NCBI GenBank assembly: GCA_009702965.1
Contig: WLHB01000009.1
Span: 1-42,026, forward strand
DNA from: Actinomycetota bacterium
GTDB taxonomy: Bacteria > Actinomycetota > Actinomycetes > Nanopelagicales > Nanopelagicaceae
Direction: 5' to 3'
DNA: 42,026 nt
The first letter of the stretch is position 1. Every line of letters begins with the position of its first letter. The position numbers were made by a program, and so were the translations under genes. Of this stretch, positions 1 to 42,026 are shown one piece after another. The notes under the pieces were generated by a model that was given only the letters and a program-made list of their open reading frames with translations, had not been told where the DNA came from and ran no database searches.

Positions 1-560
1 TGAACTGCTGATGCACCATCAATTTTGGCGGCTTCATCCAACTCTTTAGGAATTGAATCTACAAAGCCTTTGAGAAGCCAAATGTTTACACCCATTGCTC
101 CGCCAAGGTAGATAAGCAATAGACCTGCTTGAGTTCCAAGGCCGATGCTCGGTGCGAAGGTATAAACGCGCTCCATGATGACATAGACAGCAGAGATGGC
201 CAGAATCGCTGGAAACATCTGAACGAGCAGAAGCATCTGAATTCCTATTTTTCGCCCTCTGAAATACAGGCGACTAAATGCAAAGGCTGATGCTGATCCA
301 ATAGAAACAGAGAGAACCGCTGTTGCGCCAGCGATGATAAGTGAATTCTTCATCCAGGTGAGATACGGAATTGCAGGATCAGTGAAGAGCATCTTGTAAT
401 TCTCGAAAGAAATCTCACGCGGTATGAAAGAGTCAAGGCGGAGACTGCCAGTTGAGTTAAATGAAGAGATAACAACTAAGTAGAGCGGGAAAAGTGAAAA
501 GAGGCAGACTGAAATACTGAGGGCGTGGCGCCAAAGATTGTTACGTAGCCAATATGTCAC
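1..560 (-). CDS. malG: Maltose-type ABC transporter permease MalG (C-terminus cut by window edge)
   Basis: Inner-membrane permease of a carbohydrate ABC importer, partner of the MalF homologue directly upstream. About 186 residues are visible. The start is a GTG whose last two bases lie in the MalF stop (GTGA overlap at 557-560), so translation is coupled. The translation has an N-terminal membrane segment, a periplasmic stretch, further hydrophobic segments, and near the left edge the permease EAA loop (ELDEAAKIDGA), which contacts the ATPase. Family members are about 280 residues, so roughly the last third lies outside the window. No ATPase gene (malK) is seen. Family assignment is strong; the exact sugar (maltose, maltodextrin, trehalose) cannot be read from sequence. 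Confidence 0.88.
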   Translation of the reverse strand, partial: MTYWLRNNLWRHALSISVCLFSLFPLYLVVISSFNSTGSLRLDSFIPREISFENYKMLFTDPAIPYLTWMKNSLIIAGATAVLSVSIGSASAFAFSRLYFRGRKIGIQMLLLVQMFPAILAISAVYVIMERVYTFAPSIGLGTQAGLLLIYLGGAMGVNIWLLKGFVDSIPKELDEAAKIDGASAV

Positions 561-2095
561 TGGAAGCTCTCCAATACCTTTGATTTGCGTAAGCCATACA
601 ATGAAATCGAAGCGATCAGTAAGAAGATTACGAGTGAGATAGCACTTGCAAGTCCTAGATCTTGAACTGAAGAACCAAATGCAATCTTGTAGGTAAAGCT
701 GATCAGGATATCGGTAGCACCAGCAAGCTCACCATCAAGTTCAGCACGTGGGCCGCCGCCAGTCAGCAAGTAGATTAAGTTGAAGTTATTGAAGTTAAAA
801 GCAAAAGATGCAATCAAGAGTGGTGAAAGTATCTGTAATAGAAGTGGCAATGTGATTCTTCTAAAGATCTGTCGTGGATTAGCACCATCGATTGCTGCTG
901 CTTCCAATAGCTCACTTGGTATCGCCTGCAGGGCTCCGCTAGAAACAAGATAGAAATATGGGAACCCAAGCCAGAGATTGACCAGAATAATTGCAAACTT
1001 TGCAAAGAGAGCGCTCTGGAACCAGGCAATATCGGTGCCTAAAAGATTGTTGATCGCGCCGAACTCAGTATTAAACATACCGCCCCAAATGAGGATCGAC
1101 ATGATGCTCGGCATGGCGTACGGAAGAATCAGAATCGAACGATAAACGCGACGTCCACGGATTGGTTTATTCAGAGCTAGCGCGAGCAGTAACCCCAGGG
1201 CAAAAGTAGTAATAACTGAGAGGCTCGCAAAAATTACTGTCCAAGTAAATACGCTGATGAGGGGCCCACGTAAACGCTCTTCTGTAAAGAGTTTGGTGTA
1301 ATTCTCAAACCAGACCGGTGCGCGCCAACCTGGCTCTAGATAGAGATCGGGATTATCTGCAATCGCGTAGTTACCGCGTCCATTATCTACATACACTTCA
1401 CCTGAAACAATGTTATTAAATTGATCTTTATCGACGTCATAAGCGAGAACCTGACGCGAGACAATACCGACTTCAAAACCTTCAAGGGCTATAAAGAATT
1501 CATCCTGGTATTTAAATCGCTTGCCTGAATAAGTCTCATCAGCAGTGGCGAATTCGTCATCAGCGAGAGCCTCAAAGTCTGGAGCAGACTCGGCGACTCC
1601 GAACTCGTTAATGGTGAGATCTGCCGGATTGAGTGGAACCCGATTCGTTTCAGTTGAAATGAAGTAAGCGCCATTAATGGAATCCGAAACAAGGATCGCT
1701 TCACCCATCTGGTAGCGACCGATCTTGATATCAAAAGATGTGCCATCGGCATCGGATTCAAAACCACGATTTTGAATCTGCTCAATCGCCTCATCTTTAG
1801 AGATGATATTGCCGGTTTTGTAGTTATATCCTGACATTGTCACCGTAAAGATAATCGGTGAGAGTACAAATGCTACGAGAAGTAAAATGCCCGGTAAGAA
1901 GAATTTAAGTGGGATTGAAACTTTTGTTAAATATGTAATAGCCAGCAAAAGCACTGTTATCGCAAGAAAGGCTGCGATCAGGAATTCACCTTGTGCGAAT
2001 GCACTCTGGGTGAGGGTGACTAGTACTGACCCGATAAGTAATAGGACTACAAGCTTGAAGGCAAAGGAGACTTTGCCTCTAAAGAATGAAGTCAT
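557..2095 (-). CDS. malF: Maltose-type ABC transporter permease MalF
   Basis: Permease subunit of the same importer, 512 residues, close to E. coli MalF (514). Three hydrophobic segments lie in the first 90 residues, followed by a long extracytoplasmic domain (about 90-275) as in MalF P2, then five more membrane segments. The EAA loop ELLEAAAIDGANPRQIF sits near residues 395-411. The start at 2095 has TAATAT exactly 6 nt upstream (leaderless-type promoter); AAAGG also lies near. A strong hairpin separates it from malE, so malFG appear to have their own promoter. The large P2-like domain favours maltose/maltodextrin-type import over other CUT1 permeases; substrate is inference. Confidence 0.9.
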   Translation of the reverse strand: MTSFFRGKVSFAFKLVVLLLIGSVLVTLTQSAFAQGEFLIAAFLAITVLLLAITYLTKVSIPLKFFLPGILLLVAFVLSPIIFTVTMSGYNYKTGNIISKDEAIEQIQNRGFESDADGTSFDIKIGRYQMGEAILVSDSINGAYFISTETNRVPLNPADLTINEFGVAESAPDFEALADDEFATADETYSGKRFKYQDEFFIALEGFEVGIVSRQVLAYDVDKDQFNNIVSGEVYVDNGRGNYAIADNPDLYLEPGWRAPVWFENYTKLFTEERLRGPLISVFTWTVIFASLSVITTFALGLLLALALNKPIRGRRVYRSILILPYAMPSIMSILIWGGMFNTEFGAINNLLGTDIAWFQSALFAKFAIILVNLWLGFPYFYLVSSGALQAIPSELLEAAAIDGANPRQIFRRITLPLLLQILSPLLIASFAFNFNNFNLIYLLTGGGPRAELDGELAGATDILISFTYKIAFGSSVQDLGLASAISLVIFLLIASISLYGLRKSKVLESFQ

Positions 2096-2101
2096 AGCTA
2101 C

Positions 2102-2107
2102 ATATTA
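2102..2107 (-). promoter_or_regulatory. -10 element of malFG (leaderless)
   Basis: TAATAT on the minus strand, followed by 6 nt and then the malF ATG. It lies just downstream of the malE hairpin terminator, so malFG could be transcribed separately from malE. Confidence 0.5.
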
Positions 2108-2122
2108 CCTTTCGAATATTGT

Positions 2123-2164
2123 AAAAACTAATGCGGGCGAATTTCTTCGCCCGCATTAGTTTTT
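2123..2164 (-). terminator. Perfect 19-bp hairpin between malE and malF
   Basis: Arms 2123-2141 and 2146-2164 are exact reverse complements with a 4-nt loop (2142-2145). The stem carries a GC-rich core (GCGGGCGAA) and ends in A5/T5 tracts, so on the minus strand it is GC stem plus U-run: a textbook intrinsic terminator just after the malE stop. It would end or attenuate malE transcripts and stabilise the malE 3' end, giving more binding protein than permease. It could also work on the plus strand. Confidence 0.85.
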
Positions 2165-2180
2165 GACTTACTGAATCTCT

Positions 2181-3443
2181 TTAGAGATCAGACTTTCCTG
2201 CTGTTGTATTTGCACGCCAGATTGCAGCGAGCTTGTTTCCTTCAGTTACTGGATCTTTTCCATCTACGAGAACAGCTGTCCAATATGCTGGTGCTGAATC
2301 CCAGTAGTTAGCGCCTCCTGCATTGTTATTGAGGAATGCGCCGATCTGTGGAAGGCTTGAAAGTGATGCAGCAGCACCAAATCCACGCTGTGCAGCAGAT
2401 ACGGTTGCATCAAGTGCTGCACCCTTTTCTGCTGGTGGACGGCCTTCGATCTTCTGGTAGCGAACTTGACCATCAGTTGATCCAAAGAAGTTTGTAAGAA
2501 GTGACTTAGCGCCAGCCTCTACTCCGTGCTTTGCAGCAAATGTGGTGAGAAGTGCGCCAGAAACTGAACCGAACATCTTTCCTGGCTTGTTAGCGACAAC
2601 GCCTGGAACTGGCATGAGGTTCATCGTGAAGCCCTTGGCTACATAATCTTTCCACTCCCAGTTACCGATGATTGCGTATGGAACCTTTCCATCGATGAAG
2701 TTGTCCTTGCAACCGGCATCTGATGCTGGAAGGAAGCCATTGCTCTTCTTTCCGCCATCGAGAAGAAGGGTACGAACATTCTTTCCGAAAGTTGTTCCGT
2801 TAAATGAACGACCGTAAACAATCTGATCGCGTGAGTTGAACTGGTATGCATCGGCACCGAGTGCTGAGAAGATCGAGTGAGCTCCCCATGACATTCCGCC
2901 ACCTGCAACGCAGAGACCAGCCTTAAGGCTCTTTGAAGTCTTGTTTGCCTTGTATACGGCAACCATTTCAGCAAAAGTCTTTGGTGCTGTCTTTACAATG
3001 TCTGTGTTGTAAATCATTGCAACGTTATTTACATCAACAGGAACTCCGTAGAGCTTGCCCTTGTATGTAAGGTCGAAGAGCTGGCCAGGTGTAAAGCGAG
3101 CCTTCTGTGCTGCAGTTAGAGTTACCGGTGCGAGCTTTCCGCTCTTTGCTCCTGTTGGAACCCAGTCATTTGCGCCCATAACGATATCTGGACCTGATGC
3201 ATCAGTTGCCTTATCGAAAGCTTCCTTAAGTGCATCAAAGTTTGAGAATGACTTTACGGTAATTTTGTAACCAGAAACCCAGTCACCCTTTTCTGCAAGA
3301 ACTTTTACCAAGTTTGGTCCGCGATCGCCGTCAGCCCATACAACAATTTCATTGTTTGCATATGCTGATGGAACGACGAGAGCCGAAAATGCCATTGTTG
3401 CAGCGGCGATAACGCCGACTACTCCTAGACGCTTCTTTGTCAT
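2181..3443 (-). CDS. malE: Maltose/maltodextrin-binding protein MalE
   Basis: Extracytoplasmic solute-binding protein of the importer, 420 residues from the chosen ATG at 3443, which has GGAGG 7-8 nt upstream; a longer frame from 3488 lacks such a site. The N-terminus is a Sec signal peptide: basic MTKKR, hydrophobic core, probable cleavage after SAYA. The mature start (NEIVVWADGDRG) and the GPDIVMGANDW motif resemble E. coli MalE. There is no lipobox cysteine, unusual for a binding protein of a cell without an outer membrane. First gene of malE-(hairpin)-malFG. The 5' region 3444-3653 holds a LacI-type palindrome (3614-3625), a second palindrome TTTAC-N4-GTAAA (3562-3575) and a GC-rich hairpin (3520-3543). 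Confidence 0.88.
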   Translation of the reverse strand: MTKKRLGVVGVIAAATMAFSALVVPSAYANNEIVVWADGDRGPNLVKVLAEKGDWVSGYKITVKSFSNFDALKEAFDKATDASGPDIVMGANDWVPTGAKSGKLAPVTLTAAQKARFTPGQLFDLTYKGKLYGVPVDVNNVAMIYNTDIVKTAPKTFAEMVAVYKANKTSKSLKAGLCVAGGGMSWGAHSIFSALGADAYQFNSRDQIVYGRSFNGTTFGKNVRTLLLDGGKKSNGFLPASDAGCKDNFIDGKVPYAIIGNWEWKDYVAKGFTMNLMPVPGVVANKPGKMFGSVSGALLTTFAAKHGVEAGAKSLLTNFFGSTDGQVRYQKIEGRPPAEKGAALDATVSAAQRGFGAAASLSSLPQIGAFLNNNAGGANYWDSAPAYWTAVLVDGKDPVTEGNKLAAIWRANTTAGKSDL

Positions 3444-3613
3444 CAATTTCCTCCATGGATTCACGTGAATTACGAGGGTGCAATTCACAAGTGATGTCGA
3501 CGAAGGCGCACGCCACCGTCGAGGCGCCCATTCTTTCGCCTCGGGTGGGGGTAATCAACTTTTTACAGGCGTAAAGAACGCGCCTGAAGGCACTTTATCT
3601 AATCGTTATAAAG

Positions 3614-3625
3614 GTAAGCGTTTAC
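3614..3625. promoter_or_regulatory. LacI-family operator-like palindrome upstream of malE
   Basis: GTAAGCGTTTAC is palindromic except for one base pair and has the central CG typical of LacI-family operators. It lies about 170 bp upstream of the malE start. A second palindrome (TTTACAGGCGTAAA, 3562-3575) lies closer. A MalR-like sugar repressor is plausible; no regulator gene is in the window. Confidence 0.4.
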
Positions 3626-3653
3626 AGGGGCATTTTCATGCCCTTCCATAGCG

Positions 3654-4769
3654 CTACTTGTGGAGCTGTTCGACAGTTCCATCCCAGCCCAGAACATCTT
3701 CGGGCTTGCGAGGTGCCTTACCAACATAGCGCGCTGATGGACGAATTAAACGACCGGTGCGCTTTTGTTCGAGGATGTGTGCAGACCAACCCGCAGTGCG
3801 TGCGGCTGTAAACATCGACGTAAAGAGTGGTGCTGGAACTTCTGCGAAGTCCAAAATGATTGCAGCCCAGAACTCAACATTTGTTTCAAGTACGCGATCT
3901 GGTTGGCGCTCACGAAGTTCCTTTAGCGCTGCTTTTTCAAGCGCTTCTGCAACTTCATAACGTGGTGCATTAAGTTCTTTAGCAGTACGACGCAATGTGC
4001 GAGCGCGTGGATCTTCTGCGCGATACACACGGTGACCAAATCCCATCAAACGTTCTTTGCGATCAAGCAGACCCTTAACGTATGCCTCAGCATTGCCAGT
4101 CTTTTCTACTTCTTCAATCATGTGAAGAACGCGAGAAGGTGCACCACCATGTAGCGGACCTGACATCGCACCGATTGCACCAGAGAGTGCCGCGGCAACA
4201 TCAGCTCCAGTTGATGCGATTACGCGAGCGGTAAATGTTGATGCATTCATTCCGTGCTCTGCAGCGGATACAAAGTAAGCATCGATTGCACGAACGTGCA
4301 GTGGATCAGGCTCTCCACGCCAGCGAATCATCATGCGCTCAACAACAGTGTGCGCCTTATCGATCTCTGACTCTGGAATTGGTGCTGCAATAATTCCACG
4401 TGCTGCTTGTGCTAAATATGAAAGAACCATGACAGATGTGCGCGCAAGGTTGCTGCGAATCTCTTCATCTGAAATATCTAGTGTTGGCTTAAAGCCCCAT
4501 GCTGGTGCAAGCATTGCAATTGCTGATTGCACATCTACGCGAACATCACCTGAGTGAACTGGAAGTGGAAATGGTTCAGCGTTAGGAAGTCCTGGATTGA
4601 ATTGATCATCGACGAGAAGTCCCCATACGTTTCCAAATGAGACGCGACCTACGAGGTCATCAATATCTACACCGCGATAACGCAGCGCGCTACCTTCTTT
4701 ATCTGGCTCAGCAATCTCTGATTCAAATGCAATTACGCCTTCGAGTCCTGGCTTGAAATCATCTGACAC
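3654..4769 (-). CDS. citA: Citrate synthase (CitA type)
   Basis: Condenses oxaloacetate and acetyl-CoA to citrate. The start is GTG at 4769 with GGAG 7 nt upstream, giving 372 residues beginning VSDDFKPGLEGVIAFES; the frame extends to 4901 but the extra residues are not citrate-synthase-like. Family signatures: EHGMNASTFTARVI and SGPLHGGAP (active-site His residues) and GFGHRVYRAEDPRA. Length and sequence fit actinobacterial citrate synthase 2. Divergent from pdxH with 130 bp between. A small hairpin (3628-3643, GGGCAT/ATGCCC) follows the stop but has no U-run, so termination there is uncertain. Confidence 0.93.
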   Translation of the reverse strand: MSDDFKPGLEGVIAFESEIAEPDKEGSALRYRGVDIDDLVGRVSFGNVWGLLVDDQFNPGLPNAEPFPLPVHSGDVRVDVQSAIAMLAPAWGFKPTLDISDEEIRSNLARTSVMVLSYLAQAARGIIAAPIPESEIDKAHTVVERMMIRWRGEPDPLHVRAIDAYFVSAAEHGMNASTFTARVIASTGADVAAALSGAIGAMSGPLHGGAPSRVLHMIEEVEKTGNAEAYVKGLLDRKERLMGFGHRVYRAEDPRARTLRRTAKELNAPRYEVAEALEKAALKELRERQPDRVLETNVEFWAAIILDFAEVPAPLFTSMFTAARTAGWSAHILEQKRTGRLIRPSARYVGKAPRKPEDVLGWDGTVEQLHK

Positions 4770-4899
4770 GGTGAATCTCCAGTCTGGCGCCACTGCCGGC
4801 GCTCGTTTACATCTGCCAATTCTGCACCCGAAAGCGGGGTGCTCGCGACCATCCTCACGTCGAGATGACGCAGGGACGAAAGTGACGTTAGATACAACC

Positions 4900-5586
4900 A
4901 TGAACCAAGACAGGGATCAAACCCCAGATCAGAGCCTGACTCGCGATGCGATCAGAGCAATGCGCCGTTCGTATGGGGATGTCGGTCTTGAAAGCCTGCC
5001 GGCCGATCCTTTGGCGGCATTTTCAATCTGGTTGAAAGAGGCGGCGGCCAACGAGTACATCGTTGAGGCAAATGCAATGGTCTTATCTACTCTGGGTGGC
5101 GATGAGAAAATTTCCACGCGCACCGTTTTATTGAAAGATATCTCCGACGGTGGATTTACATTTTTCTCAAATTACCAATCGCGCAAAGCCCATGCGATGG
5201 AAATTAATGAACAGGTCACACTTTTATTTCCTTGGTATGCGATGGAACGCCAGGTAAGTATTGGTGGGTTGGTGCAGAAGATTTCGGATTCAGAATCAGA
5301 TGATTACTTTGCAACACGTCCGTGGTCGAGCCAGATTGGTGCATGGGCGAGTGCGCAATCTCAACCTTTGGAATCACGAGAAGAGTTAGAGAGCCGTTTT
5401 GCTGGTGCAAGTAAGAAATGGCCAGAGGGCACGAGCGTTCCACGCCCGGCACATTGGGGTGGCTATCGCGTGATGCCGTTGTCGATCGAATTTTGGCAGG
5501 GTCGCTACTCGCGTCTTCACGATCGCTTGCGATTTGAGAGGGAGAGCACTGATTCTGAGTTCGTCCTCACTAGGTACTACCCGTAG
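4900..5586 (+). CDS. pdxH: Pyridoxamine/pyridoxine 5'-phosphate oxidase
   Basis: FMN-dependent oxidase that makes pyridoxal 5'-phosphate from PNP/PMP (vitamin B6 synthesis and salvage). The likely start is ATG 4900 (MNQDRDQTPDQS), 228 residues; the frame is open back to 4753 but that part is not conserved in type. Signatures: STRTVLLKDISDGGFTFFSNY, the FMN-binding SRKAHAMEIN, the PWSSQIGAWAS region, and the C-terminal WQGRYSRLHDRLRFER followed by a terminal RYYP. No Shine-Dalgarno is visible; transcription probably starts near the ATG. It precedes serC by 9 bp, and serC is itself PLP-dependent. Confidence 0.93.
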   Translation: MNQDRDQTPDQSLTRDAIRAMRRSYGDVGLESLPADPLAAFSIWLKEAAANEYIVEANAMVLSTLGGDEKISTRTVLLKDISDGGFTFFSNYQSRKAHAMEINEQVTLLFPWYAMERQVSIGGLVQKISDSESDDYFATRPWSSQIGAWASAQSQPLESREELESRFAGASKKWPEGTSVPRPAHWGGYRVMPLSIEFWQGRYSRLHDRLRFERESTDSEFVLTRYYP

Positions 5587-5589
5587 TCT
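5584..5589 (+). promoter_or_regulatory. -10 element of serC (leaderless)
   Basis: TAGTCT, 6 nt before the serC ATG at 5596. Its first three bases are the pdxH stop codon, so the promoter would be embedded in the end of pdxH. Confidence 0.4.
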
Positions 5590-5592
5590 TAG

Positions 5593-6714
<1,122 letters not shown>

Positions 6715-6716
6715 CG

Positions 6717-7901
6717 ATGCCACGTAATGTTGTTCGTGATCGCTTCTTCTGGCAGGTAGCCTTTCAAACTGTCGCCATCAATATGTTTTTGGGTGGCTTT
6801 GGCCCATCTCAGGGATTGTTGCGCGATGATCAAGGAACAACTGGCGCACAAGCCGGGTTACACGGAACCGCCCTCGGTATCGCAGCGATCGCAGCGGGTG
6901 CACTCAACTCACGTCTTGCACATAGATATGGTCGCGTAAAACTTTCTTGGCTTGGCCTTGCACTCTTCTGCGCAGGCTTAAGCGCCTTCATTCTCTTTCC
7001 AACATATCCAACAACTCTGGTATCAATTCTTGTTGCCGGCTTTGGCACATCAACAGTTGTGAACAACGGCCTGACCATGCTTAATCGCCACGCTGGTGAT
7101 AAGGCAGCGCTGACGATCTCGCAGGCAAATGCTGTTGCATCTGTTGGATTTATTGCAGGAACTCTCTTGATTGGAACAATTGCCACTAACTATCCAGATA
7201 AATGGAAGCTTGGACTCTTCCTTGTAGTTCCATTCTCACTCTTTATCTATCTCTTTGTGCGCGATAAAAACTATGTTGACCAAGTATTTGAAGAGAACTC
7301 ACGTCAACGTGGAAAAATGTCTCTCAAGTTTTGGATCTCTTGGATTGGATTCATCGCGTGTATCGGTAGCGAATTTGCTACATCTTTTTGGGCCGCTAGC
7401 CTCTTTAAAGATCGTGTGGGCGGAACAAGTGCATCTGCAACAACGGTAATGCTTGCCTATGGAATCGGTATGGGCCTTGGACGTTGGTATGTAGGACAAA
7501 TACTCTTCAAGCTTCATCTAGATCAGCAATTGCTTACCGTTATTGGAATTCAATTTATCGGCTTTGCAATTTTCTGGTTCTCACATATTTATGCCTTAAG
7601 CATTCTTGGGCTCTTCCTCATCGGGGTTGGGCTATCTACTCAATTCGCACTGGCCTCACTTCGCCTCATTGACCTGAGCGACGGTCGCCCGGATCAGGCG
7701 ATTGGATTGAGTTCATTAGCTGCAGGAATTGCGATCGCGCTAGCACCCCTTGCACTTGGTCTACTTGATGATCAATTCGGAATCTCTCGCGCTTACATTA
7801 TGGTGCCGATCTTGATCGCAATCGCATTTATTGTCGTGCTCTTGATCCCGACACATGTGTCACAGAAGAAAGTTCATGAGGCTGAAGGAATCTCAGAGTG
7901 A
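6717..7901 (+). CDS. MFS transporter, substrate unknown
   Basis: 394-residue integral membrane protein with about 12 hydrophobic segments in two halves. The first half has the MFS loop-2/3 type motif SRLAHRYGRVKLS; a central cytoplasmic loop (about 180-200, RDKNYVDQVFEENSRQRGK) separates the halves. It starts 2 nt after the serC stop and is therefore in the pdxH-serC unit. Nothing identifies the substrate; position next to serC suggests but does not show amino acid or metabolite export. A 26-codon hydrophobic frame overlaps its stop (GTGA). Confidence 0.85.
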   Translation: MPRNVVRDRFFWQVAFQTVAINMFLGGFGPSQGLLRDDQGTTGAQAGLHGTALGIAAIAAGALNSRLAHRYGRVKLSWLGLALFCAGLSAFILFPTYPTTLVSILVAGFGTSTVVNNGLTMLNRHAGDKAALTISQANAVASVGFIAGTLLIGTIATNYPDKWKLGLFLVVPFSLFIYLFVRDKNYVDQVFEENSRQRGKMSLKFWISWIGFIACIGSEFATSFWAASLFKDRVGGTSASATTVMLAYGIGMGLGRWYVGQILFKLHLDQQLLTVIGIQFIGFAIFWFSHIYALSILGLFLIGVGLSTQFALASLRLIDLSDGRPDQAIGLSSLAAGIAIALAPLALGLLDDQFGISRAYIMVPILIAIAFIVVLLIPTHVSQKKVHEAEGISE

Positions 7902-7978
7902 ATTACAAAAGTAGAAGAGTTATCTCGCTGATTACTATTGTGGCGTTACTAGCGTGGATCGTCGTACTGGGCAGGTAA
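7898..7978 (+). CDS. Possible 26-residue single-pass membrane peptide
   Basis: GTG start overlapping the MFS stop (GTGA at 7898-7901) opens a 26-codon frame: basic start (VNYKSRR), then a continuous hydrophobic helix (ISLITIVALLAWIVVLG) and a final Arg. The 4-bp overlap is the arrangement of translationally coupled genes and the basic-then-hydrophobic pattern is that of a single membrane helix. The last 30 bp overlap the 3' end of the convergent MFS gene. I do not recognise a family; it could be a chance frame. Confidence 0.35.
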   Translation: MNYKSRRVISLITIVALLAWIVVLGR

Positions 7979-9217
7979 AACACCTTCAACTGTTATATCG
8001 CTCGGTACTCCAACTTTGTCCTTGTAGTAAACCCAAATTGCGACCATTCCAATGAGTGAAATACCTCCACAAATCGCAACACTCTCGCGCACACCAATTG
8101 CTTCGACTAAATATCCGATTGCGATAGAACCAAATGGTGTTCCGCCCATAAAAATCAATAAATAAATCCCAGTGATTCGCCCACGGATTGCAGGATCAGA
8201 ATGCATCTGCATTAATGAGTTGGCCGTAATAAGCATTGTGAGAGCAAAGAAACCACAGAAAGGAAGCCACACTGCATAGAGCTCAAATGTTGGCATTACC
8301 GAAAGAATCAGAATTGAGAGCGAGAATAAAGTGCCAGTCTTGATCACAAACATGGTGTTCCGTTGTTTTTCAAAGCGGGCGCTAATCAACGCCCCGCTCA
8401 ATGAACCAACTGCGGTAAATGTTCCGAGCAGACCAAAGGATGCGGCGCCTTTATTAAATTCTCCACGCGCCATAAGAGCATTAAATATCTGGAAATTAAG
8501 TCCAAAGGTTGCAGCGAAGAAGACAGCGATCATCACGACATAGAGATCGGGTCGCGCCTTTACATAGGCAAGTCCCTCACGGATCGTGCCTAAAGTCTTC
8601 TTTGATTCACGGATAAAAAACTCTGATTCACGCATTGAGAGAAGTGCGATATTGACTGACACATAACTGCAGGCGTTGATGATAAATGAGGGCCCTGTGC
8701 CGTAATGCGCGATGAGAAAACCTGAAATTGCTGGACCAACTAAGCGACCGGCGTTGAAGTTCGCTGAATTCAAGCTCACCGCATTCGCTAAATCTGCCTG
8801 CCCGACAATTTCAGATGTAAATGATTGACGGATCGGTGCATCGATCGCACCTGAAATTCCCAGAACAGCCGCACAAGCAAAGACATGCCAGAGTTGAATG
8901 TCGCCGCTTAGTACAAGAATTCCTAGAACAAGTGCGGACAACCCGCCAAAAGTATTGGTGACAACTAAGGCAAGACGTTTATTTACGCGATCGGCAAGAA
9001 GTCCACCATGTAATGTGAAGAGAAGAAAAGGTGCGAATTGAATTGCTGTCACTAGCCCTAAGTAATAACCATTGTTATTAGTCAGCTCAAGAACGAGCCA
9101 GTCTTGGGCGATGCGCTGGGCCCAGGAGCCAATATTAGATACAGCATTAGCGGGAAAGAGGATTCGATAATTTCTATGCCGGAAAGAACGCCAACTCCCG
9201 TTCTCATCTACGCGCAT
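7949..9217 (-). CDS. MFS transporter (enterobactin-exporter/multidrug-like)
   Basis: Integral membrane protein of about 422 residues with about 12 hydrophobic segments. The N-terminus (RNYRILFPANAVSNIGSWAQRIAQDWLVLEL) and the RVNKRLALVVTN loop resemble the EntS-like MFS group (MFS_3) of actinobacteria. I chose ATG 9217 because a -10 hexamer TATAGT lies 7 nt upstream, while the in-frame ATG at 9223 is only 1 nt from that hexamer; both give nearly the same protein. Divergent from the DUF2530 gene with overlapping promoters. Substrate unknown. Confidence 0.85.
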   Translation of the reverse strand: MRVDENGSWRSFRHRNYRILFPANAVSNIGSWAQRIAQDWLVLELTNNNGYYLGLVTAIQFAPFLLFTLHGGLLADRVNKRLALVVTNTFGGLSALVLGILVLSGDIQLWHVFACAAVLGISGAIDAPIRQSFTSEIVGQADLANAVSLNSANFNAGRLVGPAISGFLIAHYGTGPSFIINACSYVSVNIALLSMRESEFFIRESKKTLGTIREGLAYVKARPDLYVVMIAVFFAATFGLNFQIFNALMARGEFNKGAASFGLLGTFTAVGSLSGALISARFEKQRNTMFVIKTGTLFSLSILILSVMPTFELYAVWLPFCGFFALTMLITANSLMQMHSDPAIRGRITGIYLLIFMGGTPFGSIAIGYLVEAIGVRESVAICGGISLIGMVAIWVYYKDKVGVPSDITVEGVLPAQYDDPR

Positions 9218-9223
9218 TCGCAT

Positions 9224-9229
9224 TACTAT
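9224..9229 (+). promoter_or_regulatory. -10 element of DUF2530 gene (leaderless, back-to-back)
   Basis: TACTAT, 6 nt before ATG 9236. It overlaps the minus-strand hexamer at 9225-9230 by five bases. Confidence 0.5.
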
Positions 9230-9230
9230 A
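9225..9230 (-). promoter_or_regulatory. -10 element of divergent MFS gene (leaderless)
   Basis: TATAGT on the minus strand, 7 nt before ATG 9217. Shares five base pairs with the plus-strand -10 hexamer. Confidence 0.5.
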
Positions 9231-9235
9231 GACCT

Positions 9236-9448
9236 ATGTCACAAGACTCACCGAAAAAACAAGGGTCGCCGATAAAAACTGTTGTCATCCTTGTTGCTAT
9301 CGGAACAATCGCATGGCTTATCGCAGGAATGGTTGCTATCACCCTTGATTACGATTCAAAGTATGTCTGGACCTGCGTAGTTGGAGCACTGCTTGGTGCT
9401 ACAGGTATTCGGTACTCAATTAGGCGTGATCGCCGAAGCGGTATTTAA
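9236..9448 (+). CDS. DUF2530 small membrane protein
   Basis: 70 residues: polar N-terminus (SQDSPKKQG), two hydrophobic helices (about 15-36 and 43-58) and a basic tail (RYSIRRDRRSGI). This is the layout of actinobacterial DUF2530 proteins, which in mycobacteria also lie close to serC. Function is unknown. The start is ATG 9236, 6 nt after TACTAT; the frame is open further upstream (to 9104) but runs through the promoter. The stop codon interleaves with that of the convergent cold-shock gene in the palindrome TTAA (9445-9448). Confidence 0.75.
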   Translation: MSQDSPKKQGSPIKTVVILVAIGTIAWLIAGMVAITLDYDSKYVWTCVVGALLGATGIRYSIRRDRRSGI

Positions 9449-9828
9449 GCTTCGAGCTGACCTGCAATTCCACGAAGAACACGACCGAGGCGTTCTGCCT
9501 CAGCACCTGAAGGATGGCGGCCTTGGCGAAGACCGTTACCGACTTTGTCCAAAATTTTGATCGTATCTTCGATCATCGCTGCAAGATCATCGTTGTTCAC
9601 GCGAGAATTTTCCGCTAACGAAACAGGTGCATCAACAACATGCACAGACATCGCCTGCGGTCCTTTACGTGAATCGATTACTGAGAATTCAAGTTTTGTT
9701 CCAGGCTTTACCGTAGTAACGCCCTCAGGGAGAGCTGTTGCTGCCAGGTAAACATCTTCGCCCTCATCGGATGAGATAAAACCAAAACCTTTTTCGAGGC
9801 TAAACCATTTAACGCGGCCTGTAGGCAT
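9445..9828 (-). CDS. Cold-shock-domain protein with C-terminal extension (CspB-like)
   Basis: 127 residues. Residues 1-66 form a cold-shock OB fold that binds single-stranded nucleic acid: GRVKWFSLEKGFGFISSDEGEDVYL holds RNP1 (KGFGFI) and an RNP2-like segment (DVYLAA, where Csp proteins usually have VFVH). The remaining 60 residues are a helical extension seen in actinobacterial long Csp proteins and absent from 67-residue CspA types. The start at 9828 is backed by AAGGAG 6 nt upstream. Probably an RNA chaperone; lies next to DUF3027 as in other actinobacteria. Confidence 0.88.
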   Translation of the reverse strand: MPTGRVKWFSLEKGFGFISSDEGEDVYLAATALPEGVTTVKPGTKLEFSVIDSRKGPQAMSVHVVDAPVSLAENSRVNNDDLAAMIEDTIKILDKVGNGLRQGRHPSGAEAERLGRVLRGIAGQLEA

Positions 9829-9903
9829 TGGATACTCCTTGGGGTAGAAACAACTGTGGTTCGAACAATAGGGCGAAGTTTATCGCAGAATATTAGGGCG
9901 GTG

Positions 9904-10566
9904 CTACTTAATTGTGGCTTCGCTATGCGCTCCACAGCCGTGGTCAACAGAAACTACACGCGCATCATCTGGTGCAATCGCGTTGGCGCAGACACCAAAG
10001 GATGCTCGCAGCGAACCTGCAATCGGTAGGAAGAAGCCACATGTTTGGCAAGGCTTAGGAGCGCTCTGCGCAATCGGTGCATTCGGTCCGCTAGCTCCTG
10101 CATACCAACGCTTACTTGCTTGGTCGCGTCCTTCAATTGAAAGTACGCGCGCACGTGAAAGTCCTAAATCAAATACCTGCATTGGATCAAGTTCTTCATC
10201 TTGGATTAGTGAATGTATGCCAGGTGCTAAACGTGAATCATCAAGAATGCTTGGAACAATAACTCCTGGCTGAATGTCTTCAGGGAGAATGCGATCGCGG
10301 TAATCAATCCAATCAGGAGCGAGAAGTGAATCTGGACCTGGAAGAACTACAACATCGCAGACGGTTGGGGTTGCACCGTCTTCTACCTCAGCAACGGTGA
10401 CACACCAGCGCCATCCTTTATATCCTGCAAGATCTGCTTCAAATAAGAATGTTGAGACGCGATTGTCAGAATCAATATCAACAGAGATGAATGCGCCAAC
10501 CTGCGTCGCTTTTTCCGCATCCGCAATTGCAGCGTTGCGTGCGATCTCTTGTGCCGACATTGTCAT
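9904..10566 (-). CDS. DUF3027 protein
   Basis: 220-residue soluble protein of unknown function. The C-terminal third is the recognisable DUF3027 part: PCQTCGFFLPIAGSLRASFGVC and VSVDHGCGAHSE, whose four Cys and His residues suggest a metal site. The N-terminal half has no motif I know. The ATG at 10566 has TACCCT 6 nt upstream (leaderless type); MSAQ at 10560 is an alternative start. Located between groEL and the csp gene. Confidence 0.8.
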   Translation of the reverse strand: MTMSAQEIARNAAIADAEKATQVGAFISVDIDSDNRVSTFLFEADLAGYKGWRWCVTVAEVEDGATPTVCDVVVLPGPDSLLAPDWIDYRDRILPEDIQPGVIVPSILDDSRLAPGIHSLIQDEELDPMQVFDLGLSRARVLSIEGRDQASKRWYAGASGPNAPIAQSAPKPCQTCGFFLPIAGSLRASFGVCANAIAPDDARVVSVDHGCGAHSEATIK

Positions 10567-10572
10567 GGGGTA

Positions 10573-10578
10573 AGGGTA
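10573..10578 (-). promoter_or_regulatory. -10 element of DUF3027 gene (leaderless)
   Basis: TACCCT on the minus strand, 6 nt before ATG 10566. It lies directly after the groEL terminator hairpin. Confidence 0.4.
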
Positions 10579-10581
10579 AAG

Positions 10582-10619
10582 CAGAACAGGCCCACGATGT
10601 TAATCGCGAGCCTGTTCTG
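10582..10619 (-). terminator. Hairpin after groEL
   Basis: Ten-bp perfect arms (10582-10591 and 10610-10619, CAGAACAGGC) continue inward through a U-G pair and a 6-bp inner stem (CGCGAT/ATCGTG, one G-U) to a TAAC loop: 17 continuous pairs when read as minus-strand RNA. The two G-U pairs would be A-C mismatches on the other strand, so it serves the groEL transcript. The following U-run is weak (CTTTACCCTT). Confidence 0.6.
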
Positions 10620-10642
10620 GTAATTCGTATGCGAGGATCAGA

Positions 10643-12301
<1,659 letters not shown>

Positions 12302-12328
12302 TTATCACTCTCGACCCGTGAGTGCTAA
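12302..12328. promoter_or_regulatory. CIRCE element (HrcA operator) of groEL
   Basis: TTATCACTC, 9-nt spacer, GAGTGCTAA. It matches the CIRCE consensus TTAGCACTC-N9-GAGTGCTAA in all but one position (T for G in the left arm). Confidence 0.9.
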
Positions 12329-12383
12329 CGCCAAATCTACGGCCTTCTATTCCCGTGCGCAAAACGAGGGGCTACAGGCAGAG

Positions 12384-12419
12384 GGATTTAGCGGGGGATT
12401 TAGCGGGGGCTTTAGCGGG
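12384..12419. repeat. Three tandem 12-bp repeats
   Basis: GGATTTAGCGGG occurs at 12384-12395 and 12396-12407 exactly and at 12408-12419 with one change (C for A). The last eight bases overlap the final codons and stop of the DUF3263 gene. It lies between the groEL control region and that gene; no function is evident. Confidence 0.8.
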
Positions 12420-12699
12420 TGGTGCGGGCTGAGGTACGAGCCTCGCGCAGACGGCGCAGGCGCTTGACCAGCATAGGAGAGGCCTCGAGGGCGTCCTGGC
12501 GATCGATCAGATCATTGAGAATTTGATAGTAACGAGGGGCACTTAAGTCAAAGAGCTCTTTGATCGCGCTCTCTTTAGCCCCGGCAAAACGCCACCAGCT
12601 GCGTTCGAATTCTAGGATGCGGAATTCCAGGTCGCTCAGTGAATGGTCGCTCAGTGACGGGCTGGTATTCACGCTCTCACTATTTTCTAGGGCTGACAT
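12412..12699 (-). CDS. DUF3263 protein
   Basis: 95 residues. The core [42 protein letters not shown] is the DUF3263 domain: a helical, possibly helix-turn-helix-like fold found in actinobacteria; function unknown. The C-terminus is basic ([18 protein letters not shown]), which suggests nucleic acid contact. TACGAT lies 7 nt upstream of ATG 12699 (leaderless type). Its stop lies within the 12-bp tandem repeats. Confidence 0.8.
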
Positions 12700-12706
12700 A
12701 TGGGCA

Positions 12707-12712
12707 ATCGTA
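12707..12712 (-). promoter_or_regulatory. -10 element of DUF3263 gene (leaderless)
   Basis: TACGAT on the minus strand, 7 nt before ATG 12699. Confidence 0.4.
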
Positions 12713-12756
12713 ATAGATTCCTAGTAAAAACTGTGGGATTTAGATTGTTTCCAGAT

Positions 12757-14103
12757 TTATAGGGTTGCAAGTATCGCTTTGATATCAGCGATTGTGGTCC
12801 ATGGGTTGACTATTGCAAAGCGAAGAATCGGCTCACCATCATGAGATGACGGTGTGACAAAGCCAATCTGATCTTCTAATAATTGATTACTCCATTGCTG
12901 GTACTGCGCTTTGCTCCACCCTTTACGAGTAAATGCAACAATCGATAAATCTGGTTCGCGTAAAAGTTCTAGGTTGGGATGTTCTTTAACAAGAACCGCC
13001 GCATCACGTGCGACTTGAAGTGTTTCTTCCATGGCATCTGTATATGCATCTGTACCTGCAGCGGCGAGTGAGAACCAGAACGGCAAGCCGCGTGTACGGC
13101 GCGTAAGTTGAATCGCGTAATCAGAAGGATTCCATGTGCCATCGTGCAGTGAGTCGAGATAAGAAGCATGTTGAGTATGTGTTGCGCGCGCGATATCAGG
13201 ATCGCGATACACCAGTGCACACGCATCGTATGGAGCAAAGAGCCACTTGTGTGGATCTACGATAAATGAATCGCAAAGTTCGATGCCGTTAAAATTCTCA
13301 CGAATAGATGGCGCGCATAAGCCAGCAAGACCGTAAGCGCCATCTACGTGAAACCAAATATTGCGATCGTGAGCAGCCTTAGCAGCACCCACCAGATCAT
13401 CGATAACACCGAGGTTTGTTGTACCCGAGGTTGCAATCACAGCACACACCTGCCCATCACTTGTCGCGTGATAGGCATCAATAGCTGCGGCAATGTCATC
13501 GCCATGCATTCGTAGATCATCGCGAACGGCTACGGTGACAATTTCGACATCCATTACCTGCGCTGCTGTTGCAATAGAAGAGTGTGCCTCTTCGCTGCAA
13601 GCAATTGCCCACTGCTTAATGCCAGGGAATTTCTTGCGTGCATCCTCGCGCGCAGTAACAAGTGCTGAGAGATTTCCAATGGTTCCACCTTGTACGAAAA
13701 CACCGCCGGCAGATTCAGGAAGTCCCGCTAAATCAGATAACCAGCGCAGCGCTTGATTTTCTGCAAAGACAGCGCCAGCACCTTCTTGCCAAGAGCCACC
13801 GTATAACGCACTTGCGCCAACGACGAGATCAAAAAGGCTCGCATATTCACTTGGCGCAGATGGAATGTATGCCAGATAGCGTGGATGATCTGTCGAGATG
13901 CATGCCTGCGCCAAGACTTCAGTAAAGAGCGCCAAAGTTTTGCTGCCGCCTAAACCCTTAGCTGAGATCGTATTACCCACTTCAGCGAATAAATCTGCAG
14001 CCGAGCGTGGACCGTCAAGAGGTGGATCATTTTTCAATCGATCAAGACTGTAAGCAAGTACTTCTTGTGCCAGCGCTTCGATTTCTGCAGTGAACTTATG
14101 CAT
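12757..14103 (-). CDS. Group II PLP-dependent amino acid decarboxylase
   Basis: 448 residues, fold-type I PLP enzyme of the aromatic amino acid/glutamate/diaminobutyrate decarboxylase group. Visible: the PLP-stacking His at H174 (EEAHSS), Asp D253 in FHVDGAYG, and the Schiff-base lysine K286 in DPHKWLFAPYD. GTIGNLSALVTAR is the cofactor-phosphate loop. It shares 8 bp with the upstream SDR gene (start 14103, SDR stop 14096), implying coupling. The substrate cannot be fixed: candidates are aromatic amino acids, DOPA/tryptophan or 2,4-diaminobutyrate. Confidence 0.88.
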   Translation of the reverse strand: MHKFTAEIEALAQEVLAYSLDRLKNDPPLDGPRSAADLFAEVGNTISAKGLGGSKTLALFTEVLAQACISTDHPRYLAYIPSAPSEYASLFDLVVGASALYGGSWQEGAGAVFAENQALRWLSDLAGLPESAGGVFVQGGTIGNLSALVTAREDARKKFPGIKQWAIACSEEAHSSIATAAQVMDVEIVTVAVRDDLRMHGDDIAAAIDAYHATSDGQVCAVIATSGTTNLGVIDDLVGAAKAAHDRNIWFHVDGAYGLAGLCAPSIRENFNGIELCDSFIVDPHKWLFAPYDACALVYRDPDIARATHTQHASYLDSLHDGTWNPSDYAIQLTRRTRGLPFWFSLAAAGTDAYTDAMEETLQVARDAAVLVKEHPNLELLREPDLSIVAFTRKGWSKAQYQQWSNQLLEDQIGFVTPSSHDGEPILRFAIVNPWTTIADIKAILATL

Positions 14104-15574
14104 CCTTACGCGCCCGCTTTACAATATTGCGAAGCATGGTTGGAAAAACAAAGAGGTGAAGCGGTGCGATTGCATGCCAATACAACTGGCCACCTAATCC
14201 GCGTGGATTAAATGTTGCTTCTTGCAACACATGTGTCTTTCCATTTTCTGTTGTGACGGTAAATTCAAGCCACGCTTTTCCAGGCAAGACCATCTCTGCG
14301 TAGAGTTTTAATCTGCGACCAGGCTCGAGTTCTTCCACTCGCCAAAAATCTACACTTTCACCGATACGTAGAAAATCAGGATCACGGCGACCGCGACGCA
14401 AACCAACTCCGCCTACTGCGCGATCAATAAGTCCGCGCGCCCACCAGAGGAAATCAGCGCCAAACCAACCATGTTCGCCGCCAATACCTTCAATCTGCTT
14501 CCAAATTTTTTCAGCAGAGACATCAGTAATTACTTCACGGCGATCGCGCAAAACTGCTTCACCTGCCCACTCGGGATCACCCTGCGCCTTCTGCCATGGC
14601 GCTGTTGGACTTGTCGCATCTGACCATCGAGTCTCAACGCTATGAGTATTGATTTTTGAGAGCGCTAGCGTCATTGCAGCTGTTACATCAGTAAGACCTT
14701 CAGCGGGCAATGGAATTGTTGCGTTAATGCTTTTTGCAGGATCAGCAACAACTTCACTAATCAGTGAGCCAACAAGCGGACGAGCCAGCGCTGTTGGCAC
14801 AGGGGTAACTAGACCAATCCATAAACTAGAAAGGCCTGGGGTAAGAACTGGAATCTTTACAATGATGCGTTTTTTAAGGCCAGATAACTTTGCAAACTTC
14901 TGCATCATGTCGGCATAGGTCAACACTTCAGGGCCGCCAATATCAAAGACTTTGCGCACTGGTGTAGAAAGTAGCGCCGCACCCTTGAGGTAATAGAGAA
15001 CATCACGAATTGCAATGGGGTGCGTACGGTTCATTACCCATTTAGGAGTTGTCATAATCGGCAAGCGGTGTGTGAGGTGACGTAGCATTTCAAAACTGGC
15101 AGAACCTGAACCAATGATGATTCCTGCACGCAACTCCATTACGGGTACCGATGTGCTTGCAAGCTCTGCCCCGGTGCGAGCGCGCGATGCTAAGTGCTTA
15201 CTGATGTTCTTATCGTTTGCAATTCCACCGAGGTAAACAATTTGCGAGACACCTGCAGCCTCTGCTGCTTGGGCAAAGTCACGAGCCATCTTCGCCTCAA
15301 TCTCATCAAAATTCGGTCCGAGATTAATTGAATGTAAAAGGTAATACGCGGTGTGAACGCCGATGAGTGCGTTATCAAGGTCTGCACGATTTTCAGCGCT
15401 GCCTTCACAGATTTCTACCGACGATGCCCACGGTTGTCCCTGCACTTTGTGCCAATCGCGAACCAAAATCCGAACATCTAAATTCTCTTCAATCAGAGTT
15501 CTCACTAATCGGCCGCCAACATAGCCAGATGCTCCCGTGACGAGATAGAGACGCTTTTCAGTCTTCGCTTCCAT
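14096..15574 (-). CDS. SDR-family oxidoreductase with DUF2867 domain
   Basis: 492 residues from ATG 15574. Residues 1-300 are an atypical, extended SDR/NmrA-like Rossmann domain: TGASGYVGGRLV nucleotide loop near the N-terminus, YLLHS, and VYLGGI. The C-terminal part (about 340-490) is a DUF2867-type, START-like domain (SAEKIWKQIEGIGGEHGWFGADFLWWARGLIDR). Substrate unknown; NAD(P)-dependent activity on a small hydrophobic ligand is inference. TAGGCT lies 7 nt upstream of the start; the frame stays open to 15613 but that part crosses the divergent promoter. Coupled to the decarboxylase. Confidence 0.85.
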   Translation of the reverse strand: MEAKTEKRLYLVTGASGYVGGRLVRTLIEENLDVRILVRDWHKVQGQPWASSVEICEGSAENRADLDNALIGVHTAYYLLHSINLGPNFDEIEAKMARDFAQAAEAAGVSQIVYLGGIANDKNISKHLASRARTGAELASTSVPVMELRAGIIIGSGSASFEMLRHLTHRLPIMTTPKWVMNRTHPIAIRDVLYYLKGAALLSTPVRKVFDIGGPEVLTYADMMQKFAKLSGLKKRIIVKIPVLTPGLSSLWIGLVTPVPTALARPLVGSLISEVVADPAKSINATIPLPAEGLTDVTAAMTLALSKINTHSVETRWSDATSPTAPWQKAQGDPEWAGEAVLRDRREVITDVSAEKIWKQIEGIGGEHGWFGADFLWWARGLIDRAVGGVGLRRGRRDPDFLRIGESVDFWRVEELEPGRRLKLYAEMVLPGKAWLEFTVTTENGKTHVLQEATFNPRGLGGQLYWHAIAPLHLFVFPTMLRNIVKRARKDA

Positions 15575-15581
15575 GAGGTTC

Positions 15582-15587
15582 AGCCTA
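15582..15587 (-). promoter_or_regulatory. -10 element of SDR gene (leaderless, back-to-back)
   Basis: TAGGCT on the minus strand, 7 nt before ATG 15574. It shares the bases TA (15586-15587) with the plus-strand hexamer. Confidence 0.5.
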
Positions 15588-15591
15588 GACT
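15586..15591 (+). promoter_or_regulatory. -10 element of NDH-2 gene (leaderless)
   Basis: TAGACT, 6 nt before ATG 15598. Starts of the two divergent genes are only 23 bp apart. Confidence 0.5.
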
Positions 15592-15597
15592 GAGCCC

Positions 15598-16830
15598 ATG
15601 GCAACTTCCACACGACCTCGCGTCGTCATCCTTGGTGCAGGCTTTGGTGGCCTGGCGACCGCGCGTGCCTTGGCGGGTAAGGCCGATGTGACCGTGGTCG
15701 ATCGCCACAATTACCAAACCTTCCTGCCACTTTTGTATCAGGTATCAACTGCTGGCCTTGCCGCAGATCACGTGGCTCATCCAGTACGTGGAATTCTAAA
15801 TAAAGATGGCGTTAAGTTTCGAATGGGTTCACCAATTTCAGTCGATCACAAGAACAAGTCAGTGAAATTGGATTCAAGTGAAAGTTTAGATTTTGATCAC
15901 CTAGTTGTTGCACTTGGTTCTTCAACAAATGATTTTGGAATTCCCGGTGTTGCCGAATATGGGCTTGGAATGAAAAATGTTCATGAGGCGATCTCAATTC
16001 GCGCTGAAATTATGCGTCGCTTTGAAGATTTATGCCGCTTTGAAGATGACACGCGTTTAAGTATCTCCGTTATCGGCGGTGGTCCAACTGGCGTTGAAAT
16101 GGCTGGAGCTATTGCAGAACTTGTACGTGGTCCACTACGTAATGATCACAAACACGCATCCGAGCATATGGATATCTATCTCATCGAGGCAGGGCCACGA
16201 ATCTTGCCGATGTTCACAGAAAAACTTTCTAGCCGCGCTCAGCGTGATCTTGAAAAAATGGGTGTGACTGTAAAACTCAATACAGCGGTGCAAGAAGTTA
16301 AACCGCGCAGCATCTTGGTTAAGGGTGCTGATTCAATTCCATCAGAGGTAACAATTTGGGCTGCTGGAGTTAAGGGTGAACCAGCTGGTGCAATTCTTAA
16401 TCTTCCACTTGATGGAACGCGCATTGATGTTGATCCAACACTTGCAGTTTCACATTATCCATATGTCTGGGCTATCGGTGATATCTCAGGTGCTAAAGGA
16501 AAAGATGGACGCTTCTTGCCACAGGTAGCGCCAGTTGCTCTACAACAGGGAAAATTTGTCGCTGCACAAATCATTCGCCTCACTACTGGAAAAGCACTTC
16601 AACCATTTAAATATCGCGATAAAGGTTCAATGGCAACGATCGGCCGACATAAGGCTGTTGTACAAGTTGGAAAATTTACAATGGCAGGAATTCCAGCCTG
16701 GTATGCCTGGCTCTGGCTCCATCTCTTCTATCTCTTAGGTGGAAGTAATAAAATTGGAACGATGGCTGATTGGACATGGAACTACCTCACCTTTGATCGA
16801 GGCAATCGCCACATCATGGATAGCATGTAA
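15598..16830 (+). CDS. ndh: Type II NADH dehydrogenase (NDH-2)
   Basis: Single-subunit, FAD-containing NADH:quinone oxidoreductase that feeds electrons to menaquinone without pumping protons. 410 residues. FAD loop VVILGAGFGGLATARAL at residues 9-25, NADH loop SVIGGGPTGVEMAGAIAEL near 157-175, third FAD segment VWAIGDISGAK, quinone-side motif PQVAPVALQQGKFVA. The C-terminal WYAWLWLHLFYLLGG is the amphipathic membrane anchor. Leaderless-type start (TAGACT plus 6 nt). The hydrolase gene begins 2 nt after the stop. Confidence 0.93.
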   Translation: MATSTRPRVVILGAGFGGLATARALAGKADVTVVDRHNYQTFLPLLYQVSTAGLAADHVAHPVRGILNKDGVKFRMGSPISVDHKNKSVKLDSSESLDFDHLVVALGSSTNDFGIPGVAEYGLGMKNVHEAISIRAEIMRRFEDLCRFEDDTRLSISVIGGGPTGVEMAGAIAELVRGPLRNDHKHASEHMDIYLIEAGPRILPMFTEKLSSRAQRDLEKMGVTVKLNTAVQEVKPRSILVKGADSIPSEVTIWAAGVKGEPAGAILNLPLDGTRIDVDPTLAVSHYPYVWAIGDISGAKGKDGRFLPQVAPVALQQGKFVAAQIIRLTTGKALQPFKYRDKGSMATIGRHKAVVQVGKFTMAGIPAWYAWLWLHLFYLLGGSNKIGTMADWTWNYLTFDRGNRHIMDSM

Positions 16831-16832
16831 AG

Positions 16833-17609
16833 ATGTCTGAGTACATCGAACTGCGCGGTCATCGCATTCGTTCATACGAGTGGCCGCACGATGGTGAAGC
16901 GGTGCTATTGCTCCATGGTGGACTTAGCCAGACTTCGCACTGGGATCTACAGATCCTTCCAGCGATTGAAGATAGCTTTCATATCTTTGGCTATGACCGA
17001 ACAGGGCATGGATTTACTGGCGATCAACCCGGAAGCTTTCACTTTGAATTTCAGAAAAATGAAGCGATCGCTTATCTAGAAGATGTTGTAAAGAAACCAG
17101 CGCACATCATCGGCTATAGCGATGGTGCAAATATTGCTCTGATGGTTGCTATCGAACGACCAGATTTAGTTGCCTCAATCGTATCTATCGCGGGAAATTA
17201 TCATTACAGCGGAATACACCCGCTTCCTGAATCTGATGGCTTTATTGCTCAAGAAGATCGTGATGAGTATGCGGTGACTTCCCCAGATGCGCCACACACA
17301 CTTGACGAGAAAATTGCAAAGATGACGGCCATTTGGAAGGTAGAGCCAAATATTTCACCAGAGTTGTTAGCAAAAATTGAGTGCCCTGTGCTTGTGATGG
17401 CTGGGGATGATGATGTAGTGCGACATGAACACACAATTGATCTCTTTGACCGTCTTGCACTGGGTCAACTTGCGATTGTTCCAGGTACATCACATGGCTT
17501 AGTTAAAGAAAAACCTGCGATAGTTCAAGCTCTGATTGAAGACTTCTTAACGGATTTGAGTTATCCAGTAACTCGCATGCCCTACAAAAGGACAAATCCA
17601 GTAACTTAG
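16833..17609 (+). CDS. Alpha/beta hydrolase
   Basis: 258 residues. Oxyanion HG motif LLLHGGLSQTSHW, nucleophile elbow GYSDGA, Asp in VMAGDDDVV and His in GTSHGLV complete a Ser-Asp-His triad. Substrate unknown. Starts 2 nt downstream of ndh, so co-translated. Its stop interleaves with that of the convergent carbonic anhydrase gene (4-bp overlap). Confidence 0.88.
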   Translation: MSEYIELRGHRIRSYEWPHDGEAVLLLHGGLSQTSHWDLQILPAIEDSFHIFGYDRTGHGFTGDQPGSFHFEFQKNEAIAYLEDVVKKPAHIIGYSDGANIALMVAIERPDLVASIVSIAGNYHYSGIHPLPESDGFIAQEDRDEYAVTSPDAPHTLDEKIAKMTAIWKVEPNISPELLAKIECPVLVMAGDDDVVRHEHTIDLFDRLALGQLAIVPGTSHGLVKEKPAIVQALIEDFLTDLSYPVTRMPYKRTNPVT

Positions 17610-18124
17610 AAGTTCTTAAAGTCTATCTTTCCAGTTTTTACATCGTAAATCGCACCAATGACAGATACACCTTTTCTTATGAGTGGGTATGCACGAATAC
17701 GTGTGATATCAGTTTCTAAAGCTGCTTCTTGATCCCTAGTGACACGAAATTCAAGACTTCGTGTGTCAACTCCATATTGCTTTTCAATTTCATCATGCAG
17801 AGTCGACTCATCACTCTGTGCCATACGGCAGTCAGTATGTGGCATCACAAGAATGCGATCAACGTTAAGCAGGTATGTTGCAAGAACAAGGGTGCGAAGC
17901 ACATCTTCAGTCACGCGCGCACCAGCATTACGCAGAATTTTTGCATCTCCTGATCGCATTCCAACAACAGAAAGTGGGTTGATCCGTGAATCCATGCAAG
18001 TGATAATTGCTAGCCCTTTGGCGGCAGACCCGCTCAACTCACTATATTTAAATCCTTGTGCATAGTGTTCATTTGCGTTGATTAGATCGGCAAATTTGTT
18101 GCGATCGGCAGAATACTTACTCAT
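17606..18124 (-). CDS. Beta-class carbonic anhydrase
   Basis: 172 residues; hydrates CO2 to bicarbonate. Zinc ligands C43, H96 and C99 and the catalytic Asp-Arg pair D45/R47 are visible in ITCMDSRINP and MPHTDCRM. The short length fits the small actinobacterial beta-CA branch. AGGT/AGGG lies just upstream of ATG 18124. The tRNA-Thr gene lies 24 bp upstream on the same strand and could share the transcript. Confidence 0.92.
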   Translation of the reverse strand: MSKYSADRNKFADLINANEHYAQGFKYSELSGSAAKGLAIITCMDSRINPLSVVGMRSGDAKILRNAGARVTEDVLRTLVLATYLLNVDRILVMPHTDCRMAQSDESTLHDEIEKQYGVDTRSLEFRVTRDQEAALETDITRIRAYPLIRKGVSVIGAIYDVKTGKIDFKNF

Positions 18125-18148
18125 ACGCCCTACCTTCTCGCTGATACA

Positions 18149-18223
18149 TGGAGCCCCCCGTCAGGATTGAACTGACGACCTTCCGCTTACAAGGCGGATG
18201 CTCTACCACTGAGCTAGGGAGGC
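18149..18223 (-). tRNA. tRNA-Thr (anticodon TGT)
   Basis: On the minus strand GCCTCCC pairs with GGGGGGC (one G-T), D arm AGCTCAGTGGTAGAGC, anticodon arm TCCGC-CTTGTAA-GCGGA with anticodon TGT, T arm GTCAG-TTCAATC-CTGAC, and an encoded CCA end. All arms close, so it looks functional. Confidence 0.96.
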
Positions 18224-18295
18224 CTGTCACATTAACTGCGACGAGACGTAATTATGACAGGGGATGGGCTAATCTAAAAATCGCAGCAGGTGGAC

Positions 18296-18301
18296 TAGGT
18301 T
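18296..18301 (+). promoter_or_regulatory. -10 element of Ppx/GppA gene (leaderless)
   Basis: TAGGTT, 6 nt before ATG 18308. Confidence 0.4.
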
Positions 18302-18307
18302 ACGTGC

Positions 18308-19225
18308 ATGCGACTAGGCGTACTTGATATGGGATCAAACACGATCCATCTCCAAGTTGTCGATGCTCACCCTGGCGCCCGTCCAACCCCGGCTTCTAGC
18401 CAGAAATTCGAACTTCGCCTAACGGAATATCTCGATCGAAATAATCACATTACTGACGAAGGCTTCAATCTTCTCAGCCATGCAACTACTGAAGTGTTAA
18501 AGCATGCAGAAGAGTTTAAGTGCGAAGAAATTCTTGCCTTTGCAACGTCGGCAATTCGAGAAGCCAATAATGGTGAGAAGATCATTGAAGAACTTCAGAA
18601 GGTTCATAACATTGAATTACAAATTCTCTCTGGAGATGAAGAAGCACAACTCACATTTTTAGCAGCGCGCAGATGGCTTGGGTGGTCTGCTGGTCGCTTG
18701 CTTGTTCTCGATATAGGTGGCGGCTCACTTGAGATGGCTGTTGGAAATGATGAATCTGCAAGTGCAACACTTTCGCTTCCGATCGGTGCGGCGCGAATGA
18801 CGCGTGAATTCCTCAACGGTGATCCCTACACCTCAAAGAGTATGAAGGCATTGGCCCAGCATTCGAAAGATCTCATCTCGTCCTCAGTCACTGGCGAACT
18901 TGCAGAACATAACGCTGATCGCATCGTGGCAACAAGTAAAACATTTCGCACATTAGCCAGACTTACAGACCATTGGTATAAAGATGGTGGCAAATACCTT
19001 GAGCGCCAGGCTTTAGTCGCGGCGATTGAAAAGTTAAAAGATCTGACTAATAGTCAGCGTTCATCCTTACCTGGTGTTTCTCCAAGTAGAGCAAAGCAAT
19101 TAGTCGCTGGAGCAATTGTTGCTGAATCGGTGATGAAACATCTCGATATTGAAACGGTGGAGATTTGCCCTTGGGCGCTACGTGAGGGAATTGTTCTCAA
19201 GTGGCTTGATTGGATGGAGAAGTAA
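18308..19225 (+). CDS. Exopolyphosphatase / pppGpp phosphatase family (Ppx/GppA)
   Basis: 305 residues, only the two-lobed ASKHA catalytic core, as in the short actinobacterial Ppx proteins. Phosphate-1 loop LGVLDMGSNTIHLQVVD (residues 3-19), AFATSAIREANNG, and phosphate-2 loop LDIGGGSLEMAVG. Hydrolyses polyphosphate or removes the 5' phosphate of pppGpp; which cannot be decided here. A polyphosphate kinase gene lies about 1 kb away on the other strand, which supports a polyphosphate role. TAGGTT is 6 nt upstream. Three bp separate its end from the convergent Nudix gene. Confidence 0.9.
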   Translation: MRLGVLDMGSNTIHLQVVDAHPGARPTPASSQKFELRLTEYLDRNNHITDEGFNLLSHATTEVLKHAEEFKCEEILAFATSAIREANNGEKIIEELQKVHNIELQILSGDEEAQLTFLAARRWLGWSAGRLLVLDIGGGSLEMAVGNDESASATLSLPIGAARMTREFLNGDPYTSKSMKALAQHSKDLISSSVTGELAEHNADRIVATSKTFRTLARLTDHWYKDGGKYLERQALVAAIEKLKDLTNSQRSSLPGVSPSRAKQLVAGAIVAESVMKHLDIETVEICPWALREGIVLKWLDWMEK

Positions 19226-19228
19226 GGC

Positions 19229-20137
19229 TTACTTACTCTTCTCAACTTTTGGAGCAGGCGTCCAATCAACTGCGATCACTTCACCAGCGCGGTGATGCAT
19301 GACAAATGAATCACCTGGCTTGAGTTCGGCAGATAACCGTTTGAAATTCTTCTTACCAATCAACTTCTTCACTAGCTTTGGCAGTACAGGATTGTGGCTG
19401 CACATCACCGATGACTTATCTGAGAGCATCACGCTCAAGGCATAATCCAACGCTTTTTCACTATCTTTTTCGAAACCAAATTCGCTGATCTCTGAAGAGT
19501 AGATCGGTGTGATTCCATACTCTGCCGCCATCACTTCGATTGTCTGAACACAGCGGATTGCATCAGAGCTGTAAATCTTCTCGATTGCATATGGAGCATA
19601 GATTGCTGGAATCTTTGCTGCCTGAATCTGTCCGACGTGTTCTAGGGGGCGATCACCGTCATCGCCATCCCACAAATCGCGCTTCAGCGCTTTTGCATGG
19701 CGAAGCAGAATAAGTGGGGTTGAGCCAAAACCAAATTCGCCAGCCATGCGAACGATCTCGCGATCATCGCTATTGCTTAATTTTTCAATAGCAGTAGAGA
19801 TTGAAACCCATTCAATCGCATCGACCTCTTCTGGGTTTGGTGTTGCTGCATTGAATTCATGCGCCTCTGCCAACCAGTAACGAACTTCTTTTGTCACACC
19901 ATTAACTTCGTAATCAACTGTTCCAATTTCTGGACCGAAGATTGCCTTCACACCCGTCTCTTCGAGAACTTCGCGAAAGGCTGCCTGAATATGGCTCTCG
20001 CCGGCATCAACGCCGCCTTTAGGAAGTGACCAATCGTCATAACGTGGGCGATGAATGATTGCGATCTGTACATCGCCGCCTTCAATTGATTGCCACAATA
20101 CTGCTCCAGCGCCTTCAATACGATCAACTGTTGCCAT
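19229..20137 (-). CDS. mutT1: Nudix hydrolase fused to histidine phosphatase (MutT1-like)
   Basis: 302 residues. Residues 1-135 are a Nudix domain with the full Nudix box GGVDAGESHIQAAFREVLEETG; residues 145-300 form a SixA-like histidine phosphatase beginning LILLRHAKA, with second active-site region SSVMCSHNPVLP. This fusion is the actinobacterial MutT1, which degrades 8-oxo-dGTP and dinucleoside polyphosphates. It starts 2 nt after the ppk stop with AAGGG upstream, so it is coupled to ppk, the same order as in mycobacteria. Confidence 0.92.
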   Translation of the reverse strand: MATVDRIEGAGAVLWQSIEGGDVQIAIIHRPRYDDWSLPKGGVDAGESHIQAAFREVLEETGVKAIFGPEIGTVDYEVNGVTKEVRYWLAEAHEFNAATPNPEEVDAIEWVSISTAIEKLSNSDDREIVRMAGEFGFGSTPLILLRHAKALKRDLWDGDDGDRPLEHVGQIQAAKIPAIYAPYAIEKIYSSDAIRCVQTIEVMAAEYGITPIYSSEISEFGFEKDSEKALDYALSVMLSDKSSVMCSHNPVLPKLVKKLIGKKNFKRLSAELKPGDSFVMHHRAGEVIAVDWTPAPKVEKSK

Positions 20138-20139
20138 TA

Positions 20140-22260
20140 TTAACCCTTCGGGTTCTCTTTAAGGTGATGCGAATGTGCATCCAAAAGTAGAGCACCTGCT
20201 TCAGAGACGCTGCGACGCTTCCATATCTGACCATTGAGATGCCAGCTCTGTGTCTCATCTGAAAGACCTATATCTAGAATCTCTTTCAACTGCTGAACAT
20301 GTGGCCGGTTGTAAATTCTTACAAGACATTCGACTCTGCGATCAAGATTGCGATGCATTAAATCTGCCGAACCCATCCAATATTCCTCTTCACCGTCATT
20401 GAGAAAATAGAAGATTCGTGAATGCTCAAGGAATCGACCAAGTACTGAGCGAGCAGTGATATTTTCAGAGAGCTCAGGAACCCCCGCTTGAACAGAGCAA
20501 ATTCCTCGCACCAAAAGATCGACCTTTACCCCCGCAGCAGATGCTTCATAGAATTTCTCAACGAATTCTTCATCCAAAATTGAATTGAGTTTAAGGCGAA
20601 TGTGCGCTGCCTTACCAGCGCGCGCATGAGTTATCTCGCGATCGATTTTTTCAATGAGGCTAGCGCGTAATGACTTTGGCGCAACGAGTAAACGAGAATA
20701 GGTTGATTGTGGGGCAAAGCCAGAAAGCTGATTAAAGAGTTTGGTGAGATCTTCAGTCAGCTCTTCATCAGCGCTGAGCAGACCTAAATCTTCATACATA
20801 CGTGCCGTCTTTGGATTGTAATTTCCCGTTCCAACGTGGGCATATCTATGGATTCCGCTATGTTCATCACGAATAACGAGTGAGAGTTTGGCATGTGTCT
20901 TAAGGCCCATCAATCCATAGACAACGTGCACACCGGCTGCTTCAAGTTTTCGAGCCCAGCGCACATTTGCCTGTTCATCAAAGCGTGCTCGAATTTCAAT
21001 AACAGCAAGGACTTGTTTGCCAGATTCAGCGGCTTCAATCAGGGCTGCAACGATCGGTGAGTCACCAGATGTTCTATATAGCGTCTGCTTGATGGCCAAT
21101 ACTTTTGGATCAGCAGCGGCATGATTAAGAAAATCAACAACTGAATGTGTGAATGAGTCATACGGGTGGTGCAGCAGTATTTCGCCTTTTCGCAGAGCGG
21201 AGAAGTACACATCGTGGTCTTCTTCATCTATTCCTACGAGTGGACCAGGAGTTTTCGAAGAGAAGGTTGGGAAGTGAAGATCAGCAATCTTTAAATCGGC
21301 GATCTTGGTGAGATCTTGCAAATTAACTGGGTGACCTGAACGAATCACATTGAGGGGATCAATTTCAAGCTCTTCTGTCAGCATCGCGAGAAGTTCTTGA
21401 TTCACGCCAACTTCAACCTCAAGTCGCACAGGCGGACCAAAGCGGCGCAAGAGAAGTTCCTGTTCAAGACTAGATAGCAAATCTTCAGAGTCGTCCTCAT
21501 CAATTTCTAGATCCTGATTTCTTGTCACTCTAAAGACAATATGACCACCGATTTCCATACCTGGAAAGAGTTGATCAAGATTATGAGCGATGAGATCCTC
21601 AAGAGGAATAAAGCGTGTGGATTTTTCAGTGGTAGAGATAAGGCGACTAAGAATCGGTGGCACTTTAACGCGGGCAAAGAATTTCTCACGGGTATCCGGA
21701 TTAATCACTCGCACACCGAGGTTGAGCGATAGCCCTGAGATATAAGGGAAAGGATGCGAAGGATCAACGGCTAGCGGTGTAAGAACCGGAAAAATTCTTG
21801 TCCTAAAGAGCTCTTGTAGGTGTTCTTTCTCAGCCGAGGTTAGATCGCCCCATGTGATGAGTTCGATTCCCTTGGCGGTGAGTGCTGGGCGAATATCGTT
21901 TTCAAAGATGCGGTACTGATGTGCGGTCAGATCTTTAACGATGCGTGATATCTCAGCCAGAAGTTCTTGTGGGGCATATCCTGCAGAATTTTTAGAGGTG
22001 ATGTTATTTTCGATTTTACGTAATACTGATGCGACGCGGACCATATAGAACTCGTCGAGATTTGATGAAAAAATAGTGAGAAAACGTACTCGCTCAAGAA
22101 GGGGAACATTCTTATCCTCAGCTAACTCAAGAACTCGCTGATTAAAGGCTAACCAACTGATCTCACGATCTGTCAGATTCTCCATGCGTGGCACCCTACT
22201 AGTGTTCATGGGTTGAGTGAACAGAAGGTTACGAATGAAGGTGCGAAGAGAGAACTTCAT
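20140..22260 (-). CDS. ppk: Polyphosphate kinase 1
   Basis: Makes polyphosphate from ATP through a phosphohistidine. 706 residues from ATG 22260, directly after the upstream stop (TAAATG). The conserved N-domain begins at MENLTDREISWLAFNQRVLELAED, so ATG 22185 is an alternative: TAGGGT lies 7 nt before it. Motifs: HPYDSF, RTSGDSPIV, EIRARFDEQANVRWA, THAKLSLVIRDE and YAHVGTGNYN with the catalytic His, and the C-terminal RRVECLVRI. Upstream of mutT1. I report the longer frame; the 25 extra residues are basic and may be untranslated. Confidence 0.93.
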   Translation of the reverse strand: MKFSLRTFIRNLLFTQPMNTSRVPRMENLTDREISWLAFNQRVLELAEDKNVPLLERVRFLTIFSSNLDEFYMVRVASVLRKIENNITSKNSAGYAPQELLAEISRIVKDLTAHQYRIFENDIRPALTAKGIELITWGDLTSAEKEHLQELFRTRIFPVLTPLAVDPSHPFPYISGLSLNLGVRVINPDTREKFFARVKVPPILSRLISTTEKSTRFIPLEDLIAHNLDQLFPGMEIGGHIVFRVTRNQDLEIDEDDSEDLLSSLEQELLLRRFGPPVRLEVEVGVNQELLAMLTEELEIDPLNVIRSGHPVNLQDLTKIADLKIADLHFPTFSSKTPGPLVGIDEEDHDVYFSALRKGEILLHHPYDSFTHSVVDFLNHAAADPKVLAIKQTLYRTSGDSPIVAALIEAAESGKQVLAVIEIRARFDEQANVRWARKLEAAGVHVVYGLMGLKTHAKLSLVIRDEHSGIHRYAHVGTGNYNPKTARMYEDLGLLSADEELTEDLTKLFNQLSGFAPQSTYSRLLVAPKSLRASLIEKIDREITHARAGKAAHIRLKLNSILDEEFVEKFYEASAAGVKVDLLVRGICSVQAGVPELSENITARSVLGRFLEHSRIFYFLNDGEEEYWMGSADLMHRNLDRRVECLVRIYNRPHVQQLKEILDIGLSDETQSWHLNGQIWKRRSVSEAGALLLDAHSHHLKENPKG
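22193..22198 (-). promoter_or_regulatory. Possible internal -10 of ppk (leaderless)
   Basis: TAGGGT on the minus strand, 7 nt before the alternative ppk ATG at 22185. Confidence 0.3.
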
Positions 22261-23037
22261 TTATCTTGGCCAGGATATAAGTTGAGGATATTTAGGCATA
22301 CGTCCATCGCCTGATGAGCGCCCACGAAGTCGGCGAATAATCCAGGGAAGTGCAAATACAAAGAACCAGAGAACACCAACTGCGCGTTCTTTTATCCACG
22401 GCGTTGGCTTGGCTGGTGGCAACGGTGTGCGCCACTCTGGATCAAAGTCATAGCCTAATTTTTCTAATACAGCTTCAGCACATCGGTAATGTCCCATTGA
22501 ATTTAGATGAAGGCGATCAAATGCTAAGAAGCGACGATCACTCAAGAATCTCTCTCCATTTGCATCTACAACAATTGCACCAACCTCACCTGCAATTTCA
22601 CGGATAGAGCGATTAAATGCGCCAAATCGTTCTTGCCATACTTTTGAACCACGACCTTTATTTCCAGTATCTTCCAAGACGGTAAAGAGCATCACTGTTG
22701 CTCCCGTAGCGGCTAATGCGCGCACCGCCGATTGATACTTTTCTTTCGCCGCTTCTGCATCAAAGCCAGGGCGCAACGCATCATTTGCCCCTGCATGAAA
22801 TGAGACCAAGGTGTCTGGACCCGTGATGTATGTCATCGCAACTGGTAATTGATCATCAATAACTTGCTGCAACAACTTTCCGCGCACCGCCAGATTTGCA
22901 TAGGTAAATGTCGGTGATTTCTTTGCTAAACCATCTGCAACACGATCGGCCCAGCCACGATATTGGCCATTTACTTGTTCATCACTCATACCCTCGCTAT
23001 ACGAGTCACCACATACGACAAACCGGTTATAAATCAT
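22261..23037 (-). CDS. SGNH/GDSL hydrolase
   Basis: 258 residues from ATG 23037 (MIYNRFVVCGDSYSEG), with GAGAAG just upstream; a longer frame to 23151 overlaps rlmB and is rejected. Block I GDS with nucleophile S12, block III GAND, block V DRLH give a Ser-Asp-His esterase or lipase site. A single hydrophobic helix near the C-terminus (VLWFFVFALPWII) suggests membrane anchoring with a basic tail inside. Substrate unknown. Lies between rlmB and ppk, both on the same strand. Confidence 0.85.
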   Translation of the reverse strand: MIYNRFVVCGDSYSEGMSDEQVNGQYRGWADRVADGLAKKSPTFTYANLAVRGKLLQQVIDDQLPVAMTYITGPDTLVSFHAGANDALRPGFDAEAAKEKYQSAVRALAATGATVMLFTVLEDTGNKGRGSKVWQERFGAFNRSIREIAGEVGAIVVDANGERFLSDRRFLAFDRLHLNSMGHYRCAEAVLEKLGYDFDPEWRTPLPPAKPTPWIKERAVGVLWFFVFALPWIIRRLRGRSSGDGRMPKYPQLISWPR

Positions 23038-23050
23038 TGCACTTCTCTCT

Positions 23051-24019
23051 TTACTTCGTGCGGCGCTGCTCATCCACCCAGAACATAGCAATCGCTGTTG
23101 CAACGCTTGCGTTGAGTGATTCAGTAGTGGCCATAATTGGAATCGAGACAACTAGGTCGCACTTTTCACGAACAAGGCGTGAAAGGCCCTTTCCTTCGCT
23201 GCCAACAACAATCATCAAATTCTCACGGGCAACCTTCATCTCACTTAAGGTCACATCAGATTCGCCATCTAGACCAACAACAAAGCAGCCTAATTTCTGA
23301 GCATCTTCGATAGTACGTGCCAGATTTGTTACCTGAGCAACTCGCAAGCGAGCCGCCGCCCCCGCCGATGTCTTCCACGCAGCTGCAGTCATTGCGGCGG
23401 CGCGACGTTCTGTCATCACAACACCGGCTGCGCCAAATGCTGACGCGCTTCGCACGATAGCGCCAAGGTTACGAGGATCAGTCACTCCATCGAGTGCGAT
23501 GATCATCATCGGATGGTTTGCTTGCTCTGCAATCTCTTGGAAACTTGAATACTGATAAGGCTTAATCGCAAGAATAATTCCTTGGCTGTTTGCATTGATA
23601 TTTTCAATCTCAGCGCGATGTACTTCGCGAATATTGAGGCCATGGTGCAGTGCAAGCTTGAGCGACTCTGCAACGCGATCATCCACATCGATACTGCGAG
23701 CAACAATCAGTTCAGTTGCTGGAACATTCTCACGGAGCGCTTCTAGAACTGCGTTACGACCAGAAACGATTTCACCCTTAGGTTTTTCGCTGCGGCCGCG
23801 AGGTGAAGTTCCAGCGCGAGGTGATGATGTACCTGTGCGCTTTGTTGTTCCTTTTTCCGCAGCCTTCTTTCGTTTAGCAGCTGCGTGATATGGACGATCT
23901 TCAGCCTTAGGTGTTGGACCTTTACCTTCAAGGCGACGCTTGTTATTTCCACCAGAACCAGTCGTTGGTCCCTTCTTTGATCCGCGTACCGCGCCACGTG
24001 GTTTTGAATTACCGGCCAT
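23051..24019 (-). CDS. rlmB: 23S rRNA 2'-O-ribose methyltransferase (RlmB/TrmH family)
   Basis: SPOUT-class methyltransferase, 322 residues. Residues 1-82 are a Lys/Arg/Gly-rich disordered tail; then the substrate-binding domain (GEIVSGRNAVLEAL) and the knotted catalytic domain with DGVTDPRNLGAIVRSA, VGSEGKGLSRLVREKCD and IPIMATTESLNASVA. The likely target is a guanosine of 23S rRNA. ATG directly follows the cysS stop (TAAATG); cysS-rlmB adjacency is common in actinobacteria. Confidence 0.92.
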   Translation of the reverse strand: MAGNSKPRGAVRGSKKGPTTGSGGNNKRRLEGKGPTPKAEDRPYHAAAKRKKAAEKGTTKRTGTSSPRAGTSPRGRSEKPKGEIVSGRNAVLEALRENVPATELIVARSIDVDDRVAESLKLALHHGLNIREVHRAEIENINANSQGIILAIKPYQYSSFQEIAEQANHPMMIIALDGVTDPRNLGAIVRSASAFGAAGVVMTERRAAAMTAAAWKTSAGAAARLRVAQVTNLARTIEDAQKLGCFVVGLDGESDVTLSEMKVARENLMIVVGSEGKGLSRLVREKCDLVVSIPIMATTESLNASVATAIAMFWVDEQRRTK

Positions 24020-25426
24020 TTATTTACTCTCACTTCGTGTGATCGACCATCGTGGCCCTTGTGCGCTATCTTCAATAGTAATTCCAAGTGCAACTAATCC
24101 ATCGCGAATCGCATCCGCTGCAGCAAAATCCTTACGTACTCGAGCCGCTTCACGCTGTTCTAGCGCTAATTTTATTGTTCCATCAAGTGCTGAATTCAGA
24201 TCCTGCGAAGCACCGGCCGAAGCAAAGGCTGGATCAAAAGGATCACAGCCCAACACATCTAGCGCTCCACGAATCTCAGCTGCCGATGCTGTGATACCAG
24301 CCTTATCCATGGCCGTGATTGCAATATTTCCAAGTCGCAGTGCTTCAGATATTCCAGCCAGAGCCTCTGGCACCGCTAAATCATTATTCATCGCCGCAGC
24401 AAATCCTTTACTCACAACTGGTTCTGGAAGGTGGCCGAGAATTTCTACTGAACGCTGCAAAAAGGTTTCAATGCGACCAAAGGCAACCGCTGATTCAGCA
24501 AGTGCTTCATGTGAAAATTCCAACATAGATCGATAATGCGCACTACCTAAATACCAGCGCAATTCAATTCCACGAACAGTTTTTAATAACTCGTGTACCT
24601 GAAGTGAATTACCTAAAGACTTGCTCATCTTTTCACCAGAGGCTGTTACCCACGCATTATGTAACCAGCGCTTTGCAAAGCCGTAACCGGCTGCCTCTGA
24701 TTGTGCAATTTCGTTTTCGTGATGAGGAAAAATCAAATCAAGTCCACCACCGTGAATATCAAAACTTTCACCAAGGTAGGCGTGTGCCATCGCTGAGCAT
24801 TCCAAATGCCAACCAGGTCGACCCGCACCCCATGGTGTTGGCCATGAAGGATCTCCGGGCTTTGCAGCTTTCCAGAGTGCGAAATCTCGCGGATCTTTCT
24901 TAAATGTTTCATCGGCATCTGCTGCACTTAAAAGATCATCAACGTTTTGGCGAGAAAGTGTGAGGTATGACGATAACTTTCGAACCTCTAAATACACATC
25001 ACCGTTTCCTGGCGCATATGCCGCACCACGTTCAATCAAGATCTGCATCAACTCAACCATCTGAGTGATATGTCCCGTGGCACGTGGCTCATATGTAGGA
25101 GGTAGAACATTGAGGGCGGCGTAGGCATCGCTAAATGCTCGCTCGTATTTCATAGCAACAGCCCACCATGGCGATTTTTCATGAACAGCCTTATGCAAAA
25201 TCTTGTCATCGATATCTGTCACGTTGCGAATAAAGGTGACGTTATAGCCACTCTTTGTCAGCCAGCGCCGCAAAATATCGAAGTTCACACCAGAGCGAAC
25301 ATGGCCGATATGTGGTGGTGCTTGAACGGTTGCACCACAGAGATAAATACCGACCTGGCCTTCTTTTATCGGCGTAAAGGCAGAAGTGGTTCGCGTGAGG
25401 GTGTCATATAAATGCAGCGAACTCAT
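24020..25426 (-). CDS. cysS: Cysteinyl-tRNA synthetase
   Basis: Class I synthetase charging tRNA-Cys, 468 residues. HIGH motif in PPHIGHVRSG, zinc ligands including C30 (LCGATVQ) and the GWHLECSAMA and HHENEIAQ regions, and EKMSKSLGNS for KMSKS. A full anticodon-binding C-terminal half is present, so this is CysS and not the shorter mycothiol ligase MshC. Leaderless-type promoter TAGACT 6 nt upstream of ATG 25426. Followed by rlmB with no gap. Confidence 0.96.
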   Translation of the reverse strand: MSSLHLYDTLTRTTSAFTPIKEGQVGIYLCGATVQAPPHIGHVRSGVNFDILRRWLTKSGYNVTFIRNVTDIDDKILHKAVHEKSPWWAVAMKYERAFSDAYAALNVLPPTYEPRATGHITQMVELMQILIERGAAYAPGNGDVYLEVRKLSSYLTLSRQNVDDLLSAADADETFKKDPRDFALWKAAKPGDPSWPTPWGAGRPGWHLECSAMAHAYLGESFDIHGGGLDLIFPHHENEIAQSEAAGYGFAKRWLHNAWVTASGEKMSKSLGNSLQVHELLKTVRGIELRWYLGSAHYRSMLEFSHEALAESAVAFGRIETFLQRSVEILGHLPEPVVSKGFAAAMNNDLAVPEALAGISEALRLGNIAITAMDKAGITASAAEIRGALDVLGCDPFDPAFASAGASQDLNSALDGTIKLALEQREAARVRKDFAAADAIRDGLVALGITIEDSAQGPRWSITRSESK

Positions 25427-25432
25427 GTGCCA

Positions 25433-25438
25433 AGTCTA
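25433..25438 (-). promoter_or_regulatory. -10 element of cysS (leaderless)
   Basis: TAGACT on the minus strand, 6 nt before ATG 25426. Confidence 0.45.
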
Positions 25439-25447
25439 CCTTGAGGT

Positions 25448-26569
25448 TTAATTCTTAAAAATCAGTGCAGATGCAATCGCTGCAATCCCTTTTCCTTCAC
25501 CTGTGAGGCCAAGTCCATCGGTAGTTGTTGCAAGTAGCGCCACATCTGCTCCGTTGAGTGCGTGAGAGAGAGCGGCTATCGCCTCGACTCGACGCGCACC
25601 GATCTTTGGGCGATTTCCAATGATCTGTACAGATACATGTGAAATCGAATATCCAGCGGCGTTCACAAGTCTTGTGGTCTCTTGCAATAGTTGTGCACCA
25701 CTTGCGCCAGCATATTCAGGACGTGATGTACCGAAATTACTTCCGAGATCTCCTAGATTTGATGCCGCAAATAAAGCATCACAGATCGCATGTGTTGCAA
25801 CGTCACCATCTGAATGTCCATCAACACCGACTTCGCCCGGCCAGTAAAGAGCTGCAAGATAAAGTTCACGACCTTCTGCGAAAGCATGTGCATCAACACC
25901 AACACCTGTTGAGAATTCATTTGTTGCACCGAGATATTGCAGCGCTGTTGCTAAGTCAGAAGGTGTTGTGATTTTAATTGCGCGTTCTTCACCTTCAATG
26001 ACGCGCACTCGTGCCCCAAGTTTTTCAACGAGAGCGGCATCATCTGTTGCATCGCCACCTGTTGCATGTGCTCGGCTTAAAAGTTCGTAAGAAAATCCTT
26101 GTGGGGTCTGCACGCGTCGCAATGGTGCACGATCTGGAGTTGTAAGAACGTATCCATCGCTATCGACCACTTTGACGGTATCAATCTGTGGCAGACCTGG
26201 GATCACTGCAACGTCGCCACTGCGTAAGGAGGTGATCACGCGACGAGCAAGATCGCTGCTTGCGAGCGCTCTCGCCGCATCATGCACCAGAACAAATTCA
26301 CATGTGGCAGGGAGCGCGGCTAATCCAATTCGAACACTTTCACTTCGTGTCTGGCCACCGGTAACAACGGTTGCACGATCTCCTGCTAACTCGCGAAACT
26401 TCTCTTCATATCCAGCTGGCGCGGTAATGACAATCTCATCAACAACAGCCGAGAGCGATGCGAGGGCATGTTCGATCAGTGTGCGATCTCCGCAATGAAT
26501 AAGGGCTTTAGGAATCGCTGCGCCGAAGCGTTCGCCGCTACCTGCAGCGGCGATAATTGCAGCGATCAT
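25448..26569 (-). CDS. ispDF: Bifunctional IspD-IspF (MEP pathway)
   Basis: 373 residues, two fused enzymes of isoprenoid synthesis. Residues 1-215: MEP cytidylyltransferase ([27 protein letters not shown]). Residues 219-373: MECDP synthase, with metal site GVGVDAHAF (Asp/His), [15 protein letters not shown], and the C-terminal [10 protein letters not shown]. In mycobacteria ispD and ispF are separate neighbours after carD; here they are one chain. The start lies 15 bp after the carD stop. Confidence 0.95.
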
Positions 26570-26583
26570 GGTGTGACTTTCCG

Positions 26584-27066
26584 TTAGGAAGCAAGAACCT
26601 CATCAAGAATTGTTGCTGCCTTGATCTCATCTGTGTGCTCAGCAAGTGCGAGCTCAGAGACCAAAATCTGCTTTGCCTTTGTCAGCATTCGCTTTTCGCC
26701 GGCAGAAAGACCACGGTCGAGATCGCGACGGTAGAGATCACGAACAACCTCGGCGACCTTAATAACATCACCAGATGCAAGCTTTTCAAGATTAGCCTTA
26801 TAGCGACGTGACCAGTTTGTTGGCTCTTCTGTATATGGCTGGCGGAGAACGCTAAATACGCGATCAAGGCCGGCGCTATCGACAACATCGCGAACGCCAA
26901 CGAGATCTACATTATCTGCAGGAACACGAACGGTGAGGTCGCCTTGTGCAACCTTCAACACTAGGTAGGTCTTCTCTTCGCCCTTAATTACTCGAGTTTC
27001 AATTGCCTCGATAAGAGCTGCTCCGTGATGAGGATAAACAACGGTTTCGCCGACCTTAAATGTCAT
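26584..27066 (-). CDS. carD: CarD-like transcriptional regulator
   Basis: 160 residues. Binds the RNA polymerase beta subunit and stabilises open promoter complexes, chiefly at rRNA and housekeeping promoters. N-terminal Tudor-like RNAP-interaction domain ([21 protein letters not shown], residues 3-60) and C-terminal helical DNA-binding domain with the conserved Trp in [26 protein letters not shown] lies upstream of ATG 27066, and TAGAAT (27091-27096) about 25 nt upstream is a plausible -10. Precedes ispDF as in mycobacteria. Confidence 0.95.
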
Positions 27067-27090
27067 GTGTTGCCCTTCGCTAGACGACCA

Positions 27091-27096
27091 ATTCTA
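27091..27096 (-). promoter_or_regulatory. -10 element of carD
   Basis: TAGAAT on the minus strand, 24 nt before ATG 27066, with a Shine-Dalgarno AAGGG in the short leader. One of the few starts here with a leader. Confidence 0.4.
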
Positions 27097-27165
27097 CCAG
27101 CCCTGACTGACAGATAAAACCTCAATACTTTGATAGAAAATATGACTACTTTCACGCGTAGAAAC

Positions 27166-27186
27166 CACTTGACAATTTGGCAAGTG
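27166..27186. promoter_or_regulatory. Palindrome upstream of the LpqE-like gene
   Basis: CACTTG, 9 nt, CAAGTG: exact 6-bp arms. It overlaps a perfect -35 hexamer TTGACA (27169-27174), 36-56 bp before the lipoprotein start. A dimeric regulator site is plausible; which regulator is unknown. Confidence 0.35.
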
Positions 27187-27221
27187 TCATTTTTGCCGTG
27201 CAGACATGAGAGAATACGGAC

Positions 27222-27743
27222 ATGCGCCGCACTTCAATTCTTATTGCATCTACCTTCGTTCTTGCATTCGCTCTTTCAGGTTGCGCAGCTGGACTCAATG
27301 CAGAGACCCGTAACATCGTTCGCGTCACTGATGGAAACGAAATTACTATTGATGAAAACGGCAGCGAAATTCGCGTGGTTAATCTCAAGCTTGTTGATAC
27401 AGGAGATGGTGCTGCAGTAGTTGTTGGAACCATTATTAACCAAGGCGCTAATCCAGATCAGTTATTAGGTTTTTCAGTCAACGGAATTCAGGCAACGCTG
27501 ACCGGTGAGACAAACCTTCTGACAAATAAGCCAGTTTCTTTTGAAGGCGAGCAAGCCAACGCAAAAGCGGTTTTCTATGGAGTTAATCCAACGGCTGGAA
27601 CTAATGTGAAGATATCCATTGGGTTTGCAAAGGCAGGCTTTGTTTCAGCCGAGGTAATTATTCGCGACAAGCGAGATGACTTTAAGAACGTTGTTTCTGG
27701 AAGCGCTCCGGTAACAGCTGATACAGCCACAGTTACCGAATAG
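27222..27743 (+). CDS. LpqE-like lipoprotein
   Basis: 173 residues. Signal peptide RRTSILIASTFVLAFALSGC ends in the lipobox LSGC (Cys20 is the acylated residue), so it is anchored on the outer face of the cytoplasmic membrane. The mature part is beta-rich (IVRVTDGNEITIDENGSEIRV, AVVVGTIINQG). Position divergent from carD matches mycobacterial lpqE, and the fold resembles copper-chaperone-like DUF461/PCuAC domains, but no Met/His copper motif is obvious. GAGAAT lies 6 nt upstream. Its TAG is immediately followed by the convergent regX3 stop. Confidence 0.75.
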   Translation: MRRTSILIASTFVLAFALSGCAAGLNAETRNIVRVTDGNEITIDENGSEIRVVNLKLVDTGDGAAVVVGTIINQGANPDQLLGFSVNGIQATLTGETNLLTNKPVSFEGEQANAKAVFYGVNPTAGTNVKISIGFAKAGFVSAEVIIRDKRDDFKNVVSGSAPVTADTATVTE

Positions 27744-28433
27744 CTACTTATTCTCCATCTTGTAACCAAGACCGCGAACTGTCTGAATATAGATTGGGTT
27801 TGCTGGATCAACTTCGATCTTTGCCCGTAGACGTTTGATGTGCACATCGAGGGTTTTGGTATCGCCTACGTAATCACTGCCCCAGACACGATCGATAATC
27901 TGAGTACGCGTAAGCACTCGATCGCAATTGCGCATGAGAAATTCGAGAAGTTCAAACTCTTTAAGTGGGAATTGAACTGGGCTGCCATTAATTGCAATGA
28001 CGTGGCGCTCTGTATCAAGACGTACTGGACCAACCGTGATGGTGCCAGATGCTGGATCAGCATCACCCAGATCAGAATTTCTCCGCAGAACTGCGCGTAT
28101 GCGGGCGACTAATTCGCGTGAAGAGTATGGCTTGGTCACATAATCATCTGCGCCAAGTTCAAGGCCTACGACTTTATCAACCTCAGAATCTTTGGCGGTG
28201 AGCATGATGATGGGAACATCAGAGCGTTGACGCAATTGCTTGCAGACTTCGGTGCCAGAAAGACCTGGCAACATAAGATCGAGAAGAACGAGGTCAGCGC
28301 CCACGCGATCAAACTCTTCGATCGCCTTAGGACCACTATCGGCCACAGTGACATCAAAGCCTTCGCGACCTAGCAAATATGCCAAGGCTTCGGAAAATGA
28401 TTCTTCATCTTCCACAACGAGAATTTTTGTCAT
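27744..28433 (-). CDS. regX3: Response regulator RegX3
   Basis: OmpR/PhoB-type regulator, 229 residues. Receiver domain 1-118 with acidic pair E8/D9, phosphoacceptor D52 (VLLDLMLPG), T79 and K101 (VTKPY). Winged-helix domain from about 130 with PLKEFELLEFLMRN and the recognition region TKTLDVHIKRLRAKIE. Paired with senX3 directly upstream (stop and start 2 nt apart; Shine-Dalgarno GGGAG). Known role: phosphate-starvation control; phoU across the divergent promoter supports this. Confidence 0.93.
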   Translation of the reverse strand: MTKILVVEDEESFSEALAYLLGREGFDVTVADSGPKAIEEFDRVGADLVLLDLMLPGLSGTEVCKQLRQRSDVPIIMLTAKDSEVDKVVGLELGADDYVTKPYSSRELVARIRAVLRRNSDLGDADPASGTITVGPVRLDTERHVIAINGSPVQFPLKEFELLEFLMRNCDRVLTRTQIIDRVWGSDYVGDTKTLDVHIKRLRAKIEVDPANPIYIQTVRGLGYKMENK

Positions 28434-28435
28434 CG

Positions 28436-29515
28436 CTATCTCCCACTTTCATTACTGAGTGAAGAAAGATCTTTAGCCCGCGGCAAGCGCAAGGTAAAGG
28501 TACTTCCTTGTCCTTCTAAACTCCAGACGCTGATATCTCCACCGTGATTGCTGGCAACATGTTTTACAATTGAAAGACCAAGTCCGGTGCCGCCTGTTTC
28601 GCGAGAGCGGGCTGGATCAACGCGATAGAAGCGCTCGAAGATGCGCTCAAGATCTTTATCGGGAATTCCCACACCTTGATCTGTCACCGTGAATTCAACA
28701 AGGTCGTCGGTGCAGGTCACTGCAACACCGACACGAGTTGACTCTGGGCTGTAATTAATTGCATTTTGAATGAGATTGCTGATCGCCATATGTAACTGGC
28801 TTCGATCGCCAAGTACAAAGCATGATGGTGTATCTGCAATCACAATTTCTATCTTTCGCTTATCGGCAGATAGTCGGCATTCATCAATTGCAGCACGTGC
28901 AATCACGGCCACGTCTAATACCTCGGCATCCTGCAGTGGGTCTTCATCCTGCAATCGTGAAAGATTGATGACTTCTTGCACTAGCTCTGAAAGTCTTACC
29001 GCTTCAATCTGCATACGAGACGCAAATTTCTTAATCGCAGCAGGATCATCAGATGCCTCTAAAACCGCTTCTGCAAGTATCAAGAGCGCGCCTATAGGGG
29101 TTTTCAGTTCGTGCGAAATATTGGCGACAAAGTCACGACGCATTGAATTCAAGCGCGCGAATTCAGAATCATCAAAGACGAGAATGACGATCGACCCATC
29201 GCTACCTATGGGTGCAACGCGCACAAGCAGTTCATGTGTTCCGCTACCCAAGGGTCCACGTGGAAGTTCAAGTGTCTCTTCTTCATACTTTCCAGATCTG
29301 CGAACAGCCCGTACTAAATTTATAATTGGTTGCGAAGCAATTCGCATATCGCGAATGATGCCAAGTGCCAGAATCCCCTGAGAATTTTCCTGAACCACAT
29401 CAAAACGCGTGAGGATGATGTACTCGGCATCGACCACTTTAAGCAGATCAATCAGTCCCGCCGGTAGCCCCTCTTGAACGGGAGCAGATTCGCTCTTTCG
29501 TCGGGGGGTGAACAT
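28436..29515 (-). CDS. senX3: Sensor kinase SenX3 without membrane segments
   Basis: 359 residues. PAS-like domain about 24-118, H box with phosphorylated H135 (ANISHELKTP), N box NLIQNAINY, G boxes DQGVGIPD and GGTGLGLSIVKH. Mycobacterial SenX3 has two N-terminal membrane helices; this protein has none. The start is firm: TACTAT lies 6 nt upstream of ATG 29515, and the same frame meets a stop (TAA, 29588-29590) with no hydrophobic codons in between. So a cytoplasmic phosphate-signalling kinase is predicted, perhaps sensing via PhoU. Confidence 0.92.
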   Translation of the reverse strand: MFTPRRKSESAPVQEGLPAGLIDLLKVVDAEYIILTRFDVVQENSQGILALGIIRDMRIASQPIINLVRAVRRSGKYEEETLELPRGPLGSGTHELLVRVAPIGSDGSIVILVFDDSEFARLNSMRRDFVANISHELKTPIGALLILAEAVLEASDDPAAIKKFASRMQIEAVRLSELVQEVINLSRLQDEDPLQDAEVLDVAVIARAAIDECRLSADKRKIEIVIADTPSCFVLGDRSQLHMAISNLIQNAINYSPESTRVGVAVTCTDDLVEFTVTDQGVGIPDKDLERIFERFYRVDPARSRETGGTGLGLSIVKHVASNHGGDISVWSLEGQGSTFTLRLPRAKDLSSLSNESGR

Positions 29516-29521
29516 GTTCCT

Positions 29522-29527
29522 ATAGTA
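29522..29527 (-). promoter_or_regulatory. -10 element of senX3-regX3 (leaderless)
   Basis: TACTAT on the minus strand, 6 nt before ATG 29515. Confidence 0.5.
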
Positions 29528-29597
29528 GGAGGGTGCGGGGGTTGGTATGTAGGCAAGGGCCCAATAGTGGCGAAGAAAGGATAATTCTTAGCCCATT

Positions 29598-29619
29598 GTT
29601 CAGGTTCTATTCATAAATG
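29598..29619 (+). promoter_or_regulatory. Possible Pho-box between senX3 and phoU
   Basis: Two adjacent 11-bp units, GTTCAGGTTCT and ATTCATAAATG, both of the (G/A)TTCA type used by PhoB/PhoP/RegX3 regulators. They lie 27 bp before the phoU -10. The second unit matches poorly, so this is tentative. Confidence 0.3.
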
Positions 29620-29645
29620 TCCGACACTTTTATCAGCGCTCCAAG

Positions 29646-29651
29646 TAAACT
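29646..29651 (+). promoter_or_regulatory. -10 element of phoU (leaderless)
   Basis: TAAACT, 6 nt before ATG 29658. Confidence 0.45.
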
Positions 29652-29657
29652 CCACAA

Positions 29658-30320
29658 ATGCGCGATTCATTCCACGAAGAGTTAGATGCCATTCAAGCCA
29701 CTTTGGTCACCCTCGGTGGAATGGTCTCTGTTGCAATGGTTCGCTCGACTGAGGCGCTTCTTAACGCGGATATCAAATTAGCCGAGGGCGTCATCTCGGA
29801 TGATGAAAAAATTGACACGATCCAGCATGATCTGGAATCACGTGCGATTAATTTGATGGCGCGCCAACAACCAGTGGCACAAGATCTTCGCATCTTGGTG
29901 ACTTCCCTTCGTATGAGCGCTGACCTTGAGCGAATGGGCGACCTTTGCCACCACATCGCAAAGCTTGCTCGTATGCGTTATCCAAATGTAAGCGTGCCAG
30001 CGGAGTTGATTTCTACGATTGAGGCAATGGGTAAAACTGCGGTAAAGATTATTGAAAAATCTACACATGTTGTTAAAACACAAGATCTTCAGGCAGCAAT
30101 CGAGCTTGAGACCGATGATGACGAGATGGATAAGTTACATCGCGCACTCTTCGTCGCACTTCTTGATGATTCTTGGTCACATGGAGTTGAAACAGCAATT
30201 GATATGACGCTACTCGGTCGTTACTACGAGCGCTGCGCCGACCATGCGGTCTCGATCGCTCGACGCGTCTACTTCCTGGTTAAGGGCGAGTACGCATCTG
30301 AAAGTCAACCAGCTCTCTAA
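29658..30320 (+). CDS. phoU: Phosphate-signalling protein PhoU
   Basis: 220 residues, two PhoU three-helix repeats. First repeat begins about residue 8; the signature EKIDTIQHDLESRAINLMARQQPVAQDLR ends near residue 80, the second begins about 110 with ELETDDDEMDKLHRALF. The acidic (E/D)xxxD motifs bind metal clusters. Links phosphate transport to SenX3. Divergent from senX3 (142 bp between). A single base separates its stop from the convergent gpmA stop. Pst transporter genes are not in the window. Confidence 0.94.
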   Translation: MRDSFHEELDAIQATLVTLGGMVSVAMVRSTEALLNADIKLAEGVISDDEKIDTIQHDLESRAINLMARQQPVAQDLRILVTSLRMSADLERMGDLCHHIAKLARMRYPNVSVPAELISTIEAMGKTAVKIIEKSTHVVKTQDLQAAIELETDDDEMDKLHRALFVALLDDSWSHGVETAIDMTLLGRYYERCADHAVSIARRVYFLVKGEYASESQPAL

Positions 30321-30321
30321 T

Positions 30322-31062
30322 TTACTTCTTTCCCTGATTAGCAACAGCTGTGATCGCATCACGTGCTGCATCAGGATCTAAATATTCTCCGCCTTTAATC
30401 TTTGGTGTGAGATCAGCGTTGAGTACATAGTGCAGTGGAATCCCAGTTGGAATATTTAATCCAGCGATATCTTCATCGCTAATTCCATCAAGGTGTTTAA
30501 CAAGAGCTCGCAAAGAATTACCATGGGCTGTCACTAACACTGTGTGGCCACTCTTTAAATCAGGAACAATTGCATCGTGCCAGTACGGCATCATTCGCGT
30601 GACAACATCTTTTAAGCACTCTGTGCGTGGCAAGTCAGCACCTAGATCGCTATATCGCGAGTCAGAATCTTGCGAGAATTCACTGCCATCAACGATCGGT
30701 GGAGGTGGCACATCAAATGAGCGGCGCCAGAGAGCAAATTGTTCTTCGCCATATTGGGCCAAGGTCTGCGCCTTATCTTTTCCTTGCAGCGCACCGTAAT
30801 GGCGTTCATTAAGTCGCCAAGATCTGGCCACAGGAATCCAGTGGCGGTCGCATGAATCAAGGGCCAACTGCGAGGTTGTAATCGCACGACGCAATAAAGA
30901 TGTGTGAACTACATCAGGCAGAAGATTGCGCTCTTTCAGGAGCACACCCCCGCGTCGCGCCTCATCTTCTCCCTTTGGCGAAAGGCGAACGTCAACCCAA
31001 CCGGTAAAGAGATTCTTAGCATTCCATTCGGATTCACCGTGGCGTAAAAGGATGAGATTCAT
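30322..31062 (-). CDS. gpmA: 2,3-bisphosphoglycerate-dependent phosphoglycerate mutase
   Basis: Glycolytic interconversion of 3- and 2-phosphoglycerate. 246 residues. Phosphohistidine motif [20 protein letters not shown] (RHGE, His at residue 8), second His in [11 protein letters not shown], and [14 protein letters not shown]. Order gpmA, YbjN-like gene, mshA matches mycobacteria. TAAGAT 6 nt upstream of ATG 31062 indicates its own leaderless promoter. Confidence 0.96.
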
Positions 31063-31068
31063 GTAGTG

Positions 31069-31074
31069 ATCTTA
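31069..31074 (-). promoter_or_regulatory. -10 element of gpmA (leaderless)
   Basis: TAAGAT on the minus strand, 6 nt before ATG 31062. Confidence 0.45.
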
Positions 31075-31095
31075 ATGCATGCAAATACTGTTGAG

Positions 31096-31578
31096 TTAAA
31101 TTAAATGTTGGAAAGCATCAAGATTTGCCAGCGACTCACCACGACTTACTCGCCACGCCCACTCGCGGCGAATCGCATCTGCAAATCCGAGTTCAAGAAG
31201 TGGATTGAAGGCGTTATCGGCATATTGCAAGACAGAGCCCAGCAATCTATCGAGCTCGATCTCATTGACCGCACCAAGTGGCAAGCGCCCCACAAGGTAG
31301 ATATCTCCGAGTTCATTGGTAGCAAATGCAATTCCATACATCGATGCATTTTTTAGCATGCACCATGCATGTACATCCCCAGCATTTTCATCAGGTTTTC
31401 TAATGACAAATGCATTCACACTTAAAGTGTGGTCACCGACAATGAGTGCGCAATGAGTTGCAAGTTTTGTCGTGCCGGGCAGTGAGACGAGAAAGGTATT
31501 TTCTGTGGGGTGATCGTATTCCAACCCTTGACCATCTAGAAATGATTGAATGAGCGAGACGATATGTGTAGACATCAC
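31096..31578 (-). CDS. YbjN-domain protein
   Basis: 160 residues, soluble. Fold resembles YbjN/type III secretion chaperone-like proteins: IVSLIQSFLDGQGLEYDH at the start, beta-rich middle, acidic EIELDRLLGSVLQYAD near the C-terminus. Function unknown. It occupies the same place between mshA and gpm in mycobacteria. Start GTG 31578 overlaps the mshA stop (TAGTG), with ATG 31575 as alternative; translation is coupled to mshA. Confidence 0.8.
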   Translation of the reverse strand: MMSTHIVSLIQSFLDGQGLEYDHPTENTFLVSLPGTTKLATHCALIVGDHTLSVNAFVIRKPDENAGDVHAWCMLKNASMYGIAFATNELGDIYLVGRLPLGAVNEIELDRLLGSVLQYADNAFNPLLELGFADAIRREWAWRVSRGESLANLDAFQHLI

Positions 31579-32831
31579 TAACCAATAATTTTACGTTGTG
31601 AGGCTTTGGTGCCGATGATGCGATCATAAATATCTAGCGTTCCGCGCGCAGTTGCATCCCAACCAAAGTGCGATGCATGTTCAACTGCGCCCATAGAGAG
31701 CAGAACACGACGCTGCGGCTCTTGAATTAAACGAGCGAGAATAGAAGACCATGCGCGTGGATCGTGGCCGTCAACGAGTACGCCAGAGATACCATCCGCT
31801 ATCGCTGTACGAAGACCGCCTACTGCCGTTGCAACAACTGGGGTTCCGCAGGCTTGTGCTTCGAGTGCAACGAGTCCAAAACTTTCAGAATAACTTGGGA
31901 CGCAGACTAAATCCGCTGCGCGATACCACTGTGGCAACTCGACGCGTGGGACTGGATCTTCAAATCTGACAACATCACTAATGCCAAGCCAACTCACTAA
32001 ATCTTTTAGGCGTTCAACTTCACCAAGACCAGAACCAGATGCACCACCCATAATCACGGTAATTAACTTGGGGCGAAGATGTGGTGAATGAGAAAGCATC
32101 TCAGCGAGTGCGCGAATAAGAACTTCAGGTCCTTTATGTGGCTGGATTCGACCGACAAAAGCTAAGACGTGCGCATCAAGTGGCAGTCCGACAGCCTCTC
32201 GCGCAGCCTTGCGACCACTACCTGCAGTAAATGTGTAGAGATCAACACCGGGGCTGACAACACTGACTGAATCTGGACATGCTTGGTAGAGAGAGACAAG
32301 GCTGGCAGCTTCAGCATCAGTGTTTGCAATCAGCGCATCTGCTGCTGCAACTACTTGTGTCTCACCTTGTACGCGAATCATTGGTTCTGGTCTTTCGCCT
32401 TCAGCCAAGTTCATATTCTTAACGCGCGCCATTGTGTGCATGGTGTGCGCAAGTGGGATCCCGAATTTCTTCGCAGCTGGCATCGCAACTTTTCCTGAAA
32501 GCCAATAATGTGAGTGAAGCACATCAAATTTTTCATTCTCTAGCACGCGAGAGAATGCATCAGAGAGCCCTGGGATTAGCGCTGGTAAATCTTCTTTTGT
32601 TGCAGATGCGATGCCAACATTTAAATGTCGCACACGAACACCTGGCGAAATCTCAACAATGTCAGGAAGTTCTGCATTTTGACGTCGCGTAAAGATATCT
32701 ACTGAAACGCCCATCGCTGCCATACGTTCAGCACTTTCAACGACATAGATATTCATACCGCCAGCATCACCAATACCTGGTTGATCCAGGGGTGAGGTAT
32801 GCACCATCAGCGTGGCGATGCGGGGATTCAT
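31578..32831 (-). CDS. mshA: D-inositol-3-phosphate glycosyltransferase
   Basis: First committed enzyme of mycothiol synthesis: joins UDP-GlcNAc and inositol 3-phosphate. 417 residues, GT-B fold, GT4 family. N-domain begins RIATLMVHTSPLDQPGIGDAGGMNIYV, the MshA substrate loop; C-domain has FVGRIQPHKGPEVL and the EX7E-type region SYSESFGLVALEAQACGTPVVAT. Leaderless-type promoter TACCCT 6 nt upstream of ATG 32831. Shows the organism makes mycothiol; mshB and mshC are not in the window. Confidence 0.95.
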   Translation of the reverse strand: MNPRIATLMVHTSPLDQPGIGDAGGMNIYVVESAERMAAMGVSVDIFTRRQNAELPDIVEISPGVRVRHLNVGIASATKEDLPALIPGLSDAFSRVLENEKFDVLHSHYWLSGKVAMPAAKKFGIPLAHTMHTMARVKNMNLAEGERPEPMIRVQGETQVVAAADALIANTDAEAASLVSLYQACPDSVSVVSPGVDLYTFTAGSGRKAAREAVGLPLDAHVLAFVGRIQPHKGPEVLIRALAEMLSHSPHLRPKLITVIMGGASGSGLGEVERLKDLVSWLGISDVVRFEDPVPRVELPQWYRAADLVCVPSYSESFGLVALEAQACGTPVVATAVGGLRTAIADGISGVLVDGHDPRAWSSILARLIQEPQRRVLLSMGAVEHASHFGWDATARGTLDIYDRIIGTKASQRKIIG

Positions 32832-32837
32832 TGGTAA

Positions 32838-32843
32838 AGGGTA
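32838..32843 (-). promoter_or_regulatory. -10 element of mshA (leaderless)
   Basis: TACCCT on the minus strand, 6 nt before ATG 32831. Confidence 0.45.
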
Positions 32844-32850
32844 GAACTAA

Positions 32851-33774
32851 TTAGAAGGTTGCGCGAATAGTGCCGATCACTCGCGCCCCGCCCATCACCT
32901 TTTCAGGCTCAAATGGGCTGGGAACACCGAAGGATTCAAGGCATGCATGTGTCAATGTACGAAAGGGCCGCAGGCTGCCATCGCTTACTTTAAATACAAA
33001 GGTACGACCATCAGCTAGTGATGCAATCTCGACCGCCTCTGCACCATCTTTCATAAATAACCCTGGGACGCTCTGCATCATCTCTGTTGTCAGACGCGCA
33101 TTGCCAGCAACCATCAGTGGATGTGTACGACATGCATCGATCACACTTTGGTGAATCGGGTCAGTTGAGATTGTGATTGCACGAATTGCGCGCGCAAGTC
33201 CTGCCACAGTTAAGAGAAAGAGCGGCGCGCCACAACCATCAGTACTTGTGAGCGTAATTCTCTCGCCCGCTAGCGCTTCAAGCTCTGCCTTACACGCCAC
33301 CTGCAAAGGGTGCTCTGGATCTAAGTAATTCTCGATCGGCCAATTATTTTTTACACAGGTAAGAAGCATTGCAGAATGCTTCCCACTGCAATTCATTGTG
33401 ATTCGCGTTGGCTCTTTATCTCCCCACGCTTTTCGTTCAGCATCGCCTAGCGGGCGATCAAGTGAGCATTGCAGCGCATCTTCAGTAAGACCGGCTAGCG
33501 CCAATATTTCGCGAGCGCCATCAAGGTGCATCGCAGCACCTGAGTGACTTGATGCAGCTAACGCTAATAACCGCGGCTCAAGTTCAAGACCGCTGCGCAC
33601 CATGGCAGATGCTTGAATCGATTTAATTGTTGAACGCGGATAGATCAGCGCATCCACATCACCGAGTTGGCGATGAATACTTCCATCTGAATTTAACGCT
33701 AAGAGATAACCGCGGTGTGATGATTCAACAACGCCATCACGAACATACTCTGCCAAAACCGCATCAGTACTCAT
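32851..33774 (-). CDS. L-asparaginase, AnsA/R. etli type II family
   Basis: 307 residues; deaminates asparagine to aspartate and ammonia. Belongs to the serine-lactamase-like asparaginase family typified by Rhizobium etli, unrelated to E. coli AnsA/AnsB. Motifs: YPRSTIKSIQASAMV with the catalytic SxxK-like Ser-Lys pair, MNCSGKHSAML, and STDGCGAP. Starts inside the stop of the nitrobindin gene (ATGA overlap), so it belongs to the peptide-nitrobindin-asparaginase unit. No signal peptide, hence cytoplasmic. Confidence 0.9.
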   Translation of the reverse strand: MSTDAVLAEYVRDGVVESSHRGYLLALNSDGSIHRQLGDVDALIYPRSTIKSIQASAMVRSGLELEPRLLALAASSHSGAAMHLDGAREILALAGLTEDALQCSLDRPLGDAERKAWGDKEPTRITMNCSGKHSAMLLTCVKNNWPIENYLDPEHPLQVACKAELEALAGERITLTSTDGCGAPLFLLTVAGLARAIRAITISTDPIHQSVIDACRTHPLMVAGNARLTTEMMQSVPGLFMKDGAEAVEIASLADGRTFVFKVSDGSLRPFRTLTHACLESFGVPSPFEPEKVMGGARVIGTIRATF

Positions 33775-34271
33775 TCGCTCTGCCGCTCTAGCGATGACCA
33801 GATATGTGCTTGCAGTTCTTGTCCTTCTGCTGCCATGTCATAAGCAAAAAATAGTTCGCCGGCAACTAGACCGTAGAGACGCACACCTGCTGTCACAATT
33901 TTTGCTGAAGGTGCTGAATATCCTTGATCCATCACAAGTTGAATCTTCGGACCATCAAATTGTCCGACCCAACCTTCTGTGATTCCGGTTGAATGCGAAA
34001 TATTTACTTCCAACACGTTATTTGGTTTTACGCGCCAGAAACCAGTTTCAGATGCAGCTGGGCGAACGATGTCACCGTTCTCATCGATGATCCATGAGCG
34101 CGAGTAGTACGTCATAAAGGGGCGGCCATCATGGTTAAAGACAACTTCGTGTGCGTATTCAAAGGTATCGATCGTTGGATATTCACCGCGACCTTTACCG
34201 CGCCATGTACCGATCATCCAAGCAAGTGGATTCAGGTCTGGGTGCAAACCTTCGGGGATAGTAAAGACCAT
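33771..34271 (-). CDS. Nitrobindin-like heme-binding beta-barrel (FABP family)
   Basis: 166 residues. N-terminal signature GTWRGKGRGEYPTI (residues 21-34) is the nitrobindin GxWxGxGxGxYP motif; the C-terminal QAHIWSSLER places the expected heme-ligand His at H156. Likely a ferric heme protein that handles nitric oxide or peroxynitrite; function in actinobacteria is not settled. Start ATG 34271 overlaps the stop of a 44-codon upstream gene (TAATG). Homologues sit in the same thioredoxin/sulfur neighbourhood in mycobacteria. Confidence 0.88.
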   Translation of the reverse strand: MVFTIPEGLHPDLNPLAWMIGTWRGKGRGEYPTIDTFEYAHEVVFNHDGRPFMTYYSRSWIIDENGDIVRPAASETGFWRVKPNNVLEVNISHSTGITEGWVGQFDGPKIQLVMDQGYSAPSAKIVTAGVRLYGLVAGELFFAYDMAAEGQELQAHIWSSLERQSE

Positions 34272-34405
34272 TAAATTCTGCCTCTCTTATATGTTCGAGG
34301 ATTCTGCGCCTGCGATGGGCGATACGAACGAAAACCTAGGAAAGCTAATCCGATCGAAGCCAACACTGCGACTACGCCAAGGGCTGCAACAGTGACTGTC
34401 TCCAT
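34271..34405 (-). CDS. 44-residue single-pass membrane peptide
   Basis: Small gene: METVTVAALGVVAVLASIG, continuing hydrophobic to about residue 25 (LAFLGF), then a basic tail (RSYRPSQAQN...RTYKRGRI). Three features support it: a -10 hexamer TACTCT 6 nt before ATG 34405, a clean N-out/basic-in single helix, and a TAATG overlap with the nitrobindin start. It is therefore the first gene of the unit and the promoter lies ahead of it. No family recognised. Confidence 0.65.
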   Translation of the reverse strand: METVTVAALGVVAVLASIGLAFLGFRSYRPSQAQNPRTYKRGRI

Positions 34406-34411
34406 AGGTAG

Positions 34412-34417
34412 AGAGTA
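34412..34417 (-). promoter_or_regulatory. -10 element of the small-peptide/nitrobindin/asparaginase unit
   Basis: TACTCT on the minus strand, 6 nt before ATG 34405. Confidence 0.45.
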
Positions 34418-34423
34418 ACGAAA

Positions 34424-35329
34424 TTAGACAGGAACTATTACTTGCTGCGCCGCACTTACGCCACCAACTATCAGCGTTGATTCAACTGGGGTGGTTCGCT
34501 TGATGATGGCTAGGGCGATCGGCCCGAGTTCGTGATGGCGAGCGACGGTTCCAAGGAATCCAACAGTGACGCCATTGTTTTCAACTGGAGTACCGGGATT
34601 TGGCATCACAACAGCGCTTCCATCAAGGTGGAGCATCACAAGACGACGCGGTGGATTGCCGAGATTAAATATCTTCGCCACAGTTTCTTGTCCGCGATAG
34701 CAACCCTTATTCATGTGAACGGCCCCGCCTAATACTCCAAGTTCATTAGGAATTGATTTGTGATCGGTATCAAAACCAATACGTGGACGCCCGGCAGCAA
34801 CGCGCAGCGCATCAAGTGCCCATGTGCCTACCTGCATTGCATGTGCATCAAAGGCGGTACGCATCTCATCTAATTCTGTGCGCGGAACAAGTGCGTACGG
34901 TCCACCGAGTTTGGTGGCGGCGCCAGGTGCGCGCAAGAGCGCAAACTCATCGCTGGCGTCCCGCACTTGAACTTGGCGGGTAAATATCATCTTTGTTAAA
35001 TACCCGAGCAAACCTTCACAGTAATCTGGTGAGACAACTAGCCAAGATGTTGATCCATCATCGACAAGTAAGAATTGATATTCAACATGTCCGCGTGGAT
35101 CCAAAACCATCACATCAACCCATTCGCCTGCAGGAAGTGCTGACAAATGTTGTGTTGTCACATCGTGTAACCAGGTCAGGCGATCAACACCTGCAACAGC
35201 AATAACTTTTAAATGAGAGAGATCTGCCCACGCTGTGCCTGCTTCAAGTGCGCGCTGTTCTTTATTGGGTTCGCCAAAGTGCCAGATAGCGCCTTTATCA
35301 GGGCCCTCTTCAACAAATACAGCGGTCAT
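34424..35329 (-). CDS. ygfZ: Folate-binding Fe-S maintenance protein YgfZ
   Basis: 301 residues from ATG 35329; the frame is open upstream to 35494 but those codons overlap the fur gene. GcvT-like fold that binds tetrahydrofolate and supports Fe-S enzymes such as MiaB. Signature KGCYRGQETVAK with the conserved Cys, plus LTWLHDVTTQHLS and MVLDPRGHVEYQF in the N-terminal half. TACACT lies 7 nt upstream. Downstream of fur and DUF4395 on the same strand. Confidence 0.9.
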   Translation of the reverse strand: MTAVFVEEGPDKGAIWHFGEPNKEQRALEAGTAWADLSHLKVIAVAGVDRLTWLHDVTTQHLSALPAGEWVDVMVLDPRGHVEYQFLLVDDGSTSWLVVSPDYCEGLLGYLTKMIFTRQVQVRDASDEFALLRAPGAATKLGGPYALVPRTELDEMRTAFDAHAMQVGTWALDALRVAAGRPRIGFDTDHKSIPNELGVLGGAVHMNKGCYRGQETVAKIFNLGNPPRRLVMLHLDGSAVVMPNPGTPVENNGVTVGFLGTVARHHELGPIALAIIKRTTPVESTLIVGGVSAAQQVIVPV

Positions 35330-35336
35330 GTGCTTA

Positions 35337-35342
35337 AGTGTA
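35337..35342 (-). promoter_or_regulatory. -10 element of ygfZ (leaderless)
   Basis: TACACT on the minus strand, 7 nt before ATG 35329. Confidence 0.4.
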
Positions 35343-35345
35343 GAA

Positions 35346-35756
35346 CTACTTCTCCACACATGCTGCGCAGGTGCCATATATCGCAAAGTGCGTAACATCT
35401 GTCTTAAATCCATAATCATCAGCCAAGTTCTGCACGAAATTTGCTGCAGCATCGATAGGTGCATCACCCACGGATCCGCACTTTCCGCAGACAAGGTGCA
35501 GGTGCGTCATCTCTTCGGCTGCGTGATAGGTAGCACCACCATGTCCAAGGTGTGTGTGCTGAACGAGCCCGACATTTTCTAGAGTTTCAAGGTTGCGATA
35601 AACGGTAGATAAATTGATACCTGGATGCGTTTGACGCACACGCTCTGCCACCTCTTCAGGTGTTGCATGACCAAGTGATCGGACAGCAGAGAGAACAAGC
35701 TCTCGCTGAGGTGTCAGGCGCAAACCCTTATCGCGTAATTCGTGCTGTTCTGCCAT
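35346..35756 (-). CDS. Fur-family metalloregulator
   Basis: 136 residues. Winged-helix domain with RLTPQRELVLSAV and the recognition helix NLSTVYRNLETLENVGLV; dimerisation/metal domain with HLHLVCGKC and CAAC, so both Cys pairs of the structural zinc site are present. Could be Fur, Zur or PerR; the motif alone does not decide. TAGGAT lies 6 nt upstream of ATG 35756. Sits between DUF4395 and ygfZ. Confidence 0.92.
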   Translation of the reverse strand: MAEQHELRDKGLRLTPQRELVLSAVRSLGHATPEEVAERVRQTHPGINLSTVYRNLETLENVGLVQHTHLGHGGATYHAAEEMTHLHLVCGKCGSVGDAPIDAAANFVQNLADDYGFKTDVTHFAIYGTCAACVEK

Positions 35757-35762
35757 GAGTAA

Positions 35763-35768
35763 ATCCTA
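35763..35768 (-). promoter_or_regulatory. -10 element of fur-type gene (leaderless)
   Basis: TAGGAT on the minus strand, 6 nt before ATG 35756. Confidence 0.4.
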
Positions 35769-35779
35769 CTTATCTTTTG

Positions 35780-36217
35780 CTAATTCGAACGAATACGGGC
35801 TAAGAGGAGATACACCTGGCATCCGAGGCAGAAATCAAAGGCTGCATTGAGAAAGGCGGCAGCTAAAGCCGCGGCGACCGCGACAGTGAACACCATGGAG
35901 GTTCCTGTCGCAGCGCCGGCTATTGCGACAAGTGTAAAGGCAAGGCCAATTGACTGCGCAAACTTAGGTGGTCGCACATCTTCAGTGCGAAGCGGTGACT
36001 TCAAGCGAGGCTTAATCAATGAGCGGTAGATAAATGCATACGGTGTGAACTGTGGACCCTTTGTTGCACCGATTGCAAAGACGATCGCTTGAAAGAGTGC
36101 GACCCAGACCGAACCTGTAACAAGTGCTAACGCGAGAACTAGCGTTGTGATTGCAGCAGAAAAACGTGGACCACGTGCATCAATTTCAATTGACTTTACT
36201 GAAGTTACTGAACTCAT
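35780..36217 (-). CDS. DUF4395 membrane protein
   Basis: 145 residues with four hydrophobic segments: two in the first half around ALVLALALVTGSVWVALFQA and two in the second ending FLNAAFDFCLGCQVYLLL. The CLGC pair near the C-terminus suggests a redox or sulfur-related role; DUF4395 genes usually neighbour thioredoxins and sulfurtransferases. Function unknown. Start 36217 has GAGG 6-7 nt upstream. A leader peptide and hairpin (36235-36351) lie directly ahead, so expression is probably attenuated by cysteine supply. Confidence 0.85.
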   Translation of the reverse strand: MSSVTSVKSIEIDARGPRFSAAITTLVLALALVTGSVWVALFQAIVFAIGATKGPQFTPYAFIYRSLIKPRLKSPLRTEDVRPPKFAQSIGLAFTLVAIAGAATGTSMVFTVAVAAALAAAFLNAAFDFCLGCQVYLLLARIRSN

Positions 36218-36234
36218 TTTTTCCTCTTTTTGTC

Positions 36235-36278
36235 GTCGAATAATTAATTGTTTTTAAATTGCAACAATTACATTCGAC
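36235..36278 (-). promoter_or_regulatory. Attenuator-like hairpin between leader peptide and DUF4395
   Basis: Outer arms GTCGAAT (36272-36278) and ATTCGAC (36235-36241), inner arms TAATTGTT (36263-36270) and AACAATTA (36245-36252), 10-nt loop. The 5' arm starts inside the Cys codon of the leader and includes its last codons and stop. No U-run follows; the DUF4395 Shine-Dalgarno lies 8 nt downstream. A ribosome stalled at the Cys codon would block the stem. Confidence 0.7.
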
Positions 36279-36351
36279 ACAAAGCACCGGCTAAGCGTCC
36301 ATAGTCAATGACTCGGCGCTTGGTAAATAAGCCAGTAGAGATGCGTTGCAT
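36268..36351 (-). CDS. 27-residue leader peptide (cysteine attenuation type)
   Basis: MQRISTGLFTKRRVIDYGRL, then AGALCRM and stop. From memory this follows the pattern of actinobacterial leader peptides placed before sulfur-metabolism genes: (S/T)-(K/R)-R-R-x-x-D-x-x-R-x-x-x-A-L-C, with a Cys near the end. ATG 36351 lies exactly 6 nt after TACACT, so the mRNA would begin at the leader start codon. The UGU Cys codon lies in the 5' arm of a strong hairpin. A second, smaller hairpin (36293-36321) lies within the leader. The next gene is DUF4395. Too short for routine gene calling. Confidence 0.7.
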   Translation of the reverse strand: MQRISTGLFTKRRVIDYGRLAGALCRM

Positions 36352-36357
36352 GCCTTA

Positions 36358-36363
36358 AGTGTA
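36358..36363 (-). promoter_or_regulatory. -10 element of the leader peptide/DUF4395 transcript
   Basis: TACACT on the minus strand, 6 nt before the leader ATG at 36351. Confidence 0.5.
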
Positions 36364-36427
36364 AAGAAGGTTTGGCGATGTCGCTACTTGCGAAGACCTC
36401 GCAGAAAGTGCGGGCAGTGAGCGTGAA

Positions 36428-36841
36428 TTACTGAACGGCAGCAACGGCTGTGAGCACCTGGCTGCGCTTAGGTGTGCCCATCGCGCGTCCGACTTCGGTG
36501 CCATCGCGATTGAGAAAGAGCGTTGTTGGCGTTGAAAGAATATTGAGCTGACGAACAAGTTCAAGATGTGATTCGGCATCGATATGGGCATAAGCAACAT
36601 CGGGCATTGTCTGCACCATCTGCTCAAGCAGAACACGCGTTGCCCGACATGGTGAGCAGAAGGCAGATGAGAACTGCACCATCGTGACTCGCTCGCCGAG
36701 TGCGATACCAATCTGATCCGATGTCAGACGCGGCCCATCCACTGTCTTCTTACGGCGAAATTCACCGCGAGTGTGGCGAAACCAGATGCCAAATACGCTC
36801 GCTGCAGCCAATACGGCAAGGAGTGGAAGTACTGATTTCAC
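36428..36841 (-). CDS. Membrane-anchored thioredoxin-like protein
   Basis: 137 residues. N-terminal membrane helix (VLPLLAVLAAASVFGIWF, residues 4-21), then a thioredoxin fold with active site CSPC in FSSAFCSPCRATRV and the cis-Pro loop STPTTLFL. Probably faces the cytoplasm if the basic FRHTRGEFRRKK after the helix is inside; orientation is inference. Start is GTG 36841 with GAGG 8 nt upstream. Between glnR and the DUF4395 leader, matching the mycobacterial thiX-glnR-mshD order. Confidence 0.88.
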   Translation of the reverse strand: MKSVLPLLAVLAAASVFGIWFRHTRGEFRRKKTVDGPRLTSDQIGIALGERVTMVQFSSAFCSPCRATRVLLEQMVQTMPDVAYAHIDAESHLELVRQLNILSTPTTLFLNRDGTEVGRAMGTPKRSQVLTAVAAVQ

Positions 36842-36929
36842 AAGAGTATCCTCGCCTACTTAAGGCAAGTTAGCCAATCAGGGCTTACTCAGTCAGGGCT
36901 AAGCAAGCAAGAAGAATGAGCGGTGTGAG

Positions 36930-37643
36930 ATGGCAAAGGTATTGCTATTAACAAACTCCGCTGGCGCCAGCGCGCAGGTTCTTCCAGCACTTGGACTTTT
37001 GCAACACACAATCAAAATTCTTCCGCTCGAAGCATCTGTATTAATCGATGCACCAGTGATGGATCTTGTCTTTATCGATGCACGCACCGATCTTCCAAAC
37101 GTGAAGAGCTTTTCAAAGTTGCTCACTACAACTGGAGTAAGCGCACCTGTCATTGCAATTACAACTGAAGGTGGCCTCAGCGCATTCACATCTGAGTGGG
37201 GTCTTGATGATGTCATGCTCGATACCGCAGGCCCTGCTGAAATCGAAGCACGCATTCGCATTGCAATTGGTCGACGCGATGCCGCACACCTTGCAAGTGA
37301 TCCAACTGCACATGAAATTCGTCAGGGTGATGTTGTTATCGATGAAAACACATACACCGCAAAGATTAAGGGTCGCTCACTCGACCTTACCTTTAAAGAA
37401 TTTGAATTACTCAAGCACTTCGCCCAACACCCAGGTCGCGTCTTTACTCGCGCACAGTTACTGCAAGAGATCTGGGGCTATGACTATTTCGGTGGTACTC
37501 GCACAGTTGATGTTCATATTCGTCGCCTTCGTTCAAAACTTGGCCCAGAGTTTGAATCAATTATCGGAACTGTCCGCAACGTTGGTTATCGCTTCACACT
37601 TCCATCGAATGGAAAAGATAGCCCCGTAGCTGAGCGCATCTAA
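36930..37643 (+). CDS. glnR: Nitrogen regulator GlnR (atypical response regulator)
   Basis: 237 residues. Receiver-like domain with retained Asp (D50, VFIDARTD) but lacking the acidic pair and the conserved Lys; the segment [20 protein letters not shown] is characteristic of GlnR. Winged-helix domain from about 135 ([44 protein letters not shown]). Orphan regulator of nitrogen genes in actinobacteria, with no cognate kinase. Its stop overlaps the start of the mshD-like gene (TAATG). No clear -10 at leaderless spacing. Confidence 0.92.
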
Positions 37644-38116
37644 TGCGCCATATTCTCAAACTCTCGCGTTCACTCAATGATCCGATTGAACACATTCCAC
37701 ATCCCTACACATTTATCACCTTTGATGCCGCCACACATGCGCAACCGTGGCTTGCACTCAACAATAGAATTTTTATTAATCACCCAGATCAAGGTAATTG
37801 GGTAATGGCAGATCTTGAAAACCGTATGAGTGAACCTTGGTTTGATCCATCTGGTTTCTTCCTTTGCTTGCACGATTCCACCATCGTCGGCTTCTGCTGG
37901 ACAAAGATTCACCAAGATCTTGTCAATGCCGATCCCGTCGGTGAGCTGTACGTCATCGGTGTCGACCCAGAAGAGCACGGCAAGGGCATCGGCAAAACAG
38001 TCTGCAACGAAGGGCTGATCTACCTACGTAACAAGGGCATCAAGCAATCAATCTTGTACGTTGATGCCGATAACGAGGCCGGCAAAGGCCTCTACACATC
38101 ACTCGGCTTTAACTAG
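37643..38116 (+). CDS. MshD-like GNAT acetyltransferase, single domain, C-terminally shortened
   Basis: 157 residues. Corresponds to the catalytic C-terminal GNAT half of mycothiol synthase MshD: NRIFINHPDQGNW, WFDPSGFFLCLH, GFCWTKIH, ELYVIGVDPEEHGKGIGKT (acetyl-CoA loop) and LYVDADNEAGKGLYTSLGF. MshD proteins are about 300 residues with two GNAT repeats; here the N-terminal repeat is absent and the chain ends right after SLGF, about 15-20 residues before the usual end. The last 18 bp overlap the convergent HEPN gene. Position after glnR supports MshD descent; activity is uncertain. Confidence 0.8.
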   Translation: MRHILKLSRSLNDPIEHIPHPYTFITFDAATHAQPWLALNNRIFINHPDQGNWVMADLENRMSEPWFDPSGFFLCLHDSTIVGFCWTKIHQDLVNADPVGELYVIGVDPEEHGKGIGKTVCNEGLIYLRNKGIKQSILYVDADNEAGKGLYTSLGFN

Positions 38117-38641
38117 CCCCATCGCTTCTTGAAGCCACCGGACATTCTCCAAGCTTTTATCAAGACCTTTTATAAGTGAGGTGTTGTAGTGCGCGATTAG
38201 ATTTCGGTCCTTGTGGGCAAGATAGATCCGAGATTCCAACTCTGTATAAATAGGAAAAGTCTTTGAATCTCCCGAGGAGCCTAAAATCGTGTGTGTATAA
38301 GGAATCCATAGTGAGGTGTAATTGCGACTATGAAGAATGTTTTTCCAAAAACTGAAAGGGAGCAAATCTGTAATATTTAAGAGTTGGTTCTTCCGCTCCA
38401 GTTTTCTTCTAATCAATGCTTTTCGATAGCGTTTATCATTTTCCTGATCTACAGGTAATTTATTCATCCATTCCAAGTCATATGAATCATAAGGATTAGA
38501 TCCTAATGACTGTGGAATTACTACTCTGAGTAGTTTTTCTAGTACTCCAAGCTGCACATAGAGTCCGCTAAACTTCTGTAGGTGAATTTCGACATCTCTA
38601 TTGATCACGAGCACACAATGCAGGAGATCACCGACATTCAA
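38099..38641 (-). CDS. Abi-like HEPN-domain protein
   Basis: 180 residues from a TTG at 38641, the first possible start in an open frame without ATG; GTG codons 10 or 12 are alternatives. Features of actinobacterial Abi-like (Abi_2-related) proteins: LPFSFWKNILHSRNYTSLWIPY (95-115) and the HEPN ribonuclease motif R146-N-L-I-A-H151 (Rx4H), followed by a helix ending WLQEAMGL. Such proteins are toxins of abortive infection. GC is about 34% in four rows counted (38281-38520), against 52-60% in flanking rows, indicating transfer. It lies opposite and tail-to-tail with the mshD-like gene, and next to two hairpin units. Confidence 0.65.
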   Translation of the reverse strand: MNVGDLLHCVLVINRDVEIHLQKFSGLYVQLGVLEKLLRVVIPQSLGSNPYDSYDLEWMNKLPVDQENDKRYRKALIRRKLERKNQLLNITDLLPFSFWKNILHSRNYTSLWIPYTHTILGSSGDSKTFPIYTELESRIYLAHKDRNLIAHYNTSLIKGLDKSLENVRWLQEAMGLVKAE

Positions 38642-38680
38642 AAATAGTTGTCCACAGTATTTTAAGTTGACTCTTATGAA

Positions 38681-38745
38681 TATACTTGACCCAGCACCCC
38701 GAGAACGATCACTGGCTTCGGTTAAATCGCTCGGGGACTTTTATT
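38681..38745 (+). ncRNA. Candidate small structured RNA, unit A
   Basis: TATACT (38681-38686) followed 10 nt later by a 40-nt hairpin (38697-38736): outer stem CCCCGAG/CTCGGGG, inner stem CGAT/ATCG, apical stem TGGC/GTTA closed by a TTCG loop, then ACTTTTATT. The apical stem needs two G-U pairs that exist only in plus-strand RNA. Could be a small RNA gene or simply a terminator. Confidence 0.45.
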
Positions 38746-38772
38746 CAAGGTTTATCTGTCACCAACTCGGTG

Positions 38773-38840
38773 TATGCTCTTCCTAGGGCCCCGAGATCAG
38801 ATCACTGGCTAACGCTAAATCGCTCGGGGACATTTTTATG
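38773..38840 (+). ncRNA. Candidate small structured RNA, unit B
   Basis: Paralogue of unit A at a constant 92-bp offset: TATGCT (38773-38778), hairpin 38789-38829 with identical outer stem, GATCACTGGC shared, apical stem TGGC/GCTA with loop TAAC, then ACATTTTTATG. The apical pair changes from G-U to G-C relative to unit A, a covariation that supports a folded plus-strand RNA. Confidence 0.45.
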
Positions 38841-38867
38841 CCCGCACACTTTTATTCCCTAATAAAT

Positions 38868-40229
38868 TTAGCCCGCTACTAAATCAGCGCAGATCTTGTC
38901 AAAGATCGCACTGTGCGCATCAACATCTGCCGCAGTCGTTGCAGGTGACATCAACGCCATATTGTGAAATGGCGTCATTAAGATTCCATCGTTAAGTAAA
39001 CGCAGATGTATGTACTGCTCAAGTTCAAAATCACCACCATCGGCCGCCTCTTGTCCTGTGCGCGGAGCATCGGGAGCGAATATGTACTCACCACGTGCAC
39101 CCAATCGATTGCAATGCCATGGCAAGTCATACTTGGTAATCGCCGCATCAACGCCATCAGACCAACGATCACCCAACGCGATCATGTGCGCAAAAGCCTC
39201 GCGTGTAAGCACTTCACCTAAGGTCGCACGCATTGCAGCAAGTGATAAAGCATTTCCCGCCAACGTCGAACCAATCCCGCCAGTATCGATAATCTCTAAC
39301 TGCACCTTTGCTTTAATCGCATCAGCCACAGCATGGGTCATTCCAAATGTTCCCACCGGAACACCGCCAGCAATTGCCTTACCAATCGTAAAGAAATCAG
39401 GCTTAAGACCAAGATCTGCCGTCATTCCACCAAAGCCGACTGAGATCGTATGTGTCTCATCAATAATCAATAATGCGCCAAATTTCTTCGCTAAATCCTG
39501 CACCCCAACCAGATAACCATCTTCTGGCAAGACAATTCCAATATTTGTCATCGCAGGCTCCATCAAGATCGCAGCCACATCACCATGTGCCAACGCAGCT
39601 TCCATGGCAGCCAAGTTATTAAATTCAACAACGCGCGTTGTCTGCGCCAGTTCAACAGGAGCGCCAATATTTCCATCGCGCTTAATCGTCGCACCTTGTG
39701 CATCTAAGGTTGCAAAGGTTTCATCAACGCTTCCGTGATAACACTTATCAATCACAATAATCTTTGATCGCCCCGTAATCATGCGACAGTACCGAATCAC
39801 ATGGCGATTAGCATCGGTGGCGGTGACAGTAAATTGCCACAACGGCAGACCAAAGCGTGCGGCAAGTTCGGCAGAGACGATCGAAGCATCTTCGGTCGGT
39901 AGCATCGCCGTAATTCCCTTTGCCGCCTGTGCTGTAATCGCGGCTACTGTGGCATCAGGTGAGTGGCCGGTCATTGACCCGGTATCACCTAAGCAAAAAT
40001 CAATATATGTATTGCCATCAATATCTTCAAAGTGAGCACCCTTGGCACTTTTCACAAAAACCGCGTGATCACCAGGCCACTTAGCCATCCACGACATCGG
40101 AACACCTTCGTGCATCACTTTCTTTGAACGCTCGAACTCAAGCGCTGATTTCTTATGGGCATCAAGAAAGCGTGCATCTTCAATGGCGCGCAACTTCTTT
40201 AAATGCTCGCGATTAATCACAGTAGCCAT
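38868..40229 (-). CDS. Class III PLP aminotransferase (glutamate-1-semialdehyde aminomutase-like)
   Basis: 453 residues, fold-type I. PLP lysine K284 in FTIGKAIAGGVPVG; Asp in LLIIDETHT; ILMEPAM. Overall resembles HemL-type aminotransferases, but the usual SGTEAxxxAIRLAR cofactor-phosphate loop reads TATDANRHVIRYCRMITGR, which points to a separate transaminase subfamily rather than heme synthesis. Substrate unknown. TAAGAT lies 6 nt upstream of ATG 40229. The hairpin units follow its stop on the opposite strand. Confidence 0.85.
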   Translation of the reverse strand: MATVINREHLKKLRAIEDARFLDAHKKSALEFERSKKVMHEGVPMSWMAKWPGDHAVFVKSAKGAHFEDIDGNTYIDFCLGDTGSMTGHSPDATVAAITAQAAKGITAMLPTEDASIVSAELAARFGLPLWQFTVTATDANRHVIRYCRMITGRSKIIVIDKCYHGSVDETFATLDAQGATIKRDGNIGAPVELAQTTRVVEFNNLAAMEAALAHGDVAAILMEPAMTNIGIVLPEDGYLVGVQDLAKKFGALLIIDETHTISVGFGGMTADLGLKPDFFTIGKAIAGGVPVGTFGMTHAVADAIKAKVQLEIIDTGGIGSTLAGNALSLAAMRATLGEVLTREAFAHMIALGDRWSDGVDAAITKYDLPWHCNRLGARGEYIFAPDAPRTGQEAADGGDFELEQYIHLRLLNDGILMTPFHNMALMSPATTAADVDAHSAIFDKICADLVAG

Positions 40230-40235
40230 AGCGTT

Positions 40236-40241
40236 ATCTTA
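40236..40241 (-). promoter_or_regulatory. -10 element of the class III aminotransferase gene (leaderless)
   Basis: TAAGAT on the minus strand, 6 nt before ATG 40229. Confidence 0.4.
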
Positions 40242-40262
40242 TGTAATTGCCTAGAAAATTAA

Positions 40263-41027
40263 CTAGATTGCAGTAAATACAAAGAGCGCTTCTAGGTAAT
40301 GTTCGCCACGAATTCCAAGATTTGCCGCATCAGGTGGGGCAGTCTGTGGCTCTACACAGATCGCATCAGAATCTTCAGTATAAACAACCCACCATGGCGC
40401 ATCTGATTCAATATCAATGCGCGCAGCATCTTCCCAAATCAGCGCTGGCGTCCCGCGAATACCGGTAAATGCATCATCCCAAGGCTCGCGACCCGGTGCG
40501 ATTAATTCAGAGGTGGCAATACCTTCGCTATCGCGCTTGAGCATCTTCTCTGCAGAAAATTCCAACTCAAGTTGTCCGCCGCGATCAAGTTCACGTGGAA
40601 ACCACGGATGAAAACCTAACCATGCAGGCAGATCACAATCGCCGGCATCGTATTCAAGTGACCAACGAATCGCATCATCGAGCACTTCAACTTTCTGTTC
40701 TACCGTCGCACCACCATACGGTTTTGGTAGATGCAGTAGCGATCGACCAGGACCAATTTCTTGCCACGATGAAACAAAACCGAATCCATGTATTGCATGT
40801 GGTGGCATGAGATTTGTTGGTAATTGATGCTCACCTGTTGTTGGCGAAGTAATCAGACCGTCTCGAATCCGCCCCGCCCATGGTGCAAGGCTGTACCAAC
40901 CGTAATTCAGTGGCGATCCACGAAAGGGCAAGGCAAATTCCATCTCGCGCCAAACAACGGATGCGATATTCGCCCCTTGATCATCATCGATTCGAATCTG
41001 AAAATCAGCATCGTCGATGTATTGCAT
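40263..41027 (-). CDS. Aldose 1-epimerase-like protein (GalM family)
   Basis: 254 residues. Galactose-mutarotase-like beta-sandwich: LAPWAGRIRDG, the catalytic-region HAIHGFGF (His), LGFHPWFPREL, and CVEPQTAPPDAAN with the Glu that acts as base. Interconverts sugar anomers; the short length puts it in the YihR/YeaD-like branch. Start overlaps the stop of the upstream sugar kinase gene by one base, so the pair is coupled. Confidence 0.88.
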   Translation of the reverse strand: MQYIDDADFQIRIDDDQGANIASVVWREMEFALPFRGSPLNYGWYSLAPWAGRIRDGLITSPTTGEHQLPTNLMPPHAIHGFGFVSSWQEIGPGRSLLHLPKPYGGATVEQKVEVLDDAIRWSLEYDAGDCDLPAWLGFHPWFPRELDRGGQLELEFSAEKMLKRDSEGIATSELIAPGREPWDDAFTGIRGTPALIWEDAARIDIESDAPWWVVYTEDSDAICVEPQTAPPDAANLGIRGEHYLEALFVFTAI

Positions 41028-41929
41028 TACTTCACCTCAATACTTGGTAGTTCATGCTTATACGCGGGCTGAGCACCTTGCCGTGAACAGGTAATCGCAG
41101 CAGCTGCTGCCGCGCGCGTAAGAACACTTCGCAAAAGTTCTCCACGAAGTTCAATTAAACCGTGCGTAACCATTGCTTCCACAACAATCGCACCGACTGT
41201 ATCGCCTGCACCCACAGTATCGACGACATCAACTTTCACACCCGGTACTTCAACGCGACCATCTGCGGTAAAGCCAACTAAACCATTGGCACCACGCGTG
41301 ACAACAACTAAGAAGACCCCATCACTAATCCAACGATTGGCCACATCATCAATTGATGACTGCGGGAATAACCAGGCTAAATCATCATCGCTGACCTTAA
41401 TAACTGCAGATAACGCTGCCCATTTCTCAACAGCGGCCTCGTATAAATCACGATCTGGTTGCACTGATGGACGAATGTTTGGATCAAAGACAATCGGTGC
41501 ATACTCAGCCACCTGCATCGCCCAGTCATAGAGCGCGGATGCGCCAGGTTCAATCACGGTAACAAGTGTTCCGATATGTAAGACCTGTGGTTGATAGCGA
41601 TAAGGATCAGGCAACCACGAGGCAGAAAAATCAAAGGTGGCGGTGCCATCAATGAGAAATTCATATGAAGCAGCACCGGCGGCATCGAGTGTGACCGTGG
41701 CGGTACATGTTGGTTTATCACTTGCCAGCGCTAAATCTAAATTCACACCATCACGTAACAACTCTGCGCGCGCTGATTGCCCATAGGCATCACTTGATAT
41801 GCCATCGATAAAGTGCACATCATGTCCAAGTCGCGCCAACGCTTTTGCCGTATTAGCCGGCCCACCGCCAACAACTGGACCGCTTGGCAAAATATCAATC
41901 AGTACTTCCCCGCAGATCCAGATGCTCAC
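41027..41929 (-). CDS. PfkB-family sugar kinase (fructokinase-like)
   Basis: 300 residues, ribokinase fold. N-terminal substrate motif GGGPANTAKALARLGHDVHFIDGIS; C-terminal anion-hole/catalytic motif DTVGAGDTVGA with the base Asp. The GEVLIDILP start is typical of fructokinases. GTG start 41929 overlaps the upstream stop (GTGA), placing it in a sugar-use operon with the epimerase. Exact sugar not determined. Confidence 0.9.
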   Translation of the reverse strand: MSIWICGEVLIDILPSGPVVGGGPANTAKALARLGHDVHFIDGISSDAYGQSARAELLRDGVNLDLALASDKPTCTATVTLDAAGAASYEFLIDGTATFDFSASWLPDPYRYQPQVLHIGTLVTVIEPGASALYDWAMQVAEYAPIVFDPNIRPSVQPDRDLYEAAVEKWAALSAVIKVSDDDLAWLFPQSSIDDVANRWISDGVFLVVVTRGANGLVGFTADGRVEVPGVKVDVVDTVGAGDTVGAIVVEAMVTHGLIELRGELLRSVLTRAAAAAAITCSRQGAQPAYKHELPSIEVK

Positions 41930-42026
41930 GCGAGTTCTCCTTTACGCGCTAAAAACTCAGTGACAACTTCGACTGCAAAGAGATGATCCTCCACTTGTGG
42001 CAGCCCAGAAATAATCAACATTCCAA
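41926..42026 (-). CDS. C-terminus of an unidentified protein (cut by window edge)
   Basis: The last 32 residues are visible: MLIISGLPQVEDHLFAVEVV followed by TEFLARKGELA. The stop (TGA, 41926-41928) overlaps the PfkB start. Too little sequence to name a family; operon context suggests sugar metabolism. Confidence 0.6.
   Translation of the reverse strand, partial: GMLIISGLPQVEDHLFAVEVVTEFLARKGELA

Follow-up and report, generated by a model that had tools for sequence, protein, structure and literature searches.

Does the short reading frame in front of the DUF4395 gene of an acI actinobacterium encode a regulatory leader peptide, and what would such a leader sense and control? The question arises in a stretch of 42,026 nucleotides (the window; contig WLHB01000009.1 of assembly GCA_009702965.1, Nanopelagicaceae), where a first-pass annotation made from the letters alone had proposed a cysteine-codon attenuator. 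Compared with related loci, the frame is a real, conserved regulatory leader peptide. Its best reading, which we consider likely, is that of a translational attenuator of DUF4395, leaderless and with one cysteine codon, which varies the theme of the polycysteine attenuators of mycobacteria. The comparisons behind this reading concern the frame, the peptide, the promoter spacing, the hairpin, the codon bias and the conservation of an operator.

On the minus strand, the leader frame (36351-36268) consists of 27 codons followed by UAA and would encode MQRISTGLFTKRRVIDYGRLAGALCRM; family matches and relatives both point to it. The -10 hexamer TACACT (36363-36358) is located exactly 6 nt before the ATG at 36351, as the first-pass annotation had described, and this spacing is conserved in relatives. 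The putative sensor codon, UGU at 36279-36277, is likewise conserved and is the single cysteine codon of the window leader, which has no run of consecutive cysteine codons. The leader ATG has no Shine-Dalgarno sequence (SD) ahead of it. Within 36150-36500 a plain sigma-70 scan returned no -35/-10 pair, so the promoter call depends on the conserved -10 spacing. In 54 non-identical DUF4395 leaders (67 before identical regions were merged, genome searches included), TANNNT ends 5-7 nt ahead of the start codon in all 54, it occurs at the other gaps listed in 0 to 5 of them, and an SD-like string before the start codon was found in 0/54. These comparative data support a leaderless start, with the leader frame presumably opening at the 5′ end of the mRNA.

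The proposed regulated gene (35780-36217, minus strand) encodes a DUF4395 protein (PF14340, E=5e-42) and has the SD AGAGG at 36227-36223 of the same strand, as read directly. Six helices are predicted for the protein (pLDDT 90.6), and the predicted fold had no match in the PDB at E<=0.001. The next gene on the minus strand encodes a Fur-family regulator (35346-35756; PF01475, E=7e-25) and the third a GcvT/YgfZ-like protein (34424-35329, start at 35329 picked by reading; PF01571, E=3e-19). Upstream of the leader there is a thioredoxin-like gene, and a GlnR-like regulator (36930-37643, plus strand) and an acetyltransferase lie there in divergent orientation. The first-pass annotation had suggested that the leader links cysteine to metal regulation through fur and ygfZ. 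Such control is unsupported: fur follows DUF4395 after a 23-nt gap with a plausible SD of its own, and both genes are found downstream in related loci with as well as without the leader. The sulfurtransferase gene that had been described as missing is absent from the window locus, and a search of the 76%-complete own genome, run without a positive control, gave no match. In the closest relative, L003, it stands between DUF4395 and fur; the gap is longer there and the insert encodes a rhodanese and a DUF1416 protein according to Pfam. The DUF4395-fur inserts look alike in the eight loci read.

The leader matches two NCBIfam profiles below their curated cut-offs, NF042933 leader_Ms5788A (E=1.8e-5, 24.3 bits, cut-off 45 bits) and NF042934 cis_reg_atten, 'putative leader peptide' (E=0.0028, 17.3 bits, cut-off 27 bits). 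In the latter, 18 of the 19 profile positions of the core are matched, and this leader is the sole NF042934 match in the own genome (76% complete) even at E<=10. Across Actinomycetes, the Ms5788A model has matches at E<=0.001 in 107 of 148 genomes, with a match above the cut-off in 22. The best-scoring 30 class-level leader loci all have DUF4395, rhodanese and/or DUF1416 downstream. Hairpins could be tested in 24 of the 30 and are weaker there (mean z -1.4, 14 below -1), and TANNNT is located 6-8 nt before the tried start codon in 12 of the 30. Because the L003 insert encodes rhodanese and DUF1416 and the eight inserts are alike, the window leader occupies the corresponding place. The kinship to actinobacterial sulfur leaders that had been proposed in the first pass is thus borne out by the profile matches and by this corresponding place before DUF4395-rhodanese in other Actinomycetes.

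Experimental backing for attenuators of this kind comes from M. smegmatis, in which cysteine attenuation by polycysteine leaders was reportedly described by Canestrari et al. in 2020, as relayed by papers that cite it. The window leader resembles these Ms5788A-type attenuators in being a presumably leaderless short frame with a C-terminal Cys and a core like LTKRRxVDxxRxxxxLC, and in its position at a sulfurtransferase locus, a feature seen in relatives (the window has no sulfurtransferase gene). A further likeness, according to citing papers, would be the blocking of the SD, relieved by a stalled ribosome. The window leader differs in having one Cys codon instead of a run, a score below the family cut-off, no sulfurtransferase, an extra pairing in the coding region and an acI-specific operator. 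Its one Cys codon and its score under the threshold lead us to treat it as a variant and not a member of the mycobacterial cysteine attenuators. Excerpts of earlier work describe a Cys-rich uORF ahead of cysA2 in mycobacteria (PMC4633059) and predicted Cys leader peptides before cys operons in Actinobacteria (PMC1262725). The predicted leaders share with ours a short frame with Cys codons close to the stop and a place before cysteine genes, but the excerpt of PMC1262725 gives them consecutive Cys codons and reports no hairpin conserved among them. Such a leader in acI was not reported among the literature matches listed.

A DUF4395 search of public genomes gave 71 loci, and a scan that did not require Cys found the leader before DUF4395 in 37 of them, with Cys in every leader. 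These comprise 33 loci with the strict pattern, L053, in which Cys is displaced by one residue, and L049, L060 and L061, which were added by the Cys-free scan; the scan recovered 34/34 known leaders, and its pattern still demanded R-x-[VIALMF]-[DE]. The remaining loci are 18 from acI without the leader, 10 others outside acI, four cut too near upstream (L018, L037, L041, L059) and two in which no thioredoxin gene was labelled at the expected position (L030, L048). In L003 the frame, the Cys codon and the hairpin are kept and one residue is changed (CRM to CQM). The peptide frame and Cys codon proposed in the first pass are thus found intact in the relatives that carry the leader, and by this comparison the presence of the leader before DUF4395 is not due to chance. 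Three copies of the window (L001, L002, L117) were excluded. L054 does not figure in the hairpin tests, the alignment or the codon-bias count (n=51 Cys) but was retained for the pN/pS and spacing counts; the alignment used 50 of 53 references. Records titled Bifidobacterium breve or Streptomyces griseus (L005, L010, L028, L029, L031) contain acI-like DNA and are misnamed metagenome bins.

Both the peptide and its codons appear constrained. Since the search pattern for the 54 leaders required RR, D and C, the full conservation of these residues is partly by construction. The core residues K, RR, D, R, L and C are kept in 13 aligned leaders, the core recurs in other families, and the Arg three residues past the Asp, which the pattern did not demand, is found in 52/52. 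The uncorrected pN/pS over 52 distinct cores is 0.22, and third positions are free at Thr, Arg and Val, with four codons used for Thr and four for Val. All this would also suit a nascent-peptide arrest, in which the TKRRxIDYGRLAxSLC chain stalls the ribosome from within the exit tunnel, senses cysteine, a thiol or sulfide and acts through the same hairpin. Conservation of the peptide extends beyond the Cys codon, more than a pure codon sensor would call for, and this counts against our preferred reading. Several of the conserved codons are, however, synonymously biased as well: Cys is UGU in 48/51 (background 0.42), Leu is UUG in 35/45 (0.18), Ser is UCU in 24/41 (0.19), and bias is also seen in Lys AAG (49/50), Ala GCT (26/40) and Val GTA (23/47). 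The bias of the Ser-Leu-Cys codons goes beyond the amino acid, and their bases are predicted to pair towards the SD. RNA constraint would therefore explain part of the peptide conservation, and we regard peptide arrest as an unlikely explanation.

The minimum-energy fold places a hairpin directly upstream of the DUF4395 SD. Its 5′ arm (36283-36263, minus strand) includes the Cys and stop codons, its 3′ arm (36252-36229, segment 3) is followed directly by AGAGG, and the 21 pairs form three stacked blocks of 8+8+5. The hairpin of the first-pass annotation is thus present and ends just before the SD, while its size of '7 + 8 bp' was too small and its 5′ arm begins slightly ahead of UGU rather than at it. 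In the window the hairpin abuts the SD and does not cover it. The whole-leader fold has z = -3.9 (200 dinucleotide shuffles); when the intergenic part alone is shuffled, the window hairpin has z = -3.6, with 1 of 100 shuffles as low, and the hairpin of L130, a copy of the L003 leader, z = -1.5 with 7 of 100. Intergenic-part shuffles in 53 leaders gave a mean z of -2.8, with z < -1 in 50 and z < -2 in 40; the values above -1 belong to L111, L055 and L035. The base-pair covariation that the first pass had named as a check was hardly found, as RNAalifold returned no consensus pair for the 50-row MAFFT alignment and 14 pairs, two of them doubly changed, for a 13-row subset. Hairpin arms of varying length seem to be misaligned in the 50 rows, and per-sequence shuffles and swaps were used for this reason. 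Swapping leader tails and intergenic regions among 20 clusters modestly favoured the native combination (Fisher p=0.007, median rank p 0.25); for the window, 4 of the 19 swaps did as well as the native combination. Rfam gave no relevant match.

To model a stalled ribosome, we masked a footprint reaching from 15 nt before to 11 nt after the first base of the Cys codon, which is our own assumption, with UGU in the A site. The predicted openness of the SD region rose from a mean of 0.46 to 0.56, being higher in 29 and lower in 11 of 53 leaders (p=6e-4); for the window leader it went from 0.52 to 0.78. The average opening predicted is small and the window hairpin stops short of the SD, and both points count against the attenuator.

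Transcriptional attenuation within the leader, Rho-dependent or other, in place of SD blocking seems improbable, more so than peptide arrest. The excerpt of PMC1262725 suggests a role of Rho at those mycobacterial cys leaders that have no conserved hairpin, and the leader-DUF4395 region folds differently in L050, L055 and L056. The conserved hairpin here, however, adjoins the SD and is followed by A-rich sequence. A scan of 36150-36500 found no intrinsic terminator with a U-run in the leader, and its sole terminator-like site falls inside DUF4395. Translational control fits better than intrinsic termination because of this lack of a terminator. The three deviating loci have, between leader and DUF4395, a GC-rich hairpin GCCCGCGT[CT]AGCGGC unlike that of the other loci, which may attenuate transcription instead; in L050 and L056 a T-rich stretch follows it.

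A second pairing is predicted inside the leader, between its first codons (segment 1, 36325-36351, minus strand) and the codons around Leu-Cys (segment 2, 36274-36294, minus strand). The leader coding region folds more stably than after synonymous randomisation (mean z -1.95, 16 of 20 below -1) and than GC-matched versions (mean z -1.81, 14 of 20 below -1). In a swap test of 25 leaders out of 20 clusters, some of them hence not independent, native pairing of the codons before TKRR with those around Leu-Cys was better than the swap average in 23 of 25 (Wilcoxon p=6e-7, Fisher p=4e-4, median rank p 0.14); in the window 0/48 swaps were as good as native. The inner pairing may give part of the SD-hairpin arm another stretch to pair with, the arrangement known from classical three-segment attenuators, but the predicted competition is weak. 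Strict competition with the SD hairpin was considered and found weak, with hairpin pairs up in 30 and down in 15 of 53 leaders (p=0.015). Predicted SD openness was unchanged between the free and the initiating-ribosome state (p=0.57), and between the initiating and the stalled ribosome it went up in 27 and down in 18 (p=0.034).

Of the proposed cysteine-codon attenuator, then, the leader, the codon and the hairpin are backed by comparative data; translation of the leader, stalling, the response to cysteine, the direction of control and operator binding are inferred. The leader probably turns on the sulfur-linked DUF4395 gene when cysteine is short. RNA polymerase would start at the leader ATG, so that the first ribosome would load at the 5′ end. 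With ample cysteine the ribosome would pass the single UGU, meet the stop codon 9 nt on and depart, upon which the Leu-Cys-Arg-Met-stop codons would pair with the stretch before the DUF4395 SD and hinder initiation. When Cys-tRNA is scarce, a ribosome stalled at UGU would hide the 5′ arm and block the hairpin, and DUF4395 would be translated. Pairing of the first leader codons with the Leu-Cys codons probably modulates this switch. Its sensitivity could be low, since there is one Cys codon and not a run.

A candidate operator, TGCGAGGTCTTCGCAAGTAG (TGCRA-N5-TYGCAANTNG; 36384-36403, minus strand), lies 41 nt upstream of the leader start and probably adds transcriptional control. Its half-site YGCAANT is found 38-50 nt before the start codon in 53/54 leaders, at 41 or 42 nt in 50 of them; mononucleotide shuffles gave an expectation of 0.4 of 54. 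The own 76%-complete genome contains one match to the full pattern, ahead of this leader. Across nine genomes, 12 of 15 matches precede a leader, DUF4395 or cysK and the other three are one recurring leader-free site; the reversed pattern gave four matches, equalling the count of the true pattern in two genomes. Among 121 family genomes, 90 have an operator match, and the reversed control has 10 matches in eight genomes. Thirty operator loci were fetched from the family genomes: 17 are before DUF4395 or cysK, one (L205) is before a gene that reads like O-acetylhomoserine sulfhydrylase (metY-like), and the remaining 12 look coding or unrelated. The operator was also observed at L184-L191, L195-L199, L203, L204, L208-L211 and L222-L227. 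In the 30 class-level loci, YGCAANT was found in none of the 75-nt stretches before the tried start codon. Upstream of the leaders of L081, L087, L090, L094, L095 and L100, at the place of the acI operator, there are GTCTCA...TGAGAC-like palindromes or half-sites, possibly the site of another regulator.

Sibling leaders stand before other sulfur genes of acI genomes, whose names, where finer than Pfam domains, are our own reading. They precede cysK-cysE-like genes in L142, L146 and L150, and leader starts were seen before such genes in L222, L223, L225 and L227. Others (L134-L138, L140, L147) precede a second rhodanese with a signal-like N-terminus, which is probably exported; a sulfur transporter follows it in the four loci read (L134, L137, L140, L147), and in L137, L140 and L147 the leader itself is equipped with an SD-like stretch. 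By Pfam, L150 has PALP and hexapeptide-transferase domains, L134 and L147 have rhodanese, and L134 has Sulf_transp (PF04143) as well.

The 18 acI loci without the leader count against the attenuator as well, and they form with the leader-bearing loci what appears to be an unexpectedly clear evolutionary series. All 18 have the half-site YGCAANT, and in 17 of them an in-frame DUF4395 start is located 38-42 nt after it and 6-7 nt after TANNNT, with no SD. These 17 loci lack the attenuator, and transcription from the promoter would yield a DUF4395 mRNA that is itself leaderless. L017, which is the exception, and the loci L184 and L185 from two other genomes are missing the leader and have kept an SD-like stretch; compared with L186, the latter two have kept operator and promoter, and the leader with its hairpin is gone as one block of about 120 nt. 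The leader might accordingly be thought merely to load ribosomes on a leaderless mRNA (translational coupling) and to sense no cysteine, as the leaderless start is constant and DUF4395 itself takes the leaderless position in those 17 loci. This leaves the fixed Cys, the synonymous bias of Ser-Leu-Cys and the hairpin unexplained, and we find it very improbable.

On a quick tree of 43 loci, in which gain and loss are indistinguishable, there are at least 5-6 changes in the presence of the leader and 8 in that of the sulfurtransferase, judged from the DUF4395-fur gap. L003, the sister of the window, has leader and sulfurtransferase; the next relative, L008, has neither. Of the 43 loci, 11 have the leader with and 17 without sulfurtransferase; the corresponding numbers without the leader are 6 and 9. 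No leader-sulfurtransferase association was seen, but the independent pairs are only 5, too few for a verdict.

The single-cysteine attenuator of DUF4395 could belong to a small cysteine regulon of acI with two stacked controls, an operator-binding regulator and a removable three-segment single-cysteine attenuator that is toggled in evolution. We offer this wider picture tentatively, at somewhat less than even chances. If true, the regulator binds TGCRA-N5-TYGCAANTNG before cysK-cysE, DUF4395 (with or without sulfurtransferase) and perhaps the O-acetylhomoserine sulfhydrylase-like gene, and the attenuator sits between a fixed leaderless promoter and the gene. Lineages would then repeatedly lose, or regain, the whole attenuator, the same promoter yielding the gene's own leaderless mRNA, so that attenuation is toggled on and off while the transcription start stays put. 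New here are the candidate operator, the putative sibling leaders before cysK-cysE and rhodanese-sulfur-transporter pairs, the predicted second pairing inside the leader, and the acI loci that appear to be without the whole attenuator and have a like promoter directly ahead of DUF4395.

The host, a member of the acI Actinobacteria, is a common freshwater bacterium. An excerpt of PMC5301498 reports four cultured acI strains without assimilatory sulfate reduction, which would therefore need reduced sulfur. With a cysteine-sensing ribosome ahead of their genes for rhodanese, DUF4395, cysK and sulfur transporters, these bacteria would illustrate how sulfur supply is still regulated in some very small free-living cells. 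The leader may give lake metatranscriptome studies a molecular marker for cysteine stress, and the attenuator-free loci would be natural experiments on what attenuation contributes.
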